Source: Ruegeria lacuscaerulensis
Lineage (GTDB): Bacteria > Pseudomonadota > Alphaproteobacteria > Rhodobacterales > Rhodobacteraceae
Assembly: GCF_013034685.1 (NCBI RefSeq)
Contig: NZ_WQGO01000001.1
Coordinates: 496,001-560,000, forward strand
Length of the DNA: 64,000 nt
Direction of reading: 5' to 3'
Shown one piece after another: positions 1 to 64,000 of this stretch; positions within the stretch are counted from its first letter, which is position 1, and each line of letters begins with the position of its first letter. The position numbers were made by a program, and so were the translations under genes. The notes below the pieces were generated by a model. It was not told the DNA's origin. It saw only the letters and a list, made by a program, of their open reading frames with translations, and did no database searches.

Positions 1-2
1 AC

Positions 3-836
3 ATTCTGGTCTCACCTCTGTACCAATCCGGAGACCTGACCGCTCGGCTGGCGCAAGAGCTTATTGACCGGCTGGCCGAACTGCCCGCACTGCCCGCCAA
101 GTTCGGCTTTGCCATCGACACTGGACCTGAGCGCCTGCTGGCTGGGGATTCAGCCGATATCCGGCTGGAAACAAGCCCAGAGGGTTTGATCTTGCGCGCT
201 GATGGGGCAAACACCGGACGTTTGGTCCAAGAATCGGAAGCCATCGAACTGCTGATCGCCTTGGCCGCATGGTTCTCCCAAAACTACACGCCCGAGAGCA
301 GGCGCATGGCCCGCGTGGTCTCGAACTTGCCGCCGGAGTGTCAAGGAACGACACCGGGCCCGGTGGGCACCCCGCTGCAACCCGGACTCTGCGATCAGGG
401 GACGCTCTATGGTGCAGCCTTTGGGCAACTGCCTGCGCGCGCCCTGAAAGGCCTGATCGCGCAAAGCAGGGCCGTTGCCTTGCGGGTCACCCCTTGGCGC
501 TTGATCCTGTTGGAAGGTGGGGCGGCGATACCCGCGCCGGCCTTTGTTACGGACGGAACCGACCCGCTTGTGACGACCGACGCGTGCCCCGGCGCGCCAT
601 ATTGCCCGCAAGCGCAGGTGGAAACCCGCGACGTCGCCCGTGCTTTGGCCGCACGCGTACCGGGCAGCCTGCATGTCTCGGGCTGCGCCAAAGGATGCGC
701 GCGCATGGGCCTGGCCGATGTGACGCTGATCGGCAATGCCGGACGATTTGATCTTGTCAAACAGGGCCGCGCGGGGGATGAGCCCTGCCAGACCGGCCTG
801 ACCGAAGAAACACTGATGAATATGGACTTCACCTGA
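3..836 (+). CDS. cobG: Precorrin-3B synthase CobG (3' part, start outside window)
   Basis: C-terminal part of the oxygen-dependent precorrin-3B synthase, which contracts the ring in aerobic cobalamin synthesis. The reading frame is open from the left edge, so the N-terminus is missing. It belongs to the nitrite/sulfite reductase fold: the paired cysteine motifs CPGAPYC (about 130 residues before the end) and CAKGC (about 50 before the end) are the expected siroheme/4Fe-4S ligands. The stop overlaps the cobH start (TGATG), so the genes are coupled. Presence of CobG rather than CobZ or CbiX/CbiK points to the late-cobalt aerobic route. Confidence 0.93.
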   Translation: MLVSPLYQSGDLTARLAQELIDRLAELPALPAKFGFAIDTGPERLLAGDSADIRLETSPEGLILRADGANTGRLVQESEAIELLIALAAWFSQNYTPESRRMARVVSNLPPECQGTTPGPVGTPLQPGLCDQGTLYGAAFGQLPARALKGLIAQSRAVALRVTPWRLILLEGGAAIPAPAFVTDGTDPLVTTDACPGAPYCPQAQVETRDVARALAARVPGSLHVSGCAKGCARMGLADVTLIGNAGRFDLVKQGRAGDEPCQTGLTEETLMNMDFT

Positions 837-1465
837 TGCCCTATACTTATGAAACCGATGGCGCTGCGATCTATAAGGAAAGCTTTGCCACCATCCGGTC
901 CGAGGCTGATCTTGCCCGGTTCGACGCCGACGAGGAACAGGTCGCCGTCCGCATGATCCACGCGGCCGGCATGGTGGGGCTTGAAGAGTTCGTGCATTTC
1001 TCGCCCGGTTTTGTGGCCGCCGCCCGCACTGCAATGGAAGCCGGCGCACCCATCCTGTGCGATGCGCGCATGGTCAGCGAGGGCGTGACCCGGTTCCGTC
1101 TGCCCGCTGACAATGAGGTGATATGCACCCTGCATGACGAACGTGTGCGCCCCTTGGCCGCCGAGATGAGCAACACGCGCTCGGCTGCCGCGCTGGAGCT
1201 GTGGCGCCCACATCTGGAAGGCGCCGTTGTCGCCATTGGCAACGCACCTACTGCGCTGTTCCATCTGCTGAACATGCTGGAAGACCCCGCCTGCCCACGC
1301 CCCGCCGCCATCATCGGCTGCCCCGTGGGCTTTGTCGGCGCGGTCGAATCCAAAGACGCCCTGTGGGAGGCACAGCCAGTGCCCTCCTGCATCGTCAAGG
1401 GCCGCCTGGGCGGCAGCGCCATCACCGTCGCCGCCATCAACGCCATCGCGAGCCGCGCGGAATGA
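836..1465 (+). CDS. cobH: Precorrin-8X methylmutase CobH
   Basis: Moves the C11 methyl group to C12 to give hydrogenobyrinate. The 209-residue length is normal for the family. The segment RMIHAAGMV carries the catalytic histidine (residue 42, equivalent to His43 of Pseudomonas denitrificans CobH), followed by the conserved GAPILCDARMV stretch. The ATG overlaps the cobG stop by one base and the stop overlaps the cobI start by four, which fixes it in the middle of a translationally coupled operon. Identification is secure. Confidence 0.96.
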   Translation: MPYTYETDGAAIYKESFATIRSEADLARFDADEEQVAVRMIHAAGMVGLEEFVHFSPGFVAAARTAMEAGAPILCDARMVSEGVTRFRLPADNEVICTLHDERVRPLAAEMSNTRSAAALELWRPHLEGAVVAIGNAPTALFHLLNMLEDPACPRPAAIIGCPVGFVGAVESKDALWEAQPVPSCIVKGRLGGSAITVAAINAIASRAE

Positions 1466-2187
1466 GCGGCACCATCTATGGCGTGGGCCTCGGCCCCGGC
1501 GATCCCGACCTGATGAGCGTCCGGGCCGACCGCCTATTGCGCAACGCGCGCCACGTGGCGTTTTTCCGCAAGCCCGGTCGCAGCGGACAGGCGCGCAAAA
1601 TCGTCAATGGGATGATACCCGAAGATGCCGTCGAATTCCCGATGGAGTACCCGGTCACAACCGAGATCCCAGTGAGCGATCCGCGCTATAACGAGCTGCT
1701 CTCGGCGTTTTACGAAGACTGCGCCGCGCATCTGAAGGCTCTGTCCGAACAGGGCGAAGACGTGGTGGTCTTGTGCGAGGGCGATCCGTTTTTCTACGGC
1801 TCTTTCATGCATCTTTACAACCGGTTGCGCTACGAATCTGATGTCGAGGTCGTGCCTGCCATCACCGGCATGTCGGGCGCGTGGACGGCGACCGGAGACC
1901 CGATCACCTGGGGTGATGACGTGCTGACCGTACTGGTGGGTACTCTGCCCGAGGACGATCTGGCGCAGCGCATGGCACAGACAGACGCGCTTGTCGTGAT
2001 GAAGATCGGGCGCAATATCGACAAGGTGAAGCGCGCGCTGAAGACGGCGGGCCTCTATGACCGCGCGTGGATCGTGGAATTTGCGCAAATGCCGAGCCAG
2101 ACGGTGACGAAACTGTCCGAGGCTTGTGAAAAGGTCACACCCTATTTCTCGATCATCATCGTGCACGGTCAGGGGCGCAGGCCATGA
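1462..2187 (+). CDS. cobI: Precorrin-2 C20-methyltransferase CobI
   Basis: SAM-dependent methylation of precorrin-2 at C20. The product is 241 residues and starts with the typical tetrapyrrole methylase glycine motif (GVGLGPGDPDL). The frame is open further upstream, but the ATG at 1462 overlaps the cobH stop as ATGA and gives the usual length, so it is taken as the start. Internal motifs CEGDPFFYGSF and PAITGMSGAW are those of the CobI/CbiL group. It overlaps cobJ by four bases. Confidence 0.95.
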   Translation: MSGTIYGVGLGPGDPDLMSVRADRLLRNARHVAFFRKPGRSGQARKIVNGMIPEDAVEFPMEYPVTTEIPVSDPRYNELLSAFYEDCAAHLKALSEQGEDVVVLCEGDPFFYGSFMHLYNRLRYESDVEVVPAITGMSGAWTATGDPITWGDDVLTVLVGTLPEDDLAQRMAQTDALVVMKIGRNIDKVKRALKTAGLYDRAWIVEFAQMPSQTVTKLSEACEKVTPYFSIIIVHGQGRRP

Positions 2188-2948
2188 GTGGCTGGGTCAA
2201 GATCGCCGGTCTTGGACCAGGGGATGATGCGCTGGTGACGCCCGAGGTGACTGCCGCTTTGGCCGAGGCCACGGACGTGGTCGGCTATATCCCCTATGTT
2301 GCCCGCGTGGCCGAACGCGAAGGCTTGACGCTGCACGCCAGTGACAACCGGGTCGAGATCGACCGCTCGCAGCACGCGTTGCAAATGGCGGCCGAGGGCA
2401 AGCGCGTGGTCGTGGTGTCCTCGGGCGATCCCGGTGTGTTTGCGATGGCGGCCGCAGTGTTTGAGGCGTTGGAGGATGGCCCGCCCGAGTGGCGCAATAT
2501 CCAGATTGATGTGCTGCCGGGGATCACGGCGATGCTGGCGGCCTCGGCCCGTGCCGGCGCACCGATGGGGCATGATTTCTGCGCCATCAACCTGAGTGAC
2601 AACCTCAAGCCGTGGTCCTTGATCGAAAAGCGTCTGCGGCTGGCGGCACAAGCGGATTTCTCAATGGCGTTTTACAATCCGCGCTCAAAGTCCCGCCCGG
2701 AAGGCTTTGTTAAAACGTTGGAAATCCTGCGCGAGGAATGCGAGCCCGAACGGCTGATCCTGTTCGCCCGCGCCGTGTCGCGCGCCGATGAGGCCATTCG
2801 GATTTCGACACTGGCCGAGGCCACGCCCGAGATGGCGGATATGCAGACGGTGGTCATCGTCGGCTCGTCCCGCACCCGCGTGATCGAGCGCGACGGCGCG
2901 CCCATCGTCTACACGCCGAGGTTCACACCGGCCAAGGATCAGGTATGA
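2184..2948 (+). CDS. cobJ: Precorrin-3B C17-methyltransferase CobJ
   Basis: Methylates C17 of precorrin-3B. 254 residues, with the tetrapyrrole methylase signature GLGPGDDAL at the N-terminus, SSGDPGVFAMA near residue 80, and the NPRSKSRP stretch typical of CobJ/CbiH. The start is ATGA-coupled to cobI. The last ten bases overlap the end of cobK on the other strand, so the operon runs over an opposing gene here. Confidence 0.95.
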   Translation: MSGWVKIAGLGPGDDALVTPEVTAALAEATDVVGYIPYVARVAEREGLTLHASDNRVEIDRSQHALQMAAEGKRVVVVSSGDPGVFAMAAAVFEALEDGPPEWRNIQIDVLPGITAMLAASARAGAPMGHDFCAINLSDNLKPWSLIEKRLRLAAQADFSMAFYNPRSKSRPEGFVKTLEILREECEPERLILFARAVSRADEAIRISTLAEATPEMADMQTVVIVGSSRTRVIERDGAPIVYTPRFTPAKDQV

Positions 2949-3670
2949 ACCAGCCAGTCCAGAACCTGAGCAACGCTCGACATCTCGACCCGCTGCGGCA
3001 GGGCCGGACGGTCGATCATCAGCACCGGCAGGCCCAGCGCCCGCGCCGCGTCCAGCTTGGCCCGCGCGCCAACGCCGCCCGCGTTCTTGGACACGACCAA
3101 CTGGATCCCATGGCGCTGCATCAGCGCCTGATCGTCGGCCAGAGTGAATGGCCCGCGCGAGACAACTACGTCGCAGTTCGGCAACGGCAGAGCACCCGGT
3201 TCATCGACCAGCCGCAACAAGTAACGATGCTGAGGCTGGGCGGCGAACTCCTCAAGATGCATCCGGCCCACGGCCAGAAACACCCGCTGTGGCGCGGCGG
3301 ACAGGGCGGCCACCGCGCCGTCGATATCCGGAACATGCTGCCAGTCGTCCCCATCCTGTTCCACCCATGCCGGGCGGGTCAGCGCGGCCAGAGGCACGTC
3401 GGCCTTATGGCAGGCGGCCACCGCGTTGGCGCTCATCTGGGCGGCAAAGGGGTGCGTGGCGTCGATCACGTGGGTGATCGCGTGATCGCGCAGGTAGGTG
3501 GTCAGGCCGTCCACGCCTCCGAACCCGCCCACGCGCATCGGCAACGGCTGCGGGCGCGGGTTATCAATGCGGCCCGCATAGGAATAGGTCGCTTGGATGC
3601 CCCGTTCGGCCACGGTTTTAGCCAGGGCGTTGGCCTCTGTCGTGCCGCCAAGGATCAGGAGGTGTGTCAT
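2939..3670 (-). CDS. cobK: Precorrin-6A reductase CobK
   Basis: NADPH-dependent reduction of precorrin-6A. 243 residues, beginning LLILGGTTEA, the N-terminal nucleotide-binding loop of CobK/CbiJ, with the expected DATHPFAAQMS motif near residue 70 and VVSKNAGG near 195. It is the only gene in the cob cluster on the minus strand. Its start codon overlaps the divergent cobL start by two bases, and its end overlaps cobJ, so it has no intergenic space at either side. Confidence 0.95.
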   Translation of the reverse strand: MTHLLILGGTTEANALAKTVAERGIQATYSYAGRIDNPRPQPLPMRVGGFGGVDGLTTYLRDHAITHVIDATHPFAAQMSANAVAACHKADVPLAALTRPAWVEQDGDDWQHVPDIDGAVAALSAAPQRVFLAVGRMHLEEFAAQPQHRYLLRLVDEPGALPLPNCDVVVSRGPFTLADDQALMQRHGIQLVVSKNAGGVGARAKLDAARALGLPVLMIDRPALPQRVEMSSVAQVLDWLVHT

Positions 3671-4868
3671 GCATGAAGCTCCGTGGCTGACCGTTCTGGG
3701 CCTGGGTGAGGATGGGCTTGATGGCCTGTCACCCGCAAGCCGTCAAGTGCTGGACCGCGCTGAAATCATCATGGCCCCGCCGCGCCACCTGTCGCTGATC
3801 CCCGACAGCCAGGCCCGGCGGGTCGAATGGCCGGTGCCTTTTGCCGACGGGCTGCCCGTGCTGACGGGGTTCCGGGGGCGACCCACTGTCGTGCTGGCCT
3901 CGGGCGATCCGTTCTGGTTTGGTGCCGGATCGGTCATCGCGCGCAATTTCGAGGCTGGGGAATGGACCGCCCTGCCCGGCCAGTCAACCTTTTCCTTGGC
4001 CGCCGCGCGGCTGGGCTGGCCGCTGGAGGCGACGCTGACTTTCGGCCTGCACGCCGCCCCCCTGACGCGGCTGCGACCGCATCTGTCGCCAGGCCTGCGC
4101 GCCATTCTGTTGCTGCGCAACGGGGCTGCGGTGACGGAACTGGCGACCTACCTGACCGAAACCGGCTTTGCCGACACCCGCCTACACGTGATGGAAGCGC
4201 TCGGCGGCCCTCGTGAACGTTCCCGCAGTGTGTCCCTGACCGAGGCGCTGCTGGGCGGGTTCGATCACCCGGTCTGCGTCGCGCTTGAAGTCGCAGGCGA
4301 GGGTCGCGCGCTGCCCAAATCCTCAGGCAAGCCGGATGAGATATTCGAGACCGACGGCCAGATCACCAAACGCCCTGTCCGCGCCCTGACCTTGTCAGCG
4401 CTGGCCCCGCATCGCGGTGAGCATCTGTGGGATATCGGAGGCGGCACCGGCTCGATCAGTATCGAGTGGTTGATGTGCGATCCGACCCTCACGGCCACCA
4501 CGATTGAACCCCGCGCGGACCGGGCCGAGCGGATTCGTCGCAATGCCGATGCGCTGGGTCAGGATCGGCTGACCGTCATCCACGGCACTGCGCCCGATGC
4601 GCTGGACGGGTTGTCCCTGCCGGATGTGGTGTTCATCGGTGGAGGTCTAAGCGCCGCGCTGCTGGACTGGCTGTATGCCACTTTGCCCGCTGGTACCCGC
4701 TTAGTCGCCAATGCAGTGACACTGGAGAGCGAGGCGTTGCTGGCGCAGTGGCATGAGAAACGCGGCGGCGATCTTTTGCGGATTGAATTGGCGCAGGCTG
4801 CGCCATTGGGGCCGCGCCGGGGTTGGAAATCCGGCTATCCGGTGGTGCAGTGGAGCGTCACGCTATGA
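3669..4868 (+). CDS. cobL: Precorrin-6Y C5,15-methyltransferase (decarboxylating) CobL
   Basis: Bifunctional enzyme: the N-terminal CbiE-like domain (about 1-200) methylates, and the C-terminal CbiT-like domain (about 215-399), with SAM loop DIGGGTGSISIEW, methylates at the other site and decarboxylates C12. The 399-residue product starts at ATG 3669. A longer upstream frame exists, but AGGAGGTG at 3658-3665 is ideally placed for 3669. This ribosome site lies inside the opposing cobK coding sequence. Overlaps cobE by ATGA. Confidence 0.95.
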   Translation: MHEAPWLTVLGLGEDGLDGLSPASRQVLDRAEIIMAPPRHLSLIPDSQARRVEWPVPFADGLPVLTGFRGRPTVVLASGDPFWFGAGSVIARNFEAGEWTALPGQSTFSLAAARLGWPLEATLTFGLHAAPLTRLRPHLSPGLRAILLLRNGAAVTELATYLTETGFADTRLHVMEALGGPRERSRSVSLTEALLGGFDHPVCVALEVAGEGRALPKSSGKPDEIFETDGQITKRPVRALTLSALAPHRGEHLWDIGGGTGSISIEWLMCDPTLTATTIEPRADRAERIRRNADALGQDRLTVIHGTAPDALDGLSLPDVVFIGGGLSAALLDWLYATLPAGTRLVANAVTLESEALLAQWHEKRGGDLLRIELAQAAPLGPRRGWKSGYPVVQWSVTL

Positions 4869-5233
4869 TCGTCGCGGGCCTTGGCTTTTCCTCCACCGCG
4901 ACGGTGGACAGTCTGCGCGCGGCCTTTGCGGCTGCCGCCTCTGACCACCCCGTCAGCGCCTTGGCGACCGTCGCGGACAAAGAGGGCCATGCTGCGCTGG
5001 CAGAATTCGCAGCCGTAACCGCCCTGCCCCTGCATTTCATCGCGCCCGCCGATCTGGCCGGGCAGCGCACGCTCACCTGCTCGCCCCGCAGCCGCGCCAG
5101 TTATGGCACCGGCAGCGTGGCCGAAGCATCCGCCCTTGCCGCCGCTGGATCTGGCGCGCGGCTGCTTTCACCCCGACAGATATCAGACGACCGGCTGGCC
5201 ACCTGCGCCATCGCCATCGGAGGACAAAAATGA
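4865..5233 (+). CDS. cobE: Cobalamin biosynthesis protein CobE/CbiG C-terminal-like
   Basis: 122-residue protein related to CobE and to the C-terminal domain of CbiG. CobE is part of aerobic cobalamin clusters and is thought to assist the C11-methylation step. Visible features are the N-terminal GLGFSSTAT segment, [13 protein letters not shown] and the [12 protein letters not shown] helix found in this family. The start at 4865 is ATGA-coupled to cobL; an upstream ATG in frame (4823) would lie deep within cobL and is rejected. Overlaps cobM by four bases. Confidence 0.88.
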
Positions 5234-6024
5234 CAGTTCATTTCATCGGCGCCGGACCGGGCGCTGCCGACCTGCTGACCCTGCGCGGGCGCGATATCAT
5301 CGCGTCCTGTCCCGTGTGCCTCTATGCGGGCTCGCTGGTGCCCGAGGAAATCCTTGGCCACTGCCCCGAGGGAGCCAAGATCATCAACACCGCGCCGATG
5401 GATCTGGATCAGATCATGGCCGAGATCGATGCCGCCCATAAGGCTGGTCAGGATGTGGCCCGCCTGCATTCGGGCGATCTGTCGGTCTGGTCCGCCATGG
5501 GCGAACAAATCCGCCGGTTGAAAGAGATGGGTATCCCGGTCAGCGTCACGCCCGGCGTGCCGTCCTTTGCCGCGGCAGCCGCGGCCTTGGGCACGGAACT
5601 GACACTACCCGGCCTCGCGCAATCGGTGGTGCTGACCCGCACGCCGGGCCGCGCGTCTTCGATGCCCGAGGGTGAGACGCTTGAGAACTTCGCCCGCACC
5701 GGCGCAACGCTGGCCATTCACCTGTCGATCGGCAATTTAGACAAGGTCATCGCCGACCTGACCCCGGCCTATGGGGCCGATTGCCCGGTGGCCGTTGTCT
5801 ATCGCGCCAGCTGGCCCGATGAACGCATCATCCGTGCAACGCTGGAGACGCTGAAAGACGCGCTGGACGACGGCATCGCCCGCACCGCGCTGATCATGGT
5901 CGGCCCAGCGCTCGCGGGCGAAGGGTTCGACGAAAGCTGTCTGTATTCCAAGGATTACGACCGCCGCTATCGCCCGCAAAGCGCTGACAGCCCGTGGTCC
6001 AGCTGGAGCCCCGAGGATGAATGA
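5230..6024 (+). CDS. cobM: Precorrin-4 C11-methyltransferase CobM
   Basis: SAM-dependent C11-methylation of precorrin-4. 264 residues. Begins [18 protein letters not shown], the standard glycine-rich SAM site, followed by the CobM/CbiF marker [11 protein letters not shown], then [10 protein letters not shown] and [12 protein letters not shown]. Start overlaps cobE as ATGA; end overlaps cobB by eight bases. Assignment is unambiguous. Confidence 0.96.
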
Positions 6025-7345
6025 CGCGATGACTAACCCTCCGGGCCTTCTGATTTCTGCACCGTCCTCGGGCACCGGCAAGACCACGGTCATGCTGGGC
6101 TTATTACGTGCGCTGGCCGAGGATGGGCTGACCGTTCAGCCTTTTAAAAGCGGACCAGATTATATCGACCCGGCCTTTCACCGGGCGGCTGCGGGGCGTG
6201 CCTCGTTCAATTTGGACAGCTGGGCCATGAGAGAGCCTCTGTTGGACGCCATTTCTGCACAGGCCGAAGGCGCGGACATCGTGGTCGCCGAGGGCTCAAT
6301 GGGGCTGTTCGACGGCGTCGCCAAACCCGGAGAGCTGGGCTATGGCTCGAGTGCAGAGACGGCGCAGCGCATGGGCTGGCCGGTGGTGCTGGTACTGGAT
6401 GTGGGCGGTCAGGCGCAGTCGGCGGCAGCGACGGCTTTGGGGTTCAAGATGTATAACCCCGATCTGCCCTTTGCCGGCGTGATCCTGAACCGCTGCGCCA
6501 GCCCCCGGCATGAGCGGTTGACGCGGCTGGGGATGGAGCGCGCGGGCCTGCCGGTACTGGGCGTGTTGCCCCGGCGCGGCGACCTAACCCTGCCCGAGCG
6601 GCATCTGGGTCTGATCCAGGCTGTCGAACACCCCGACCTGGAAAGCGCAATTGTCGGCTATGCTGCGTTCCTGCGCGAGCATGTCGATCTTGAGGCGATC
6701 AAGCGGGCGGCATCCTCAGGCCCGAATGGGCCATCGTCCGCCGCGCTGCCGCGGCCCCCGGCGCAACGGATCGCACTGGCCCGCGATGCAGCGTTTTCCT
6801 TCACCTATCCGCATTTGCTGGAAGGTTGGCGCGCGGCAGGGGCCGAGGTGTTGCCCTTCTCGCCCTTGGCCAATGAAGCCCCGGCTGCGGATGCCGATCT
6901 GGTTTGGTTGCCGGGCGGATATCCTGAACTGCATGCAGGCACTCTGGCCGCTGCATCGAGTTTTCAGGAGGGGTTGCGGAGACATGCGCAGACCAAGCCC
7001 GTTCATGGGGAATGCGGGGGGTATATGGCGCTGGGACAGGCTCTGATCGATAAAGAGGGTGTCTCGCATCAGATGGCCGGGTTGTTGGGGCTGGTGACAT
7101 CTTACGAGAAGCGCAAGTTCAATCTGGGGTATCGCCGGGTCGAGCTGCTGGCCCCCATGCCCGGCTTTGCCGTAGGCACGGGCCTGCGGGGGCATGAGTT
7201 CCACTATTCCTCGATTATTGAACAACCCGACGCGCCCTTGGCCCGCGTGTTTGACGCAGAAGGCGCCGAAGGGCCTCAGACCGGATCGGTGCGCGGCAAT
7301 GTGACCGGCACGTTCTTTCACCTGATCGCGGAGGCCTCAGTATGA
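6017..7345 (+). CDS. cobB: Hydrogenobyrinate/cobyrinate a,c-diamide synthase CobB
   Basis: ATP- and glutamine-dependent amidation of side chains a and c. 442 residues. The N-terminal domain has the P-loop [10 protein letters not shown] near residue 20 and the GPDYIDP motif; the C-terminal glutaminase-like domain carries [11 protein letters not shown] with the nucleophilic cysteine at about residue 333. The ATG at 6017 overlaps cobM; a second ATG at 6029 is a possible alternative start. Overlaps cobA by four bases. Confidence 0.95.
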
Positions 7346-8070
7346 GTGGGTTTGTCTCGTTCATCGGGTCGGGTCCGGGCGATCCGGAGTTGTTGACGCT
7401 AAAGGCCGTGGACCGGATGCAAAAGGCGGATGCGGTGCTGTTTGATGACCTCAGCAGCGGGCCGATCTTAACCCATGCGCGCGAGGATGCCGATCTGGTG
7501 GGCGTGGGCAAACGGGCGGGCCGCCCCTCGCCCAAGCAGGACCATGTCAGCCGGTTGCTGGTGGAATATGCGCAAACCGGGCAGCGGGTCGTGCGGTTGA
7601 AGTCCGGCGATGGCGGCATGTTCGGACGTCTGGAAGAAGAACTGGTCGCCCTGCGCGCGGCTGGGATCGAATACGAGATCATCCCCGGCATCCCCTCGGC
7701 CGTGGCGGCAGCGGCGGCGGCTGGCATCCCGCTGACCCGAAGGCTAACCGCGCGGCGAGTACAGTTTGTCACCGGCCATGATGTCAGCGGCAAACTGCCC
7801 GAGGACCTGAACCTGCCCGCGCTGGCCGACCCCGATGCGACCACGGTCGTCTTCATGGGCAAGCGCACCTTTCCGCTGCTGGTCGAAACGTTGCACGCCC
7901 ATGGTCTCCCGCTGGAGACGCCAGCACTAATGGCCGAATCCGTCTCGACCCCCGAGCAGAAGCTGCATCGCAGTACTGTAGGCGCGCTGTCCGAGAAACT
8001 GGCGGATGAAATCGGCACCGCCCCTGCGCTGATCCTTTATGGTCCTCTGGCAGAGTTTGACGATGTTTGA
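7342..8070 (+). CDS. cobA: Uroporphyrinogen-III C-methyltransferase CobA
   Basis: Makes precorrin-2 from uroporphyrinogen III, the committed branch toward cobalamin and siroheme. 242 residues, single SUMT domain without CysG oxidase/ferrochelatase part. Motifs: FIGSGPGDPELLTLKA, then LKSGDGGMFGRLEEE and PGIPSAVAAAAAAGIPLT. Start overlaps cobB as ATGA and the end overlaps cobF by eight bases. Compared with the usual GDPFIFGRG it reads GDGGMFGRL, as in the aerobic cob-cluster type. Confidence 0.94.
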   Translation: MSGFVSFIGSGPGDPELLTLKAVDRMQKADAVLFDDLSSGPILTHAREDADLVGVGKRAGRPSPKQDHVSRLLVEYAQTGQRVVRLKSGDGGMFGRLEEELVALRAAGIEYEIIPGIPSAVAAAAAAGIPLTRRLTARRVQFVTGHDVSGKLPEDLNLPALADPDATTVVFMGKRTFPLLVETLHAHGLPLETPALMAESVSTPEQKLHRSTVGALSEKLADEIGTAPALILYGPLAEFDDV

Positions 8071-8806
8071 CCTGACCTTGATCGGCATCGGCACCGGAAA
8101 CCCTGACCACGTGACCTTTCAGGGCGCGCAGGCGATCCGCGCGGCGGACCTGATCCTGATCCCTCGCAAGGGCGAGAACAAGGCCGATCTGGCCGGGCTG
8201 CGCGAAGAAATCATTGCGCAGGTCACCGACACGCCGCCGCAGATCGCCTATTTCGACATCCCCAAGCGCCGGTCCGATGACGGGTATCTGCGCGGAGTGG
8301 ATGAATGGCACGACGCCATCGCCCTGCGCTGGCGCGAGGCAATTGCCGCCCATCCGGGCGCGCAGCATGTTGCGCTGCTGATCTGGGGCGATCCATCGCT
8401 CTATGACAGTTCACTGCGGATTGCAGAGCGGCTGGACCCTCAGCCGGAAACGCGGGTGATTCCCGGAATTACTGCCCTTCAAGCTTTGACAGCGGCGCAT
8501 GCGATTCCGATCAATGATCTGGGCGCGCCTTACGTCGTGACCACAGGGCGGCGGATACGAGATGAAGGCTGGCCCGAAAGTGCATCAAACGTGGCGATTA
8601 TGCTGGATGGTGAGTGCTCGTTCCAACATCTTCAGATGGCAGATTATGACATCTGGTGGGGGGCTTATGTGGGCATGAAAGAGGAAATTCTGATCAAGGG
8701 GCTCTTGGCTGAGGTTGCGCAGCAGATTCTGGACACCCGTGCCGCTGCGCGCGCCGATCACGGGTGGATCATGGATATCTATCTTCTCAAAAAGTGCGTG
8801 AACTGA
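8063..8806 (+). CDS. cobF: Precorrin-6A synthase (deacetylating) CobF
   Basis: Methylates C1 of precorrin-5 with loss of acetate, a step specific to the aerobic route. 247 residues beginning LTLIGIGTGNPDHVT, with the CobF marker LILIPRKGENKADLAGLR and WGDPSLYDSSLRI. The start at 8063 overlaps cobA; the in-frame codon at 8039 lies inside cobA and is rejected. Last gene of the cob run; the cobalamin riboswitch of the next unit begins about 55 bases later. Confidence 0.95.
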   Translation: MFDLTLIGIGTGNPDHVTFQGAQAIRAADLILIPRKGENKADLAGLREEIIAQVTDTPPQIAYFDIPKRRSDDGYLRGVDEWHDAIALRWREAIAAHPGAQHVALLIWGDPSLYDSSLRIAERLDPQPETRVIPGITALQALTAAHAIPINDLGAPYVVTTGRRIRDEGWPESASNVAIMLDGECSFQHLQMADYDIWWGAYVGMKEEILIKGLLAEVAQQILDTRAAARADHGWIMDIYLLKKCVN

Positions 8807-8859
8807 CCAAATTGGTCGCGAATGGCGATTGCGCCACGCGGGTTTTGAAGGCTAGATGA

Positions 8860-9055
8860 ACCCGTCTGGTCCCGTCGTTCACAGCGACGAGCTAAGAGGG
8901 AATGTGGTGCGATCCGAGTTGATCCAATCCACAGCCGCCCCCGCGACTGTAAGCGGTGAGCCTTGCTCAACCAGCCACTCCTGAATTTTCAGGGGGAAGG
9001 CGAGCACAGGCCCTGACCCGCAAGCCAGGAGACCTGCCAGGCGTGATTTGAAACA
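8860..9055 (+). ncRNA. Cobalamin (AdoCbl) riboswitch
   Basis: Leader with the conserved blocks of the B12 riboswitch in order: TAAGAGGGAA and GGTG around 8892-8910, the CCCGCGACTGTAAGCGG segment around 8938-8957, and the B12 box AAGCCAGGAGACCTGCC at 9022-9038. It sits 37-55 bases before cbtB and should lower expression of the cobalt importer when cobalamin is plentiful. The outer limits are approximate because the P1 stem was not folded by computation. Confidence 0.93.
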
Positions 9056-9091
9056 CCGGCCGTCGGGTGCGACGGCACAGGAGAATTGAAA

Positions 9092-9256
9092 ATGACAACA
9101 CAAACACAAACCGCCTCGCGCGCTGGTATCCTGCCGGTCATGTTCGCTGTGGTTCTGGGCCTTGGCATCATTTCGGTGACTGGTCACGTTCAGGCCGCTG
9201 CCCTGCATGACGCAGCCCATGACGTGCGTCACGCAACCGGCTTCCCCTGCCACTAA
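9092..9256 (+). CDS. cbtB: Cobalt transporter subunit CbtB
   Basis: 54-residue protein with one membrane segment (about residues 13-30) and a C-terminal histidine-rich tail reading HDAAHDVRHATGFPCH, the cobalt-binding tail that defines CbtB. It works with CbtA as a cobalt importer. The start has CAGGAG seven bases upstream. It follows the cobalamin riboswitch directly and is followed by cbtA after four bases, which confirms the call despite the small size. Confidence 0.93.
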   Translation: MTTQTQTASRAGILPVMFAVVLGLGIISVTGHVQAAALHDAAHDVRHATGFPCH

Positions 9257-9260
9257 ACCC

Positions 9261-9959
9261 ATGTTTGGCCGCATTCTGACCAGCGCGTTGTTCGCTGGTG
9301 CTATAGCGGGGCTGATTGCCGCCCTGCTGCAGCTTGCGTTTGTGCAGCCTGTTTTGCTGCACGCGGAACTGTATGAATCAGGTGAATTGGTGCATTTCGG
9401 TGGCGACGCCATCAGTGCACATCCCGAACTGCCGGGCATGTTCTCGGACCTGTTCCGCGATGCGCTGAGCGTTATTTTCACCATGCTCATCTATACAGGT
9501 TATGCGTTGATGATGATCGCGCTGATGTCGGTGGCCGAGGGCAGTGGTCACAAAATCGATGGGCGCACAGGCGTCTTGTGGGGCCTGGCCGGGTTCATCG
9601 CGGTTCACCTCGCCCCCGGTTTTTCGTTGGCGCCCGAAGTGCCCGGCGTGGCAGCGGCGGATGTCGCAGCGCGTCAGGTTTGGTGGTTTGCCACTGTCGC
9701 AGCAGCAGGTGTAGCCATGTGGCTGATCGCCTTTGGCGGCAACCTTGTCAGCTATGTGATCGCAGCCGCCCTGCTGCTGGCCCCGCACCTAATCGGCGCG
9801 CCCGAGCCCGACGTGTTCACCGGCCCTGTGCCGACCGAGATTGGTGCGCTGTTCGCTGCACGTGCTTTCGGTGTGGGTCTGGCGGCTTGGGTTCTGCTGG
9901 GTGCCTTTGCCGGGTATTTCTGGCAGCATGAAAGCCAACGGGCCGAAGTTCCGGCATAA
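9261..9959 (+). CDS. cbtA: Cobalt transporter subunit CbtA
   Basis: 232-residue integral membrane protein of the CbtA family with about five hydrophobic segments (near residues 5-27, 60-85, 95-115, 130-160 and 190-215). It imports cobalt together with CbtB. Start chosen at ATG 9261, four bases after the cbtB stop and just before the conserved MFGRILTSALFAG opening; a longer frame upstream overlaps cbtB. No clear ribosome site, so translation is probably coupled to cbtB. Confidence 0.92.
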   Translation: MFGRILTSALFAGAIAGLIAALLQLAFVQPVLLHAELYESGELVHFGGDAISAHPELPGMFSDLFRDALSVIFTMLIYTGYALMMIALMSVAEGSGHKIDGRTGVLWGLAGFIAVHLAPGFSLAPEVPGVAAADVAARQVWWFATVAAAGVAMWLIAFGGNLVSYVIAAALLLAPHLIGAPEPDVFTGPVPTEIGALFAARAFGVGLAAWVLLGAFAGYFWQHESQRAEVPA

Positions 9960-9976
9960 GCCAAACAAAATCAATC

Positions 9977-10003
9977 GCGCCGGGTTCTGCCCGGCGCCTT
10001 TCA
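9977..10003 (+). terminator. Hairpin after cbtA
   Basis: Perfect 8-bp stem GCGCCGGG (9977-9984) with CCCGGCGC (9990-9997), loop of five, followed by a short CTTTCATTTAT stretch. It may terminate or attenuate transcription between cbtA and the next gene 28 bases later. The T run is weak, so partial read-through is likely. Confidence 0.6.
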
Positions 10004-10024
10004 TTTATCCTCAAGGAACCTGAA

Positions 10025-10519
10025 ATGGCACGCTCACTTGCCCTTTTTGCAATAGGTCTGGTCTTTGGCAGCGGCGCGGGGTTTGTCGTGGCCGCTGCCA
10101 ATGGCGTCACCTTTGACGGTCACGACCACGGCGATCCGTCGCACCACGGTGCCGCGCATGCCGAGACCGCAGCCCACGATCATTCTTCGGCAATCAACCT
10201 GCCCGCCGGGGCGGACGCTCCGGGAGTTGAGATCACCCTCACCCCCGATCCCATGGCCGGATGGAACCTGCATGTTGTGCCGCAGAACTTCCAGTTCTCG
10301 CCACAAAATGCCTCAAAAACCGATATCGACGGCGAGGGACACGCGCATGTCTACGTGAATGGTCAGAAACTGGCCCGGCTCTATGGCAATTGGATGCATA
10401 TCGACCAACTGCCGCAGGGCGAGGTCGAGGTCTCGGTCTCGTTGAATGCCAACAGCCACAGCCCTTTGATGGTCGACAATGTGCCGGTCAGCGCTGCAGT
10501 CATGGTACAGGTAGACTAA
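10025..10519 (+). CDS. Exported His-rich protein, unknown function
   Basis: 164 residues. The N-terminus has a hydrophobic signal or anchor (residues 3-25). It is followed by a histidine-rich stretch (about 31-55, including HDHGD, SHHGAAH and AAHDHSS) and a beta-rich domain with GHAHVYVNGQKLARLYGNWMH and LNANSHSPLMVDNVPV, which could be an Ig- or cupredoxin-like sandwich. I do not recognise a named family. Its place directly after the riboswitch-controlled cbtBA and its histidines suggest periplasmic binding of cobalt or another divalent metal; this is inference from context. Confidence 0.8.
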   Translation: MARSLALFAIGLVFGSGAGFVVAAANGVTFDGHDHGDPSHHGAAHAETAAHDHSSAINLPAGADAPGVEITLTPDPMAGWNLHVVPQNFQFSPQNASKTDIDGEGHAHVYVNGQKLARLYGNWMHIDQLPQGEVEVSVSLNANSHSPLMVDNVPVSAAVMVQVD

Positions 10520-10851
10520 AACGCCGGGATACGTGCCCGCAGACACATCCGAAGCCGCCCGCAAGGACGGGCGTCTTCGATCCAGCCTTTGGGGCTTTCC
10601 AGATAGGTCCGGCAGGTCGCCACGATATCATCGGCGTCCGAAGCGACATCGACCCCTGAAAACACATATGTCGCCCCGCCATCAGCCTGCAGCGCGATGG
10701 CCACGGGTTCTGCACATCCGCTGAAACAGGCGTGCTGATCGACCGAAACCCGCCCCTCAATCCCCGCGCGGGTCAGGGCGGATTCGACAGCTTTGACCTC
10801 GGCCCCGCAATCGCGGGCACCGGCACAGGACGAACATATCAACAGGCGCAT
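10516..10851 (-). CDS. DUF1636 family Cys-rich metal/Fe-S protein
   Basis: 111 residues from ATG 10851, where the family similarity begins (LLICSSCAG). Cysteines are arranged as CSSC then ARDC and later CFSGC, as in thioredoxin-like 2Fe-2S ferredoxins, which DUF1636 resembles. The family is often found beside cob and cobalt genes; its reaction is unknown. The frame is open to an ATG at 10971, which would add 40 residues with more cysteines (PDCACGW and GKCPP); neither start has a good ribosome site. It runs convergent to and overlaps the His-rich gene by four bases. Confidence 0.78.
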   Translation of the reverse strand: MRLLICSSCAGARDCGAEVKAVESALTRAGIEGRVSVDQHACFSGCAEPVAIALQADGGATYVFSGVDVASDADDIVATCRTYLESPKGWIEDARPCGRLRMCLRARIPAF

Positions 10852-10999
10852 CTGATCCAATTCGGACCTCATCGGGGGGCATTTGCCTGTTTCTGAGGGT
10901 TTCCAACCGCAGGCGCAATCGGGAAAACGCACAAGATTGTTAGTGCGCCCTGTCCCGCTTTCTGGCATCACAGTCGCAACCCCGAAACAGGAGGCCCCG

Positions 11000-11458
11000 A
11001 TGAAAGCCCTTTGGACTGCGATTGCCCTGACAGCGACCCCTGCTTTGTCAGACGAGCCCCTGTCGGGCTGGGCCAGCTACGCAACCGACAAAAGTTACGA
11101 CGCGTTGGTTGCCGACACCAAGGATGCCATCAAAGCCAATGGTCTGATCGTGGTCACGCAGGCAGGCCCGACCAACGCCGCCGCATCGCGCGGGATCACT
11201 ATCCCCGGAAATCGGGTCATTGGTGCCTTCAACAACGACTATGCGGTGCGTGTGCTGGAAACCTCGGTGAACGCGATGATCGAGGCGCCGATCCGCTTTT
11301 ATGTTACCGAGAATGAGGACGGCACCGCCACCCTATCCTACAAGACTCCCAGCTTTGTCTTCGCGCCCTATGTCTATGAGGGCGGAGACCCCCTGCGCGA
11401 GATCGCTGAGGAGCTGGATGGCAAGTTTCAGGCTGTGGCTGAAACAGCAGTCAAATAG
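11000..11458 (+). CDS. DUF302 family exported protein
   Basis: 152 residues with a short signal peptide (KALWTAIALTATPALS) and a DUF302 domain: the core KDAIKANGLIVVTQAG, the GNRVIGAFNNDYAVRVLE strand-helix and the IRFYVTENEDGTATLSYK strand. The function of the family is not known. The start at 11000 is supported by CAGGAGG seven bases before it; a longer frame to 10883 is rejected because it would bury the signal peptide. It lies divergent from the DUF1636 gene with about 150 bases between the starts. Confidence 0.85.
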   Translation: MKALWTAIALTATPALSDEPLSGWASYATDKSYDALVADTKDAIKANGLIVVTQAGPTNAAASRGITIPGNRVIGAFNNDYAVRVLETSVNAMIEAPIRFYVTENEDGTATLSYKTPSFVFAPYVYEGGDPLREIAEELDGKFQAVAETAVK

Positions 11459-11536
11459 TCACACTGACGTGATCCGCCTTGCGTCCGGGGCTGTCCTCCG
11501 CAATCTGCTGTGAAACAGTTTTTCGGAGCATGACTT

Positions 11537-13156
11537 ATGCAAGACCTCTCGCCCCGCGCAGCGGACCTTCTGGCCCAACGTTTGTACGAGGCCGGATGTC
11601 GCCACGCCTTTGGAATGCCCGGTGGTGAGGTTCTGACCCTTGTCGATGCGCTGGAACAGGCCGGGATCACCTTTCACCTGACCAAGCATGAAAACGCCGC
11701 CGGTTTCATGGCCGAGGCCGTGCATCACCGCGATGGCGCGCCTGCCATTCTGGTCGCCACCCTTGGCCCCGGTGCGATGAACGGGATCAACGTGGTCGCC
11801 AATGCCTTGCAAGACCGGGTGCCGATGATCGTGCTGACCGGCTGCGTCGATGCGGATGAGGCGCTGACCTATACCCATCAGGTAATGGATCACGCGCAGG
11901 TCTATCGCTCGATCACCAAGGGGACGTTTACGCTGACCGCCAAAGGCGCAGACATTGTTGCCGATAAGGCGGTTACGTTGGCCAATCAACCGCGCCCCGG
12001 TCCGGTGCATATCGACGTGCCGATCTCGGTCGCGGATACCCGCGTGTCGGGGGTGAAACCGCGCCGCCGCGCCAAGATCGCCACTGTGTCGCCTGCGGGC
12101 GACTGCGTTGAGAAAGCCCGCCGTTGGGTGTCGCAGGCCGAACGGCCCATCGCAATTGTCGGGTTGGATGTTCTCTATGACGACTCGCGCAACGTGGTGC
12201 AGGCATTTCTGGAGCATTTCGACATCCCATTTGTGACGACCTACAAGGCCAAGGGCGTAGTCCCCGAGGATCACCCTCTGTGTCTGGGCGGCGCAGGCCT
12301 CTCGCCGTTGGCCGACAAACATCTGGTTCCGCTGGTCGAACAGGCCGATTTGGTGCTGTGTCTGGGCTATGACCCGATCGAAATGCGCCCCGGCTGGCGT
12401 GAGATCTGGGACCCAGCGGAAAAGCGCGTGATCGACGTCTCGGCTGTGCCCAATGACCATTACATGCATCAGGCGGGGCTGAATTTGGTCGCGCATACGG
12501 GCGAGACGCTGGAGGCCATTGCCAAAGGCACCCCGTCGCGCAAGACTTGGCTGGGTGGCGAACCCGCGCAAGTCAAAGCCGCTTTGGCGCAGGCGTTTCC
12601 CACGGATGACGACTGGGGTCCCGCGGCGGTTATCGCTGAGACCCGCGCTGCCCTGCCCGCCAACACGCTGGCGACAGCCGACAGCGGCGCGCATCGCATC
12701 CTGCTGAGCCAAATGTGGGATTGCTCTGAGGAACGCGGGCTGATCCAGTCCTCGGCCCTGTGTACCATGGGCTGTGCCGTGCCGATGGCGATTGGCCTGA
12801 AACTTGCCGAACCCGACCGCCCGGTGATCAGCTTCTCGGGTGATGCCGGGTTCCTGATGGTTGCCGGAGAGCTTTCGACAGCAGCCGAGATGGGGGGAAA
12901 CCCAATCTTTCTGGTCTTTGTCGATGCAAGCCTTGCGCTGATCGAGCTGAAACAGCGCCAGCGCCAGATGGGCAATACGGGCGTGGATTTCGACCGCCAC
13001 GACTTTGCCGCCATGGGCCGCGCGTTCGGCGGAAACGGCCACACGGTGCGCAACCGCGAGGAGCTGCGCGCGGCGCTGGACGCGGCGGTCAAGGCCGACA
13101 GCTTTACCGTCATCGCCGCCGAGATCGACCGTGGAGGCTATGATGGCCGGATTTGA
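11537..13156 (+). CDS. Thiamine-diphosphate enzyme, acetolactate synthase/oxalyl-CoA decarboxylase-like
   Basis: 539 residues with three domains (pyrimidine-binding about 1-165, central about 185-325, pyrophosphate-binding about 350-520). The catalytic glutamate is present (E52 in KHENAAGF), as is TLGPGAMNGINVVANAL. The diphosphate motif starts at GDA (D436), but the residue 27 positions on, normally asparagine and a magnesium ligand, is D463 (FVDASLAL). It is coupled to a CaiB/BaiF CoA transferase, an arrangement seen with oxalyl-CoA decarboxylase, but the substrate cannot be read from the sequence. Confidence 0.85.
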   Translation: MQDLSPRAADLLAQRLYEAGCRHAFGMPGGEVLTLVDALEQAGITFHLTKHENAAGFMAEAVHHRDGAPAILVATLGPGAMNGINVVANALQDRVPMIVLTGCVDADEALTYTHQVMDHAQVYRSITKGTFTLTAKGADIVADKAVTLANQPRPGPVHIDVPISVADTRVSGVKPRRRAKIATVSPAGDCVEKARRWVSQAERPIAIVGLDVLYDDSRNVVQAFLEHFDIPFVTTYKAKGVVPEDHPLCLGGAGLSPLADKHLVPLVEQADLVLCLGYDPIEMRPGWREIWDPAEKRVIDVSAVPNDHYMHQAGLNLVAHTGETLEAIAKGTPSRKTWLGGEPAQVKAALAQAFPTDDDWGPAAVIAETRAALPANTLATADSGAHRILLSQMWDCSEERGLIQSSALCTMGCAVPMAIGLKLAEPDRPVISFSGDAGFLMVAGELSTAAEMGGNPIFLVFVDASLALIELKQRQRQMGNTGVDFDRHDFAAMGRAFGGNGHTVRNREELRAALDAAVKADSFTVIAAEIDRGGYDGRI

Positions 13157-14327
13157 GGGGCCGCTGACGGGCGTCAAGGTTCTGGACCTGTCCCGCATTC
13201 TGGCAGGACCGACCTGCACGCAATTGCTGGGCGATCTGGGCGCCAACGTGATCAAGATCGAAAACCCGGCAACCGGCGGCGATGATACGCGGCAGTGGGG
13301 TCCACCTTATGTGACGGACGCGGATGGGAATGCATCGGACCTAAGCGCTTATTTCATGTCGGCCAACCGCAACAAGAAATCTGTGGCCATCGACATCACC
13401 ACCCCCGAGGGTCAGGCGGAAATCCGACGCATCGCCTCGCACGCGGACATTCTGATCGAGAACTTCAAACCCGGCGGGCTGGCGAAATACGGCTTGGATT
13501 ACAAAACCTTGTCGCAGGAATTTCCCAGCCTCGTTTATTGCTCGATCTCGGGCTATGGGCAGGATGGGCCGAACGCATCGAAACCCGGGTATGACCTGAT
13601 GGCGCAGGGCTATGGCGGGATCATGTCGCTGACCGGCGACCCCGAAGGCGCGCCGATGAAGGTGGGCGTGGGCATCGCTGACGTGATGTGCGGCATGTAC
13701 GCGACCGTCGGTATTCTGGCCGCGCTACGTCACCGGGATCAAACAGGTGAGGGCCAGCAGATCGACCTTGCGCTGGTCGACGCGCAAATTGCGTGGCTGA
13801 TCAATGAGGGCGTGAATTACCTGACCTCTGGCAACGTCCCTCAACGCCGCGGAAATGGGCACCCGAATATCGTGCCCTATGACGTCTATCAAACGGCGGA
13901 CGGGCACGTGATCCTGGCGGTTGGCAACGACAGCCAATTTAGACGGTTCTGTGACTTCATCGGGCAGCCTGCCCTAGCGGACGATCCCCGTTTTGCGACC
14001 AACCCATCACGTCTGGAACATCGTGATGCGCTGAATGCAATTCTGCGCCCAGCCGTACAAAACTATGACACTGAAACCGTCATTGCCGAGCTTGAGAGTC
14101 GCAAAGTGCCTGTGGGCCCGGTGCAGACTTTGGATCAGGTTTTTGCCACCGATCAGGTCGCCGCAAGGCAGATGCAGATCGCCATGCAAGCCGACCCGGC
14201 ACAGGTGAATCTGATCGGAAATCCGCTGAAACTGTCCAAAACGCCTGTAACATATCGCAGTGCTCCACCGACCTTTGGCGCGGACACTCAGGCCGTTCTG
14301 AACGCCGAAAACCCGTTTGAAGACTGA
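13143..14327 (+). CDS. CaiB/BaiF family CoA transferase
   Basis: 394-residue class III CoA transferase, which passes CoA between carboxylic acids through an aspartyl-anhydride intermediate. Visible family motifs: VLDLSRILAGPTCTQLLGDLGA at the N-terminus, NRNKKSVAID, NFKPGGLAKYGLDY and QGYGGIMSLTGDPEGAPMKVGVGIADVMCG, where the aspartate before VMCG is the expected catalytic residue. Two adjacent ATGs occur (13140, 13143); GGAGG at 13133-13137 suits 13143 better. Overlaps the thiamine-diphosphate enzyme, so the two form one unit. Substrate unknown. Confidence 0.9.
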   Translation: MAGFEGPLTGVKVLDLSRILAGPTCTQLLGDLGANVIKIENPATGGDDTRQWGPPYVTDADGNASDLSAYFMSANRNKKSVAIDITTPEGQAEIRRIASHADILIENFKPGGLAKYGLDYKTLSQEFPSLVYCSISGYGQDGPNASKPGYDLMAQGYGGIMSLTGDPEGAPMKVGVGIADVMCGMYATVGILAALRHRDQTGEGQQIDLALVDAQIAWLINEGVNYLTSGNVPQRRGNGHPNIVPYDVYQTADGHVILAVGNDSQFRRFCDFIGQPALADDPRFATNPSRLEHRDALNAILRPAVQNYDTETVIAELESRKVPVGPVQTLDQVFATDQVAARQMQIAMQADPAQVNLIGNPLKLSKTPVTYRSAPPTFGADTQAVLNAENPFED

Positions 14328-14340
14328 AACACAATGCCTA

Positions 14341-14387
14341 ATTCGGCGGCATGTTGCTGAAACATGCCGTTGAATCGGCGGTTTTTT
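14341..14387 (+). terminator. Rho-independent terminator after the CoA transferase
   Basis: Stem of about 15 pairs: 14341-14355 with 14361-14375, including two G-U pairs, loop GCTGA. After a five-base gap there is a run of seven T (14381-14387). Confidence 0.75.
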
Positions 14388-14508
14388 TCACGTTTTGCAC
14401 ACACAGCATTTCACCAATTCGAGAGGTCGGTCGATACTGATACGACCCGACTAGAGTCTCTGGTAAGTCGAATATTGTACTAATTCTCACACGGATCGGA
14501 CCACGAGC

Positions 14509-15879
14509 ATGAAACAAGACGTTTTCGGACAGATGAACACCCTGAGCCATTCGGCTAGCGCCGAGGCGTGGGATGGCGTGCTGCTCGGGTTCATGGCGCA
14601 TGCGGCGGTGACGCCTCAGCATCTGGGAAAAGTCTTGGAGCTTGAGCCTGATTTTGCCCTGGGCCATGCGATCAAAGGTCTGTTCATGGTTCTGCTGGGC
14701 CGCCGCGAGATGATGCCTGTCGCCGTCGAGGCTCTGGCCGCTGCCAATGCAGCCATGACGCGTCAACCGGTAACCGCACGCGAACGCCTGTATGTGCAGG
14801 CGCTGGAGTTGTATCTGGCCGATCTCCCCTCGCAAGCCGTTCAGAAATTCGAGGAAATCCTGCGCGCCAATCCGCAAGACTCGCTGGCGATGAAGCTTAG
14901 CCATGCCACCCGCTTTGTTCTGGGCGACGCCGAAGGCATGCGTCGCTCGATCGAACGTGTGATGCCGGCGTATGAGCCTGATCACGCGGGCCGTGGATAT
15001 CTGTTGGGCTGCCATTCTTTCGCGCTGGAAGAAACCGGCGCCTATGAGAAGGCCGAGATTGCAGGCCGTCAAGCGCTGTGGATGGTGTCAGATGACGCAT
15101 GGGGCCTACACGCGGTGGCCCACGTGCATGAGATGACCGGTAACGCACAGTTGGGTCTGGATTGGCTGGCCGGGCGCGAGGACGCCTGGGCGCATTGCAA
15201 CAACTTCCGCTATCACGTCTGGTGGCACAAAGCGCTGATGCATCTGGATCTGGGTCAGGTCGATCAGGTGATGGAGCTGTATGACAACTACATCCGTCAG
15301 GACAAGACCGACGATTACCGCGATATCTCGAACGCGACCTCGTTATTGTCCCGTCTGGAGCTTGAGGGGGTAAATGTCGGCAATCGTTGGGAAGAACTGG
15401 CCGACCTGAGCGCCAATCGCACAGAAGACGGCTGCCTGATCTTTGCCGACCTGCACTATCTCCTGGCCCTCACTGGCGATAACCGGGACGAGGCGACCGG
15501 AAAGATGCTGAAACGCATCCAGAAAGACGCCCAGCGTAATCAGGGCGACACCCCGATCCGCATGTCCGATCCGGGCGTTGCAGCAGCCAAAGGGTTGGAA
15601 GCATTTGGCGACGGCCTGTACGGCCAAGCCTTTGATTTCCTTTCTACAGCACGTGACGGAATGCAACTTGCAGGTGGCAGTCACGCGCAACGTGATGTAT
15701 TCGAGCGCATCACAATTGATTCCGGCCTGCGCGCCGGGCGTCTGGATGCAGTCGAGCGCATCCTGGATGACCGCCGCGCAAAACGAGCCGGTGGCGAGGA
15801 CAATTACGCCCTTGCGCGCCGCGCATTGATCGACGCGGCACGCGATGACGGAGACGCACAAAGCGTTCCGGCTGAATAA
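14509..15879 (+). CDS. TPR protein of the TTC38 type
   Basis: 456 residues, largely helical, with no signal peptide. Resembles the tetratricopeptide protein 38 (TTC38) group, marked by HAVAHVHEM, the WLAGREDAWAHCNNFRYHVWWH segment near residue 235 and the following MHLDLGQVDQVMELYD. Biochemical role is not known. It lies 35 bases upstream of opgC on the same strand with no visible terminator between them, so it may be the first gene of the glucan operon. Translation from ATG 14509; ATG 14533 is an alternative. Confidence 0.8.
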   Translation: MKQDVFGQMNTLSHSASAEAWDGVLLGFMAHAAVTPQHLGKVLELEPDFALGHAIKGLFMVLLGRREMMPVAVEALAAANAAMTRQPVTARERLYVQALELYLADLPSQAVQKFEEILRANPQDSLAMKLSHATRFVLGDAEGMRRSIERVMPAYEPDHAGRGYLLGCHSFALEETGAYEKAEIAGRQALWMVSDDAWGLHAVAHVHEMTGNAQLGLDWLAGREDAWAHCNNFRYHVWWHKALMHLDLGQVDQVMELYDNYIRQDKTDDYRDISNATSLLSRLELEGVNVGNRWEELADLSANRTEDGCLIFADLHYLLALTGDNRDEATGKMLKRIQKDAQRNQGDTPIRMSDPGVAAAKGLEAFGDGLYGQAFDFLSTARDGMQLAGGSHAQRDVFERITIDSGLRAGRLDAVERILDDRRAKRAGGEDNYALARRALIDAARDDGDAQSVPAE

Positions 15880-15914
15880 CAAAAACAAAAAGACCAAAGA
15901 AGGACAGAACACGT

Positions 15915-17132
15915 ATGGCGACAGCATCGCCCGCTTCTGATTTTGCGCCTGTGGCAGCTCAAGTAGCCGCCCCTGCCCGCGTGCGCGACCCACGGCTGGA
16001 TTTCTATCGCGGCATCGCGATGTTCATCATCCTGATCGCACACATCCCGAACGACCCCTGGGCCAGATGGATTCCAGCGCGGTTCGGCTATTCGGATGCA
16101 ACCGAGATTTTCGTATTCTGCTCGGGGATGGCCTCGGCCATTGCGTTTGGTGGGGCCTTTGCCCGCAAGGGTTGGTGGATGGGAACGGCTCGCGTGGCGT
16201 TCCGCATCTGGCAGGTCTACTGGGCGCATATCTGCCTGTTCTTCTTTGTGGCCATGTCGATGGCGGCGCTGGACCAGACAGGTTTCTTCGAGAAAACATA
16301 TATTTCCTCGCTGAACCTCCAGCATTTCTTCAACGATCCTGCGCCACAGATGGTCGGTCTGTTCAGGCTGACATACGTGCCGAACTACTTTGACATCCTG
16401 CCAATGTATCTGGTGGTTTTGGCGCTGATGCCCGTTTACATGGGCCTATACCGCGTCGGGTTCTGGGCCGTGGCCGCCACGTCGATTGCGATTTGGCTGG
16501 TGGCACAAACTGGCGCGCTGGCCCTACCGGCCGAGCCTTGGTCGGACCGTCAGTGGTTCTTCAACCCCTTCGGCTGGCAGTTGCTGTTCTTTACCGGCTT
16601 TGCCTTCATGCGCGGGTGGATCCCTGCCCCGCCCGTATCGAAAACCCTGATCTGGGCTGCCGTGCTGTTCCTGATCCTGTCGGCCCCGTTTGGATCTTGG
16701 AAGGTCTTTACCTGGATCAACAATGCCGCGCCTGAATTGGGAGCCGTGCTGCGCAAGGGCTGGCCCTTGACCTCGGAACTGCGGGGCAAGACCGAGTTTG
16801 GCCTGCTGCGCTATGTTCACTTCCTCTCACTGGCCTATCTGGGCTGGGTCGTCGCGGGTGAGCATGGCCATCGCCTGATCGCAACCGGTCAGGGTGCAGC
16901 CGCGAAAGTTTGGGAATTCCTGCTGACCGTCATCACCAAGGTCGGTCAGCAATCCTTGGCGGTTTTCGTCTTTTCCATGGCAGCAGCGCGCCTGATCGGC
17001 GTTGGACTGGACCTGAGTGGGCGGGATGTTGCCAGCGTCTTCATCGCCAACATGATTGGCTTTGCCATGATCATCGGCGTGGCCTATCTGGCCGGTTGGT
17101 TCAAGTCACAGCCTTGGAAGTCTAAAAAATGA
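15915..17132 (+). CDS. opgC: OpgC-type membrane acyltransferase
   Basis: 405-residue polytopic membrane protein (about ten segments) of the OpgC family, which adds succinyl groups to osmoregulated periplasmic glucans in Rhodobacter sphaeroides. The conserved opening RDPRLDFYRGIAMFIILIAHIPND and GYSDATEIFVFCSGMASAIAFG mark the family. Start has AGAAGGA upstream. Overlaps opgG by four bases, so it belongs to the opgCGH operon. Confidence 0.92.
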   Translation: MATASPASDFAPVAAQVAAPARVRDPRLDFYRGIAMFIILIAHIPNDPWARWIPARFGYSDATEIFVFCSGMASAIAFGGAFARKGWWMGTARVAFRIWQVYWAHICLFFFVAMSMAALDQTGFFEKTYISSLNLQHFFNDPAPQMVGLFRLTYVPNYFDILPMYLVVLALMPVYMGLYRVGFWAVAATSIAIWLVAQTGALALPAEPWSDRQWFFNPFGWQLLFFTGFAFMRGWIPAPPVSKTLIWAAVLFLILSAPFGSWKVFTWINNAAPELGAVLRKGWPLTSELRGKTEFGLLRYVHFLSLAYLGWVVAGEHGHRLIATGQGAAAKVWEFLLTVITKVGQQSLAVFVFSMAAARLIGVGLDLSGRDVASVFIANMIGFAMIIGVAYLAGWFKSQPWKSKK

Positions 17133-18628
17133 ATTTCACACGTCGCGCATTTCTGGCCTCAACTTCGGCGCTTGCTTTCGCTCCGGCCACTTTTGCTGCC
17201 GGGGGCGAGGTCCCCTTTGACCGCAACGATGTGATCGCGCTGGCCCGTGAACTGGCCAGCCAACCCTATGCCGAGCGTGAAATGGTTCCGCAGGAATGGC
17301 AGGACCTGACGTATCAACAGTATCGCTCGATCCGGTTCAGGCTGGACCGTGCGCTGTGGTATGAAACCCAGACGCCGTTCAACGTAGATTTCTTTACGCC
17401 AGGCCTGTACTTCCCGCGCACTGTTAAGGTTTCAACAGTCGAGGACGGGATGACCACCCCGGTTACGTTCGATCTGTCGATGTTCGACAAATCCGAAGAC
17501 GTGCCGACCCTGCCCATCGACGACACGCTGGGGTTCTCTGGCTTGCGCCTGCGCACCGAAATGCACCGCCCCGGTAAGACCGATGAGTTCTGCGTCTGGC
17601 AAGGCGCCAGCTATTTCCGCGCCATTGGTCTGCACGAGGTTTACGGGCTGTCCGCGCGTGGTCTGGCCCTAAAAACAGGGGACCCGGATGGTGAGGAATT
17701 TCCCGAATTCATCCGCTTTTGGCTGGAACGACCCAAACTCGGCCAGCGCAACATGGTCGTCCACGCGCTGATGGACAGCCCCAGCGTGACCGGGGCCTAT
17801 CGGTTCAACGTCACCGCCGGGGCCGACTGCATCATGGATGTCGAAGCAACGCTCTTCCCCCGCGAAGAACTGCCCCATGTGGGCATCGCGCCCGGCACCT
17901 CGATGTTCCTGTTCGACCAGACCAACCACAGCCGGTTTGACGATTTCCGCCCCGCCGTTCATGACAGCGATGGCTTGATGGTTCGCAATGGCGCGGGTGA
18001 GGTGCTGTGGCGGCCTTTGGCCAACCCTACCCGCCTGCAGATTTCGTCGTTCGTGGATACGAACCCACGCGGCTTTGGCCTGATGCAGCGGAAACGCAAG
18101 TTCTCCGACTATGCGGATCTTGAGGCGAATTATCACAAGCGCCCCGGCCTGTGGGTGGAACCAAAGGGCGATTGGGGTAAAGGCACCGTGACGCTGGTCG
18201 AGATTCCGGCGGATCAGGAAATCTACGACAACATCGTCGCCTATTGGCGCCCGGCCGAGCCCTATGCCGCCGGCAGCCAGATCGACATGTCCTATCGTTT
18301 GATCTGGGGCGAAGAACCCCAGCGCACCTCTATGCCGCGGGTGATCAACACCGCGATGGGCGACAATACCTTCGGCGACGGACGTCTGGCAGTGATCGAT
18401 TTTGAGGCTTCGGACCTGTTCGATGACCCCGAGGCGATGACCATCTTTGTTGACTCGCCCCATGCCGAGACCTCAGACGGCGTGCTGCAACGCAATCCCG
18501 ATACCGGCGGCTTGCGGCTGGCCTTCTCTTTCCAGCCGGGAGAACGGAACCACGTAGAGCTGCGCGCGCAGCTTCTGAAGGACAAACAGCCCGCCTCTGA
18601 GGTGTGGCTATATCGTTGGACCACATGA
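17129..18628 (+). CDS. opgG: Glucan biosynthesis protein G (periplasmic)
   Basis: 499 residues, MdoG/OpgG family, required for assembly or branching of osmoregulated periplasmic glucans in the periplasm. The N-terminus NFTRRAFLASTSALAFAPATFA has a twin-arginine-like RR followed by a hydrophobic stretch and AXA site, so export may be through Tat. Two beta domains follow, with YRSIRFRLDRALW, the GASYFRAIGLHEVYGLSARGLA segment near residue 160-175, and NHSRFDDFRPAVHDSDGL near 270. Coupled at both ends to opgC and opgH. Confidence 0.95.
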   Translation: MNFTRRAFLASTSALAFAPATFAAGGEVPFDRNDVIALARELASQPYAEREMVPQEWQDLTYQQYRSIRFRLDRALWYETQTPFNVDFFTPGLYFPRTVKVSTVEDGMTTPVTFDLSMFDKSEDVPTLPIDDTLGFSGLRLRTEMHRPGKTDEFCVWQGASYFRAIGLHEVYGLSARGLALKTGDPDGEEFPEFIRFWLERPKLGQRNMVVHALMDSPSVTGAYRFNVTAGADCIMDVEATLFPREELPHVGIAPGTSMFLFDQTNHSRFDDFRPAVHDSDGLMVRNGAGEVLWRPLANPTRLQISSFVDTNPRGFGLMQRKRKFSDYADLEANYHKRPGLWVEPKGDWGKGTVTLVEIPADQEIYDNIVAYWRPAEPYAAGSQIDMSYRLIWGEEPQRTSMPRVINTAMGDNTFGDGRLAVIDFEASDLFDDPEAMTIFVDSPHAETSDGVLQRNPDTGGLRLAFSFQPGERNHVELRAQLLKDKQPASEVWLYRWTT

Positions 18629-20493
18629 GCCGCGATCTGCATATCATGCCGCCCGAGGCCCCTCTGGCGATGCCCGCGCAGGATTTCAGCGCCGGGTTTC
18701 GGGATGCACAGGTACCGAATGGCAAGCGCGCCTCGGCCGGGTTCTGGCGCGCGCTGGCCTTTTCGCCTGCGATGGCGGCCACTTTGGGGCTGCTTTGGGT
18801 GATGTCCGACTGGTTCGGGGCCGAAGGGATCAACCTGATCGAAGGCATCCTGCTGGCGTTGATCTCGTTTAACTTTTTCTGGATTTCTTTCACGGTCTGC
18901 ACCGTGCTGCTGGGCATGGTGTCCCTATCGCGGCAGGAACAGCCCAAACGCGAAGGCCGCCCTCAGCCCCTGCGCGTCGCCCTGTTGACCCCGGTCTACA
19001 ACGAGGTGCCGTGGAACGTGCTGGGCAATGCCCGCACCATGCTGGAGGATCTGAGTAAGCGCGGTGGACAACATCACTATGCCATGTTCATCCTGTCCGA
19101 CACGCGCGACCCCGAGATCGCGGCGCAGGAACAGGCCAGTGTCGAGGCGCTGCGCACGACCCTAGCGCCGGGTCTTGAGCTGTATTACCGCCGTCGTCCT
19201 GAAAACACTGACCGCAAGGTGGGCAATATCGCCGATTGGGTCAGCCGCTGGGGGGCTGATTGGGACGCCATGCTGGTGCTGGATGCTGATAGTCTGATGA
19301 CCGGTCGTGCCATCACCCGCCTGACCGACGCTTTGGCACGCGACACCGGAGCCGGTCTGATCCAGAGCTATCCGCAGCTGATCGGCGCGCAATCGGTCTT
19401 TGCCCGGATGCAACAATTTGCCAACGGCGTGTACGGCATCGCCTTTGCCGAAGGACTGGCCCGTTGGTGCGGGCAAGAAGGCAATTATTGGGGCCACAAC
19501 GCCATCATCCGCACGCGCGCCTTTGCCTCAAGCGCGGGCCTGCCCAAACTGCGCGCCTTTAATGGTCAGGAAAAGCTGATCATGAGCCACGATTTCGTCG
19601 AAGCAGGCCTGCTGCGCCGCGCCGGGTGGGCCGTGCGCTTCCTGCCGCGCATTCGCGGGTCCTATGAAGAGACGCCCCCTACGCTGATCGACCACGCACT
19701 GCGAGATCGGCGCTGGTGTCAGGGCAACCTGCAACACCTGAAATTGCTGGGCTCCACTGGGTTTCGTGCGGTGTCTCGTTTCCACATGTTCCACGGCGCG
19801 GTCGGATATTTGATGTCGCCCCTTTGGTTTGCCCTGCTGGTTATGTGGGCGCTGATCGGTCAGGGTGAGGACGCGTCGGTCCTGTATTATTTCAGCCCCG
19901 ACAATCCACTGTTCCCGCAATGGCCCGAGATGTCGGAAACCCGCCATGTGCTGATCATTCTCGTGATGTACGCCATGTTGCTGGCCCCCAAGGTGCTGGG
20001 CGTTCTGGCCCTGCCGCTCAGCGGTGTGCGCTATTCGGATTTTGGCGGCGGATTCAAATTCCTGACTTCGTTTTTGTCCGAGGTCATTCTGTCGATCCTC
20101 TACGCGCCGATCCTGATGGTGCAACAGATGATCGCCGTGTTCCGCACCGCATTCGGTGTACAAAAGGGCTGGTCCCCGCAGGCACGCGACGGGGGCAGCT
20201 ATGGGCTGCGCACTCTGATCCTATGCCACGTGGTAGAGACCGTGAGCGGCGTCGCCCTGAGCGTCGGGATACTGTCCGGCTTGGTTTCGATCTGGCTGGC
20301 CCCGATAGCGATCAGCCTAGCCTTCGCGATCCCGCTTTCTGCACTCAGCGGAGTGTCTTCGGGCCCTGCGCGCCGCATGGTCGGGATGAAAGAGGATGTG
20401 AAGGAGCCCGCGATCACACGCTCGGCCCGCCGTCACAGAGACGAGTTGAAGCGCTTGATCGAAGGGCGCGGCGTAATGACCCCGGCAGAGTGA
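18625..20493 (+). CDS. opgH: Glucan beta-1,2-glucosyltransferase OpgH
   Basis: 622-residue inner-membrane family 2 glycosyltransferase that polymerises the glucan backbone. Cytoplasmic catalytic domain (about 110-370) with TPVYNEVP, VLDADSLMTGRA (the DxD), SHDFVEAGLLRRAGW and RDRRWCQGNLQH (the QxxRW-type motif). Membrane segments at about 35-95 and again from 390 to 580. Start at ATG 18625 is ATGA-coupled to opgG; the upstream ATG at 18604 lies inside opgG. Confidence 0.95.
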   Translation: MSRDLHIMPPEAPLAMPAQDFSAGFRDAQVPNGKRASAGFWRALAFSPAMAATLGLLWVMSDWFGAEGINLIEGILLALISFNFFWISFTVCTVLLGMVSLSRQEQPKREGRPQPLRVALLTPVYNEVPWNVLGNARTMLEDLSKRGGQHHYAMFILSDTRDPEIAAQEQASVEALRTTLAPGLELYYRRRPENTDRKVGNIADWVSRWGADWDAMLVLDADSLMTGRAITRLTDALARDTGAGLIQSYPQLIGAQSVFARMQQFANGVYGIAFAEGLARWCGQEGNYWGHNAIIRTRAFASSAGLPKLRAFNGQEKLIMSHDFVEAGLLRRAGWAVRFLPRIRGSYEETPPTLIDHALRDRRWCQGNLQHLKLLGSTGFRAVSRFHMFHGAVGYLMSPLWFALLVMWALIGQGEDASVLYYFSPDNPLFPQWPEMSETRHVLIILVMYAMLLAPKVLGVLALPLSGVRYSDFGGGFKFLTSFLSEVILSILYAPILMVQQMIAVFRTAFGVQKGWSPQARDGGSYGLRTLILCHVVETVSGVALSVGILSGLVSIWLAPIAISLAFAIPLSALSGVSSGPARRMVGMKEDVKEPAITRSARRHRDELKRLIEGRGVMTPAE

Positions 20494-21318
20494 TCAGCCG
20501 CCGGGCAGGCCTTCGTACCAGTCCACCATCATGTCCGCCCACCCTTTGGGCACTGTGTGCCCTCCAGGGAACAGCGCAAACTCCAGTGCACTGCCATCTG
20601 CACAGCCGCTCCAATACCGGCGCATAAAAGGGCCGGTCGTCGAAAACCCGCTGGGTTTGGTATCGACGCAGCCATTGGCGATGCGCCAGATTTCCAGCCC
20701 GGCAAAGATATCGCCCTGATGGAACCGGCCACCGCCCAGCAAACGCCCTTCGAGCGGGACCACATTGTCGGTCCAGCCATGGGTGTGAAACATACGGATC
20801 GGCCCCTCGCAGGCCTCGGGGTGAGGTCGCCAGAACCCGCCTGATACGGGCACATAAGCCGAAAACCTCTCGGGCGCATCGCAGGCCAGGTAGTTGACCA
20901 TGAACCCACCGGCCGAGAAACCACCGAGAATAACCCGCTCAGCATCAATCCCGAATTTGTCAGCGGCGTCCTGAACGACTTCGGTCAGGAAGGCGGTTTC
21001 ATCCCTGTCGCCGAAGCCGGGATAGAAGTTCCAGCTTTTGACACCGGGGCGATTGGCGCGCTCAAGCCCCTCGGGTGCCATCACCGCATAGCCTCGCGAC
21101 AACAAGGGTTTGACCATGCCGCGGTTCTTCATCGTACCGGTTCCGCTGCCGCCATAGCCGTGCAGGAAAACGACCAGCGGCGGATTTTCCGCCTTAGGCA
21201 GTTCGATGTGGTATTCGCCCATTTCAGTGCTACAGGCACCGTCCTGATCAGCGCAGGCGGCATGGGCCGACTGCCCGGCGATTGCGGCCACGACAGCCAG
21301 TATGGCGGCGCGGATCAT
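20494..21318 (-). CDS. Secreted alpha/beta hydrolase, LpqC/PHB depolymerase-type esterase
   Basis: 274 residues with a signal peptide (AAILAVVAAIAGQSAHA). Contains VVFLHGYGGSGTGT (oxyanion region), nucleophile elbow GGFSAGGFM (serine near residue 135), WTDNVVP for the acid and GGHTVP near the C-terminus for the histidine, giving a complete triad. Related to polyhydroxybutyrate depolymerase and feruloyl esterase-like proteins; true substrate unknown. Overlaps the preceding rhodanese gene by four bases. Confidence 0.85.
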   Translation of the reverse strand: MIRAAILAVVAAIAGQSAHAACADQDGACSTEMGEYHIELPKAENPPLVVFLHGYGGSGTGTMKNRGMVKPLLSRGYAVMAPEGLERANRPGVKSWNFYPGFGDRDETAFLTEVVQDAADKFGIDAERVILGGFSAGGFMVNYLACDAPERFSAYVPVSGGFWRPHPEACEGPIRMFHTHGWTDNVVPLEGRLLGGGRFHQGDIFAGLEIWRIANGCVDTKPSGFSTTGPFMRRYWSGCADGSALEFALFPGGHTVPKGWADMMVDWYEGLPGG

Positions 21319-21788
21319 TGAACGGCCTCCTCATAAGTTCCAACCGGCAACCCCGACCGGACCCAACCGGGCCCTGCGGCCGAGCCTAGCATCCCTTCGG
21401 GTACATCGATGATATTGGTAAAGCCTGCTTCGCTCAGCCGGTTGCTGAGCCGCGCGGACCGAACCCCGCGCGCGCAGATCAGAGCAATAGGCGCAGACCT
21501 GTCGCCGTCGGTCAGTTGATCCAGCGCCTGAACAAAATCATCACGGCGCATGTCCAATGGATAGGCACCCTCACCCACGCCTGTCGCATCCCACTCGCGC
21601 GGGGTTCGAATATCCAGCAACAGCACGTCGCCCGACACGGCCTGTTCATGCGCCGCCTGCACACTCAGATGCCCACCCGCATAGCTGGGCGGGATCAACC
21701 GGTATTCCCGGATCGCAAAACCCGCTGCAACGGCGGCCCCGCCGCTGAAAAGAATCCACCTGCGGGTGCGGATCGTCTTGTCTGGCAC
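21315..21788 (-). CDS. Membrane-anchored rhodanese-domain protein
   Basis: 157 residues. The N-terminus has TRRWILFSGGAAVAAGFAI, a possible Tat-type signal or membrane anchor. It is followed by one rhodanese domain with LLLDIRTPREWDATG and the active loop CARGVRSARL, in which the catalytic cysteine is present. Likely handles sulfane sulfur in the periplasm. First gene of a two-gene unit with the esterase. Confidence 0.87.
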   Translation of the reverse strand: MPDKTIRTRRWILFSGGAAVAAGFAIREYRLIPPSYAGGHLSVQAAHEQAVSGDVLLLDIRTPREWDATGVGEGAYPLDMRRDDFVQALDQLTDGDRSAPIALICARGVRSARLSNRLSEAGFTNIIDVPEGMLGSAAGPGWVRSGLPVGTYEEAVQ

Positions 21789-22009
21789 GTCGTGCCCTCC
21801 TGTGTGGTCAGATACGTATTACCATATTGAACACCGCAAATCCGCGTTCAATTCAGAGAGCCGGATCAAGTTCATGTCAGGATTTTTTCAAAAACCGCAA
21901 TTTGGCGACATCAGTAGGTCAAACAGCGGTACTTGCAATAGCTGGACAGTTCGAAAATTATCCTTACAAAATCAGGGTTATCTTGACCGCCCAGACCGGA
22001 GTATCGCAC

Positions 22010-24880
22010 TTGTCCCTATTCCTCATCGCGGCCCTTCCCTTTCTTGGCGCTGTATTTCCAGCTCTACTGATCAGGGCAGGACGAAATGCAGCTGCTTCGG
22101 CTGCGGGCCTCACCACATTCCTGGCACTGATGGGCGTCTTGATCCATATCCCCACGATCATGCGCGGCGAGGTCGTGACCGCCCGGTTCGACTGGATCCC
22201 CATCTTGGGCCTGAACGCGAATTTCATGATGGATGGGCTGAGTTTTCTGTTTGCCCTGCTGATCTTGGGGATCGGACTGCTGATCATCCTCTATGCGCGG
22301 TTCTACCTGTCGCGCGAGGACCCGATGGGCCAGTTTTACACCTATCTGCTGCTGTTTCAGGGCGCGATGGTGGGGATCGTTCTGTCTGACAACATTTTAC
22401 TTCTTCTTATTTTCTGGGAACTTACGTCTCTAAGCTCATTCTTGTTGATCGGCTATTGGAAACACCTGCCTGAGGGCCGTCAGGGCGCGCGCATGGCACT
22501 GGCCGTGACCGGTTCTGGCGGGCTGGCCATGATCGCGGGGATGCTGATTCTGGGCAATATAGTGGGGTCTTACGACCTGAGCGTAATCCTTCAGAACAAG
22601 GAGATGATTCAGGCGTCGCCCTATTATCTGCCCGCGCTGATCCTGATCCTGCTGGGCTGTTTCACCAAATCCGCGCAGTTCCCGTTCCACTTCTGGCTGC
22701 CGCACGCAATGGCCGCCCCGACGCCTGTGTCGGCCTATCTGCACTCGGCCACGATGGTTAAAGCAGGGCTGTTTCTGATGGCGCGGATGTGGCCGGTTCT
22801 GGCGGGCACGGATGCGTGGTTCTATATCGTGGCGACCACCGGTTTGGTGACCATGTTGATCGGTGCGGTGATTGCGCTGTTCAAAGACGACCTCAAGGCG
22901 CTGCTGGCCTTTTCAACCGTGTCACATCTGGGCCTGATCACCATGCTGCTGGGCTTCGGCACCAAGTTTGCCGCAGTCGCCGCCGTGTTCCACATCATCA
23001 ACCACGCGACATTCAAGGCTGCGCTGTTCATGACCGCCGGGATCGTCGATCACGAGACCGGAACCCGGGATATAAAAAAACTGGGCGGGCTGCGCCACCT
23101 GATGCCGATCAGCTTTACCATCGGCACTATCGCATCGCTGTCCATGGCGGGTCTGCCGCCACTGAACGGGTTTCTGTCGAAAGAGATGATGCTGGAAGAA
23201 ACCGTCCACACCACCTGGCTGCATTCGCACTATCTGGTGCCGGGTCTAGCCCTGTTGGCTGCAGTGTTCTCGGCAGCCTATTCATTCCGCTTCATCAGCC
23301 ATGTGTTTCTTGGCCCCGAGCGTCACGACTATCCGCATCATCCGCATGACCCGCCGGTCGGGCTGTGGCTGGCCCCGGCGTTTCTGGTCGTGCTGGTCGT
23401 GCTCATCGGCCTTTATTCCAACGCTATCGTCGGCCCGCTGGTCGCGGTTGTGTCGGATGCGGTCTATGGCGGTGGCAAGCCGCCCTATTACTCGCTGAAA
23501 CTGTGGCACGGGTTTACGCCCGCGCTTTACATGTCGGTTGTCGCCACACTGGGTGGCCTGTTCCTGCTGTCCCAGCACCGCCGGGGTGAGCAATTCTGGA
23601 ACGCCCTGCCCCGCCCCGAGGCGAAAACCATATTCGAGGCCGTGATCAGTGCGCTGACTTCGGCAAGCCGCTGGATCACCGACACACTGCATAATGGCGT
23701 GATCAGCCGCTATGCCATCATCCTGATCGCCTTTACCGTGGGGCTTGGGTACTACGCCTATGCGACCGGTTCTATCGGCGCGCAGACGCGCGATCCCCTG
23801 CCGCTGCAGGTGATCCCAGTGATCGGCTGGATTTGTCTGGTGGGAGCCACCCTGGCCATCATGTGGTTCCACCGCAACCGCCTATTGTCGCTTGTATTGA
23901 TCGGTGTCGTTGGTCTGATCGTTTCGATGGCCTTCAACTATCTGTCGGCCCCCGACCTTGCGCTGACCCAGATCTCGGTCGAGGTGGTAACGATGATCCT
24001 GTTGCTGCTGTCGCTGAACTTTCTGCCCACCGATACGCCTTGGGACAGCAGCGCCGCGCGGCGCTGGCGGGATGCAGCGATCTCGGTCGTAGCGGGGATC
24101 GGATCCGGTGCCCTGATCTATGCGCTGATGTTGCGGGATTTTGCCTTCCCCACAATCTCGGATTTCCACCTGGCCAATTCGTATAAGGGCGGAGGCGGCA
24201 CCAATGTGGTGAACGTAATCCTCGTGGATTTCCGAGGCTTTGATACGTTCGGCGAGATTATCGTGCTGGGCATCGCCGCCCTGATCATCTTTGCCCTGAC
24301 CGAGTCCGTTCTGGGCACGAATGTGCGCGCCTATCTGCTGAACCGCAAACCACATTGGCCACAGTCGGGGGACTCGCATCCGCTGATGATGGTCGTCGTG
24401 ACCCGGATGATGATGCCGATCGCGCTGATGGTGGGAGCATACATCTTTTTCCGTGGGCACAATCAGCCCGGCGGCGGGTTTATCGCCGGTCTGATTGTCG
24501 CCATTGCCTATCTGATGCAATACATGGCCAGCGGCTATACTTGGGCCATTGAACGGCAGAGGTTCTACTACCATGGGTCTATCGGGTGGGGCGTGCTGAT
24601 CGCCGCTGCAACAGGGATCGGTGCATGGTTCAATGAGCGTCCGTTCCTGACCAGCGATTTCGGTTATATCCACTGGCCGCCGCTGGAAGAGTTCGAATGG
24701 GCCACAGCTATCCTGTTTGACACTGGCGTGTTCCTCGCCGTGCTTGGCGCGGTGATGCTGGCGCTGGACAGCCTGTCGCGCTTTGCGTGGCAGCCGGGCA
24801 TGGCGCAGGAATTCCCGATGGATATCAACCCGCTGCGGGACCGCGACACAAAAGACGATAACGAGAAGGAGCAGGCCTGA
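22010..24880 (+). CDS. mrpA: Mrp cation/proton antiporter subunit MrpA-MrpB fusion
   Basis: 956-residue polytopic protein. N-terminal two-thirds is the complex I NuoL-like MrpA (proton-channel core about 110-400 with FWLPHAMAAPTPVSAYLHSATMVKAG), then the MbhD/MbhE-like part (about 600-700), and an MnhB domain (about 790-925, VGAYIFFRGHNQPGGGFIAGL). Start taken as TTG 22010: it gives the normal family opening SLFLIAALPFLGA and has GGAG at 21997-22000. The frame is open to 21827, which would add an atypical 61 residues. Stop overlaps mrpC. Confidence 0.93.
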   Translation: MSLFLIAALPFLGAVFPALLIRAGRNAAASAAGLTTFLALMGVLIHIPTIMRGEVVTARFDWIPILGLNANFMMDGLSFLFALLILGIGLLIILYARFYLSREDPMGQFYTYLLLFQGAMVGIVLSDNILLLLIFWELTSLSSFLLIGYWKHLPEGRQGARMALAVTGSGGLAMIAGMLILGNIVGSYDLSVILQNKEMIQASPYYLPALILILLGCFTKSAQFPFHFWLPHAMAAPTPVSAYLHSATMVKAGLFLMARMWPVLAGTDAWFYIVATTGLVTMLIGAVIALFKDDLKALLAFSTVSHLGLITMLLGFGTKFAAVAAVFHIINHATFKAALFMTAGIVDHETGTRDIKKLGGLRHLMPISFTIGTIASLSMAGLPPLNGFLSKEMMLEETVHTTWLHSHYLVPGLALLAAVFSAAYSFRFISHVFLGPERHDYPHHPHDPPVGLWLAPAFLVVLVVLIGLYSNAIVGPLVAVVSDAVYGGGKPPYYSLKLWHGFTPALYMSVVATLGGLFLLSQHRRGEQFWNALPRPEAKTIFEAVISALTSASRWITDTLHNGVISRYAIILIAFTVGLGYYAYATGSIGAQTRDPLPLQVIPVIGWICLVGATLAIMWFHRNRLLSLVLIGVVGLIVSMAFNYLSAPDLALTQISVEVVTMILLLLSLNFLPTDTPWDSSAARRWRDAAISVVAGIGSGALIYALMLRDFAFPTISDFHLANSYKGGGGTNVVNVILVDFRGFDTFGEIIVLGIAALIIFALTESVLGTNVRAYLLNRKPHWPQSGDSHPLMMVVVTRMMMPIALMVGAYIFFRGHNQPGGGFIAGLIVAIAYLMQYMASGYTWAIERQRFYYHGSIGWGVLIAAATGIGAWFNERPFLTSDFGYIHWPPLEEFEWATAILFDTGVFLAVLGAVMLALDSLSRFAWQPGMAQEFPMDINPLRDRDTKDDNEKEQA

Positions 24881-25239
24881 TGGAAGCGCTCGTAGCCTCA
24901 GCCGTAGGCGTCATGACCGCTGCCGGGATCTTCCTGATCCTGCGCCGCCGAACCTTTCCCGTTATCCTGGGCCTTTCCCTGCTGACCTACGCGGTGAACG
25001 TGTTCCTGTTTGCCACAGGCCGGTTGGCGTTGGATGCACCTGCGGTGCTGAACAAATACAAGGACGTGCCCTACACCGACCCGCTGCCGCAGGCGCTGGT
25101 GCTGACGGCCATCGTAATTTCGTTCGGGATGACGGCAGTGATCGTGATGATTGCCCTCTCGGCCTATCTGTCGGCCAAGGATGATCACATCGACATGCGT
25201 GGACAAAACAATACCGATGCGCCGGGAGAAGACGCATGA
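24880..25239 (+). CDS. mrpC: Mrp antiporter subunit C
   Basis: 119 residues, NuoK-like MrpC/MnhC with three membrane segments (about 5-22, 28-48, 70-97). The motif VLTAIVISFGMTAVIVMIALSAYL at the third helix, after DPLPQALVLT, is characteristic. The start shares one base with the mrpA stop and the end overlaps mrpD by four. Confidence 0.94.
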   Translation: MEALVASAVGVMTAAGIFLILRRRTFPVILGLSLLTYAVNVFLFATGRLALDAPAVLNKYKDVPYTDPLPQALVLTAIVISFGMTAVIVMIALSAYLSAKDDHIDMRGQNNTDAPGEDA

Positions 25240-26780
25240 ACCACTGGATCGTCGCTCCGATCGTTCTGCCCGCGATCCTGGCCCCGTTCATCATCATGGT
25301 CCTGCGCTATCATCTGGACCTGCAACGCATCTTCTCGGTCGCTGGTGTGGTGGGCCTATTGGGTATTGCCCTGACCATCACCGCGCAGGCCGCTGGCGGA
25401 GATATTCTGGTCTATGAGTTGGGCAACTGGCCTGCGCCATTCGGCATCGTTTTGGTACTGGACCGGCTTTCTGCGATGATGGTGCTACTGACCGCGCTGT
25501 TGGCCCTGCCTATCGTGCTCTACGCCATCGCCTCGGGCTGGGACGACCGGGGCAAACATTTCCACGCCCTGTTTCACTTCCAGCTCATGGGTGTGTGCGG
25601 AGCCTTCCTGACCGGCGACGCCTTTAACCTTTTCGTTTTTTTCGAGGTGCTGCTGATCGCCTCATACGGATTGATGACGCATGGAGGCGGCGCAACCCGC
25701 CTGAAAGCAGGCGTGCAATATGTGGCCTATAACCTGCTGGGCTCTACCCTGTTTCTGTTTGCTCTGGGTACGCTTTATGCCGTCACAGGCACGCTGAACA
25801 TGGCCGATATGGCGGTGCGCGTGGCTGAACTGCCTGCCGAAGATACGGCCTTGCTGCGGGTCGGCGCAGTGCTGCTTCTACTGGTCTTTTGTATCAAGGC
25901 CGCCGTTCTTCCGCTGCACTTCTGGTTGCCTGCCAGCTATGCCAACGCGCCGTTACCGGTGGCCGCACTGTTTGCGATCATGACCAAGGTTGGGGCCTAT
26001 TCGATCCTGCGGATGTACACGCTGGGCTTCGGTCCCGAGGTTGAGGCCACCCAAGGCCTGGTGGGCTCTTGGCTGCAACCAGCGGCTCTGGTGACACTGG
26101 CCATTGGGACCATCGGCATTTTGGGCGCACAGCATATCGCGCGGATGGTGGCGTTCTGCGCCATCGCCTCGATGGGGACATTGTTGATCGCAATCTCTTT
26201 GTTTACCGAGACCGCTACGGCTGCGGCGCTGTATTACATCTACCACTCGACCCTTGCCACGGCGCTGCTGTTCCTGATCGCGGATATGGTGGTCGAACGC
26301 CGCGGCGGGTCCATCGCTCCCACCGCGCCGATGCCGCAGGGCGGGCTGATCTCGTCCCTATTCTTTGTGGGGGCCATCGCTCTGGCTGGGATGCCGCCCC
26401 TATCAGGCTTTATCGGCAAGTTGCTGGTGCTGGATGCCGCGCGGGATGCGCCTGACGCCAACGCGATCTGGGCGGTCGTCCTGATCGGGTCCTTCGTGAC
26501 AATCGTCGGTTTGGCCCGCGCGGGTACGCTAATCTTCTGGAAAAGCCACGACATCCAGCACAATCCCGCAACCGACCTTGAAAAAGAAGAAGAGGCGCTG
26601 GCCAACCCTGCCCCCGAGCCCCACCCCGGACTGGCCTTTACATCGGTCTTTGCGGCAGTTCTGGGTCTGGTCCTGCTTACACTCTTTGCGGGTCCGGCGC
26701 TGAAATATGCCAGCAACACGGCTGAGCAGCTCTTTACCCCAGAAAACTATATCGCTGCCGTATTGGGAGAGAACGGATGA
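25236..26780 (+). CDS. mrpD: Mrp antiporter subunit D
   Basis: 514 residues, about 14 membrane segments, NuoN/NuoM-like proton-channel subunit. The key glutamate region FNLFVFFEVLLIASYGLMTHG and the lysine-containing KAAVLPLHFWLPASYANAPLPVAALFAIMTKVG section are present. Overlaps mrpC and mrpE by four bases each. Acts in the inner membrane with A, C, E, F and G to exchange sodium or other cations for protons. Confidence 0.95.
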   Translation: MNHWIVAPIVLPAILAPFIIMVLRYHLDLQRIFSVAGVVGLLGIALTITAQAAGGDILVYELGNWPAPFGIVLVLDRLSAMMVLLTALLALPIVLYAIASGWDDRGKHFHALFHFQLMGVCGAFLTGDAFNLFVFFEVLLIASYGLMTHGGGATRLKAGVQYVAYNLLGSTLFLFALGTLYAVTGTLNMADMAVRVAELPAEDTALLRVGAVLLLLVFCIKAAVLPLHFWLPASYANAPLPVAALFAIMTKVGAYSILRMYTLGFGPEVEATQGLVGSWLQPAALVTLAIGTIGILGAQHIARMVAFCAIASMGTLLIAISLFTETATAAALYYIYHSTLATALLFLIADMVVERRGGSIAPTAPMPQGGLISSLFFVGAIALAGMPPLSGFIGKLLVLDAARDAPDANAIWAVVLIGSFVTIVGLARAGTLIFWKSHDIQHNPATDLEKEEEALANPAPEPHPGLAFTSVFAAVLGLVLLTLFAGPALKYASNTAEQLFTPENYIAAVLGENG

Positions 26781-27277
26781 TCAGATTGCTGCACCGGATA
26801 TTCCCGCACCCACATCTAACCTTTCTGCTAACGGTGGTGTGGGTGCTGCTGGCCAATACCGGCTCGCTGAACTCGGTGGTGTTCGGGTTGTTGCTGGGGA
26901 TCATCATCCCCTTTGTCACGCAGCCCTATTGGCCCGACCGGCCGAAACTGCGCAACTGGCCGATGATCGCCGAATACATGCTGGTCGTGCTGTGGGACAT
27001 CGTGATCGCCAATATAACCGTGGCCAGGATCATCCTGTTCAAACGCGATGCCGACCGGCAACCCAACTGGGTCTCGATCCCATTGGAACTGCGCACCCCC
27101 GAGGCGATCACCGTGCTGGCCGGAACGATCACCATGACGCCCGGCACAGTCAGCTGTGATCTGTCCGCACAAGGCCATAACTTGCTGGTTCACTGCCTCG
27201 ACGCCCCCGACCCCGAGGCGGTACGTGACGAGATCAAGCAACGCTATGAGCGCCGCCTGAAGGAGATTTTCGAATGA
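26777..27277 (+). CDS. mrpE: Mrp antiporter subunit E
   Basis: 166 residues, MrpE/MnhE family with two or three hydrophobic segments near the N-terminus and the soluble C-terminal part containing AGTITMTPGTVSCDLSAQGHNLLVHCLD, the family hallmark. Four-base overlaps with mrpD and mrpF. Confidence 0.93.
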   Translation: MIRLLHRIFPHPHLTFLLTVVWVLLANTGSLNSVVFGLLLGIIIPFVTQPYWPDRPKLRNWPMIAEYMLVVLWDIVIANITVARIILFKRDADRQPNWVSIPLELRTPEAITVLAGTITMTPGTVSCDLSAQGHNLLVHCLDAPDPEAVRDEIKQRYERRLKEIFE

Positions 27278-27546
27278 TTGTCACCTATGCCATCTGGTTC
27301 GCTTTCGCCTGTTTCGGCGCGGCGATCATGCTGTGCCTCTACCGGATCATCTCGGCCGAGGGGGTCGGCACCCGCGTTCTGGCGCTGGACACGATGGTGA
27401 TCAACACCATCGCGCTGATGATCCTGTACGGGCTTGCATTGGGGACCGAGATCTTTTTCGAATCCGCCATGATCATTGCCATGCTGGGTTTTGTCTCGAC
27501 CGTAGCCTATGCGCGCTTCATGCTGCGCGGCAATATCATCGAGTGA
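27274..27546 (+). CDS. mrpF: Mrp antiporter subunit F
   Basis: 90 residues with three membrane segments, MrpF/MnhF family (ISAEGVGTRVLALDTMVINTIALMILYG). Four-base overlap with mrpE; mrpG begins seven bases after its stop. Confidence 0.93.
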   Translation: MIVTYAIWFAFACFGAAIMLCLYRIISAEGVGTRVLALDTMVINTIALMILYGLALGTEIFFESAMIIAMLGFVSTVAYARFMLRGNIIE

Positions 27547-27553
27547 GGGCGGC

Positions 27554-27940
27554 ATGACGATTATCTTCGAAATTCTGATTGCTTTCTTTCTGGTCGTTTC
27601 TGGCATCTTCGGCTTTGTCGGGTCCTATGGGATGATCAAGCTGAAGGACCCGATGTCGCGCCTGCATGCACCTACCAAAGCCACCACGCTGGGCGTAGGC
27701 GGGGTGCTGCTGGCGTCGATCGGCCATTCGGTTCTGCTCGAAGGCAAGCTCTCGCTGCACGAGCTTCTGATCACGCTCTTTTTGTTCCTGACCGCGCCGA
27801 TCACGGCCCTGTTCATTGCCAAATGGCATATTCATCGCCATGAAAAGCCAAGCGACCTGCCGGATGCGGGCGAGGATGAGCTTTGGGCCACCCACGCGGT
27901 CGAGCAGGTCGAGGACGTCCCTGACCACACAGCGAACTGA
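27554..27940 (+). CDS. mrpG: Mrp antiporter subunit G
   Basis: 128 residues, MrpG/MnhG family: three membrane segments with GSYGMIKLKDPMSRLHAPTKATTLGVGG, the conserved loop. The start at ATG 27554 has GGGCGGC upstream rather than a strong ribosome site; an in-frame upstream start would lie in mrpF. The C-terminal tail beyond residue 98 is acidic and outside the membrane. selD follows after five bases. Confidence 0.93.
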   Translation: MTIIFEILIAFFLVVSGIFGFVGSYGMIKLKDPMSRLHAPTKATTLGVGGVLLASIGHSVLLEGKLSLHELLITLFLFLTAPITALFIAKWHIHRHEKPSDLPDAGEDELWATHAVEQVEDVPDHTAN

Positions 27941-27945
27941 CCCTG

Positions 27946-30105
27946 ATGCATACTTCTCCGCTGCCCCTGACCCGCGATCTGGTTCTTGTCGGCGGCGGCC
28001 ATACGCACGCGCTGCTGCTGCGCAAATGGGGGATGAACCCCTTGCCCGGCGCACGCGTGACCGTGATCAACCCCGGCCCCACCGCGCCGTATTCCGGCAT
28101 GTTGCCGGGGTTTGTGGCCGGGCATTACGAACGCGCAGAACTGGATATTGATCTGGTGAGGCTGGCCCGGTTCGCTGGCGCGCGGGTCATTTTGGGCAAG
28201 GTAGAGGGAATAGATCTGGATACCCGTTGCGTGCGCGTACCAGGCCGCCCTCCCGTGGCGTTTGACGTGGCCTCGGTTAATATTGGCATCACCTCGGACA
28301 TGCCCGCCCTGCCCGGATTTTCTGATCACGCGGTGCCCGCTAAACCTCTGGGTCCGTTTGCCGCCAGATGGGGCGAATATCTTGAACGTACGGGCCCTGC
28401 CTCGGTCGTTGTGATCGGCGGCGGCGTGGCCGGGGTTGAGTTGGTGATGGCCATGGCCCACGCCCTGCGCGCCAAGGGACGTGTGGCGCAGGTCACGTTG
28501 ATCGACAATGCGCAGGCGTTGACGGCGACAGCGGACAAGGCCGCTGCAACCATCCGCAAGGCCATGGAGGGGCTTGGGGTTGACGTGATCGAAGGCGCGA
28601 CCATTGCAAAGATCACCAGCGAAACCGTCGTGCTGGAAGATGGCCGCCAAATCCCTGCCAGTTTCGTGACAGGCGCAGCCGGAGCGCGCCCTTATGCCTG
28701 GATGGCCGATACCGGGCTGGAGATGCAGGATGGTTTTATCCGGGTGAACGGCTTCCTCCAGTCCAGCGACCCCGCGATTTTCGCCGCCGGGGATTGCGCG
28801 CATCTGTCCGAAAACCCGCGCCCCAAAGCGGGCGTCTACGCGGTGCGCGAGGCGCCAGTCCTGTTCAACAACTTGCGAGCCATGCTCGGGGCGGGCCGGA
28901 TGCGCCGCTATCAACCGCAGAAGGATTACCTGAAACTGATCTCGCTGGGCGAGAAATCAGCTTTGGGCGAGCGTCTTGGAACCTCGTTCAGTGGCCCGTT
29001 GATGTGGCGTTGGAAAAACCACATTGATCAGACCTTTATGAACAAGTTTCGGCACCTGCCGCAGATGGAACCGCCCGAGGTGCCACGGCTTCACGCCAGC
29101 GGGTTGCAAGAGGCGTTGGGCAACAAACCCATGTGTGGCGGCTGCGGTGCCAAAGTCGGGCACGGTGCGCTGCACGCTGCATTGAAACACCTGCCCGAGG
29201 TACAACGAGCGGACATCCACTCCCTGCCCGGCGACGATGCCGCCCTGGTTCATACTGGTGGCGTGCGGCAGGTCATCACCTCGGACCATCTGCGAAGCGT
29301 CTCAGATGATCCAGTACTGATGACACGCATCGCCGCAGTTCATGCCTTGGGCGATATCTGGGCAATGGGCGCTACGCCACAGGCCGCTACAGCGACCATC
29401 ATCCTACCCCGCATGACGCCCGACTTGCAGCGCAGAACGATGGCCGAAATCATGTCAACTGCCAGTGAAGTCATCCGCCAAGCCGGGGCCGAGATCGTGG
29501 GCGGTCACAGTTCCATGGGGGATGAGATGACCATCGGGTTCACCCTGACCGGACTGTGCGCGCGCGCGCCGATCACCCTGTCCGGGGCGCATACGGGCGA
29601 TGCTTTGATCCTGACCAAACCTCTGGGCAGCGGCGTTCTAATGGCTGCTGAAATGGCCGGCCAAGCCGACGGGGACTGGATCACCAAAGCCTATGAACAG
29701 ATGACCCACCCGCAAGCTGAAGCGTCTCGGATTCTGGCTGATGCTCACGCGATGACGGATGTCACCGGGTTTGGGCTGGCGGGGCATTTGATGGGCATGT
29801 GTCAGGCCTCGGGCTGTGGCGCAACGCTGGATCTGGATGCGATTCCGTTGATGACCGGCGCGCTCGACTTGGCCACGCTGGGGGTCCGGTCCACGATTTT
29901 CGACGAAAATCGTTCCATCGCACCGGACCTGCCGTCTGGGGGTAAAGCTGATCTTTTGTTCGATCCGCAAACCGCAGGTGGGCTTTTGGCCGCGGTCGCG
30001 GCGGATAAGGCTCACAATCTTTGCGAACGGTTGCACAAAGCCGGATATCCAGCTGTGGTGATCGGCCATATGACCGAAGCCGCAGGGCTGCGCCTTCAGG
30101 ACTGA
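27946..30105 (+). CDS. selD: Selenide, water dikinase fused to an NADH-dehydrogenase-like domain
   Basis: 719 residues. Residues 1 to about 375 form an FAD/NAD(P)-dependent oxidoreductase with two nucleotide loops (LVLVGGGHTHALLLRKWG and VVVIGGGVAGVEL) and an AAGDCAHL motif for FAD. Residues about 385-719 are SelD, making selenophosphate from selenide and ATP; the catalytic cysteine and lysine lie in MCGGCGAKVGHG and there is no selenocysteine codon. The fusion is known in several bacteria; the oxidoreductase may supply reduced selenium. It starts five bases after mrpG and its end overlaps mnmH (opposite strand) by ten. Confidence 0.93.
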   Translation: MHTSPLPLTRDLVLVGGGHTHALLLRKWGMNPLPGARVTVINPGPTAPYSGMLPGFVAGHYERAELDIDLVRLARFAGARVILGKVEGIDLDTRCVRVPGRPPVAFDVASVNIGITSDMPALPGFSDHAVPAKPLGPFAARWGEYLERTGPASVVVIGGGVAGVELVMAMAHALRAKGRVAQVTLIDNAQALTATADKAAATIRKAMEGLGVDVIEGATIAKITSETVVLEDGRQIPASFVTGAAGARPYAWMADTGLEMQDGFIRVNGFLQSSDPAIFAAGDCAHLSENPRPKAGVYAVREAPVLFNNLRAMLGAGRMRRYQPQKDYLKLISLGEKSALGERLGTSFSGPLMWRWKNHIDQTFMNKFRHLPQMEPPEVPRLHASGLQEALGNKPMCGGCGAKVGHGALHAALKHLPEVQRADIHSLPGDDAALVHTGGVRQVITSDHLRSVSDDPVLMTRIAAVHALGDIWAMGATPQAATATIILPRMTPDLQRRTMAEIMSTASEVIRQAGAEIVGGHSSMGDEMTIGFTLTGLCARAPITLSGAHTGDALILTKPLGSGVLMAAEMAGQADGDWITKAYEQMTHPQAEASRILADAHAMTDVTGFGLAGHLMGMCQASGCGATLDLDAIPLMTGALDLATLGVRSTIFDENRSIAPDLPSGGKADLLFDPQTAGGLLAAVAADKAHNLCERLHKAGYPAVVIGHMTEAAGLRLQD

Positions 30106-31148
30106 TCCAGAACCTTCTGCACCTGAGACGCGGCCTTCTCCAACCCCTTGGTATCAAGCGTTGGCACATCAACCCGCGCAATCAAATCCGCCTTCCGCGC
30201 ACGGCTGGATTTCGCATAGGCCGGGTCATAGTGCTGCTGCATCAAAGCCTGCGTCAGTGCCAGCTTGTCGCCCACCTCGATCAGGGCCAGCCAACCGTCG
30301 ACCACCTCATGCCCGCGATGGGACCGAAGCGGAGACAGCCTGTCCCGCAACCGGGCTGTGTCAGATAAGATATCATCATAGGCCCGCACCAGATAAGTCG
30401 AGCGCGCCTCAAGCGGTGTGCAGATCTGAATACGCGGCGCGGCGCATAATGCGGTCCACAGTGAGGGCGGCAGGATCAAAGACCCGATCTTGGAAGATTC
30501 CGCCTCGACCACCACGGGATGTTCGGGATCAAGGGCGCAGAGCGCCGCCGCAAGCGCCGATTCAAATGCTTTCTGACTAGGTTGACCCCCGGGCTGTTCC
30601 CCAAGTAGCGAGCCGCGGTGATTGGCCAACCCTTCCAGGTCCAGCACCTGAACACCACGGGTGTTTAGGCGGGCCAGCAATTCAGTCTTGGCAGTTCCGG
30701 TGTAGCCATCCAGCGCGAACAGACGATGCGGCAGAGGGTCCTCGTAGAGATATCGGTTCACCAAACGGCGATAGGTGCGATAGCCGCCCTCGACCACTTC
30801 GGCCCGCCAACCGATCTGTTGCAGCATCCAGGTGAATGAGCCCGAGCGTTGCCCACCGCGCCAGCAATAGACCAGAGGTTTCCACCCGCCCTCATGATGC
30901 GCCAGGCTGTTTTCGATATGGTTGGCGGCATTGCGAAACACCAGCGCTGCACCCAACTTGCGGGCCAGAAATGGGCTTTGTTGCACATAGATCGTCCCGA
31001 CCCGGGCGCGTTCTTCATTGTCCAGAACCGGCAAGCTGATCGCGCCCGGAAGGTGATCTTGGGCGTATTCGGCAGGGCTGCGCACGTCGATCACGGTGTC
31101 AAACCCATGCGCATAAAGGTCAGGAAGGCTGTAAAATTTCAAAACCAT
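30096..31148 (-). CDS. mnmH: tRNA 2-selenouridine synthase MnmH/SelU
   Basis: 350 residues. The N-terminal rhodanese domain carries the catalytic cysteine in YCWRGGQRSGSF (near residue 97), and the C-terminal part has a P-loop written GYTGTAKT, with alanine in place of the usual glycine before the lysine. It replaces sulfur by selenium at the wobble 2-thiouridine of some tRNAs, through a geranylated intermediate. It uses selenophosphate from SelD, the convergent neighbour. No selA, selB or selC is in this window. Confidence 0.94.
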   Translation of the reverse strand: MVLKFYSLPDLYAHGFDTVIDVRSPAEYAQDHLPGAISLPVLDNEERARVGTIYVQQSPFLARKLGAALVFRNAANHIENSLAHHEGGWKPLVYCWRGGQRSGSFTWMLQQIGWRAEVVEGGYRTYRRLVNRYLYEDPLPHRLFALDGYTGTAKTELLARLNTRGVQVLDLEGLANHRGSLLGEQPGGQPSQKAFESALAAALCALDPEHPVVVEAESSKIGSLILPPSLWTALCAAPRIQICTPLEARSTYLVRAYDDILSDTARLRDRLSPLRSHRGHEVVDGWLALIEVGDKLALTQALMQQHYDPAYAKSSRARKADLIARVDVPTLDTKGLEKAASQVQKVLDQS

Positions 31149-31192
31149 GTCAAAGGTCTATCGCGCGAAAGCTGGATTGCAAAGAAGAACGC

Positions 31193-31858
31193 TCAACCTG
31201 CGACGGGCTCGATCAGGCTCGCTCCGCTGGCCCGGTTGGAGTTCACGGCGGGATCGACCCGGTAATAGCTCAGCAAGCCCTCAGGCCCCGGTACCATCAG
31301 ACGGGCGGCACCTTTCCCTGCCTCACCCAGCCACAAGGGCCAGTCCTGTGGCTCAAGGATCAGCGGCATTCGATGGTGGATCGCACTCAGAGTGTCATTG
31401 GCCGAGGTCGTGACGATGGCGCAGGTCGGCTGCCGGGCTTCCTCGGCGCCCCAGTTCTGCCAGACACCAGCAAAGGCGATGGGCGCATGATCGAGGCGAT
31501 GAATATACCATGGCAACCTGTTGCCTTGTTCGGTCTTGGTCCATTCATAAAACCCCGTCGCCAAGATCAGACAGCGCCTTTCGCGGCAAGCCGCGCGAAA
31601 GGCCGGTTTCTCGGCCAGGGTCTCGGCACGCGCGTTGATCAGCAGGGGCCCAGCGGTTTCGGTCTTGTACCAATGTGGCAGGAACCCCCAGCGCATCGGA
31701 TCCAGGGTTCGCCCGTTTTCGCTCGCGCGCACCACATGTACCTGATTTGTGGGGCAAACATTGAAATTGGGCACAGCCGGCAAGCTGTTGGACGGCCGCG
31801 CGGCAAAAAGCTGAGCCATCGCATCATTGGGAAGAGTTATTGCAAACCGTCCGCACAT
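31193..31858 (-). CDS. SOS response-associated peptidase family (YedK/HMCES)
   Basis: 221 residues of the SRAP family, which caps abasic sites in single-stranded DNA by a covalent thiazolidine link. Cysteine 2 (MCGRFAIT) is the nucleophile once methionine is removed; INARAETLAEKPAF, GFYEW and HHRMPLIL supply the other conserved residues. All catalytic positions appear intact. It is divergent from the TPR-sulfotransferase with 45 bases between the starts. Confidence 0.94.
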   Translation of the reverse strand: MCGRFAITLPNDAMAQLFAARPSNSLPAVPNFNVCPTNQVHVVRASENGRTLDPMRWGFLPHWYKTETAGPLLINARAETLAEKPAFRAACRERRCLILATGFYEWTKTEQGNRLPWYIHRLDHAPIAFAGVWQNWGAEEARQPTCAIVTTSANDTLSAIHHRMPLILEPQDWPLWLGEAGKGAARLMVPGPEGLLSYYRVDPAVNSNRASGASLIEPVAG

Positions 31859-31903
31859 GGGTAATGAACCACCTATATTTCCTTCTTACAGGCACCGGGT
31901 CAT

Positions 31904-33556
31904 ATGCAAAACCAAACAGCCAATACCCTTAAAAGCAAGGCTTTGTCAGCGCTGGAGACCGGCAAGCCGCACCAGGCGCTAAAAAAAGCTCAACTGGGAT
32001 TGAAGAAGTTTCCAAAAGACAGCGATTTTCACGCCATCGCAGGCTTTGTCCTGACCGAAATGAAGCAATATAGGAAGTCGATCCCGCATTTCGTGGAAGC
32101 CGCGCGGATGAAGCCGCAAGACCCGCAATTCGTAGAGAATTTGGCCAATGCGTTGATGCAAACCGGCCAGATTCCAAAAGCGCTGGATTATGCCGAACAG
32201 AAGCTTGAGATCTTTCCCAACAACAAAGAGCTCAACCGCGTTCTGGATGAAATTTACCTGAAAGGTAACAACTGGCGTCAGATCATTGATCACACAACCA
32301 AAAAGCTGGTCGCAGACCCTGACAATGTCGATCTCCTTTCGACGCGGGCGCGGGCCTATGGGCGGGTCGGGTTCGACGAGGACAGTTCAAACGATATTAA
32401 CCATGCCTACCGGATCGCACCGGAAAGCCACAAAGTCGCGTTACTAAAGGCAGTCAACTTGCATCAAGGCGGTGACAAGGCGGGAACCAAGGCTATCCTG
32501 GAGCGGATTCTGAACGAAAACCCGGACCACATCAATTCGTTGCTGCAACTTTCTACGATGGTAGGTGGTGCGGAAGCCGGAAGCTTGCTCAAAAACGTTG
32601 AAAGCGCGATTGAGAGATCGGAACACAAGCTATCCGAATTGGAATTTGCCAAGGCGCATCTGACACACAAAATCGATGGCTTGGACGCGGCCATGCCGCA
32701 ATTCGAAAAGGCCAACGCGGTTCAGCACGATTCCAATCCATATAATTTTGAATCCGAAGAGGAAAAACTGGGCACGGTCACACGTCAATTTTCTGAAGGC
32801 AATCAAATATTGGCAAATGACGTAAGCGAAGGACCTTTGCCAATATTCGTCGTCGGCCAACCGCGTTCAGGCACGACCTTGATGGAGATGATGCTGAGTT
32901 CAGACCCCAACATTGCTGGTTGTGGTGAACTTATGCTCGGGTCCGACCTCTCGGTTAACTTCTGGCAAGGCAAGGATACTTTCGATACGGCATCTGCCGC
33001 TCAGTTCGCGCAGGAATTTCGCAAACTGATGCCTCCGATCCCTGAAGGGTCCATAGCCTTTGTCGACAAGATGCCCCATAATTTCCAACGTGTGGGCTAT
33101 TTGCTGTCCGCCTTCCCGAATGCGCGGGTGATCAACATGCAGCGCGATCCACGCGATGTAGGGCTGTCGAAATGGATCCGACGCTTTCCCGCAGGCGGGA
33201 TGCGCTATGCGTCAAACCAAAAGGCTATTGCACACACTGCCAACCTGTACCGGCGCTATATGGCTCATTGGGAAAAAGTGTTCGAGGATCGCATCCTGAC
33301 CGTTCCTTACGAAAAACTCGTGGCCGATCCCGAAACCTACAGCAAGAAGGTCGCTACGTTCTGCGGCATCGACTGGTCCGAGGCGATGATGCACCCGGAA
33401 GAGAACAAAAAACAGGTTAGAACGGCCAGCATCGACCAGGTGCGCAACAAAATCTCCACCAAATCTGTCGGCGGATGGCGCAGCGTCAGGCACCATCTTC
33501 AGCCAATGCTGGACGGTATCGATCCCGCGCTTTGGCCTGAGTACGAATTCGACTGA
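31904..33556 (+). CDS. TPR-containing sulfotransferase
   Basis: 550 residues in two parts: N-terminal tetratricopeptide repeats (about 1-270) and a C-terminal sulfotransferase domain (about 300-545). The latter has the PAPS 5'-phosphosulfate loop VVGQPRSGTTLMEMML and the 3'-phosphate region QRDPRDVGLSKW. Similar fusions are common in Rhodobacteraceae; acceptor substrate unknown, perhaps a protein or sugar held by the repeats. Base composition in the first 900 bases is more AT-rich than the neighbours. Confidence 0.88.
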   Translation: MQNQTANTLKSKALSALETGKPHQALKKAQLGLKKFPKDSDFHAIAGFVLTEMKQYRKSIPHFVEAARMKPQDPQFVENLANALMQTGQIPKALDYAEQKLEIFPNNKELNRVLDEIYLKGNNWRQIIDHTTKKLVADPDNVDLLSTRARAYGRVGFDEDSSNDINHAYRIAPESHKVALLKAVNLHQGGDKAGTKAILERILNENPDHINSLLQLSTMVGGAEAGSLLKNVESAIERSEHKLSELEFAKAHLTHKIDGLDAAMPQFEKANAVQHDSNPYNFESEEEKLGTVTRQFSEGNQILANDVSEGPLPIFVVGQPRSGTTLMEMMLSSDPNIAGCGELMLGSDLSVNFWQGKDTFDTASAAQFAQEFRKLMPPIPEGSIAFVDKMPHNFQRVGYLLSAFPNARVINMQRDPRDVGLSKWIRRFPAGGMRYASNQKAIAHTANLYRRYMAHWEKVFEDRILTVPYEKLVADPETYSKKVATFCGIDWSEAMMHPEENKKQVRTASIDQVRNKISTKSVGGWRSVRHHLQPMLDGIDPALWPEYEFD

Positions 33557-33569
33557 TAAAAACAATAAA

Positions 33570-33592
33570 GGCCGCATCCTTACGATGCGGCC
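33570..33592. terminator. Bidirectional terminator between sulfotransferase and nucleotidase genes
   Basis: Perfect 9-bp stem GGCCGCATC (33570-33578) with GATGCGGCC (33584-33592), loop of five. On the minus strand it is followed by a T-rich run (TTTATTGTTTTT), so it may serve the rightward gene as well as the convergent 5'-nucleotidase gene. Confidence 0.85.
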
Positions 33593-33616
33593 TGTCAGTT
33601 TCCTGCACCTAAGCTG

Positions 33617-35200
33617 TTATTTCTGCTTGATGCGCCCGTCCAGATACGGGGTGTACGGCGCGTTGGCGGCCAGATATTCAGCCGTCACGTCAGCCAGGTC
33701 CGGGCCATAATCATAGGCGTTCTTGTCATCGCCTTCGAACATGTCATAGCCGTCGCCGCCATTACGGACATAGTTGTTGGTCACGACAAGATAGGTCGCC
33801 GCCGGGTCAATCGGGACAAAGCCCCCGTCCTTGGCTACCATCACATCGCTGATACGCCCTTCGTTCGGCGCAACCGCAGGATCCCATGTGAAAGTCAAAC
33901 CGGCCACTTGCGGGAAACGGCCCTTGACCTCTTCCACCTGGCTCACACCGTTTTCCAGCGCATCGATGACGCCCTGACCGCTGATTTGGAAGGTTGAGAG
34001 CGTGTTCTGGAACGGCAGCACGGTCAGCACTTCGCCCATGGTCACGTCACCCGGATCAATCGAGGCACGCAAACCACCCGAGTTTGCAATTGCAATCTGC
34101 ACACCCTGATCGGCAACACGGGCCAGCATGGCATCGGCTACAAGATTGCCCATCTGGCATTCTTGCACTCGGCAGACAGCGCGGTCGCCCTCAATCGCGT
34201 CAGCAGCACTTGCCACAACCTTGTTGCGAATCTCGTCCAGCGGCACGGCCAGTTCCGCGATGCGATCCAGCGCCGACTGATCCTCGGTCACAGTGTTGTC
34301 CATGATCAGCGGCTCGCCCGCGGCTTCGACCACATTGCCATCGTCGTCAAAGGTCACGTTCAGCTCACCCAGGAATTTGCCATAGGCATAGGCCTGAACG
34401 ATCTGGACCCCGTTCACCACGGTTGGATAGGGACCCGCCGCCTTGTCCGAGACGTTGGACAGATACGTGTTGGAATGTCCCCCCACGATCACATCGACAC
34501 CGGTTGTTTCACTGGCCACGCGTTGGTCCACGCCAAAGCCCGAATGGCTGAGTACGATGATCTTGTTCACCCCCTCGCCGGTCAGTCTGTCAACTTCGGC
34601 CTGCACCGCCGGGACCGGATCCGAGAAGGTTATGTTCGGGCCGGGTGAGGCCAGATCATGGGTGTCTTCCGGGGTCAGGCCGATCAGGCCGATCTTCTCG
34701 CCGCCCACTTCAATCACGGTCGATTTCTTGATCTTGTCGGTCAGCAGCTCTTCGTCTTTGACATCGGCGTTCGACATCAGCACTGGAAAATCGACCGAGT
34801 CGATGAAACCGCGCAGAACTTCGGGCCCGTCGTCGAATTCGTGGTTGCCCACGGTCATCGCGTCATAACTCAGCTTGTTCATGAACTCAGCCGCGACCTT
34901 GCCCTTGTAATAGGTATAGAACAGGGACCCCTGAAATTGGTCTCCGCCATCCACAAGGATCGAGTTCTCGGCACGGCCACGGGCATCGTTCACTGCCGTT
35001 ACCAAACGGGCCGAGCCACCAAAGCACTCGCCTTCGGCATTGTCTTCAGCGCTGCAGCCGCTGTCATATTTGTTGATCGGTTCGAACCGGGCGTGGAAAT
35101 CGTTGGTATGCAGGATCGTCAGCTTATATTCGGCTGCGGCCATGCCTGCTGTCAGGCCCAGAACGGCGACCGATGTCAGTAAGCGGGTGAACATGTTCAA
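33617..35200 (-). CDS. Periplasmic 5'-nucleotidase/2',3'-cyclic phosphodiesterase (UshA-like)
   Basis: 527 residues with a signal peptide ending near AAAEYK. N-terminal metallophosphatase domain has LHTNDFHARFEP, DGGDQFQGS, TVGNHEFDDG, LSHSGFGVD and VGGHSNT, which together supply the two metal sites. The C-terminal 5'-nucleotidase domain (about 320-510) contains IAIANSGGLRASIDPG and NNYVRNGGDGYDMF for substrate binding. It should release phosphate and nucleosides from extracellular nucleotides. Single gene with its own terminator. Confidence 0.93.
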   Translation of the reverse strand: MNMFTRLLTSVAVLGLTAGMAAAEYKLTILHTNDFHARFEPINKYDSGCSAEDNAEGECFGGSARLVTAVNDARGRAENSILVDGGDQFQGSLFYTYYKGKVAAEFMNKLSYDAMTVGNHEFDDGPEVLRGFIDSVDFPVLMSNADVKDEELLTDKIKKSTVIEVGGEKIGLIGLTPEDTHDLASPGPNITFSDPVPAVQAEVDRLTGEGVNKIIVLSHSGFGVDQRVASETTGVDVIVGGHSNTYLSNVSDKAAGPYPTVVNGVQIVQAYAYGKFLGELNVTFDDDGNVVEAAGEPLIMDNTVTEDQSALDRIAELAVPLDEIRNKVVASAADAIEGDRAVCRVQECQMGNLVADAMLARVADQGVQIAIANSGGLRASIDPGDVTMGEVLTVLPFQNTLSTFQISGQGVIDALENGVSQVEEVKGRFPQVAGLTFTWDPAVAPNEGRISDVMVAKDGGFVPIDPAATYLVVTNNYVRNGGDGYDMFEGDDKNAYDYGPDLADVTAEYLAANAPYTPYLDGRIKQK

Positions 35201-35302
35201 ACTCCCAATTGTTATTTGTCGTGATCGTGCGCCGTGCCGCGCAAAGAGTCAAAGGGGGAAATCCAGCTTGATTCTACCCGCCGTGCGAGGCATCACGGCC
35301 CC

Positions 35303-35641
35303 ATGCTGATTTACAAGATTTTCCGGGCCGACGAATGGGCCGCTTTGCAGTCCGATGGGGCGACGGACGGTGCTCCGATTGATGTCGCAGACGGCTATGT
35401 CCATTTCTCGACGGCCGAGCAAGCAGCCGAGACAGCGGCCAAGCATTTCGCCGGGATCGACGGTCTGACCCTGTTGGCCTGCGACGCCGGCGCGATGGGT
35501 GACGACCTGAAATGGGAGGTCTCGCGCGGGGGCGCGCTGTTTCCGCATCTCTACCGGCAGATCAGGATGACGGATGTGCATTGGGCCAAGCCTTTGCCTT
35601 TTGACGGGCAGGCCCACCAGTTCCCCGAGGAGATGGAATGA
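35303..35641 (+). CDS. DUF952 family protein
   Basis: 112-residue DUF952 protein of unknown function. Family features: IYKIFRADEWAAL at the N-terminus, DGYVHFSTAEQAAETAAKHF, and KWEVSRGGALFPHLYRQI, the latter histidines being the conserved ones. ATG 35303 is preferred over an upstream start at 35234 because the family begins at the LIYKI segment. First gene of a four-gene coupled operon ending in arsC. Confidence 0.88.
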   Translation: MLIYKIFRADEWAALQSDGATDGAPIDVADGYVHFSTAEQAAETAAKHFAGIDGLTLLACDAGAMGDDLKWEVSRGGALFPHLYRQIRMTDVHWAKPLPFDGQAHQFPEEME

Positions 35642-36069
35642 CCCGCTACGTCGACCCAGATCGCGCGCAGTTCGAGGCGTTCAAGAATCTGGACCGCGAC
35701 CATCCGATCGAGATGCTCAATCTGGTGAAATTCCGCGCCAAGGCCGCGTACCCGGATGACCACGATCTGGCCGATGCCGGTCTGACCGGCGCGCAGGCCT
35801 ATCGCAACTACGGGAGCGACACCGCCCCGATCATCGCCCGTATCGGCGCACATATTCTATGGAGCGGCGCGTTTCAAACAACCCTGATTGGCCCGCAGGA
35901 CGAGGTTTGGGACGCAGTCTTTATCGCCAGCTATCCCACCGCTCATGCGTTCATGGAAATGGTCACGGACCCGGATTACCAAAAAGCGGTCGTGCATCGT
36001 CAGGCAGCGGTGGACACGTCGCGGCTTATCCGTTGCGCGCCGACCCAAGGCAGAGAGAGCTTCGGATGA
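35638..36069 (+). CDS. DUF1330 family protein
   Basis: 143 residues, ferredoxin-like alpha/beta fold of the DUF1330 family: [14 protein letters not shown], then a central helix and [32 protein letters not shown]. Function unknown; dimeric alpha/beta barrel relatives include oxygenases and isomerases. ATGA overlap on both sides, with the DUF952 gene upstream and pyrD downstream. Confidence 0.88.
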
Positions 36070-37124
36070 AACTGACCGAGAAACTGGGCCTTGCCGCCCT
36101 GCACCGGATGGATCCGGAAGCCGCGCATGGGATGTCGATCAAGGCGTTGAAAGCGGGGCTAGCCCCCGCGCCCGGTCCTGTGACCTCGTCCCGGTTGCGC
36201 ACACAGGTGGCTGGGCTTGATCTGCCCAACCCGGTTGGGCTGGCCGCTGGTTTCGACAAGAACGGCGAGGTTCTGACACCTCTGTCCCGCGTGGGGTTCG
36301 GGTTTATCGAGGTCGGTGCCGTGACCCCACGCCCGCAGCCCGGTAACCCCAAACCACGCCTGTTTCGCCTGTCCGAAGACAAGGCCGCCATCAACCGCTT
36401 TGGCTTCAACAACGAAGGCATGGAGGTCATGGCCACTCGTCTGGCGGATCGCCCAAAAGACGCTGTGATCGGCCTGAACCTGGGTGCGAACAAGGACAGC
36501 GACGACCGCCCCGGCGACTTTGCCAAGGTGCTGGCCCATTGCGCGGCACATCTGGATTTCGCGACGGTCAATGTCTCGTCCCCTAACACCGAGAAACTGC
36601 GCGACCTGCAGGGCAAGGCTGCGCTCAGTGCGTTGCTAGGCGGAGTGATCGAAACCCGCGATGCCCTGCCCCGTCCCCTGCCTGTCTTCCTGAAGATCGC
36701 CCCCGATCTGACCGAAGACGAATTGCAAGACATTGCTGATGTCGCTCGGGAAACCGGCGTGGATGCGGTGATCGCCACCAATACCACCCTGTCCCGCGAC
36801 GGGCTGCGAAGTGTGCATAAGGATCAGGCCGGAGGTCTGTCCGGCGCACCTCTGTTCGAGAAATCCACCCGCGTATTGGCCCGGCTGAGCCAGTTGACAG
36901 AAGGTCAAATCCCTCTGATCGGTGTTGGTGGGATCAGCACGGCGGAACAGGCCTATGCCAAGATTTGCGCCGGAGCCTCTGCCGTGCAGTTCTACACGGC
37001 GATGGTTTATGGCGGCATCTCATTGGCCGCTGAGATCGTGCAGGGGTTGGATAAACTTCTGGCGCGCGACGGGTTCGACACTGTCGCACAGGCTGTGGGC
37101 AGTAAACGTGAGGACTGGTTATGA
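36066..37124 (+). CDS. pyrD: Dihydroorotate dehydrogenase (quinone), class 2
   Basis: 352 residues. Membrane-associated flavoenzyme for pyrimidine synthesis. The short N-terminal helix ([20 protein letters not shown]) is the class 2 membrane extension. FMN and substrate motifs: [30 protein letters not shown] and [14 protein letters not shown], whose serine is the class 2 catalytic base. Start ATG 36066 is coupled to the DUF1330 stop. Confidence 0.96.
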
Positions 37125-37462
37125 TCGAATATTGGCACAACCCCCGCTGTTCCAAATCCCGCGCGGGACTGGCGTTGCTTGAGGAAAAAGGCGCGCAGGT
37201 CGAGGTGCGGAAGTACCTTGAAGACGCCCCCTCGGCGGATGAGTTGCGCGCAACACTGGCCCTTTTGGGCGTACCCGCCATCGACATGATGCGGACGGGT
37301 GAAAAACAGTTCAAGGAACTCGGGCTGACCAAAACCACGTCAGAGGACACACTGATCGCGGCAATGGCGGAACACCCGATCCTGATCGAGCGCCCTCTGG
37401 CGATCAATGGCGTCAAGGCCGCCATCGGACGCCCGCCCGAGAACCTGCTGAACCTGCTTTAA
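37121..37462 (+). CDS. arsC: ArsC-family reductase (Spx/ArsC fold)
   Basis: 113 residues with the glutaredoxin-linked arsenate reductase motif NPRCSKSR near residue 8 and the [20 protein letters not shown] ending of the ArsC class. No other ars gene is nearby, so a general thiol role is possible. Overlaps pyrD by four bases at its start and the convergent MATE gene by four at its end. Confidence 0.9.
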
Positions 37463-38775
37463 GAGATCTGCGCCTCAAGCCGGGGATAGCGCCAGCCCAA
37501 GGTCAATCCCCGCGCAATGTTCAGAACCATCAACGCGGCCCAAAGGCCGTGATTGCCCAGCGTCGGCACCAGTAAGAACAGGGCGACCACATAGATCGCA
37601 ACCGACTGGATCATCGCGTTGCGCATATCCCGCGTCCAGGTTGCCCCGATATAGATGCCGTCAAACATCCAGCTTGCCACCCCGATCACCGGGGCCAGCG
37701 CCGCCCAGATCAGGTATTCTCGCGCAGCCAGACGAACCTCGGGCGAGGTGGACATCAGGTCGATCAGCGCAGGCCCGGCAAGGTAGAACACTGCGCCCAA
37801 GGCAAAGGCTCCGCCCACACCCCACTGCGACGCCATGACCGACGCCCGCCGCACCTGATACCGGTCCCGTGCACCCACTGCGCCGCCCACCAGCGCCTCG
37901 GCTGAAAAGGCGAATCCGTCCAGCGCAAAAGCTGTGATCTCCAGAAACTGCAGAAGGACCTGATTGGCCGCCAGATTGACGTCGCCCAGATCGGAACCCA
38001 CGAACAAGAAGGTGGTGAATGAGCCCGTCAACAGCACCGACCGGATCATGATATCCGCATTCACCTGCACCATCCGCCGCAAACGTGCGGCGTTGAATAT
38101 CCGGGGCCAGTCGCGCCACTGATTGCCGCCGAACGCGCTGCGACACAGCCACAGACCCAACGCCAGACCAGTCCACTCGGCGATCAAAGTGGCGATGGCG
38201 ACGCCTTCGACACCCCAACCCAGCCCCAAAACAAACCAAAGGTCTAACAGGATGTTCAGCCCGTTCATCCAGATCTGAAGAAGGAACACGCCACGGGTGC
38301 GTTCGATAGCAATCAACCACCCGGTCACAGCATAAAGCGCAATCGTCGCGGGCGCGCCCCAGATACGAATTTCAAGGTATGCGCGGGTCAGGGACTCGAC
38401 CTCGGGACTGGCCGGGGACAGCGCGAAGGCCCCCCAGAACACCCATACTTGCGTAGCGATGAATACAAGACCAGCGGCACCGCCCAGCAGTAGGCCGCGC
38501 ATCAACAGCGCACCGGTCTCGGCTGTATCGCCTGCGCCGCGCGCCTGCGCTGCAAGACCGGTCGTGCCCATGCGCAAGAACCCGAAAATCCAGTAAATCG
38601 CTGACAGGATCACCGCGCCCATGCCGACGGCTCCGATGGGGGCCGCCTGCCCCATCTGGCCCACAACGCCGGTATCGACCGCGCCCAAAATCGGAACGGT
38701 GGCGTTTGACAACACGATAGGAAGGGCAATCTTCAGCACCCGTCCATGCGTTATTGGCGCCGAAGCGTCCTGCAT
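37459..38775 (-). CDS. MATE family efflux transporter
   Basis: 438 residues, about twelve membrane segments in two similar halves, DinF-like branch of the MATE family. Family motifs: ALPIVLSNATVPILGAVDTGVVGQMG in the first helix and AQARGAGDTAETGALLMRG. Exports organic compounds in exchange for sodium or protons; substrate not deducible. Convergent overlap with arsC; five bases follow from the upstream thioesterase, so co-transcription with the two thioesterase genes is likely. Confidence 0.93.
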   Translation of the reverse strand: MQDASAPITHGRVLKIALPIVLSNATVPILGAVDTGVVGQMGQAAPIGAVGMGAVILSAIYWIFGFLRMGTTGLAAQARGAGDTAETGALLMRGLLLGGAAGLVFIATQVWVFWGAFALSPASPEVESLTRAYLEIRIWGAPATIALYAVTGWLIAIERTRGVFLLQIWMNGLNILLDLWFVLGLGWGVEGVAIATLIAEWTGLALGLWLCRSAFGGNQWRDWPRIFNAARLRRMVQVNADIMIRSVLLTGSFTTFLFVGSDLGDVNLAANQVLLQFLEITAFALDGFAFSAEALVGGAVGARDRYQVRRASVMASQWGVGGAFALGAVFYLAGPALIDLMSTSPEVRLAAREYLIWAALAPVIGVASWMFDGIYIGATWTRDMRNAMIQSVAIYVVALFLLVPTLGNHGLWAALMVLNIARGLTLGWRYPRLEAQIS

Positions 38776-38780
38776 GGATG

Positions 38781-39299
38781 CTAGCTACCCTTGGTCATAG
38801 GTTGTGGCATCAGGAAATGACCCGTGGCCTGCGCAAAGGGGCGCGCATGATTGTCCTGCCATGCTTCGACCCGGACCGAGGCATAGCGACGCCCCGACCG
38901 GCTGATGATAGCCCGCGCATAGGCATCGCGCGGCAGACCGGATCGCAGATAGTCGACCGTGAAATCCACGGTTTTGGGAAAGCGGATCGTCTCATCCCGC
39001 GCGATCTGCTCGGCATCCAGCTCACCGCTCTCGATGCTGGGCAGGAAATACTCCCAACTCAAGGTGATCACGGCCGTGACCTCAAGGAAGGCTGCGGTGA
39101 CGCCCCCATGCAGGGCGGGAAGGATCGGATTTCCGATGAGCTTTTCGTCATAGTTCAACACCCCGGTCAGCTCATCCCCACGCCGATCAAAGCTGAAATC
39201 CATGAACCGGATATAAGGCACTCCATCGACAATCGCGTTCAGCGCCGCGTCCCGGCGCTGTTTGACTACTTGTACGGGTTCGGGACGTTTGCGCGCCAT
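38781..39299 (-). CDS. PaaI-type hotdog thioesterase (second of pair)
   Basis: 172-residue hotdog-fold thioesterase, longer than its neighbour, with LHGGVTAAFLEVTAVI as the active helix region and FTVDYLRSGLPRDAYARA as the following strand. Hydrolyses acyl-CoA thioesters; acyl group unknown. Its start overlaps the last base of the upstream thioesterase gene, so the pair is translated together. An insertion around residues 85-110 (SIESGELDAEQ) separates it from typical 140-residue PaaI proteins. Confidence 0.87.
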   Translation of the reverse strand: MARKRPEPVQVVKQRRDAALNAIVDGVPYIRFMDFSFDRRGDELTGVLNYDEKLIGNPILPALHGGVTAAFLEVTAVITLSWEYFLPSIESGELDAEQIARDETIRFPKTVDFTVDYLRSGLPRDAYARAIISRSGRRYASVRVEAWQDNHARPFAQATGHFLMPQPMTKGS

Positions 39300-39718
39300 C
39301 AGAGCCCCTCCACCGTGAAAGAGCCCGAGGCCGTGGCCACCGGCAGGTCCTGATTTTCGTCCATCGCGGTGGCGCGTACGAAGGCCACGTTACGGGTGAT
39401 GTGGTAGCAGGTCGCGCGCGTGGTGATGGTCTGACCCGGAGTTGCCGCGCGCATATAATCGATGCGCAAATCGATGGTCGCCGTGCCACCGGGCGCGGAC
39501 GGGTGGCTCATGACAGCGGCGCCGCAACAGGTGTCCAGAACGGCAAATACAGCGCCGCCATGGATGACCCCAGTGCGCGGATCGCCCACCAATTCCACGT
39601 TATAGGGCATTGTAATCGCAGCCTCTCCGTTACCGATTTCAGTCAGCGTCATGCCCAGCGCCCTGGCATGTGGGATCGCCTCGATGAACTGACGCGCGAT
39701 AGCAGCTTTGTCGACCAT
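39299..39718 (-). CDS. PaaI-type hotdog thioesterase (first of pair)
   Basis: 139 residues, hotdog fold, with VIHGGAVFAVLDTCCGAAVMSH (HGG motif and catalytic helix) and the strand TIDLRIDYMRAATPG. Typical size for PaaI thioesterases of phenylacetyl- or medium-chain acyl-CoA. It is the first gene of a leftward unit of two thioesterases and a MATE exporter, and it is divergent from a MerR regulator 113 bases away. Confidence 0.9.
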   Translation of the reverse strand: MVDKAAIARQFIEAIPHARALGMTLTEIGNGEAAITMPYNVELVGDPRTGVIHGGAVFAVLDTCCGAAVMSHPSAPGGTATIDLRIDYMRAATPGQTITTRATCYHITRNVAFVRATAMDENQDLPVATASGSFTVEGL

Positions 39719-39831
39719 CTATTTGTACCTTCTTGGTTTCTCCCTTTATGAGCGCGTGGCCCGCAAAAGAGCAAGCCCACCTGTTGCGCTTGTCAGGCGT
39801 AGGTCATAGGCTGCGCCAGAGGAGATCAGGA

Positions 39832-40200
39832 ATGCCCGACGACCGTTTGTCATTCAAAGAGATGTGCGCCCAGTTCGATGTGACACCGCGCACCCTGCGC
39901 TATTATGAGTATATCGAGCTGTTGCAACCCGACCGCGAAGGCCGTGCGCGATTCTATGGTCCACGCGAATGCGCCCGCATGACGCTGATCATGCGGGGGC
40001 GCAAATACGGCTTTCCCTTGGAAGACATCCGCCAATGGCTGCTGATATACGAAGATCAGGGCAACCAGGCGCAGATGAAGGCTTTTGTCGACTTGGCCGA
40101 TGTCCAATTAGTTGAACTACACAAGCAAAAGCAGCAACTGGATGAGGCGATCGACGCTCTGAAAACCATGCGCGATCAGACCGCCAGGTCGCTGGACTGA
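39832..40200 (+). CDS. MerR family regulator, LiuR-like (first paralogue)
   Basis: 122 residues. N-terminal winged helix (FKEMCAQFDVTPRTLRYYEYIELLQPDREG, then KYGFPLEDIRQWLLIYEDQG) and a C-terminal coiled-coil (about 85-118). No cysteine pair for metal sensing. Resembles LiuR-type regulators of acyl-CoA and branched-chain catabolism. Start at ATG 39832 is set by GGAGATCAGG just upstream. A closely related gene lies 276 bases downstream. Confidence 0.88.
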   Translation: MPDDRLSFKEMCAQFDVTPRTLRYYEYIELLQPDREGRARFYGPRECARMTLIMRGRKYGFPLEDIRQWLLIYEDQGNQAQMKAFVDLADVQLVELHKQKQQLDEAIDALKTMRDQTARSLD

Positions 40201-40300
40201 CCTCAACGCCTATTGCGGCCCTCTTGAAGCCCCGCAAAAGGGATTGCTGTTGCAATTCCCGTTTCCATTGGGTGTTGGCCAGCTGTCGAAATCTGAAAAT

Positions 40301-40404
40301 AACGTGACGTGACGTTGGGGATTTCACCCTCAAACGGACTTGACGCAAACGGAAGTTACGTCAACTAAAGTTGTGACGTAGCGTTTGCATTACGTGAACG
40401 TCAT
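40301..40404 (+). promoter_or_regulatory. Array of ACGT-centred operator-like sites
   Basis: Between the two MerR genes. Sites seen: AACGTGACGTGACGTT (40301-40316); TACGTCA (40357-40363) and TGACGTA (40374-40380), an inverted repeat with ten bases between; GCAAACG (40345-40351) and CGTTTGC (40382-40388), almost concentric with it; and ATTACGTGAACGTCAT (40389-40404). A TTGACG at 40340 and TAAAGT at 40366 could be -35 and -10 elements with a 20-base spacer, the long spacing typical of MerR-controlled promoters. They resemble LiuR-type sites from memory; not tested by search. Confidence 0.65.
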
Positions 40405-40476
40405 CTCCGTGTTGTAAGTGGCGCATCGACTGCGCAACTGTACTTGATAGACGCCAGTGACAAGAGTGCTGAAACC

Positions 40477-40878
40477 ATGACCGAAGATCTGATGACCATT
40501 CGTGAAATGTGCGAGACCTATGACGTCACGCCGCGCACATTGCGGTTTTACGAGGCCAAAGAACTTTTGTTCCCGATCCGCGAGGGGCAAAAACGCCTGT
40601 TCACCAAACGCGACCGGGCGCGCCTGAAACTGATTCTGCGCGGCAAGCGCTTTGGCTTTAGCCTAGAAGAAATCCGGCAACTTCTGGATCTGTATCATGT
40701 GGGGGATCAGCAGATGACGCAGATGACCCGCACGTTTGAGATCGCCCGCGAGCGTCTGACCGATATGGAGGCCCGCCGCGAAGAACTGACGCAGGCCATC
40801 GACGATCTGAAGGAACAGTTGCGTTGGGGCGAGAAAGTGATCGCCTCGATGAAGAACGAAAAGAAAGCCGCCGAGTAG
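40477..40878 (+). CDS. MerR family regulator, LiuR-like (second paralogue)
   Basis: 133 residues, clearly a paralogue of the gene at 39832: IREMCETYDVTPRTLRFYEAKELLFPIREG, FGFSLEEIRQLLDLY, then a longer coiled-coil (about 75-125). No metal-binding cysteines. Position immediately upstream of an acyl-CoA dehydrogenase and close to fadA and fadB supports a role in regulating beta-oxidation. ATG 40477 is chosen; a TTG at 40444 would add 11 residues. Confidence 0.9.
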   Translation: MTEDLMTIREMCETYDVTPRTLRFYEAKELLFPIREGQKRLFTKRDRARLKLILRGKRFGFSLEEIRQLLDLYHVGDQQMTQMTRTFEIARERLTDMEARREELTQAIDDLKEQLRWGEKVIASMKNEKKAAE

Positions 40879-40924
40879 CCCTGCGGCCCCACCTCCGGAC
40901 ATTTGAGATTAAAGGGAGCTTCTT

Positions 40925-42706
40925 ATGCCCGTCTATAACGCGCCAACAAAAGACATGCAGTTCATTCTGCACGAAGTCCTCAACGTTTCGGGGTCGAAAA
41001 TCCCCGGTTACGACGAATTGGAAGCCGAATTCACCGGTGCCGTTCTTGAGGAAGCCGGCAAAATCGCAACCAACGTCCTGCACCCGCTGAACGTTGTGGG
41101 TGACACCGAAGGTGTGCGCCACGAAAACGGAGTCGTTTACACGCCGACCGGCTTCAAAGACGGTTTCGAGCAGATGAAAGAAGGCGGCTGGACCGGCTTG
41201 GATATGCCCGAGGAATTCGGCGGTCAGAACATGCCTTATGTCCTGGGTAGCGCGGTGGGCGAGTTCTTTCAGTCCGCCAACCAAGCCTTCACCATGTATC
41301 AGGGTCTGACCCACGGCGCGGCTTCGGCCATTCTCGCCCACGGCACCGACGAGCAGAAGGCCACCTATCTGCCCAACATGGTCAGCTGTGAATGGACCGG
41401 CACCATGAACCTGACCGAACCGCATTGCGGCACCGATCTGGGCCTGATGCGCACCAAGGCTGAACCGCAGGACGACGGCAGCTATAAGGTGTCAGGTCAG
41501 AAGATCTTTATCTCGGCCGGTGATCACGACATGGCCGACAACATCATCCACCTGGTTCTGGCCAAAATCCCCGGCGGCCCCGAGGGCATCAAGGGTGTCT
41601 CGCTGTTCATCGTGCCCAAGTTCATCGTCAACGAAGACGGCTCGCTGGGCGAACGCAACGGCGTTTCGGTCGGCAAGGTCGAAGAGAAGATGGGCATCCA
41701 CGGCAACTCGACCTGTGTGATGAACTATGACGAGGCCACCGGCTTCTTGCTGGGCGACCTGCACAAAGGTATGCGCGCCATGTTCACCATGATGAACGAA
41801 GCACGTCTGGGTGTGGGTATGCAAGGTCTGGCGCAAGCCGAGGCCGCCTATCAGAACGCTGTCGAATACGCCAAGGACCGCCTGCAGGGCCGTGACGTGA
41901 CCGGCGCGAAAAACCCCGACGGCCCGGCAGATCCGCTGATCGTCCACCCCGATATCCGCCGTAGCCTGATGGATCAGAAAAGCTTTACCGAAGGTGCGCG
42001 CGCCTTCATCTTGTGGGGTGCCACACTGATCGACCAAGCACATCGTTCCGGCGATGCAGATGCAGACGGCCTGATCTCGCTGCTGACTCCGGTCATCAAA
42101 GGCTTCCTGACCGACGAAGGCTATGACATGACTGTCAAAGCTCAGCAGGTTTACGGCGGCCACGGCTACATCGAGGAATGGGGCATGTCGCAATACACCC
42201 GCGACGCCCGTATCGCCATGATCTACGAAGGCGCAAACGGCGTTCAGGCGCTGGATCTGGTGGGTCGTAAGCTGGCTACCGATGGCGGCAAGCACGTCAT
42301 GGCCTTCTTCGACATCGTCAAGAATTTCTGCAAGGAAAACGGTGGCCAGAACGAAGCCTTTGACAAGGCGTTCATCGAACCGCTCAAGGCGGCGTCCAAG
42401 GATCTGCAGGCGGCTGGCATGTACTTCATGCAGAACGGTGCAAAGAACCCCAACCACGCACTGGCTGGTTCGAACGACTTCATGCACATGTTCGGCCACG
42501 TTTGCCTGGGCTTGATGTGGGCGCAAATGGCAAAAGCAGCCTATGCGGCCCTTGACGGCGGGGCCTCGGATACCGAGTTCTACCAGACCAAGATTGCCAC
42601 CGGCCAGTTCTACATGGCGCGTCGCCTACCGGCCACCGGCCTGCATCTGGCGCGTATCCAGACCGGTGCTGACACTGTCATGGCTCTGGATGCGGCAAAC
42701 TTCTGA
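40925..42706 (+). CDS. Acyl-CoA dehydrogenase, large (DmdC/FadE-like)
   Basis: 593 residues, the long class of acyl-CoA dehydrogenase that includes 3-methylmercaptopropionyl-CoA dehydrogenase DmdC and other FadE-like enzymes. FAD/substrate motifs: [29 protein letters not shown], and [18 protein letters not shown], whose glutamate is the expected catalytic base. A C-terminal extension domain (about 465-593) is typical of this class. Starts 46 bases after the MerR gene with AAAGGGAGC upstream. Which acyl-CoA it uses cannot be decided. Confidence 0.93.
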
Positions 42707-42760
42707 TCCAAAACCGGCTGCGGGATTTTGTCTTGCAGCCGGATTTCGCAAAGGACCGAC

Positions 42761-42973
42761 ATGCCAAAACGCTTTCGCCTGACCCGCCGGTTTCCGGTTG
42801 CAATGACCGAAGATGGCTATCGCAAACTGCGCGGTTTCGCTGCCGAAGCCGGGTTGGATGAAGGCGAGGCTCTGTCGTTTCTGTTCGAAAATTTCAACAG
42901 CGTGATTGATCACGACAACCTGACGCACAAGTTGCGCATCTTCAACTCGGAACTTGAGGCGCGAAAACGGTGA
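42761..42973 (+). CDS. Small conserved-type protein, unknown function
   Basis: 70 residues starting at ATG 42761, no signal peptide. Basic N-terminus (PKRFRLTRRFPVAMTEDGYRKLRGFAAEAG), then DEGEALSFLFENFNSVIDHDNLTHKLRIFNSELEARKR, probably two helices. I do not recognise the family. It has AAGGACC upstream and lies 54 bases after the acyl-CoA dehydrogenase, so it is likely in the same transcript. Confidence 0.6.
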   Translation: MPKRFRLTRRFPVAMTEDGYRKLRGFAAEAGLDEGEALSFLFENFNSVIDHDNLTHKLRIFNSELEARKR

Positions 42974-43289
42974 ATGATGCGGGGACCAGACAACTTTGGC
43001 AATTCGCAGATACTCTGTCCGCCTCCGGCGGACGTATTTGGAGCGAGAAGAAGGCAAACGCACGCTTCCCCCCCGCCATCCGGGTTATGATCGCACCTTT
43101 GGGCACGCAGTCAGGACGGCGAGGCTTTTCATCGTGCGAACATCGGCTCGGCAGCCTGTACCGCACGCATGAAAAGGCCGCTTTGACGTTAAAGAACCGT
43201 TACGGAGAAGGGAAAACTCTGCGGACTTCTTCTCTTCAAAAATTCGGAAATATCGACATAGCCGCACAAGCCACGGGAGGGGCGCGCAC
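42974..43289. other. Gap of 316 bases without a confident gene; contains a dispersed repeat
   Basis: A frame beginning GTG 42970 stays open for 107 codons but overlaps the previous gene, has no ribosome site, and reads as low-complexity arginine/serine sequence toward the end, so I do not call it. A perfect hairpin GTCCGCC-TCC-GGCGGAC lies at 43017-43033 within a repeat-like element. The rest shows no RNA gene I can recognise. Confidence 0.5.
43022..43054 (+). repeat. Intergenic dispersed repeat, copy 1
   Basis: Pattern CTCCGGCGGACGTATTTGG followed by GAGCGAGAAGAAGG. Matches in form the element near 61706 (CTCCGGGATATTT then GGCCAGATGAAAG) and, inverted, the one near 63301. From memory such elements are common between genes in Rhodobacteraceae. 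Confidence 0.55.
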
Positions 43290-43928
43290 ATGACCATCAA
43301 ACTGCATTGCTTCGGAGAAAGCGGAAATTCTTACAAAGCCGCGCTTGCGCTTGAGATGTCGGGCCTGGAATGGGAACCCGTTTTTGTGGACTTTTTCAAA
43401 GGCGTATCGCGCACCCCCGAATATCGCGCCGAGGTCAATGAAATGGGCGAGGTGCCAGTCCTGACCGATGGCGATTTTCGCACAAGCCAATCCGGGGCCA
43501 TTCAGGCTTATGTCACCGAAAAGTCGGGTAAGTTCGGTGGCAAGGACCGCGACGAAAACTACGACATCTTTCGCTGGGTCCTGTGGGACAATCACAAGCT
43601 CAGCTCGAATGCGGGGATGACCCGGTTTTTGTGCAATTTCCTGCCCGAAGAGCACCGCAACCCAGATGTCATTGCGTTCAACCAAGGACGCCTGAAGGCC
43701 GCTTACGAAATTCTGAATACCCACCTTGAGGGCCGCGACTGGATCGTGGGCGACGGCGTGACCAACGCCGACCTCAGCTGCTGCGGATACCTGTACTACC
43801 CTGAACCATTCGGCTTTGACCGTGCCGACTGGCCCCATATCGACGCCTGGCTGACGCGCCTCAGCGAACAGCCCGGCTGGAAACACCCCTATGACCTGAT
43901 GCCCGGCAATCCGTCGGATCGAGCTTGA
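43290..43928 (+). CDS. Glutathione S-transferase family protein
   Basis: 212 residues. N-terminal thioredoxin-like domain with GESGNSYKAALALEMSGLEWEPV (active-site serine region) and EVPVLTDGDFRTSQSGAIQAYV (the cis-proline and QS(E)SxAI glutathione-binding element), and an all-helical C-terminal domain ending DAWLTRLSEQPGWKHPYD. Located between an acyl-CoA dehydrogenase and fadA, so it may act on a product or toxic intermediate of acyl degradation. Start ATG 43290 has GGGAGGGG upstream. Confidence 0.9.
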   Translation: MTIKLHCFGESGNSYKAALALEMSGLEWEPVFVDFFKGVSRTPEYRAEVNEMGEVPVLTDGDFRTSQSGAIQAYVTEKSGKFGGKDRDENYDIFRWVLWDNHKLSSNAGMTRFLCNFLPEEHRNPDVIAFNQGRLKAAYEILNTHLEGRDWIVGDGVTNADLSCCGYLYYPEPFGFDRADWPHIDAWLTRLSEQPGWKHPYDLMPGNPSDRA

Positions 43929-43939
43929 GGAGAAGACCC

Positions 43940-45151
43940 ATGACCGAAGCCTATATCTATGACGCCCTGCGCACCCCGCGTGGCAAGGGCCGCAAGGATG
44001 GCAGCCTGCACGAGGTAACCTCGGTGCGACTGTCCGCCGTCGCCCTTAACGCCATGAAAGAGCGCAACAACCTGGAAGGTCACGCCGTCGAGGACGTGAT
44101 CTGGGGCAACGTCACGCAGGTGATGGAGCAAGGCGGTTGTTTGGCGCGCTCGGCCGTGCTGGCCTCGGATCTGGATGAATCGATCCCGGGTCTGGCCATC
44201 AACCGCTTCTGCGCTTCCGGCATGGAAGCCGTGAACCTGGCCGCAAACCAGATCAAAGGCGGTGCCGGTGACGGCTATATCGCCGGCGGCGTCGAGATGA
44301 TGGGCCGTGTACCCATGGGATCGGACGGCGCAGCTATTGCCGTTGACCCTACCCTGGCGATGGATACCTATTTTGTACCGCAGGGGATTTCCTCGGACAT
44401 CATCGCCACCGAATACGGCTTCAGCCGCGATCAGGCGGACCAGTTGGCGATGGAATCGCAGCGCCGCGCGGCGCAAGCCTGGGACGAAGGCCGCTTTGAA
44501 AAATCGATCATACCGGTCAAGGACCGCAACGGCCTGACCATTCTGGACCGCGACGAATACATGCGCCCCGGCACTGACATGCAGAGCCTCGGCAGGCTGA
44601 ACCCAGCCTTCCAGATGATGGGCGAGCAGATGCCGGGCTTCGACAAGGTCGCCCTGCTGAAATACCCGCACCTGGAAAAGATCAACCACATCCACCACGC
44701 GGGCAACAGCTCGGGCATCGTGGACGGGGCAGCGGCCGTTCTGATCGGCAACAAGGAATTCGGTGAGAAGCACGGCATCAAGCCGCGCGCGCGTATCAAA
44801 GCCACCGCCAAGATCGGTCTGGACCCGACGATCATGCTGACAGGCCCGGTTCCGGTGACCCAGAAAATCCTGGCCGACAACGGCATGCAGATTTCGGATT
44901 TCGACCTGTTCGAAGTGAACGAAGCCTTCGCGTCGGTCGTACTGCGGTTCCAGCAGGCATTTGATGTGGACCCCGAGCTGGTGAACGTCAACGGCGGCTC
45001 GATCGCGATGGGTCACCCGTTGGGTGCAACCGGCGCGATGATCATCGGCACCCTGCTGGACGAACTGGAGCGTCAGGACAAAGAAACGGGTCTGGCCACG
45101 CTCTGCATCGCGTCGGGCATGGGTGCCGCGACTATCATCGAGCGGGTCTGA
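43940..45151 (+). CDS. fadA: Acetyl-CoA C-acyltransferase (thiolase) FadA
   Basis: 403 residues. Thiolase catalysing the last step of beta-oxidation. Nucleophilic cysteine in NRFCASGMEAVNLA (near residue 94), histidine in GGSIAMGHPLGATGA and the second cysteine in TLCIASGMGAA. Start ATG 43940 with GAGGAGAAG upstream; the in-frame codon at 43925 lies in the GST end. One-base overlap with the cupin gene. Confidence 0.96.
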   Translation: MTEAYIYDALRTPRGKGRKDGSLHEVTSVRLSAVALNAMKERNNLEGHAVEDVIWGNVTQVMEQGGCLARSAVLASDLDESIPGLAINRFCASGMEAVNLAANQIKGGAGDGYIAGGVEMMGRVPMGSDGAAIAVDPTLAMDTYFVPQGISSDIIATEYGFSRDQADQLAMESQRRAAQAWDEGRFEKSIIPVKDRNGLTILDRDEYMRPGTDMQSLGRLNPAFQMMGEQMPGFDKVALLKYPHLEKINHIHHAGNSSGIVDGAAAVLIGNKEFGEKHGIKPRARIKATAKIGLDPTIMLTGPVPVTQKILADNGMQISDFDLFEVNEAFASVVLRFQQAFDVDPELVNVNGGSIAMGHPLGATGAMIIGTLLDELERQDKETGLATLCIASGMGAATIIERV

Positions 45152-45639
45152 TGCCCAAGCTGGATCTCTCTCAGATCCCGTTTATTGGGGGATCGTCTTA
45201 TCCCGGTAAGCTGGCCGAGGCGACCGCAGGTCGTTTCGTTCAGCGGCTGGGGGATACGGGCGGTCTGACCCAATACGGGGTCAACATCGTACGGTTGGAG
45301 CCTGCGGGGATGTCCTCGCTGCGGCACTACCACATGGAGCAGGACGAGTTCGCCATTGTGCTTTCCGGCACCTGCACATTGATCGACGACGATGGTGAGC
45401 ATGAGATGCAGCCCGGTGACTGCGCGGCCTGGCCCGCAGGTGAGCCCAACGGCCACCACCTTGTGAACAAAACCAACGCGCCCGCGACCTTTCTGGTGGT
45501 GGGCACGCGGACCCCGACCGAGACCGGCTTTTACAGCGATATCGACATGATGGTGAAGGATGACGCCGACGGCGAGGCCTTCACCCGGAAAGACGGCAGC
45601 CCGCTGACGGCTGACCAGATTGGAGATGACAATGACTGA
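45151..45639 (+). CDS. Cupin-domain protein in the beta-oxidation operon
   Basis: 162 residues with a single cupin barrel: SLRHYHMEQDEFAIVLSGTCTLID (motif 1 with two histidines and a glutamate) and PNGHHLVNKTNAPATFLVVG (motif 2 histidine). Metal-binding residues appear intact, but no catalytic role is known. Wedged between fadA and fadB with overlaps at both ends (one base and eight bases), so it is translated with them. Confidence 0.87.
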   Translation: MPKLDLSQIPFIGGSSYPGKLAEATAGRFVQRLGDTGGLTQYGVNIVRLEPAGMSSLRHYHMEQDEFAIVLSGTCTLIDDDGEHEMQPGDCAAWPAGEPNGHHLVNKTNAPATFLVVGTRTPTETGFYSDIDMMVKDDADGEAFTRKDGSPLTADQIGDDND

Positions 45640-47833
45640 TTTCACTCTGACCAAAGACGCAGACGGCGTCGCCACGATCACCTGGGACGTTCCAGGTAAG
45701 ACGATGAACGTAATGTCCTTTGACGGGCTGGCCCAGCTGAGCGACCTGATCGATCAGGCGCTGGCGGATGAGGAGGTCAAGGGGATCGTCCTGACCTCGG
45801 GCAAAGAAGGGTCGTTTGCGGGCGGCATGGACCTGAACCTGCTGGCTGTGATGAAGGAACAGGCAGGCGACAACCCGGCCAAAGGTCTGTTTGACGGCAC
45901 GATGCAAATGCACGCCCTTCTGCGCAAGATCGAGCTGGCCGGCATGGACCCCAAGACCAAGAAAGGCGGCAAGCCGATCGCAACCGCCCTGCCCGGCACT
46001 GCCGCAGGCATCGGCATGGAGTTGCCTCTGTCCACGCATCGCATTTTCGCTGCCGAGAACCCCAAGGCGAAATATGGCCTGCCCGAGATCATGGTCGGCA
46101 TCTTCCCCGGCGCGGGCGGCACCACGCGGATGGTCCGCAAGGTGGGCGCGATTGCAGCGGCACCGCTGCTGCTGGAAGGCAAGATGCTGGACGTCAAAAA
46201 GGCCAAAGGCGCAGGCTATATCGATGAGATCGCTGCAGATCCGGTGGCAGCCGCAAAGGAATGGGTGCTGAACGCGAAAGACACCGATCTGGTCAAGCCG
46301 TGGGATGCCAAGGGCTATAAAATGCCCGGCGGTGCGCCGTACCACCCTGCAGGTTTCATGAACTTCGTTGGCGCCTCGGCGATGGTACACGGCAAGACCC
46401 AAGGCGCCTTCCCGGCGGCCAAGGCGTTGCTGAGTGCAGTTTATGAGGGGGCTCTGGTTGACTTCGACACCGCGCTGAAGATCGAAGCGCGCTGGTTCAC
46501 CTCAGTCCTGATGAACCCGTCCTCGGGTGCCATGATCCGGTCGCTGTTCCTGAACAAAGAAGCGCTTGAGAAAGGCGCAGTACGTCCAGCCGGTGTGCCG
46601 GATCAGTCGGTCAAGAAGATCGGCGTTCTGGGTGCGGGCATGATGGGTGCGGGCATCGCGCTGGTCTCGGCCCAGGCCGGGATGGAGGTTGTTCTGGTCG
46701 ATCGTGATCAGGCGGCTGCCGATAAAGGCAAAGCCTATACCGAGGCTTATCTGGACAAGGGCATGAAGCGCGGCAAAGTCACCGAAGACAAGAAACAGGC
46801 GATGTTGTCGCGCATCACCGCAACGCCCGATCTGGACCACCTGAAAGGCTGCGACCTGATCATCGAAGCCGTGTTCGAAGACCCTTCCGTCAAGGCCGAG
46901 ATGACCCAAAAGGTCGAGGCGATCATCCCCGAGGATTGCATTTTTGCCTCGAACACCTCGACCCTGCCGATCACCGATCTGGCCAAGGCCAGCGTTCGGC
47001 CCGAACAGTTCATAGGCATTCACTTCTTCTCGCCGGTTGAGAAGATGTTCCTGGTTGAGATCATCAAGGGCAAGGAAACCGGCGATCGTGCGGTTGCCAA
47101 GGCGCTGGACTATGTGCGCCAGATCCGCAAGACGCCGATTGTGGTCAACGATGCACGCTTCTTCTACGCTAATCGCTGCATCATCCCTTACATCAACGAA
47201 GGTCTGCGGATGATAACCGAGGGCGTCAGCCCGGTGCTGATCGACAATGCCGCGCGTCAGCTGGGCTTCCCCGTAGGGCCGATCCAGTTGAATGACGAAA
47301 CCTCGATTGATCTGGGTGCCAAGATCGCGCGGGCGACCAAAGCTGCGATGGGCAACGCCTATCCCGAAAGCCCCGCCGATGACCTGATCTTCTGGATGGA
47401 AGGCGAAGGCCGTCTGGGCCGCAAGGCCAATGCAGGCTTCTTCGACTATGACGAAAAGGGCAAACGCGTCGCATACTGGACCGGCCTGGCCGAGAAATAC
47501 CCGCATGCCGAAGAGCAGCCCGACCTGATCGAAGTACAGGAACGCCTGATGTTCGCGCAGGTGTTGGAAGCTGTCCGCGCGTTGGAGGAAGGTGTTCTGG
47601 AAGACATCCGCGAAGGCGATGTGGGCGCCATCCTGGGTTGGGGCTTTGCGCCGTGGTCCGGTGGCCCGCTGAGCTGGCTGGACATCATCGGCACACCTTA
47701 TGCGGCTGAACGTTGCGATCAGTTGACCGAAGCCTACGGTGAACGCTTCACCTGCCCGCCGCTGCTGCGGGAAATGGCGGAGAAGGGTCAAAGCTTCTAC
47801 GGGCGTTTCGACCCCGAAGCCAAAGCGGCCTAA
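45632..47833 (+). CDS. fadB: 3-hydroxyacyl-CoA dehydrogenase/enoyl-CoA hydratase FadB
   Basis: 733 residues. N-terminal enoyl-CoA hydratase domain (about 1-290) with GSFAGGMDLNLL and VGIFPGAGGTTRM; then NAD-binding (about 325-500) with GVLGAGMMGAGIALVSAQAGMEVV and IHFFSPVEKMFLVEI; then the dehydrogenase C-terminal domains. Start ATG 45632 is best spaced from GGAG at 45622; ATG 45626 is also possible. Followed by a strong terminator. With FadA it forms the core beta-oxidation complex. Confidence 0.96.
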   Translation: MTDFTLTKDADGVATITWDVPGKTMNVMSFDGLAQLSDLIDQALADEEVKGIVLTSGKEGSFAGGMDLNLLAVMKEQAGDNPAKGLFDGTMQMHALLRKIELAGMDPKTKKGGKPIATALPGTAAGIGMELPLSTHRIFAAENPKAKYGLPEIMVGIFPGAGGTTRMVRKVGAIAAAPLLLEGKMLDVKKAKGAGYIDEIAADPVAAAKEWVLNAKDTDLVKPWDAKGYKMPGGAPYHPAGFMNFVGASAMVHGKTQGAFPAAKALLSAVYEGALVDFDTALKIEARWFTSVLMNPSSGAMIRSLFLNKEALEKGAVRPAGVPDQSVKKIGVLGAGMMGAGIALVSAQAGMEVVLVDRDQAAADKGKAYTEAYLDKGMKRGKVTEDKKQAMLSRITATPDLDHLKGCDLIIEAVFEDPSVKAEMTQKVEAIIPEDCIFASNTSTLPITDLAKASVRPEQFIGIHFFSPVEKMFLVEIIKGKETGDRAVAKALDYVRQIRKTPIVVNDARFFYANRCIIPYINEGLRMITEGVSPVLIDNAARQLGFPVGPIQLNDETSIDLGAKIARATKAAMGNAYPESPADDLIFWMEGEGRLGRKANAGFFDYDEKGKRVAYWTGLAEKYPHAEEQPDLIEVQERLMFAQVLEAVRALEEGVLEDIREGDVGAILGWGFAPWSGGPLSWLDIIGTPYAAERCDQLTEAYGERFTCPPLLREMAEKGQSFYGRFDPEAKAA

Positions 47834-47842
47834 AAGTCAAAG

Positions 47843-47871
47843 AAGCTGGCGCAGCCCCCCTGCGCCAGCTT
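47843..47871. terminator. Strong hairpin terminator after fadB
   Basis: Perfect 12-bp stem, 47843-47854 (AAGCTGGCGCAG) with 47860-47871, loop of five C, followed by TTCCC. It lies between convergent genes and may stop transcription from both sides. Confidence 0.88.
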
Positions 47872-47912
47872 TCCCATTTGCACTTTTTCAAGATTCCAAA
47901 CGGAACGTACTG

Positions 47913-48560
47913 CTAATCAAAGCGATACCCAAACCTGTCGACATCCTCGGCGCAAGCCTCGGCCACAGCCGCACGTGTCTTGGCGCAATAGTAACTGCGA
48001 TAATCCGGTGCCCGCTCGGACCTGTTGCTCAGGGGCAATGCCACCCGAAATCCCAAATGGTCGAATAGCGGGGCGGCGTCTCGGTCAAAATACTCCAGCC
48101 GGATGAAGGCACTGCAATGTTCGGTTCCGTCGGTCAGCGTCATATAGCGCCTTGCGGGATTGGCTGCGAAGGATCGTGCAATCTGCGGGTGCAAGACGAA
48201 ATCCTGAAATGAAAGGGTTTGCGCCAAGGTGACATCCCGGTGGTCAAACTTTTGGGTTCTGAGCCAATGATAGTAGCTGACCATCCTGTCCCAAGGGTTG
48301 CGCACCAGCGTGAACGTGAACATGCCGCGCAACGCAACCGGTGTCATCAGCCCATCCAGCGCAGAAAGCGGTGCGTGTTTCGTCAAAGCGCCAACGCCTG
48401 TCAAAGCCTTCTGCCGCTTGCGCCGCCGTAGGGCCTTGGGTGTATCGCCTATAAGGATATCATCCTTCATAGCCCGCGCCTCTAACGCCAGAGACAGCGA
48501 CGTTCCCCCGGTTTTGGGGATGTGGACAAACACGTATCTACGGCCATTTGAGATGATCAT
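47913..48560 (-). CDS. Sulfotransferase family 2 protein
   Basis: 215 residues. PAPS-binding loop YVFVHIPKTGGTSLSLALEA at the N-terminus and TLVRNPWDRMVSYYHWLR in the middle are the sulfotransferase family 2 marks. Start at ATG 48560, which overlaps the DMT stop by ATGA; a longer frame upstream runs into the DMT gene and is rejected. Probably modifies a sugar or surface polymer; acceptor unknown. Confidence 0.88.
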   Translation of the reverse strand: MIISNGRRYVFVHIPKTGGTSLSLALEARAMKDDILIGDTPKALRRRKRQKALTGVGALTKHAPLSALDGLMTPVALRGMFTFTLVRNPWDRMVSYYHWLRTQKFDHRDVTLAQTLSFQDFVLHPQIARSFAANPARRYMTLTDGTEHCSAFIRLEYFDRDAAPLFDHLGFRVALPLSNRSERAPDYRSYYCAKTRAAVAEACAEDVDRFGYRFD

Positions 48561-49492
48561 GCCGCCGCCTGCTCGGCGGGCGCGCGACCAGCCCGCCAGC
48601 CCAGCAGCGCTCCGGCGGTCGCGATCAGACCAATCCCTCCGATCTGCATCAGCCCGATGGATTGACCAAAGGCGACCCACGCAAACAGGGGGCCGAAAAT
48701 CATGACCGAGTATTCGAACACTGCAACATAGGATGGCTCGCCTACCTGATAGGCTTTGATCAGCATGAAAACCGCGATTGTTGACCCTACAGCCTGCACG
48801 ATGATCCATGGCACAGCGTCTTGCATCTGCCACACCCAGCCACGCGTGACAAACCCGTCGGGCCCTGGGGGCGATATCATGGGGAAGAGGGTTAGAACCC
48901 CCACTCCGATCAATCCCGTCAACCCCAGTGTGATCACCATCGCCGCCAACAGCGCGACTGTGCTTTCACCCGCGCAATGGCTGCGCGTGATGATGGCGCT
49001 GAGGGCATAGAACAACCCTCCGGCCACCGGCAGCAGGGTGCGGGCATCAAAATCCTGCGGATTGGGTTGCAGCACGCATAGAATCCCAGCGAACCCCAGT
49101 AGGACGGCCAGAATGCGCCATGGCCCGATCCTCTGCCCCATTGCAAGCGTCGAAATCAGCAGCACGAAAATCGGAGAGGTGAACAGACCTGCCAGCGCCT
49201 GCGCAATCGGCATCAGCGCCAGCGAGGTGAAATAGAACAGCATGGCCAGCGTGATCAGCACACTGCGTAGCATCACCGGACCCGGCCGGACGGGACGCAA
49301 GCGCCCGAATCCCAACAAGGACAAGCCGATGATCAGCGGCAGCATCAGGGTGGACCGGCTCAGGTGGAACTGCCACAGCCCGACCGTGTCGGCCAGCAGG
49401 ATCACTACGTTGTCGATCACCCCGATGATCGCCATTGCGCTGACCATCAGAACCGAGGCCAGGATCGGAGAAGTTTGCGCACCAGACGACAT
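48557..49492 (-). CDS. DMT superfamily transporter (EamA)
   Basis: 311 residues with about ten membrane segments in two EamA repeats (residues about 10-140 and 155-300). The second half contains EPSYVAVFEYSVMIFGPLFAWVAFGQ, typical of the drug/metabolite transporter group. Start ATG 49492, with AGGGTC upstream; the frame continues to 49558, but the extra residues are atypical. First gene of the leftward pair with the sulfotransferase and divergent from the gene at 49648. Confidence 0.9.
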   Translation of the reverse strand: MSSGAQTSPILASVLMVSAMAIIGVIDNVVILLADTVGLWQFHLSRSTLMLPLIIGLSLLGFGRLRPVRPGPVMLRSVLITLAMLFYFTSLALMPIAQALAGLFTSPIFVLLISTLAMGQRIGPWRILAVLLGFAGILCVLQPNPQDFDARTLLPVAGGLFYALSAIITRSHCAGESTVALLAAMVITLGLTGLIGVGVLTLFPMISPPGPDGFVTRGWVWQMQDAVPWIIVQAVGSTIAVFMLIKAYQVGEPSYVAVFEYSVMIFGPLFAWVAFGQSIGLMQIGGIGLIATAGALLGWRAGRAPAEQAAA

Positions 49493-49647
49493 GTTTGACC
49501 CTATTGCAGAAACCGACCGGGGCACGCCTGCGCCCGGATGCGTCGTCACATCCAGCACAATTCCCCGACATCGCGCAACAGGTTTGCGCCGCTGGATTTT
49601 TGCGTGCTAAACTGCCGCCAATCAAGAATGAGCAGACCTCACCCGTG

Positions 49648-50661
49648 ATGACGGCCCTTAAACAGTACCAGCGGATCGAAGCAACCGGTCTGTGGCGCCC
49701 ATCGCCCGATGTGCAGCGGCGCGAGGTCGTGGTGTCGATTGGCGAAGCCACGATGACAATCTCGGATTTCAACGACAACGCGCTGACCCATTGGTCGCTG
49801 GCTGCGCTGGAACGGCAGAACCCCGGCGCATATCCGGCCATCTACAATCCCGATGGCGATCCGGACGAAACGCTGGAGCTGGCCGAAACCGAGACCACCA
49901 TGATCGAGGCGATCGACCGCCTGCAACGGGCCATTGACCGCGGCCGTCCGCATCCGGGGCGATTGCGCTGGCTCAGCGTCGCCGGTGTTGCCGCCGCCGT
50001 CTTGGCCCTTTTGGTGTTCTGGGTGCCCGCCGCCGTGCAAAACCACGTGGTCGCTGTGGTGCCCGAGATCAAACGCCACGATATCGGCGACGCAATTCTT
50101 GAACGGATCGAGCGCGTGTCAGGCCGCGCCTGCGCCTCGGTCGACGCACAGGACGCGCTGAAACAGTTGGCCACACGTACCGGTGTGCGTGAAGTGGTTA
50201 TCCTGCCTGCGGGCGTGCAAACGAGCCTCAGCCTGCCGGGCGGCATTATCCTGCTAAACCGCGCGTTGGTCGAAGATCACGAGGACCCTTCGGTCGCCGC
50301 CGGCTATATCGTCGCCGAACGCGCCCGGTCACAGGCACAGGACCCGCTGGACGATCTGCTGAACCGCACAGGTGCTGCAACCGCCTTTCGCCTGCTGACG
50401 ACCGGAGAGCTGACACCGGGCATCGTCGATGCCTATACCGAAGAGGTTCTGTCCGAACCCCGTCCGTCCCTACCTGATGACGTGTTGCTGGAAATGTTCG
50501 CGCAGACCGCCCTGCCCTCGACCCCGTTTGCTTATGCCAAGGATGTGACCGGCGAAACCGTGCTGGGGTTGATCGAGGCTGACCCTATGGCCGGACGTCC
50601 TCAGCAGCAGGTTCTGCCGGACCGCGATTGGGTCCGGCTGCAAAATATCTGCGGCGGTTAG
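49648..50661 (+). CDS. Membrane protein related to M48 peptidases but lacking HExxH
   Basis: 337 residues. Domains: an N-terminal soluble part (about 1-105, with PDVQRREVVVSIGEATMTISDF), one membrane segment (about 108-128), and a periplasmic part. The latter contains VPEIKRHDIGDAILERI, then SLPGGIILLNRALVEDHEDPSVAAGYI, which matches the M48 pattern around the active site. Where HExxH should stand the sequence reads AERAR (residues 223-227, bases 50314-50328); the glutamate is kept but both zinc histidines are gone. I infer a non-catalytic relative. GTG 49645 is an alternative start. No known role. Confidence 0.75.
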   Translation: MTALKQYQRIEATGLWRPSPDVQRREVVVSIGEATMTISDFNDNALTHWSLAALERQNPGAYPAIYNPDGDPDETLELAETETTMIEAIDRLQRAIDRGRPHPGRLRWLSVAGVAAAVLALLVFWVPAAVQNHVVAVVPEIKRHDIGDAILERIERVSGRACASVDAQDALKQLATRTGVREVVILPAGVQTSLSLPGGIILLNRALVEDHEDPSVAAGYIVAERARSQAQDPLDDLLNRTGAATAFRLLTTGELTPGIVDAYTEEVLSEPRPSLPDDVLLEMFAQTALPSTPFAYAKDVTGETVLGLIEADPMAGRPQQQVLPDRDWVRLQNICGG

Positions 50662-50667
50662 ACCAGC

Positions 50668-51300
50668 TTACTTCGTGCCAAACATCCGGTCGCCCGCATC
50701 GCCCAGCCCCGGCATGATGTAGCCCTTGGAATTCAGCTCGCGATCCAGCGAGGCCGTGACGATATGCACATCCGGGTGCGCCTCTTTCATGCGTGCGACC
50801 CCTTCGGGCGCGGCCAACAAGCAAAGGAAGCGAATATCAGTGGCGCCAGCCTCCTTCAGCAGATCTATCGCCGCGGCTGAACTGTTGCCGGTGGCCAGCA
50901 TCGGATCAACGGCAATGACCAGACGGTCCTTCAACCCTTCGGGCGCTTTGAAGTAATACTGCACGGGCTTGAGCGTTTCCTCATCGCGGTAGAGGCCGAC
51001 AAAACCCACACGGGCCGAGGGGATCAGCTCCAGCACCCCGTCCAGCATCCCGTTTCCGGCCCGCAGGATCGACACCAGCGCCAGTTTCTTGCCCGCTAGG
51101 ATAGGGGCGTCCATTTCCTCCATCGGGGTTTCAATGTGGCGGGTGGTCAACGGCATCTCGCGCGTGATCTCGTAGGCCAGCAGCAGCGTGATCTCACGCA
51201 GCAACTGCCTGAAAACGGCGGTCGAAGTGCCCTTGTCCCGCATGAGCGTCAGTTTGTGCTGCACCAGCGGGTGGTCAACGACGGTCAGGTGTTCGCTCAT
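50668..51300 (-). CDS. upp: Uracil phosphoribosyltransferase
   Basis: 210 residues. Converts uracil and PRPP to UMP. PRPP loop [22 protein letters not shown] near residue 125 and the C-terminal [14 protein letters not shown] are diagnostic for Upp. Last gene of the salvage operon, coupled to add by a four-base overlap. Confidence 0.97.
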
Positions 51301-52283
51301 GATCTCTCCAGTCTTGTCTTGACCCGTTCACGGGTCTTGTCATCGCAAAAGGCGGCCGCAAGGGCGGTTTCATTCAGGGCCGCGAAGTCCTCGGCCTGCC
51401 AGCCGAAGGCTTGCGCCAGCATCTCATATTCGCGCCGCATTGTAGTGTGGAAAAACGGTGGGTCATCGGTGGAAACCGTGAGTTTGACACCGGCCTCCCG
51501 CAGTTTCGCAATCGGATGGGCCGCGAAGTTGGGGAAAAGCCCCAGCACCACGTTCGAGCCGGGGCAGACCTCTAGTGTGATGTCGCGGTCGAGAATCTCG
51601 CGGATCAGGTCAGGGTCTTCGATGGCGCGCACTCCATGGCCCACACGCTCCACGCCCAGATCGCGAATGGCATCGCGTACGCTTTCGGGACCGCCGAACT
51701 CTCCGGCATGGGTCGTCAATCGCAAACCCGCCTCGCGCGCGCAATCGAAGGCCCATGCGTAGTCGCCCTGAGCGCCCACGGATTCATTGCCACCCATACC
51801 AAACCCAGTGATCCACTCGCCCGCCGTTTCCGCCGCGCAATAGGCGCTGAGTTTAGCCTTTTCAGGACCGAAATGGCGCACACAGGTCACGACCCCGCGC
51901 AGGGTGATGTCGTATTCGCGCTCGGCCTCATCCGCCGCGTCCTGAATGGCGGTCAGGTAGTCGCGCCAGGCATGCAGGTCTCCGCCGCCGCAGAAATCGG
52001 GGCTGAGGAAGGTTTCCGAATAGACCACTCCGTTCGCCGCGCTTTCTTCGAGGATGGCCAGTGTCAGGCGGCGGAAATCCTCGGGCGATTTCAGCACTTC
52101 GCAGGCGGCCTCATACACGCGGAGGAAATGGGCGAAATCGCGGAAATCATAGCTGCCGTCGGGTTTGAAAATCCCGCTCAAGTCGATGCGCTTTTCATGG
52201 GCCAACTGCCGGATAAAGGCGGGCGGGGCCGCGCCTTCGTGGTGCAGGTGCAATTCGATTTTGGGAAGGTCTGCGACGCTCAT
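51297..52283 (-). CDS. add: Adenosine deaminase
   Basis: 328 residues, amidohydrolase family. Zinc and substrate residues: [12 protein letters not shown] (HxH), [17 protein letters not shown] (the histidine and glutamate), and [11 protein letters not shown] (the two aspartates). Deaminates adenosine to inosine, or, as some members do, adenine. Four-base overlaps with deoB and upp. Confidence 0.95.
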
Positions 52284-53491
52284 AGAAAACTCCGCCCCGG
52301 CCCCTGCGCCGGGATGTTCAGGTGGTGTGCGATGCTAGCCGCAATATCGGTGAAATTCACCGCGCCGATCTGGCCCGCGCCTCGCCCGGCGATCAGAACC
52401 GGAACCTGCTCGCGCGTATGGTCGGTGCCAATCCAGCTGGGGTCATTGCCATGGTCGGCGGTAAGCAGCATCAGGTCGCCGGGGCGCAGGTGGGCGATGA
52501 TCGCACCGATCTCACGGTCGAACCATTCCAGCGCGCGCGCATAGCCGCTGATGTCGCGACGGTGGCCATAAAGGCTGTCAAACTCCACGAAATTGGCGAA
52601 GGTCAGGCTGCCCTCTTCTGCCTCATCGACCAGATCGGAGAGGTGACGCATCAGGTCCGCGTCCGAGCCTTTGCGCAATGTGTCGATCCCCTGCATCGAG
52701 AAGATATCGCCGATCTTACCGACCGCATGCACGCGCCGCCCGGCATCCTGCGCCCAGTTGGTCAGAACCGGCGCTGGCGGCAGGATGGCGAAATCCTTGC
52801 GGTTGGTGGTGCGGGTGAAGCCCTGTTCGGGCGAGCCCACAAAGGGCCGCGCGATCACCCGGCCCACTTTCATCTCATGCAGGCGCGGGGCCAGAGTTCG
52901 GCACATTTCCAACAAGCGGTCGAGGCCGAAATGTTCCTCATGCGCCGCGATCTGGAACACGCTGTCGGCGGATGTGTAGCAAATCGGCCAGCCGGTGCGC
53001 AGATGTTCGGCGCCCAGGTCTGCAATGATAGCCGTACCCGAGGCGTGGCAATCGCCCAATATGCCGTCGGTTCCTGCAGCCTCGGCGGCGGCCCGGCTGA
53101 GGTCGGCGGGAAAGGCTGGCTGCGTATCCGGGAAATAGTGCCAGTCCCAAGGCACCGGCAGCCCGGCCAGTTCCCAATGGCCCGAGGGCGTGTCCTTACC
53201 CGGCGAATGTTCCCGCGCGCAGCCCCACAGGCCGGTCGGTTTCGCCTCCAACCCCGGCGTATCCGCGCCCGAGGCCAGACGGGTCGCCGCCCCCAGCCCC
53301 AGCGCCTCCAGATTGGGCAGGTGCAGCGGGCCCGAGCGCCCATCCTCGGCCCGCCCCTCAGCGCAGGCCTGTGCGATATGGGCCAGCGTGTTAGCCCCGG
53401 TATCAGGCACATCGCCGTTGAAAAAACGATCCGCATCCGGCGCGCCGCCGATGCCGACCGAGTCCATCACGACTAGAAACGCGCGGGTCAT
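52280..53491 (-). CDS. deoB: Phosphopentomutase
   Basis: 403 residues, alkaline phosphatase superfamily. Metal ligands appear in DSVGIGGAPDADRF, near SPGKDTPSGHWELAG, and in TADHGNDPSWIGTDHTRE. Interconverts (deoxy)ribose 1- and 5-phosphates in nucleoside breakdown. ATGA coupling with deoA and add. Confidence 0.96.
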   Translation of the reverse strand: MTRAFLVVMDSVGIGGAPDADRFFNGDVPDTGANTLAHIAQACAEGRAEDGRSGPLHLPNLEALGLGAATRLASGADTPGLEAKPTGLWGCAREHSPGKDTPSGHWELAGLPVPWDWHYFPDTQPAFPADLSRAAAEAAGTDGILGDCHASGTAIIADLGAEHLRTGWPICYTSADSVFQIAAHEEHFGLDRLLEMCRTLAPRLHEMKVGRVIARPFVGSPEQGFTRTTNRKDFAILPPAPVLTNWAQDAGRRVHAVGKIGDIFSMQGIDTLRKGSDADLMRHLSDLVDEAEEGSLTFANFVEFDSLYGHRRDISGYARALEWFDREIGAIIAHLRPGDLMLLTADHGNDPSWIGTDHTREQVPVLIAGRGAGQIGAVNFTDIAASIAHHLNIPAQGPGRSFL

Positions 53492-54795
53492 GCGGTGATC
53501 CTTTCATGCACGATCCCCGGCAGCGCGGGGCTGTCCGGCCCGAGACTGATCGCTTGCAGGACGGCCTGCGCCGCCTGTTGCGCCGCGTCTTCGCGGGCGG
53601 CGTGGATCACGGCCAACGGCGCACCCTTGTCCAGCTTATCACCCAGCCGCACGATGTCCGAGATGCCAACGGCGGGGTCAATCACGTCGCTCTCAACTTG
53701 CCGCCCACCGCCCAGCGCGACAACGGCCAGACCCAGCGCCTCACCGTCCATCGCGGTCACATAGCCCGCACTTGGCGCAGGGACTTCAAGGATCACGCTG
53801 GCCTCGGGCAAGTACCGCGACCAGTTGTCGACGAAATGCAGTGGCGCGCCAACGGCGGCCATCATGCGCCCGAACCTTTCGGCCGCGCGGCCAGAGCGGA
53901 TAATTTCGGCCAGTTTCTCGCGACCTTCATCCACGGTTGCGCACATCCCGGCATCCACCAGCAGCACGCCGCCTAACTCGACCGAGATTTCGGCCAAGGG
54001 CGAATTGTGCCCGTTGGTCATGGCCTTCATGACCTCGCAGATCTCTAACGCGTTGCCCAGCGCCGGAGCCAGAGGTTGGTTCATATCCGTGATCACCGCC
54101 GAGGTGCGGCATCCCGAAGCATTCGCGGTCTGGGTTAGGGCCTGTGCCAGATTGCGTGCATCTTCGTGGGTTTTCATAAACGCGCCGCTGCCCACCTTGA
54201 CATCCAGCACCAGAGCATCAGGGCTGGCGGCCAGCTTCTTGGACAGGATCGACGCGGTGATCAGGTCCAGGCTTTCCACAGTCGCCGTCACATCGCGGAT
54301 TGCATATAGCCGCTTGTCCGCAGGGGCGATCTGCCCCGTTGCGCCAACGATGGCGGCACCCGTTTCGCGCAAGATCTGCGCCAGACGATCTTCGCTGATC
54401 TGAGTGGTCACGCCCGGAATCGACTCGAGCTTGTCCAGCGTCCCGCCGGTATGGCCCAACCCACGACCCGAGATCATCGGGACATAAGCCCCCATCTCGG
54501 CCAGTGCAGGCGCAAGCACGAGGCTGACGCTGTCGCCCACCCCGCCGGTCGAGTGCTTGTCGATCACCGGGCCATCCACGTCCCATGTCAGAACGTCGCC
54601 GCTGTCGCGCATTGCAACCGTCAGGTCAGCGCGGCCCTGCGCGCCCAGACCGCCCATACAAACGGCCATGGCAAAGGCACCGGCCTGCGCGTCACTAACG
54701 CCGCCATCGGCCAGACCTTGCGCGAACCAGCGCAACTCCTCGGCCGTGGGCACCTGACCCCGGCGCAGCTTGGCGTTGATCGAACGGGCGTCCAT
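53488..54795 (-). CDS. deoA: Thymidine phosphorylase
   Basis: 435 residues. Family signature KHSTGGVGDSVSLVLAP near residue 80 and the LDVKVGSGAFMKT segment for substrate binding. Releases thymine and deoxyribose 1-phosphate, feeding deoB. Begins three bases after cdd and overlaps deoB by four. Confidence 0.96.
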   Translation of the reverse strand: MDARSINAKLRRGQVPTAEELRWFAQGLADGGVSDAQAGAFAMAVCMGGLGAQGRADLTVAMRDSGDVLTWDVDGPVIDKHSTGGVGDSVSLVLAPALAEMGAYVPMISGRGLGHTGGTLDKLESIPGVTTQISEDRLAQILRETGAAIVGATGQIAPADKRLYAIRDVTATVESLDLITASILSKKLAASPDALVLDVKVGSGAFMKTHEDARNLAQALTQTANASGCRTSAVITDMNQPLAPALGNALEICEVMKAMTNGHNSPLAEISVELGGVLLVDAGMCATVDEGREKLAEIIRSGRAAERFGRMMAAVGAPLHFVDNWSRYLPEASVILEVPAPSAGYVTAMDGEALGLAVVALGGGRQVESDVIDPAVGISDIVRLGDKLDKGAPLAVIHAAREDAAQQAAQAVLQAISLGPDSPALPGIVHERITA

Positions 54796-54798
54796 GGC

Positions 54799-55185
54799 TC
54801 ACTCCATATGCGAGGCACCAAAGGCCCCCGGCAGCAGATCGCCGATGGTGGTCTCCATCTCAGCCCCTTCGACCGAGGCCAGCGTCACCTTGACCTCGCG
54901 CTTGCCGAACTCGGCCAGTTTCTGACGGCACCCCCCGCAGGGCGGCACGGGCTGAGGCGATGAGGCAACCACATAAATCTCGGTCAGTTCCTGCTCACCT
55001 GCGGCAACCATGGCGGCAATCGCCCCTGCTTCAGCGCAGGTGCCTTCGGGATAAGCCACGTTTTCGACATTGCATCCGGAATAAATCACGCCCGAGGCAG
55101 ATCGGATCGCCGCTCCGACCTTGAAATTGGAATAGGGTGCATAGGCGTTTTCGCGGACTAAGAGGGCTGCGTCTTTCAGGCTCAT
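54799..55185 (-). CDS. cdd: Cytidine deaminase
   Basis: 128 residues from ATG 55185 (SLKDAALLVRENAYAPYSNFKVGAAI). Zinc motifs: CAEAGAIAAM (the usual arginine after CAE replaced by alanine) and PCGGCRQ. The start at 55185 has GGGGA upstream; ATG 55209 would add eight atypical residues. First gene of cdd-deoA-deoB-add-upp, all packed without spacing, so one promoter upstream probably serves the five. Confidence 0.95.
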   Translation of the reverse strand: MSLKDAALLVRENAYAPYSNFKVGAAIRSASGVIYSGCNVENVAYPEGTCAEAGAIAAMVAAGEQELTEIYVVASSPQPVPPCGGCRQKLAEFGKREVKVTLASVEGAEMETTIGDLLPGAFGASHME

Positions 55186-55239
55186 GGCGATTCCCCATTT
55201 TTTGATCATCTGGTCAGAAAAATATTGTTCTATTGAAAC

Positions 55240-55267
55240 GGCGCGCCAAGGTGAAGCCCCGCGCGCC
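55240..55267 (-). terminator. Possible terminator after the VOC-bicupin gene
   Basis: On the minus strand, GGCGCGC and GCGCGCC pair over seven bases around a 14-base loop, followed by a T-containing AT-rich run (about 55215-55239). It lies between the VOC-bicupin gene and cdd, and that AT-rich tract may also carry the salvage promoter. Confidence 0.5.
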
Positions 55268-55274
55268 GCAATTC

Positions 55275-56366
55275 TTACCCCAGCCGTGTGTTGAACGTGC
55301 CGGGCAGCGTCACCTCAAGCAGTTCCACATCATCCGACGGGTTCGACAGGCGCGTCCGCATCCCCGGCGGGATCACAAACGCGTCCCCTTGTTCCAGCGG
55401 GTATGGCTCGCGCCCTTCACCTTCTAATGTGATCGCGCCGTCCATGACAAAGGTGAAATGGATATCTGTGTCATGGGCCGCCCATTGCGGATCACCCTGC
55501 CCTTTGCGCACCACCTGCACCCCGGCCACGCCCTTGGTGTTTTCGGCAATTGTTGTGTCGCGGCAGATATAGCCCGGCAGGCGGAACGGCACCCAATCCG
55601 CGCCTTCGGCCTGATTGAAGACGAACTTCTGCCCCTGCCATTCCCGACCGGGGCGGTAGTGTGGAGTGGGCAGGTCCATGTCGTGGTCAATCTCGGTGAC
55701 GTGTTCGGCGGGCACGCCGATCTCGATCACCTGCACATTGTCCGAGGCCTCCAACACACGGTGGCGGATTTCGGGCGGTTGGATAAAGCAATCACCTGCG
55801 GTCAGGCGCATCTTGTCGCCCTGATCCTCGTAGACCACATCCACCCAGCCGTGGATGCAGAAGATCAACTGGAAGCCAACCTTGTGGAAATGAACCATAT
55901 CCGGAACCGGCCCTCCATCAGGAATGCGGATATGGCTGGCGATGATCGACCCGCCCAGCCGATCTGGCACCAGATCGCGGTAATGCATCCCGGCGCGGCC
56001 GATGATCCACGGGGCCTGATCCTTGAGCCTGCGCACCACGAAGGAATGAACGGTGTCGGGCATGACCATGGGCGGATTCAGCTCATCAATCTCGACCTTT
56101 GTGCCGTTCGGGGCCACTAGGCTGCGCTGCCCGTCGGCAAAGCTGTCGGGGTCATTGGTCAGGATGCGCAACGTGCCGGGGCTTTCCGACGCGTCCTTTT
56201 CAATACGCAGCCGCAGCCCGTGGCCGGAAAACACCGCCACCCGAGGGTCATCGGCGGGATAAATCATATCCATCCGCATCCCCAGCACCTTGGTATAAAA
56301 CGGGATATCGTCGCGCAGCTCCTGCGTGGGCAGGCGAATCTCAGCTTTGGTCTGGTTGTTGGTCAT
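55275..56366 (-). CDS. VOC-domain/bicupin fusion protein
   Basis: 363 residues in three parts. About 1-100: glyoxalase/VOC-like domain (TQELRDDIPFYTKVLGMRMDMIY, DPRVAVFSGHGLRLRIE). About 130-230: first cupin (DMVHFHKVGFQLIFCIHGWVDVVYED and IQPPEIRHRVL). About 265-360: second cupin (HDTDIHFTFVMDGAITLEGEG and FVIPPGMRTRL). Both barrels keep candidate metal histidines. No function known to me. The start overlaps the end of the membrane-protein gene by 26 bases, suggesting coupled translation. Confidence 0.85.
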   Translation of the reverse strand: MTNNQTKAEIRLPTQELRDDIPFYTKVLGMRMDMIYPADDPRVAVFSGHGLRLRIEKDASESPGTLRILTNDPDSFADGQRSLVAPNGTKVEIDELNPPMVMPDTVHSFVVRRLKDQAPWIIGRAGMHYRDLVPDRLGGSIIASHIRIPDGGPVPDMVHFHKVGFQLIFCIHGWVDVVYEDQGDKMRLTAGDCFIQPPEIRHRVLEASDNVQVIEIGVPAEHVTEIDHDMDLPTPHYRPGREWQGQKFVFNQAEGADWVPFRLPGYICRDTTIAENTKGVAGVQVVRKGQGDPQWAAHDTDIHFTFVMDGAITLEGEGREPYPLEQGDAFVIPPGMRTRLSNPSDDVELLEVTLPGTFNTRLG

Positions 56367-57024
56367 TCACTGTCTCTTCGGTCTTGGCTTTCGGCCATCC
56401 GATCAGAACAGCGGCCAGAATGCCAATCGAAAAGAACATCTCAAGCGTTTCTTCGAGCACAAACAGGCGCAGCATCATGGTTTGCGAAATATCCGAACCC
56501 ATCATCCCGGACACCTCTTCGAGCAGTTGCGCGACCACCGCCGACATGCCCGCCAGGAAAAACACCAGCAAAAAAGGCGCGCGGGCTTTGAACGCGCGCC
56601 AGCCAGACGGAATGCCATGCCAGACCAGCCCGCCAAGCACGATTGCAACCAGCACCAAACGCACAAGGGTCATGTCCAGCGCTGTATCCAACCCGCTGAG
56701 GATCGTATGCTGCCAAGTGCCAATGGCGTAGATATCTGCCTCAAGCTCGCGCTCGGCCAGCAGAAGACAGACAACGCCAATATACAAACGCGACACGCCA
56801 CGATAGCGATAAAGCGCAATCACCCCAGCCATCATCAGCGCGAATGCCGATCCGGTTTCGATCAGCCCGCCTTCTTGGTTGAAGGCCGAAGCCTGAACAG
56901 GCCAGATCGAAATCACGACCAGAATCCAGGCCATCACAGCCAGCACCGCCCGCAGCCCCACGGATTGCACACCGAACGATCCGTGCAGGACCAAGCCGGG
57001 GTTGCGTTCGTCTTTCAAGCTCAT
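56341..57024 (-). CDS. Polytopic membrane protein, unknown function
   Basis: 227 residues with about six hydrophobic segments (near 24-45, 57-72, 80-92, 120-137, 150-170, 188-210). There are charged loops, including LLAERELEADIYAIGTWQHTILSG and AQLLEEVSGMMGSDISQTMM. No family recognised. It precedes and overlaps the VOC-bicupin gene by 26 bases, so the two are likely one unit, first gene in the leftward direction. The 186 bases to the divergent malic-enzyme gene show no site I can name. Confidence 0.78.
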   Translation of the reverse strand: MSLKDERNPGLVLHGSFGVQSVGLRAVLAVMAWILVVISIWPVQASAFNQEGGLIETGSAFALMMAGVIALYRYRGVSRLYIGVVCLLLAERELEADIYAIGTWQHTILSGLDTALDMTLVRLVLVAIVLGGLVWHGIPSGWRAFKARAPFLLVFFLAGMSAVVAQLLEEVSGMMGSDISQTMMLRLFVLEETLEMFFSIGILAAVLIGWPKAKTEETVNDQQPDQS

Positions 57025-57210
57025 ATCAGACCTTCATCGCTGCGCGTATTCATTGGTGTTTACGAACGCGGCAGACCGTAAATGTTTCGTGGCAGAATTC
57101 AACCAGCACCCCCATGAGGTCGGAAACCCGCAATGAAATGACGCAACGTAGCCAAGCCTCGGAAAATGGTTTAACGATCAACCAAATCTTGGAACGGAGT
57201 TGATTTGTCG

Positions 57211-59484
57211 ATGTCGGACACACCCAGCCTGCGGCAGGCCGCGCTTGATTACCACGCCCATCCCAAACCTGGAAAGCTTGAGATCAAGGCCACAAAGCCC
57301 ATGGCGAATGGCCGCGATCTGGCCCGCGCCTATTCGCCCGGCGTGGCCGAAGCCAGCCTGGAAATCAAGGCCGACCCGCACAATGCCGAGCTTTACACCG
57401 CGCGCGGCAATCTTGTTGCAGTGGTCTCGAATGGCACTGCTGTTCTGGGGCTGGGCAATATCGGTGCGCTGGCCTCGAAGCCCGTGATGGAGGGCAAGGC
57501 CGTTCTGTTCAAGAAATTCGCAGGTATCGACTGTTTCGATATCGAGGTCGACCAGCCCGACCCCGAGAAACTCGCCGATATCGTCTGCGCGCTGGAACCG
57601 ACCTTTGGCGCGATCAACCTTGAAGATATCAAGGCCCCCGACTGTTTCATCGTCGAGAAAATCTGCCGCGAGCGGATGAATATCCCCGTTTTCCACGACG
57701 ATCAGCATGGTACTGCCATTGTCGTCGGGGCTGCGGCCAAGAACGCGCTGCACGTTGCCGGCAAATCGTTCGAAGATATCAAAGTCGTCTCGACCGGCGG
57801 CGGGGCGGCCGGGATTGCCTGCCTGTCCATGTTGGTGAAACTGGGCGTCAAGCGAGAGAATATCTGGCTGTGCGACATTCACGGGCTGGTCTATGAGGGC
57901 CGCGCCGAGGATATGAACCCGCACAAGGATCAGTTTGCGCAGAAATCCGACCTGCGTACTTTGGATGATGTGATCGGCGACGCGGACCTGTTTCTGGGCC
58001 TCAGCGGGCCGAATGTGCTCAAGCCTGAGATGGTCGCAAAAATGGCCAGCCGCCCGATCATCTTCGCGTTGGCCAACCCGACGCCGGAAATCCTGCCCGA
58101 CGCCGCGCGCGAAGTGGCCCCGGATGCAATCATCGCCACAGGCCGCAGTGACTTTCCAAATCAGGTCAACAACGTCCTATGCTTTCCTTTCATCTTCCGG
58201 GGCGCGCTGGATGTAGGCGCAACCGAGATCAACGACGAGATGCAAATCGCTTGCGTGGACGGCATCGCCGAGATGGCGCGCGCCACCACCAGTGCCGAGG
58301 CCGCAGCCGCCTATAAAGGGGAACAGTTGACCTTTGGGCCGGACTATCTGATCCCCAAACCCTTTGATCCGCGCCTTGTGGGGGTTGTGTCCTCGTCCGT
58401 GGCCAAGGCCGCAATGGACAGCGGCGTTGCTAAGCGTCCCATCGAAGATATCGAGGCGTACAAGGAACAACTGAACCAGACCGTTTTCAAATCCGCCCTA
58501 ATCATGCGCCCGGTTTTCGAGGCCGCCGCAGCCGCTTCCCGCAAGATCGTCTTTGCCGAGGGTGAAGATGAACGGGTGTTGCGGGCTGCTCAGGCTATTC
58601 TGGAAGAAACCACCGAGACCCCCATTCTGATCGGTCGACCAGACGTGATCGGGGCCCGCTGTGAAAGGTTGGGTTTGACGGTGCGGCCAGGTGCGGATTT
58701 TCAGATCGTGAACCCGGAAAACGATCCGCGATACTACGACTATTGGACGTCCTACCACCAGCTCATGCAGCGCCGCGGCGTCACACCTGATCTGGCCAAG
58801 GCCATCATGCGGACAAACAACACCGCAATTGCCGCCATCGCGGTGCAACGGGGCGACGCCGACAGTATGATCTGCGGCACCTTCGGCGAATATCGCTGGC
58901 ACCTGAACTATGTGGAACAAGTGTTGGCGGACGGCGACCTGCGCCCGCATGGTGCTCTTTCGTTGATGATCTTGGAAGACGGGCCGTTGTTCATCGCCGA
59001 CACTCATGTGCGGCAACTGCCCTCGCCCGAGGAACTCGCCGAAAGCACCATTGGGGCCGCCCGTCACGTGCGCCGCTTTGGGCTAGAGCCCAAGATCGCT
59101 TTCTGCTCGCAATCGCAGTTTGGCAACCAGTCCGAAGGGTCCGGCAAACGCCTGCGGGCCGCGCTGGATATTCTGGATTCCGAGCCGCGTGACTTTACCT
59201 ATGAGGGCGAGATGAACTTGGATCTGGCACTGGACCCCGAACTGCGCGGGCGGATCTTCCCCAATTCGCGCTTGAAAGGTTCGGCCAATGTGCTGATTTT
59301 TGCTCATGCGGACGCAGCCAGCGGTGTGCGGAATATTCTGAAGATGAAGGCCGACGGGCTGGAGGTCGGGCCGATCCTGATGGGGATGGGCAACAAAGCG
59401 CATATCGTGACGCCCTCGATCACCGCACGAGGGCTTTTGAACATGGCCGCCATCGCCGGTACGCCGGTCACGCACTACGGATAA
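57211..59484 (+). CDS. maeB: NADP-dependent malic enzyme with phosphotransacetylase-like domain
   Basis: 757 residues. N-terminal malic-enzyme part (about 1-410) has [23 protein letters not shown] and the NAD(P) loop [14 protein letters not shown]-terminal part (about 430-757) is the phosphotransacetylase-like domain of large bacterial MaeB, usually regulatory. Decarboxylates malate to pyruvate. ATG 57211 chosen; a TTG at 57205 is better spaced from GGAG at 57196. A terminator follows at 59489. Confidence 0.95.
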
Positions 59485-59488
59485 ACTG

Positions 59489-59518
59489 CGGCCGGACGTC
59501 TGAAACGGCGTCCGGCCG
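59489..59518 (+). terminator. Terminator after maeB
   Basis: Perfect 10-bp stem CGGCCGGACG (59489-59498) with CGTCCGGCCG (59509-59518), ten-base loop, then ATTCCCTATCTGTTT. The T stretch is broken, but the stem is strong. Confidence 0.75.
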
Positions 59519-59530
59519 ATTCCCTATCTG

Positions 59531-59652
59531 TTTGCACGCCTGAATTTGCAGATTTGCAAATTTACCCATCAATCGCCAGATAACCCTCACGCAGTCGTGC
59601 ATTTGCAAAAATTTGCAAGTCAATTCGGCGAATTCTGCAAACTTTTTGCGAT
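59531..59652 (+). promoter_or_regulatory. Cluster of TTTGCAAA boxes upstream of prpE
   Basis: Perfect boxes at 59553-59560 and 59602-59609; one-mismatch forms TTTGCAGA (59545-59552) and TTTGCAAG (59612-59619); further TTTGCACG (59531), TCTGCAAA (59634-59641) and TTTGCGAT (59645). This is the motif reported for PccR, the short-chain fatty acyl regulator of Rhodobacter sphaeroides (two boxes with four bases between); spacings here are zero, two and three bases. It very probably controls prpE. A GTGACG-CTC-CGTCAC inverted repeat follows at 59656-59670. Confidence 0.8.
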
Positions 59653-59739
59653 AAAGTGACGCTCCGTCACGCCGCTTGCTTGTCCTGTGGCCGCCCTGCC
59701 CCTTACACACATGCCCAGGAATTGACGGAGGAGAACACC

Positions 59740-61629
59740 GTGGCATATCAGGACGTTTACGAAGGCTGGAAATCCGACCCCGAGGGCTTCTGGATGGAGG
59801 CCGCAAAGGGCATCGACTGGGTAAGCCCCCCGACCAAGGCTTTGTTCGATGACAACGCGCCGCTATACGAATGGTTCTCGGACGCCCGCGTAAACACCTG
59901 CTGGAACGCTGTCGACCGCCATGTCGAAAACGGACGGGGCGAGCAGACTGCAATCATCTATGACAGCCCGATCACGCATACCAAGCGCGAGATTTCCTAT
60001 GTCGAGCTGCGCAACCGCGTAGCCAATTTGGCAGGTGCACTTCGGGCCAAGGGTGTCGAAAAGGGCGACCGGGTTATCATCTATATGCCAATGATCCCCG
60101 AGGCGCTTGAGGCGATGCTGGCCTGTGCGCGTCTGGGCGCGGTGCATTCGGTGGTATTCGGTGGCTTTGCCAGCAACGAACTGGCCGTGCGGATCGACGA
60201 CGCCAAACCCAAAGCGATCATCGCCGCCTCCTGCGGGATGGAGCCGGGCCGCGTGGTTCACTACAAACCCCTGCTGGACGGCGCGATTGATCTGGCAGAG
60301 CACAAACCCGATTTCTGCGTTATTTTCCAACGCGAACAGGAAGTCGCCCAGCTGGTCGAAGGGCGCGACTTTAACTGGCACGGCTTCCAGTACGGCGTCG
60401 AACCGGCTGAATGTGTCCCGGTCGATGGTAATGATCCTGCCTATATCCTTTACACCTCGGGCACGACCGGTTCACCCAAAGGTGTCGTGCGCCCCACGGC
60501 AGGCCATCTGGTCGCGTTGAACTGGACGATGAAGAATATCTACAATGTCGACCCTGGTGACGTGTTTTGGGCGGCATCCGACGTGGGATGGGTCGTAGGG
60601 CACTCCTACATCTGTTACGCGCCCCTGATCCATGGCAACACCACCATCGTGTTCGAAGGCAAACCCGTGGGTACCCCGGATGCGGGGACCTTCTGGCGCG
60701 TGATTTCCGAACACAAAGTCAAAAGCTTTTTCACCGCCCCGACGGCGATCCGCGCGGTTAAACGCGAGGATCCGCAAGGTGAATTGATCGCCAATTACGA
60801 CCTGTCCCATTTGGGCGCGCTTTACCTGGCTGGAGAACGGGCAGACCCGGACACGATCATCTGGGCGCAGGACGCGTTGAAAGTGCCGGTGATCGACCAT
60901 TGGTGGCAGACTGAAACCGGTTGGACCATCGCTGGCAACCCGCTGGGGATCGAGGAACTGCCGACCAAGTTGGGCTCGCCAGCGAAGCCAATGCCGGGCT
61001 ATGACGTGCAGATCCTGGACGAAGGCGGCCATCCGATGAAACCCGGCGAGTTGGGCGCGATTGCGGTGAAGTTGCCCCTGCCCCCCGGTACGTTGCCGAC
61101 GTTGTGGAATGCGGAAGAGCGATTCAAAAGCTCGTACCTCAATCATTTCCCTGGTTACTATGAGACCGGCGATGCAGGCATGATTGATGAGGATGGATAT
61201 CTGTACATCATGGCGCGCACGGATGATGTGATCAACGTTGCGGGCCACCGCCTGTCCACTGGGGGGATGGAGGAGGTTCTGGCCGCCCATCCCGACGTGG
61301 CCGAATGTGCTGTGATCGGTGTAACCGACCAGTTGAAGGGCCAGATGCCGGTTGGTTTCCTGTGCCTGAACGCAGGCTGCGACCGCGATCATGCTGAGGT
61401 CGTGCAGGATGTGGTCAAGCTGGTGCGCGAAAAGATCGGTCCGGTTGCGGCGTTCAAACAGGCTGTTGTGGTGGACCGCCTACCCAAGACGCGTTCAGGC
61501 AAGATCCTGCGGGGGACCATGGTGTCGATTGCCGATGGTGCAGACTACAAAATGCCTGCTACCATCGACGATCCCGCCATTCTGGACGAGATCACGGACG
61601 CGCTGAAGACCATCGGCTACGCAAAATAA
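59740..61629 (+). CDS. prpE: Propionyl-CoA synthetase
   Basis: 629 residues, the PrpE branch of acyl-CoA synthetases. Characteristic N-terminus AYQDVYEGWKSDPEGFWMEAA. ATP loop YTSGTTGSPKGVVR near residue 248, SDVGWVVGHSY, and catalytic lysine in RSGKILRGTM near the end. GTG start at 59740 with GGAGGAGAA at 59728-59736; an ATG-like start further upstream would add 28 residues not seen in the family. Activates propionate with ATP and CoA; short-chain acids such as acetate may also be used. Confidence 0.94.
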   Translation: MAYQDVYEGWKSDPEGFWMEAAKGIDWVSPPTKALFDDNAPLYEWFSDARVNTCWNAVDRHVENGRGEQTAIIYDSPITHTKREISYVELRNRVANLAGALRAKGVEKGDRVIIYMPMIPEALEAMLACARLGAVHSVVFGGFASNELAVRIDDAKPKAIIAASCGMEPGRVVHYKPLLDGAIDLAEHKPDFCVIFQREQEVAQLVEGRDFNWHGFQYGVEPAECVPVDGNDPAYILYTSGTTGSPKGVVRPTAGHLVALNWTMKNIYNVDPGDVFWAASDVGWVVGHSYICYAPLIHGNTTIVFEGKPVGTPDAGTFWRVISEHKVKSFFTAPTAIRAVKREDPQGELIANYDLSHLGALYLAGERADPDTIIWAQDALKVPVIDHWWQTETGWTIAGNPLGIEELPTKLGSPAKPMPGYDVQILDEGGHPMKPGELGAIAVKLPLPPGTLPTLWNAEERFKSSYLNHFPGYYETGDAGMIDEDGYLYIMARTDDVINVAGHRLSTGGMEEVLAAHPDVAECAVIGVTDQLKGQMPVGFLCLNAGCDRDHAEVVQDVVKLVREKIGPVAAFKQAVVVDRLPKTRSGKILRGTMVSIADGADYKMPATIDDPAILDEITDALKTIGYAK

Positions 61630-61644
61630 CAACGGAAAACTCAA

Positions 61645-61666
61645 GGGTGCGCCTGTCGGCGCGCCC
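61645..61666 (+). terminator. Hairpin after prpE
   Basis: Stem GGGTGCGCC (61645-61653) with GGCGCGCCC (61658-61666), one wobble pair, four-base loop, followed by GATTT. No long T run. Confidence 0.55.
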
Positions 61667-61705
61667 GATTTGCGATGACGCGCGAATGCGAGGCTCTGCC
61701 TTGCG

Positions 61706-61733
61706 CTCCGGGATATTTCTGGCCAGATGAAAG
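61706..61733 (+). repeat. Intergenic dispersed repeat, copy 2
   Basis: CTCCGGGATATTT (61706-61718) followed by CTGGCCAGATGAAAG. Same order of blocks as the copy at 43022. It lies in the gap before the amidase gene. Confidence 0.55.
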
Positions 61734-61807
61734 AGGATCCCCGAAATGGGGCTGAACCTCTTGCCATCGGCCGTCTTCCGCCTCAGGTTGAGCCCCGGAG
61801 GACGAGC

Positions 61808-63247
61808 ATGAGCGACAATGACATCTGGCGACTAAGCGCCACGGACTTGGCGAAGCAGACCCGCAGCAAGCAGATCAGCGCGGTGGAGGCCGTTCAGTCT
61901 TCGATTGACCGGCTGCATCAAGTCAATCCAGCCCTGAATGCCGTGGTCGAAGACCTGAGCACTGAGGCATTGACGCACGCGCATACGCTGGATCAGGCCG
62001 TGGCTGCAGGCACGGAGCCCGGTCCGCTGCACGGTGTGCCCGTGACGATCAAAATCAATGTCGACCAAAAAGGACACGCGACCACGAATGGGGTCGTGGC
62101 TTTGAAAGACGTGATCGCGCCGGACGATGCGCCCATCGTGCGAAACCTGCAAAATGCTGGCGCCGTCGTCCTAGGGCGCACGAATACGCCCGAGTTTTCC
62201 TTTCGCGCCGATACCGACAACGAGCTGCACGGCCGCACACATAACCCCTGGGGGCGGCATATCTCGCCTGGTGGGTCCTCGGGCGGGGCCGGCTCGGCGG
62301 TGATGGCTGGGATCGGGGCCTTGGCGCATGGCAATGATATTGGCGGTAGTCTGCGGTTTCCGGCGGCGGCAAACGGGGCTGTGACCGTAAAGCCGGGATT
62401 GGGCCGCGTGCCTGCGTGGAACCCGAGCCAAAAGGTGGAACGCGGCCTGTTGGCGCAATCCATGTCGGTGCAGGGGTTGATCACCCGTTCAGCTACCGAT
62501 CTGCACCTGTCGATGCCCAGCCTGATCGCCGCCGACCCGCGCGATCCGTTCCATGTGCCGATGCCATGGCGTGGGGCCGCCTATGACGGACCTATCAAGG
62601 TTGCTTTTACAAAGAACACGTTCGGCTATGATCTGCATCCAGAAGTCGCAAAGGCCTTAGATACTGCCCGTGACGCGCTGATTGACGCAGGATATGCGGT
62701 AACAGAGGTCGATCCGCCTGATGTCTTTGATTGTGGGCGCAACGGATACCGCGCTTTGATGGGCGAAGTACTGACCCTGTTGAAAACTGATATCGAGGCA
62801 GCGGGGTCGCAGACCATCCGCGATATATTCGACGTGTATTTTCAGGAGTTTCCGCCGATCACCGGTACAGAGCTGATTGAGATGCTGGCCAAGCGCACAC
62901 ACTATGCCCGCGAATGGTCTCTGTTCATGCAGGACTACCCATTGGTTCTGTCGCCTTTCCTGCCGCAACCATTCTTTAGACCCGACCGCGATACAGAAGG
63001 CCCTGAAGGCGTGCATGAGGTGCTGGGCTGCGCGGTTTATTCCTATGCGATGAATTTCCTCGGGTTGCCCGCAGCCTGCGTTCCGGCGCGTTTGGCAGAA
63101 CTGCCAAAAGGAGCGCAGCCAATCAATGTTCAGATCGCAGCCCCGCGCTGGCGTGAGGACATGGCGGTTGATGCGGCCGCGGCCATTGAGGCGCGCGTTG
63201 GGCAGATGTGTCTGCCACTATGGGATAAGATGGGTTCCGCAGAATAA
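61808..63247 (+). CDS. Amidase signature family hydrolase
   Basis: 479 residues. The complete triad is visible: lysine in VPVTIKINVDQKG, cis-serine in ISPGGSSGGAGSAV and nucleophilic serine in GNDIGGSLRFPAAANG. Broad family that includes acetamidase and GatA; no GatB or GatC is nearby, so a free amide, nitrile-derived or aryl-amide substrate is more likely. Start ATG 61808 with GGAGGACGAGC upstream; the longer frame to 61727 passes through a repeat-like element and is rejected. Confidence 0.92.
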   Translation: MSDNDIWRLSATDLAKQTRSKQISAVEAVQSSIDRLHQVNPALNAVVEDLSTEALTHAHTLDQAVAAGTEPGPLHGVPVTIKINVDQKGHATTNGVVALKDVIAPDDAPIVRNLQNAGAVVLGRTNTPEFSFRADTDNELHGRTHNPWGRHISPGGSSGGAGSAVMAGIGALAHGNDIGGSLRFPAAANGAVTVKPGLGRVPAWNPSQKVERGLLAQSMSVQGLITRSATDLHLSMPSLIAADPRDPFHVPMPWRGAAYDGPIKVAFTKNTFGYDLHPEVAKALDTARDALIDAGYAVTEVDPPDVFDCGRNGYRALMGEVLTLLKTDIEAAGSQTIRDIFDVYFQEFPPITGTELIEMLAKRTHYAREWSLFMQDYPLVLSPFLPQPFFRPDRDTEGPEGVHEVLGCAVYSYAMNFLGLPAACVPARLAELPKGAQPINVQIAAPRWREDMAVDAAAAIEARVGQMCLPLWDKMGSAE

Positions 63248-63265
63248 CCCCCGACAAAAGAAATT

Positions 63266-63291
63266 GACCCCGGGGTTTTGTGCCCGGGGTC
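63266..63291. terminator. Hairpin after the amidase gene
   Basis: Perfect 9-bp stem GACCCCGGG (63266-63274) with CCCGGGGTC (63283-63291), eight-base loop. Not followed by a clear T run on the plus strand. Confidence 0.6.
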
Positions 63292-63300
63292 CACTTTCTA

Positions 63301-63314
63301 AAATATGCCCGGAG
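63301..63314 (-). repeat. Intergenic dispersed repeat, inverted remnant
   Basis: Read on the minus strand it gives CTCCGGGCATATTTTAGAAAG, close to the element at 61706. It is adjacent to the hairpin at 63266-63291. The amidase is therefore flanked by two oppositely oriented copies. Confidence 0.4.
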
Positions 63315-63426
63315 ATCCGATAACAAGCGTAGCACCACCTACCCTTGTCAGCGCCTAAACTGCGCGGTCATTTCGAAAACACCGTCGGCGGCCACTCACT
63401 CCCGCCTTGGATGTGTCTCCGGGCAA

Positions 63427-63473
63427 GTTCACATTAACCCGAGGTTAATCAAACTCCTGTGAACTGGTTCACA
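63427..63473. promoter_or_regulatory. Nested palindromes between convergent amidase and nadK
   Basis: ATTAACCCGAGGTTAAT (63433-63449) is a perfect inverted repeat that also fits TTAA-N7-TTAA, the CtrA consensus form. TGTGAACTGGTTCACA (63458-63473) is a second perfect inverted repeat, and an extra GTTCACA (63427-63433) can pair with TGTGAAC (63458). Either protein-binding sites or a structured RNA. No gene start is near, since both neighbouring genes end here. Confidence 0.6.
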
Positions 63474-63506
63474 TAAGCGCGAAAAAACCGTGGTCGACTG
63501 TGGAAA

Positions 63507-64000
63507 CTACGTGAATTGCTCAGAAATCAGCCGCTCTTCCAACCCGTGGCCGGGATCGAACAGGATGCGATGCTGAATTGAAGGCTCAGACCGAATCTCA
63601 ACCCAGTCGATATCCGGGAATGAGATCGAATCGGCATCTGCCATCACCGGGCGTTTGTCAGCGTCCAGAACATCGAACCGCACTTTTGCGATCTTGGGCA
63701 GCAAGGCCCCGCGCCAACGTCGGGGGCGAAAGGCGGCAATGGCGGTCAATGCCAGCACATCCGATCCTATCGGCAGGATTGGTCCATGTGCCGAGTAGTT
63801 ATAAGCCGTCGACCCCGCTGGCGTAGACAAAAGCGCCCCGTCGCACACCAGTTCATCCATGCGAACACGCCCATCCACGCTAATCCTCAGCCGGGCGGCC
63901 TGCGGACCGGCCCGCAGCAGCGACACCTCGTTGATCGCCAAAGCCTCATGCATCTTGCCGGATTGATCCATGGCGCGCATGGCCAGCGGATTGATGACTT
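63507..64000 (-). CDS. nadK: NAD kinase NadK (C-terminal part, start outside window)
   Basis: The frame runs to the right edge on the minus strand, so the N-terminal part with the GGDG motif is outside. The visible portion has VINPLAMRA, the [13 protein letters not shown] strand, the nucleotide-binding segment [23 protein letters not shown], and a C-terminal tail, all typical of NadK. Makes NADP from NAD with ATP. It is convergent with the amidase gene. Confidence 0.93.

Follow-up and report, generated by a model that had tools for sequence, protein, structure and literature searches.

The protein encoded at 49648..50661 of the window (the whole 64,000-nucleotide stretch of Ruegeria lacuscaerulensis DNA analyzed here) is, as shown by sequence comparison, a pseudopeptidase whose ancestor was an M48 zinc peptidase, anchored in the membrane and carrying a pleckstrin-homology (PH)-like N-terminal domain. 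A full-length profile-profile match and phylogenetic trees place it in the M48 family by descent and fold, but not as a catalytic member; because both histidines of the HExxH motif and the third zinc ligand, a glutamate, are gone, the protein is not expected to hydrolyze substrates in the M48 manner. The gene, its parts, and its neighbors are as follows.

45620..47833, plus strand: fadJ-like gene (putative name), a synteny anchor common to some HExxH-bearing relatives
47913-48833, minus strand: sulfotransferase-family frame (PF03567, 26.8 bits)
48557-49558, minus strand: EamA transporter gene
49648..50661, plus strand: complete gene for the zinc-less M48-fold membrane protein, 337 aa (reading frame; 1630 relatives at E ≤ 1e-3)
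49648..49956, plus strand: PH-like domain at the N terminus (residues 1-103), by descent DUF7092-like
49960..50019, plus strand: single membrane helix, residues 105-124, with RPHPGRLR just before it (model helix H105-124 and sequence)
50059..50658, plus strand: M48-fold domain, residues about 138-337, presumed periplasmic
50131..50133, plus strand: Cys162 (120/120 in each of three best-listed sets)
50233..50244, plus strand: LPGG, residues 196-199, a retained M48-like motif preceding the former active-site helix
50314..50328, plus strand: AERAR in place of HExxH, residues 223-227
50650..50652, plus strand: Cys335 (120/120 and 120/120 in the best-listed zinc-less sets, 119/120 in the best-listed HExxH set)
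50668..51300, minus strand: upp-like gene (putative name), convergent neighbor (upp in 79/80 named loci)

The frame runs from an ATG at 49648 to a stop at 50661 with zero internal stops, in agreement with an earlier note on this DNA that had described a complete frame with an intact start and had read AERAR in the HExxH position, as the translation confirms. Of the M48 layout proposed there, VPEIKRHDIGDAILERI, LPGG, and one membrane helix are likewise present. A structure model of the protein (pLDDT 91.9) contains a PH-like domain, in which a strand barrel is closed by a C-terminal helix, one membrane helix, and a predicted M48 fold, so that the structural comparison with M48 suggested in the earlier note recovers the fold. 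Pro197 and Gly198 of LPGG are invariant in alignments A1 and A2 (A2 being the profile of 120 zinc-less relatives), and LPGG is retained together with its flanking strand. Each of the three best-listed sets (two zinc-less, one HExxH) retains Cys162, Cys335, and Trp328 in at least 119/120 sequences; the two cysteines may form a disulfide, and the topology is presumed to be N-in, C-out.

Single-sequence searches give little sign of this ancestry. Pfam returned no M48 row for the window protein at E ≤ 10, and its MFS_2 and DUF3040 rows, far below cut-off, were rejected; an NCBIfam scan gave zero matches. The Pfam check that the earlier note had proposed, with a missing match named there among the results that would count against the idea, thus failed for the protein taken singly, but profile and structure comparison both succeeded. 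The DUF7092 model (PF23368) does not match the window protein; it matches 4/120 relatives at E ≤ 0.01 (best 4.9e-6), and two HExxH relatives exceed its cut-off. A scan of the plus strand from 49400 to 50800 found no promoter-like site. The organism's own genome (4.6 Mb, 33 contigs) contains a single match to the window protein and three other M48 proteins above the Pfam cut-off, each with another layout. The weak fourth M48 match of the same genome is a putative M56/BlaR1-like membrane protein that contains HELQH (L004:1114-2202, contig C23, minus strand) and is encoded next to a putative BlaI-like regulator.

Alignment of A2 with A3, the profile of 74 HExxH relatives, using hhalign gave a probability of 100 and an E value of 6.9e-48 over 346 columns, from the N terminus to the final cysteine, in support of common descent with Peptidase_M48 (PF01435). 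AERAR is aligned onto the HEIGH of the HExxH relatives, and the distance between PGG and this motif is equal in both. The glutamate that is the third zinc ligand (E201 in BepA; E288 in the relative P0121) has no counterpart in the window protein, which shows a gap there when all 210 rows are aligned; in the hhalign comparison the segment is shortened and likewise has no glutamate opposite it. The HPx4R active-site plug, a motif described in PMC7950410, falls within a deletion in the zinc-less proteins. HExxH occurs in 0/240 zinc-less relatives (two best-listed sets of 120) and in 120/120 of the best-listed sister set. The earlier note's statement that the glutamate remains and both histidines are lost therefore holds for the window protein, and the loss of HExxH for all 240, but the glutamate of AERAR is not strict, being present in 99/120 best-listed relatives (the window protein included) and in 82/120 of the second best-listed zinc-less set.

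Pfam assigns both M48 and DUF7092 to the HExxH group (88.5 and 25.1 bits), and against solved structures its profile matches 3c37 (E 1.2e-35) and BepA (E 1.9e-19). None of the 120 A2 members matches M48 at E ≤ 0.01; GNAT, Phage_Bbp19, TetR_C_15, and LYR rows among the relatives were weak and set aside as chance. The A2 profile reaches 3c37 at E 0.05, which is not significant alone, and a PDB sequence search with the window protein alone returned four rows, the best at E 0.62. Profile comparison, the fold, homology that is collinear over the full length, and the graded series of relatives described below all support the earlier proposal of an M48 peptidase with a lost zinc site.

Relatives of the window protein numbered 1630 at E ≤ 1e-3 among 7994 scored candidates. 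The nearest named ones are Ruegeria "hypothetical proteins," and one from Cribrihabitans marinus (P0095) carries the source name "Peptidase family M48." We use "family" for the sampled group taken as Rhodobacteraceae in the GTDB sense (NCBI places Ruegeria in Roseobacteraceae and Pikeienuella in Paracoccaceae). A match to the window protein was found in 289/295 genomes of the family sample, a count of matches whose sites were read in part, so that zinc-less genomes number somewhat below 289. In 61 of those genomes (own included) the site read is zinc-less, or half lost in G263 (HAMGH); the best match read carries HExxH in six genomes (G008, G054, G101, G162, G194, and G276). HExxH was looked for in close relatives, where the earlier note had said it would count against the proposal, and was seen in deep branches only. 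A plasmid search gave one record, from Pseudorhodobacter turbinis, at 39.6% identity.

For phylogeny, stretches scoring >40 and spanning >230 residues were collected (253, reduced to 210 unique sequences, with Ruegeria over-represented); trees used 78 of the 210 rows, and a second tree used 69 after nine long-branch rows were dropped. In the rooted tree (78 rows, motif columns omitted), one clade with support 100/99 holds the whole series from HEIGH to zinc-less, in the order HEIGH (L215, L057, L055), HAMGH (L059), HELAH (L056) with PAVAE (L194), HALAQ (L061), and the zinc-less crown; one step is weakly supported (97/65), and L056 and L194 have an unusual letter make-up. Pfam M48 scores along the series are 87.4 (L215), 88.5 (L057), 33 (L059), 40.1 (L056), and 17.9, below cut-off, for L061; the window protein has no score. 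In L056, HExxH and the third glutamate persist with the plug histidine changed to aspartate, and L059 keeps both histidines and the third glutamate with the catalytic glutamate changed to alanine; these states indicate that parts of the zinc site were lost singly and in more than one order. Among distant relatives the former site varies freely. Parsimony gives two changes, and one common loss is compatible with the data (p-AU 0.20) though not required by them.

The surroundings of the gene are partly shared along this series. In the flanking DNA covered, 79 of 80 named loci have upp and 66 have fadJ. HEIGH forms lie near fadJ in G162, G008, G194, and G017, of which G162 falls within the main clade and the other three branch earlier; the HAMGH form of G263 also lies near fadJ. 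The order in G162 is fadJ, an acyl-CoA-synthetase-like gene, DUF898, and M48, and in many zinc-less loci it is fadJ, a synthetase-like gene, and the zinc-less gene, with DUF898 absent. Scores split the synthetase-like genes into two classes, at about 200-270 and 500-1050 bits, so they may not all be orthologs. In the window, the sulfotransferase-family and EamA genes occupy the fadJ-to-gene interval, where many relatives have the synthetase-like gene. At six loci (L043, L044, L053, L058, L060, and L063) the zinc-less frame starts a few bases from the end of a same-strand acyl-CoA-synthetase-like frame, to which it may be translationally coupled. The zinc-less gene and upp are 6 bases apart in the window; in some relatives a Thr/Pro-rich gene with a putative SPOR-like end lies between them (L141:9354-10805; L151:9046-10248).

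The HExxH forms are closely associated with a DUF898 (YjgN-type) gene. Among the 210 unique sequences, DUF898 lies directly upstream of 77/79 HExxH sequences versus 0/131 others, one of these 131 zinc-less rows (L023) having <800 bases of upstream DNA, in which DUF898 could escape notice. The two exceptions are L056, with a diverged DUF898 (54 bits) directly upstream, and L251, with a putative TrmL-like methyltransferase gene there. On the tree these counts are non-independent and reduce to two contrasts, each of which goes the way expected (sign test p 0.5), L056 having been entered by hand as DUF898-present given its diverged copy. Fisher values for the association take no account of relatedness and were given no weight as proof.

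At the level of genomes, DUF898 occurs in 98/295 and in 85/86 of those with an HExxH-class match, a class set by E ≤ 3.2e-45 with the motif read in part of the 86 genomes; the odd one is G263, the HAMGH genome. HExxH was present in 30/30 retrieved HExxH-class loci (26 plus four repeats: L057, L055, L062, and L064). Thirteen DUF898 genomes lie outside the class: in 11 of them DUF898 is immediately followed by a different HExxH M48-like gene, in G142 a contig end truncates the M48 behind it, and in G207 no M48 follows in the stretch retrieved. The DUF898 matches of G292 and G140 contain one internal TAG. In the organism's own genome DUF898 is absent at E ≤ 10. A second DUF898 class (L260-L270 and L273; E 8e-87 to 6e-114) has an HExxH M48-like gene (345-390 aa) directly after it, so the pairing of DUF898 with M48 extends beyond the protein family studied here.

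Purifying selection on the zinc-less protein persists. The median dN/dS is 0.089 (568/903 pairs from 43 sequences, dS 0.1-1.5), compared with 0.022 for upp, 0.051 for add, 0.063 for deoB, and 0.111 for EamA, and this, with the breadth of its occurrence, supports the view of the earlier note that the gene is selected rather than decaying. Within the protein, dN/dS is 0.058 for the N domain, 0.113 for the membrane part, and 0.098 for the C domain. In pairs matched at a total identity of 0.507, zinc-less proteins are 61% identical in the N domain and 43% in core residues 181-232, versus 47% and 67% for HExxH pairs; the core is the least conserved region of the zinc-less pairs, and the PH-like domain the most conserved.

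Since the zinc ligands are lost yet selection is retained, the zinc-less protein probably works by binding partners rather than by cutting proteins. On balance we lean toward a non-catalytic membrane adaptor, a pseudopeptidase descended from a DUF898-partnered M48 peptidase, because the presumed cytosolic PH-like domain is the part most tightly kept. The HExxH ancestor would have been encoded directly behind a DUF898 gene, which the present lineage does not have; freed from that partnership, the protein would have become an adaptor whose PH-like domain engages a conserved partner, either a protein or a lipid, while the presumed periplasmic pseudo-M48 domain, perhaps disulfide-closed, may bind or sense something outside, a signal or complex thereby being held across the membrane. 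A more specific and decidedly tentative scenario, which we regard as somewhat doubtful, is that DUF898 and M48 constitute a two-gene membrane module with the DUF898 protein as obligate partner or substrate, that loss of DUF898 removed the need for catalysis, that the zinc site was then stripped piecewise, and that the cytosolic PH-like domain became a trans-envelope adaptor now present in most of the bacterial family.

The retained LPGG and flanking strand would also suit a periplasmic chaperone, in which the pseudo-M48 domain uses an edge strand and the LPGG region to bind unfolded envelope proteins and aid their assembly. There are precedents: PMC8423444 describes the BepA edge strand beside the active site as needed for chaperone-like activity, and RF1-Oma1 proteins have HQVGH for HExxH where the contrasted HExxH copy cannot bind preSATP6 (PMC6894571). 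However, the region that once bound substrate is weakly conserved, at 43% against 61% in the N domain, which is unexpected if substrate binding is the main job, and protease-dead BepA E137Q has weakened rather than normal chaperone-like activity (PMC8423444); we consider a chaperone as the main role unlikely. Pseudoenzymes sometimes regulate active relatives (PMC11266112), and the three other M48 proteins of the own genome are possible targets for a regulator acting, for example, through mixed complexes or substrate competition. These proteins differ in layout, the HExxH class occurs in only 86/295 genomes, and, as a second copy of the same class was not found in the own genome, regulation of such a paralogue is improbable here; overall we give regulation of another M48 peptidase a slim chance.

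An enzyme with another metal site or other chemistry might be read from the invariant polar residues of A2 (e.g. H48, R105, R107, C162, D325, Q332, and C335), but three of these (H48, R105, and R107) are not in the M48 domain, and the variability of the former site among distant relatives speaks mildly against it, making this reading very improbable. That the protein is a functionless decaying remnant is scarcely credible: the catalytic site is lost and variable among deep branches, but the dN/dS lies between those of the adjacent add and EamA, and matches persist in nearly all family genomes, at least six of them as HExxH forms. The adaptor reading, if true, would give a function to a widespread "hypothetical" envelope protein. 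HExxH, half-lost, and fully lost states coexist in one bacterial family, some of them at one syntenic locus; loss of the DUF898 partner is a candidate trigger, with constraint shifted measurably to another domain, and the DUF898-M48 pairing is a testable lead on DUF898/YjgN.

In the open-access collection searched we found no bacterial family-wide M48 pseudopeptidase with half-lost states and a candidate partner loss, no paper pairing DUF898 with M48, no YjgN/DUF898 paper by title or abstract, and nothing on DUF7092 or on a Rhodobacteraceae pseudopeptidase; for M48 pseudoproteases, only two protozoan protease surveys and a plant transcriptome were retrieved, and broader queries yielded general papers on pseudoenzymes and proteases. 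The closest known systems are the M48 plus DUF7092 metallopeptidases (e.g. P0121 of Pikeienuella piscinae), presumed to be active peptidases, which share full-length collinear homology, the PH-like N domain, the membrane helix, the M48 fold, both cysteines, and the C-terminal WVxLxxIC stretch. They differ in keeping HExxH, the third glutamate, and HPx4R, in passing the Pfam M48 cut-off, and in lying nearly always behind DUF898. E. coli BepA combines a zinc protease with a TPR domain (PMC7950410), whereas the window protein has no zinc ligands, no TPR that we could find, and instead a PH-like domain and a membrane helix. Metallopeptidase pseudoenzymes are already a known kind: ADAMs, FtsHi, and alpha-MPP likewise have lost zinc ligands, a retained fold, and binding roles (PMC11266112, a review with 0 occurrences of the term "M48" in its main text). 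Sugar beet RF1-Oma1 is, similarly, an M48 descendant without the consensus HExxH (PMC6894571), but it is a plant gene with an HExxH copy alongside and has lost only the motif glutamate, whereas in the zinc-less family both histidines are also gone, and bacterial family-wide.
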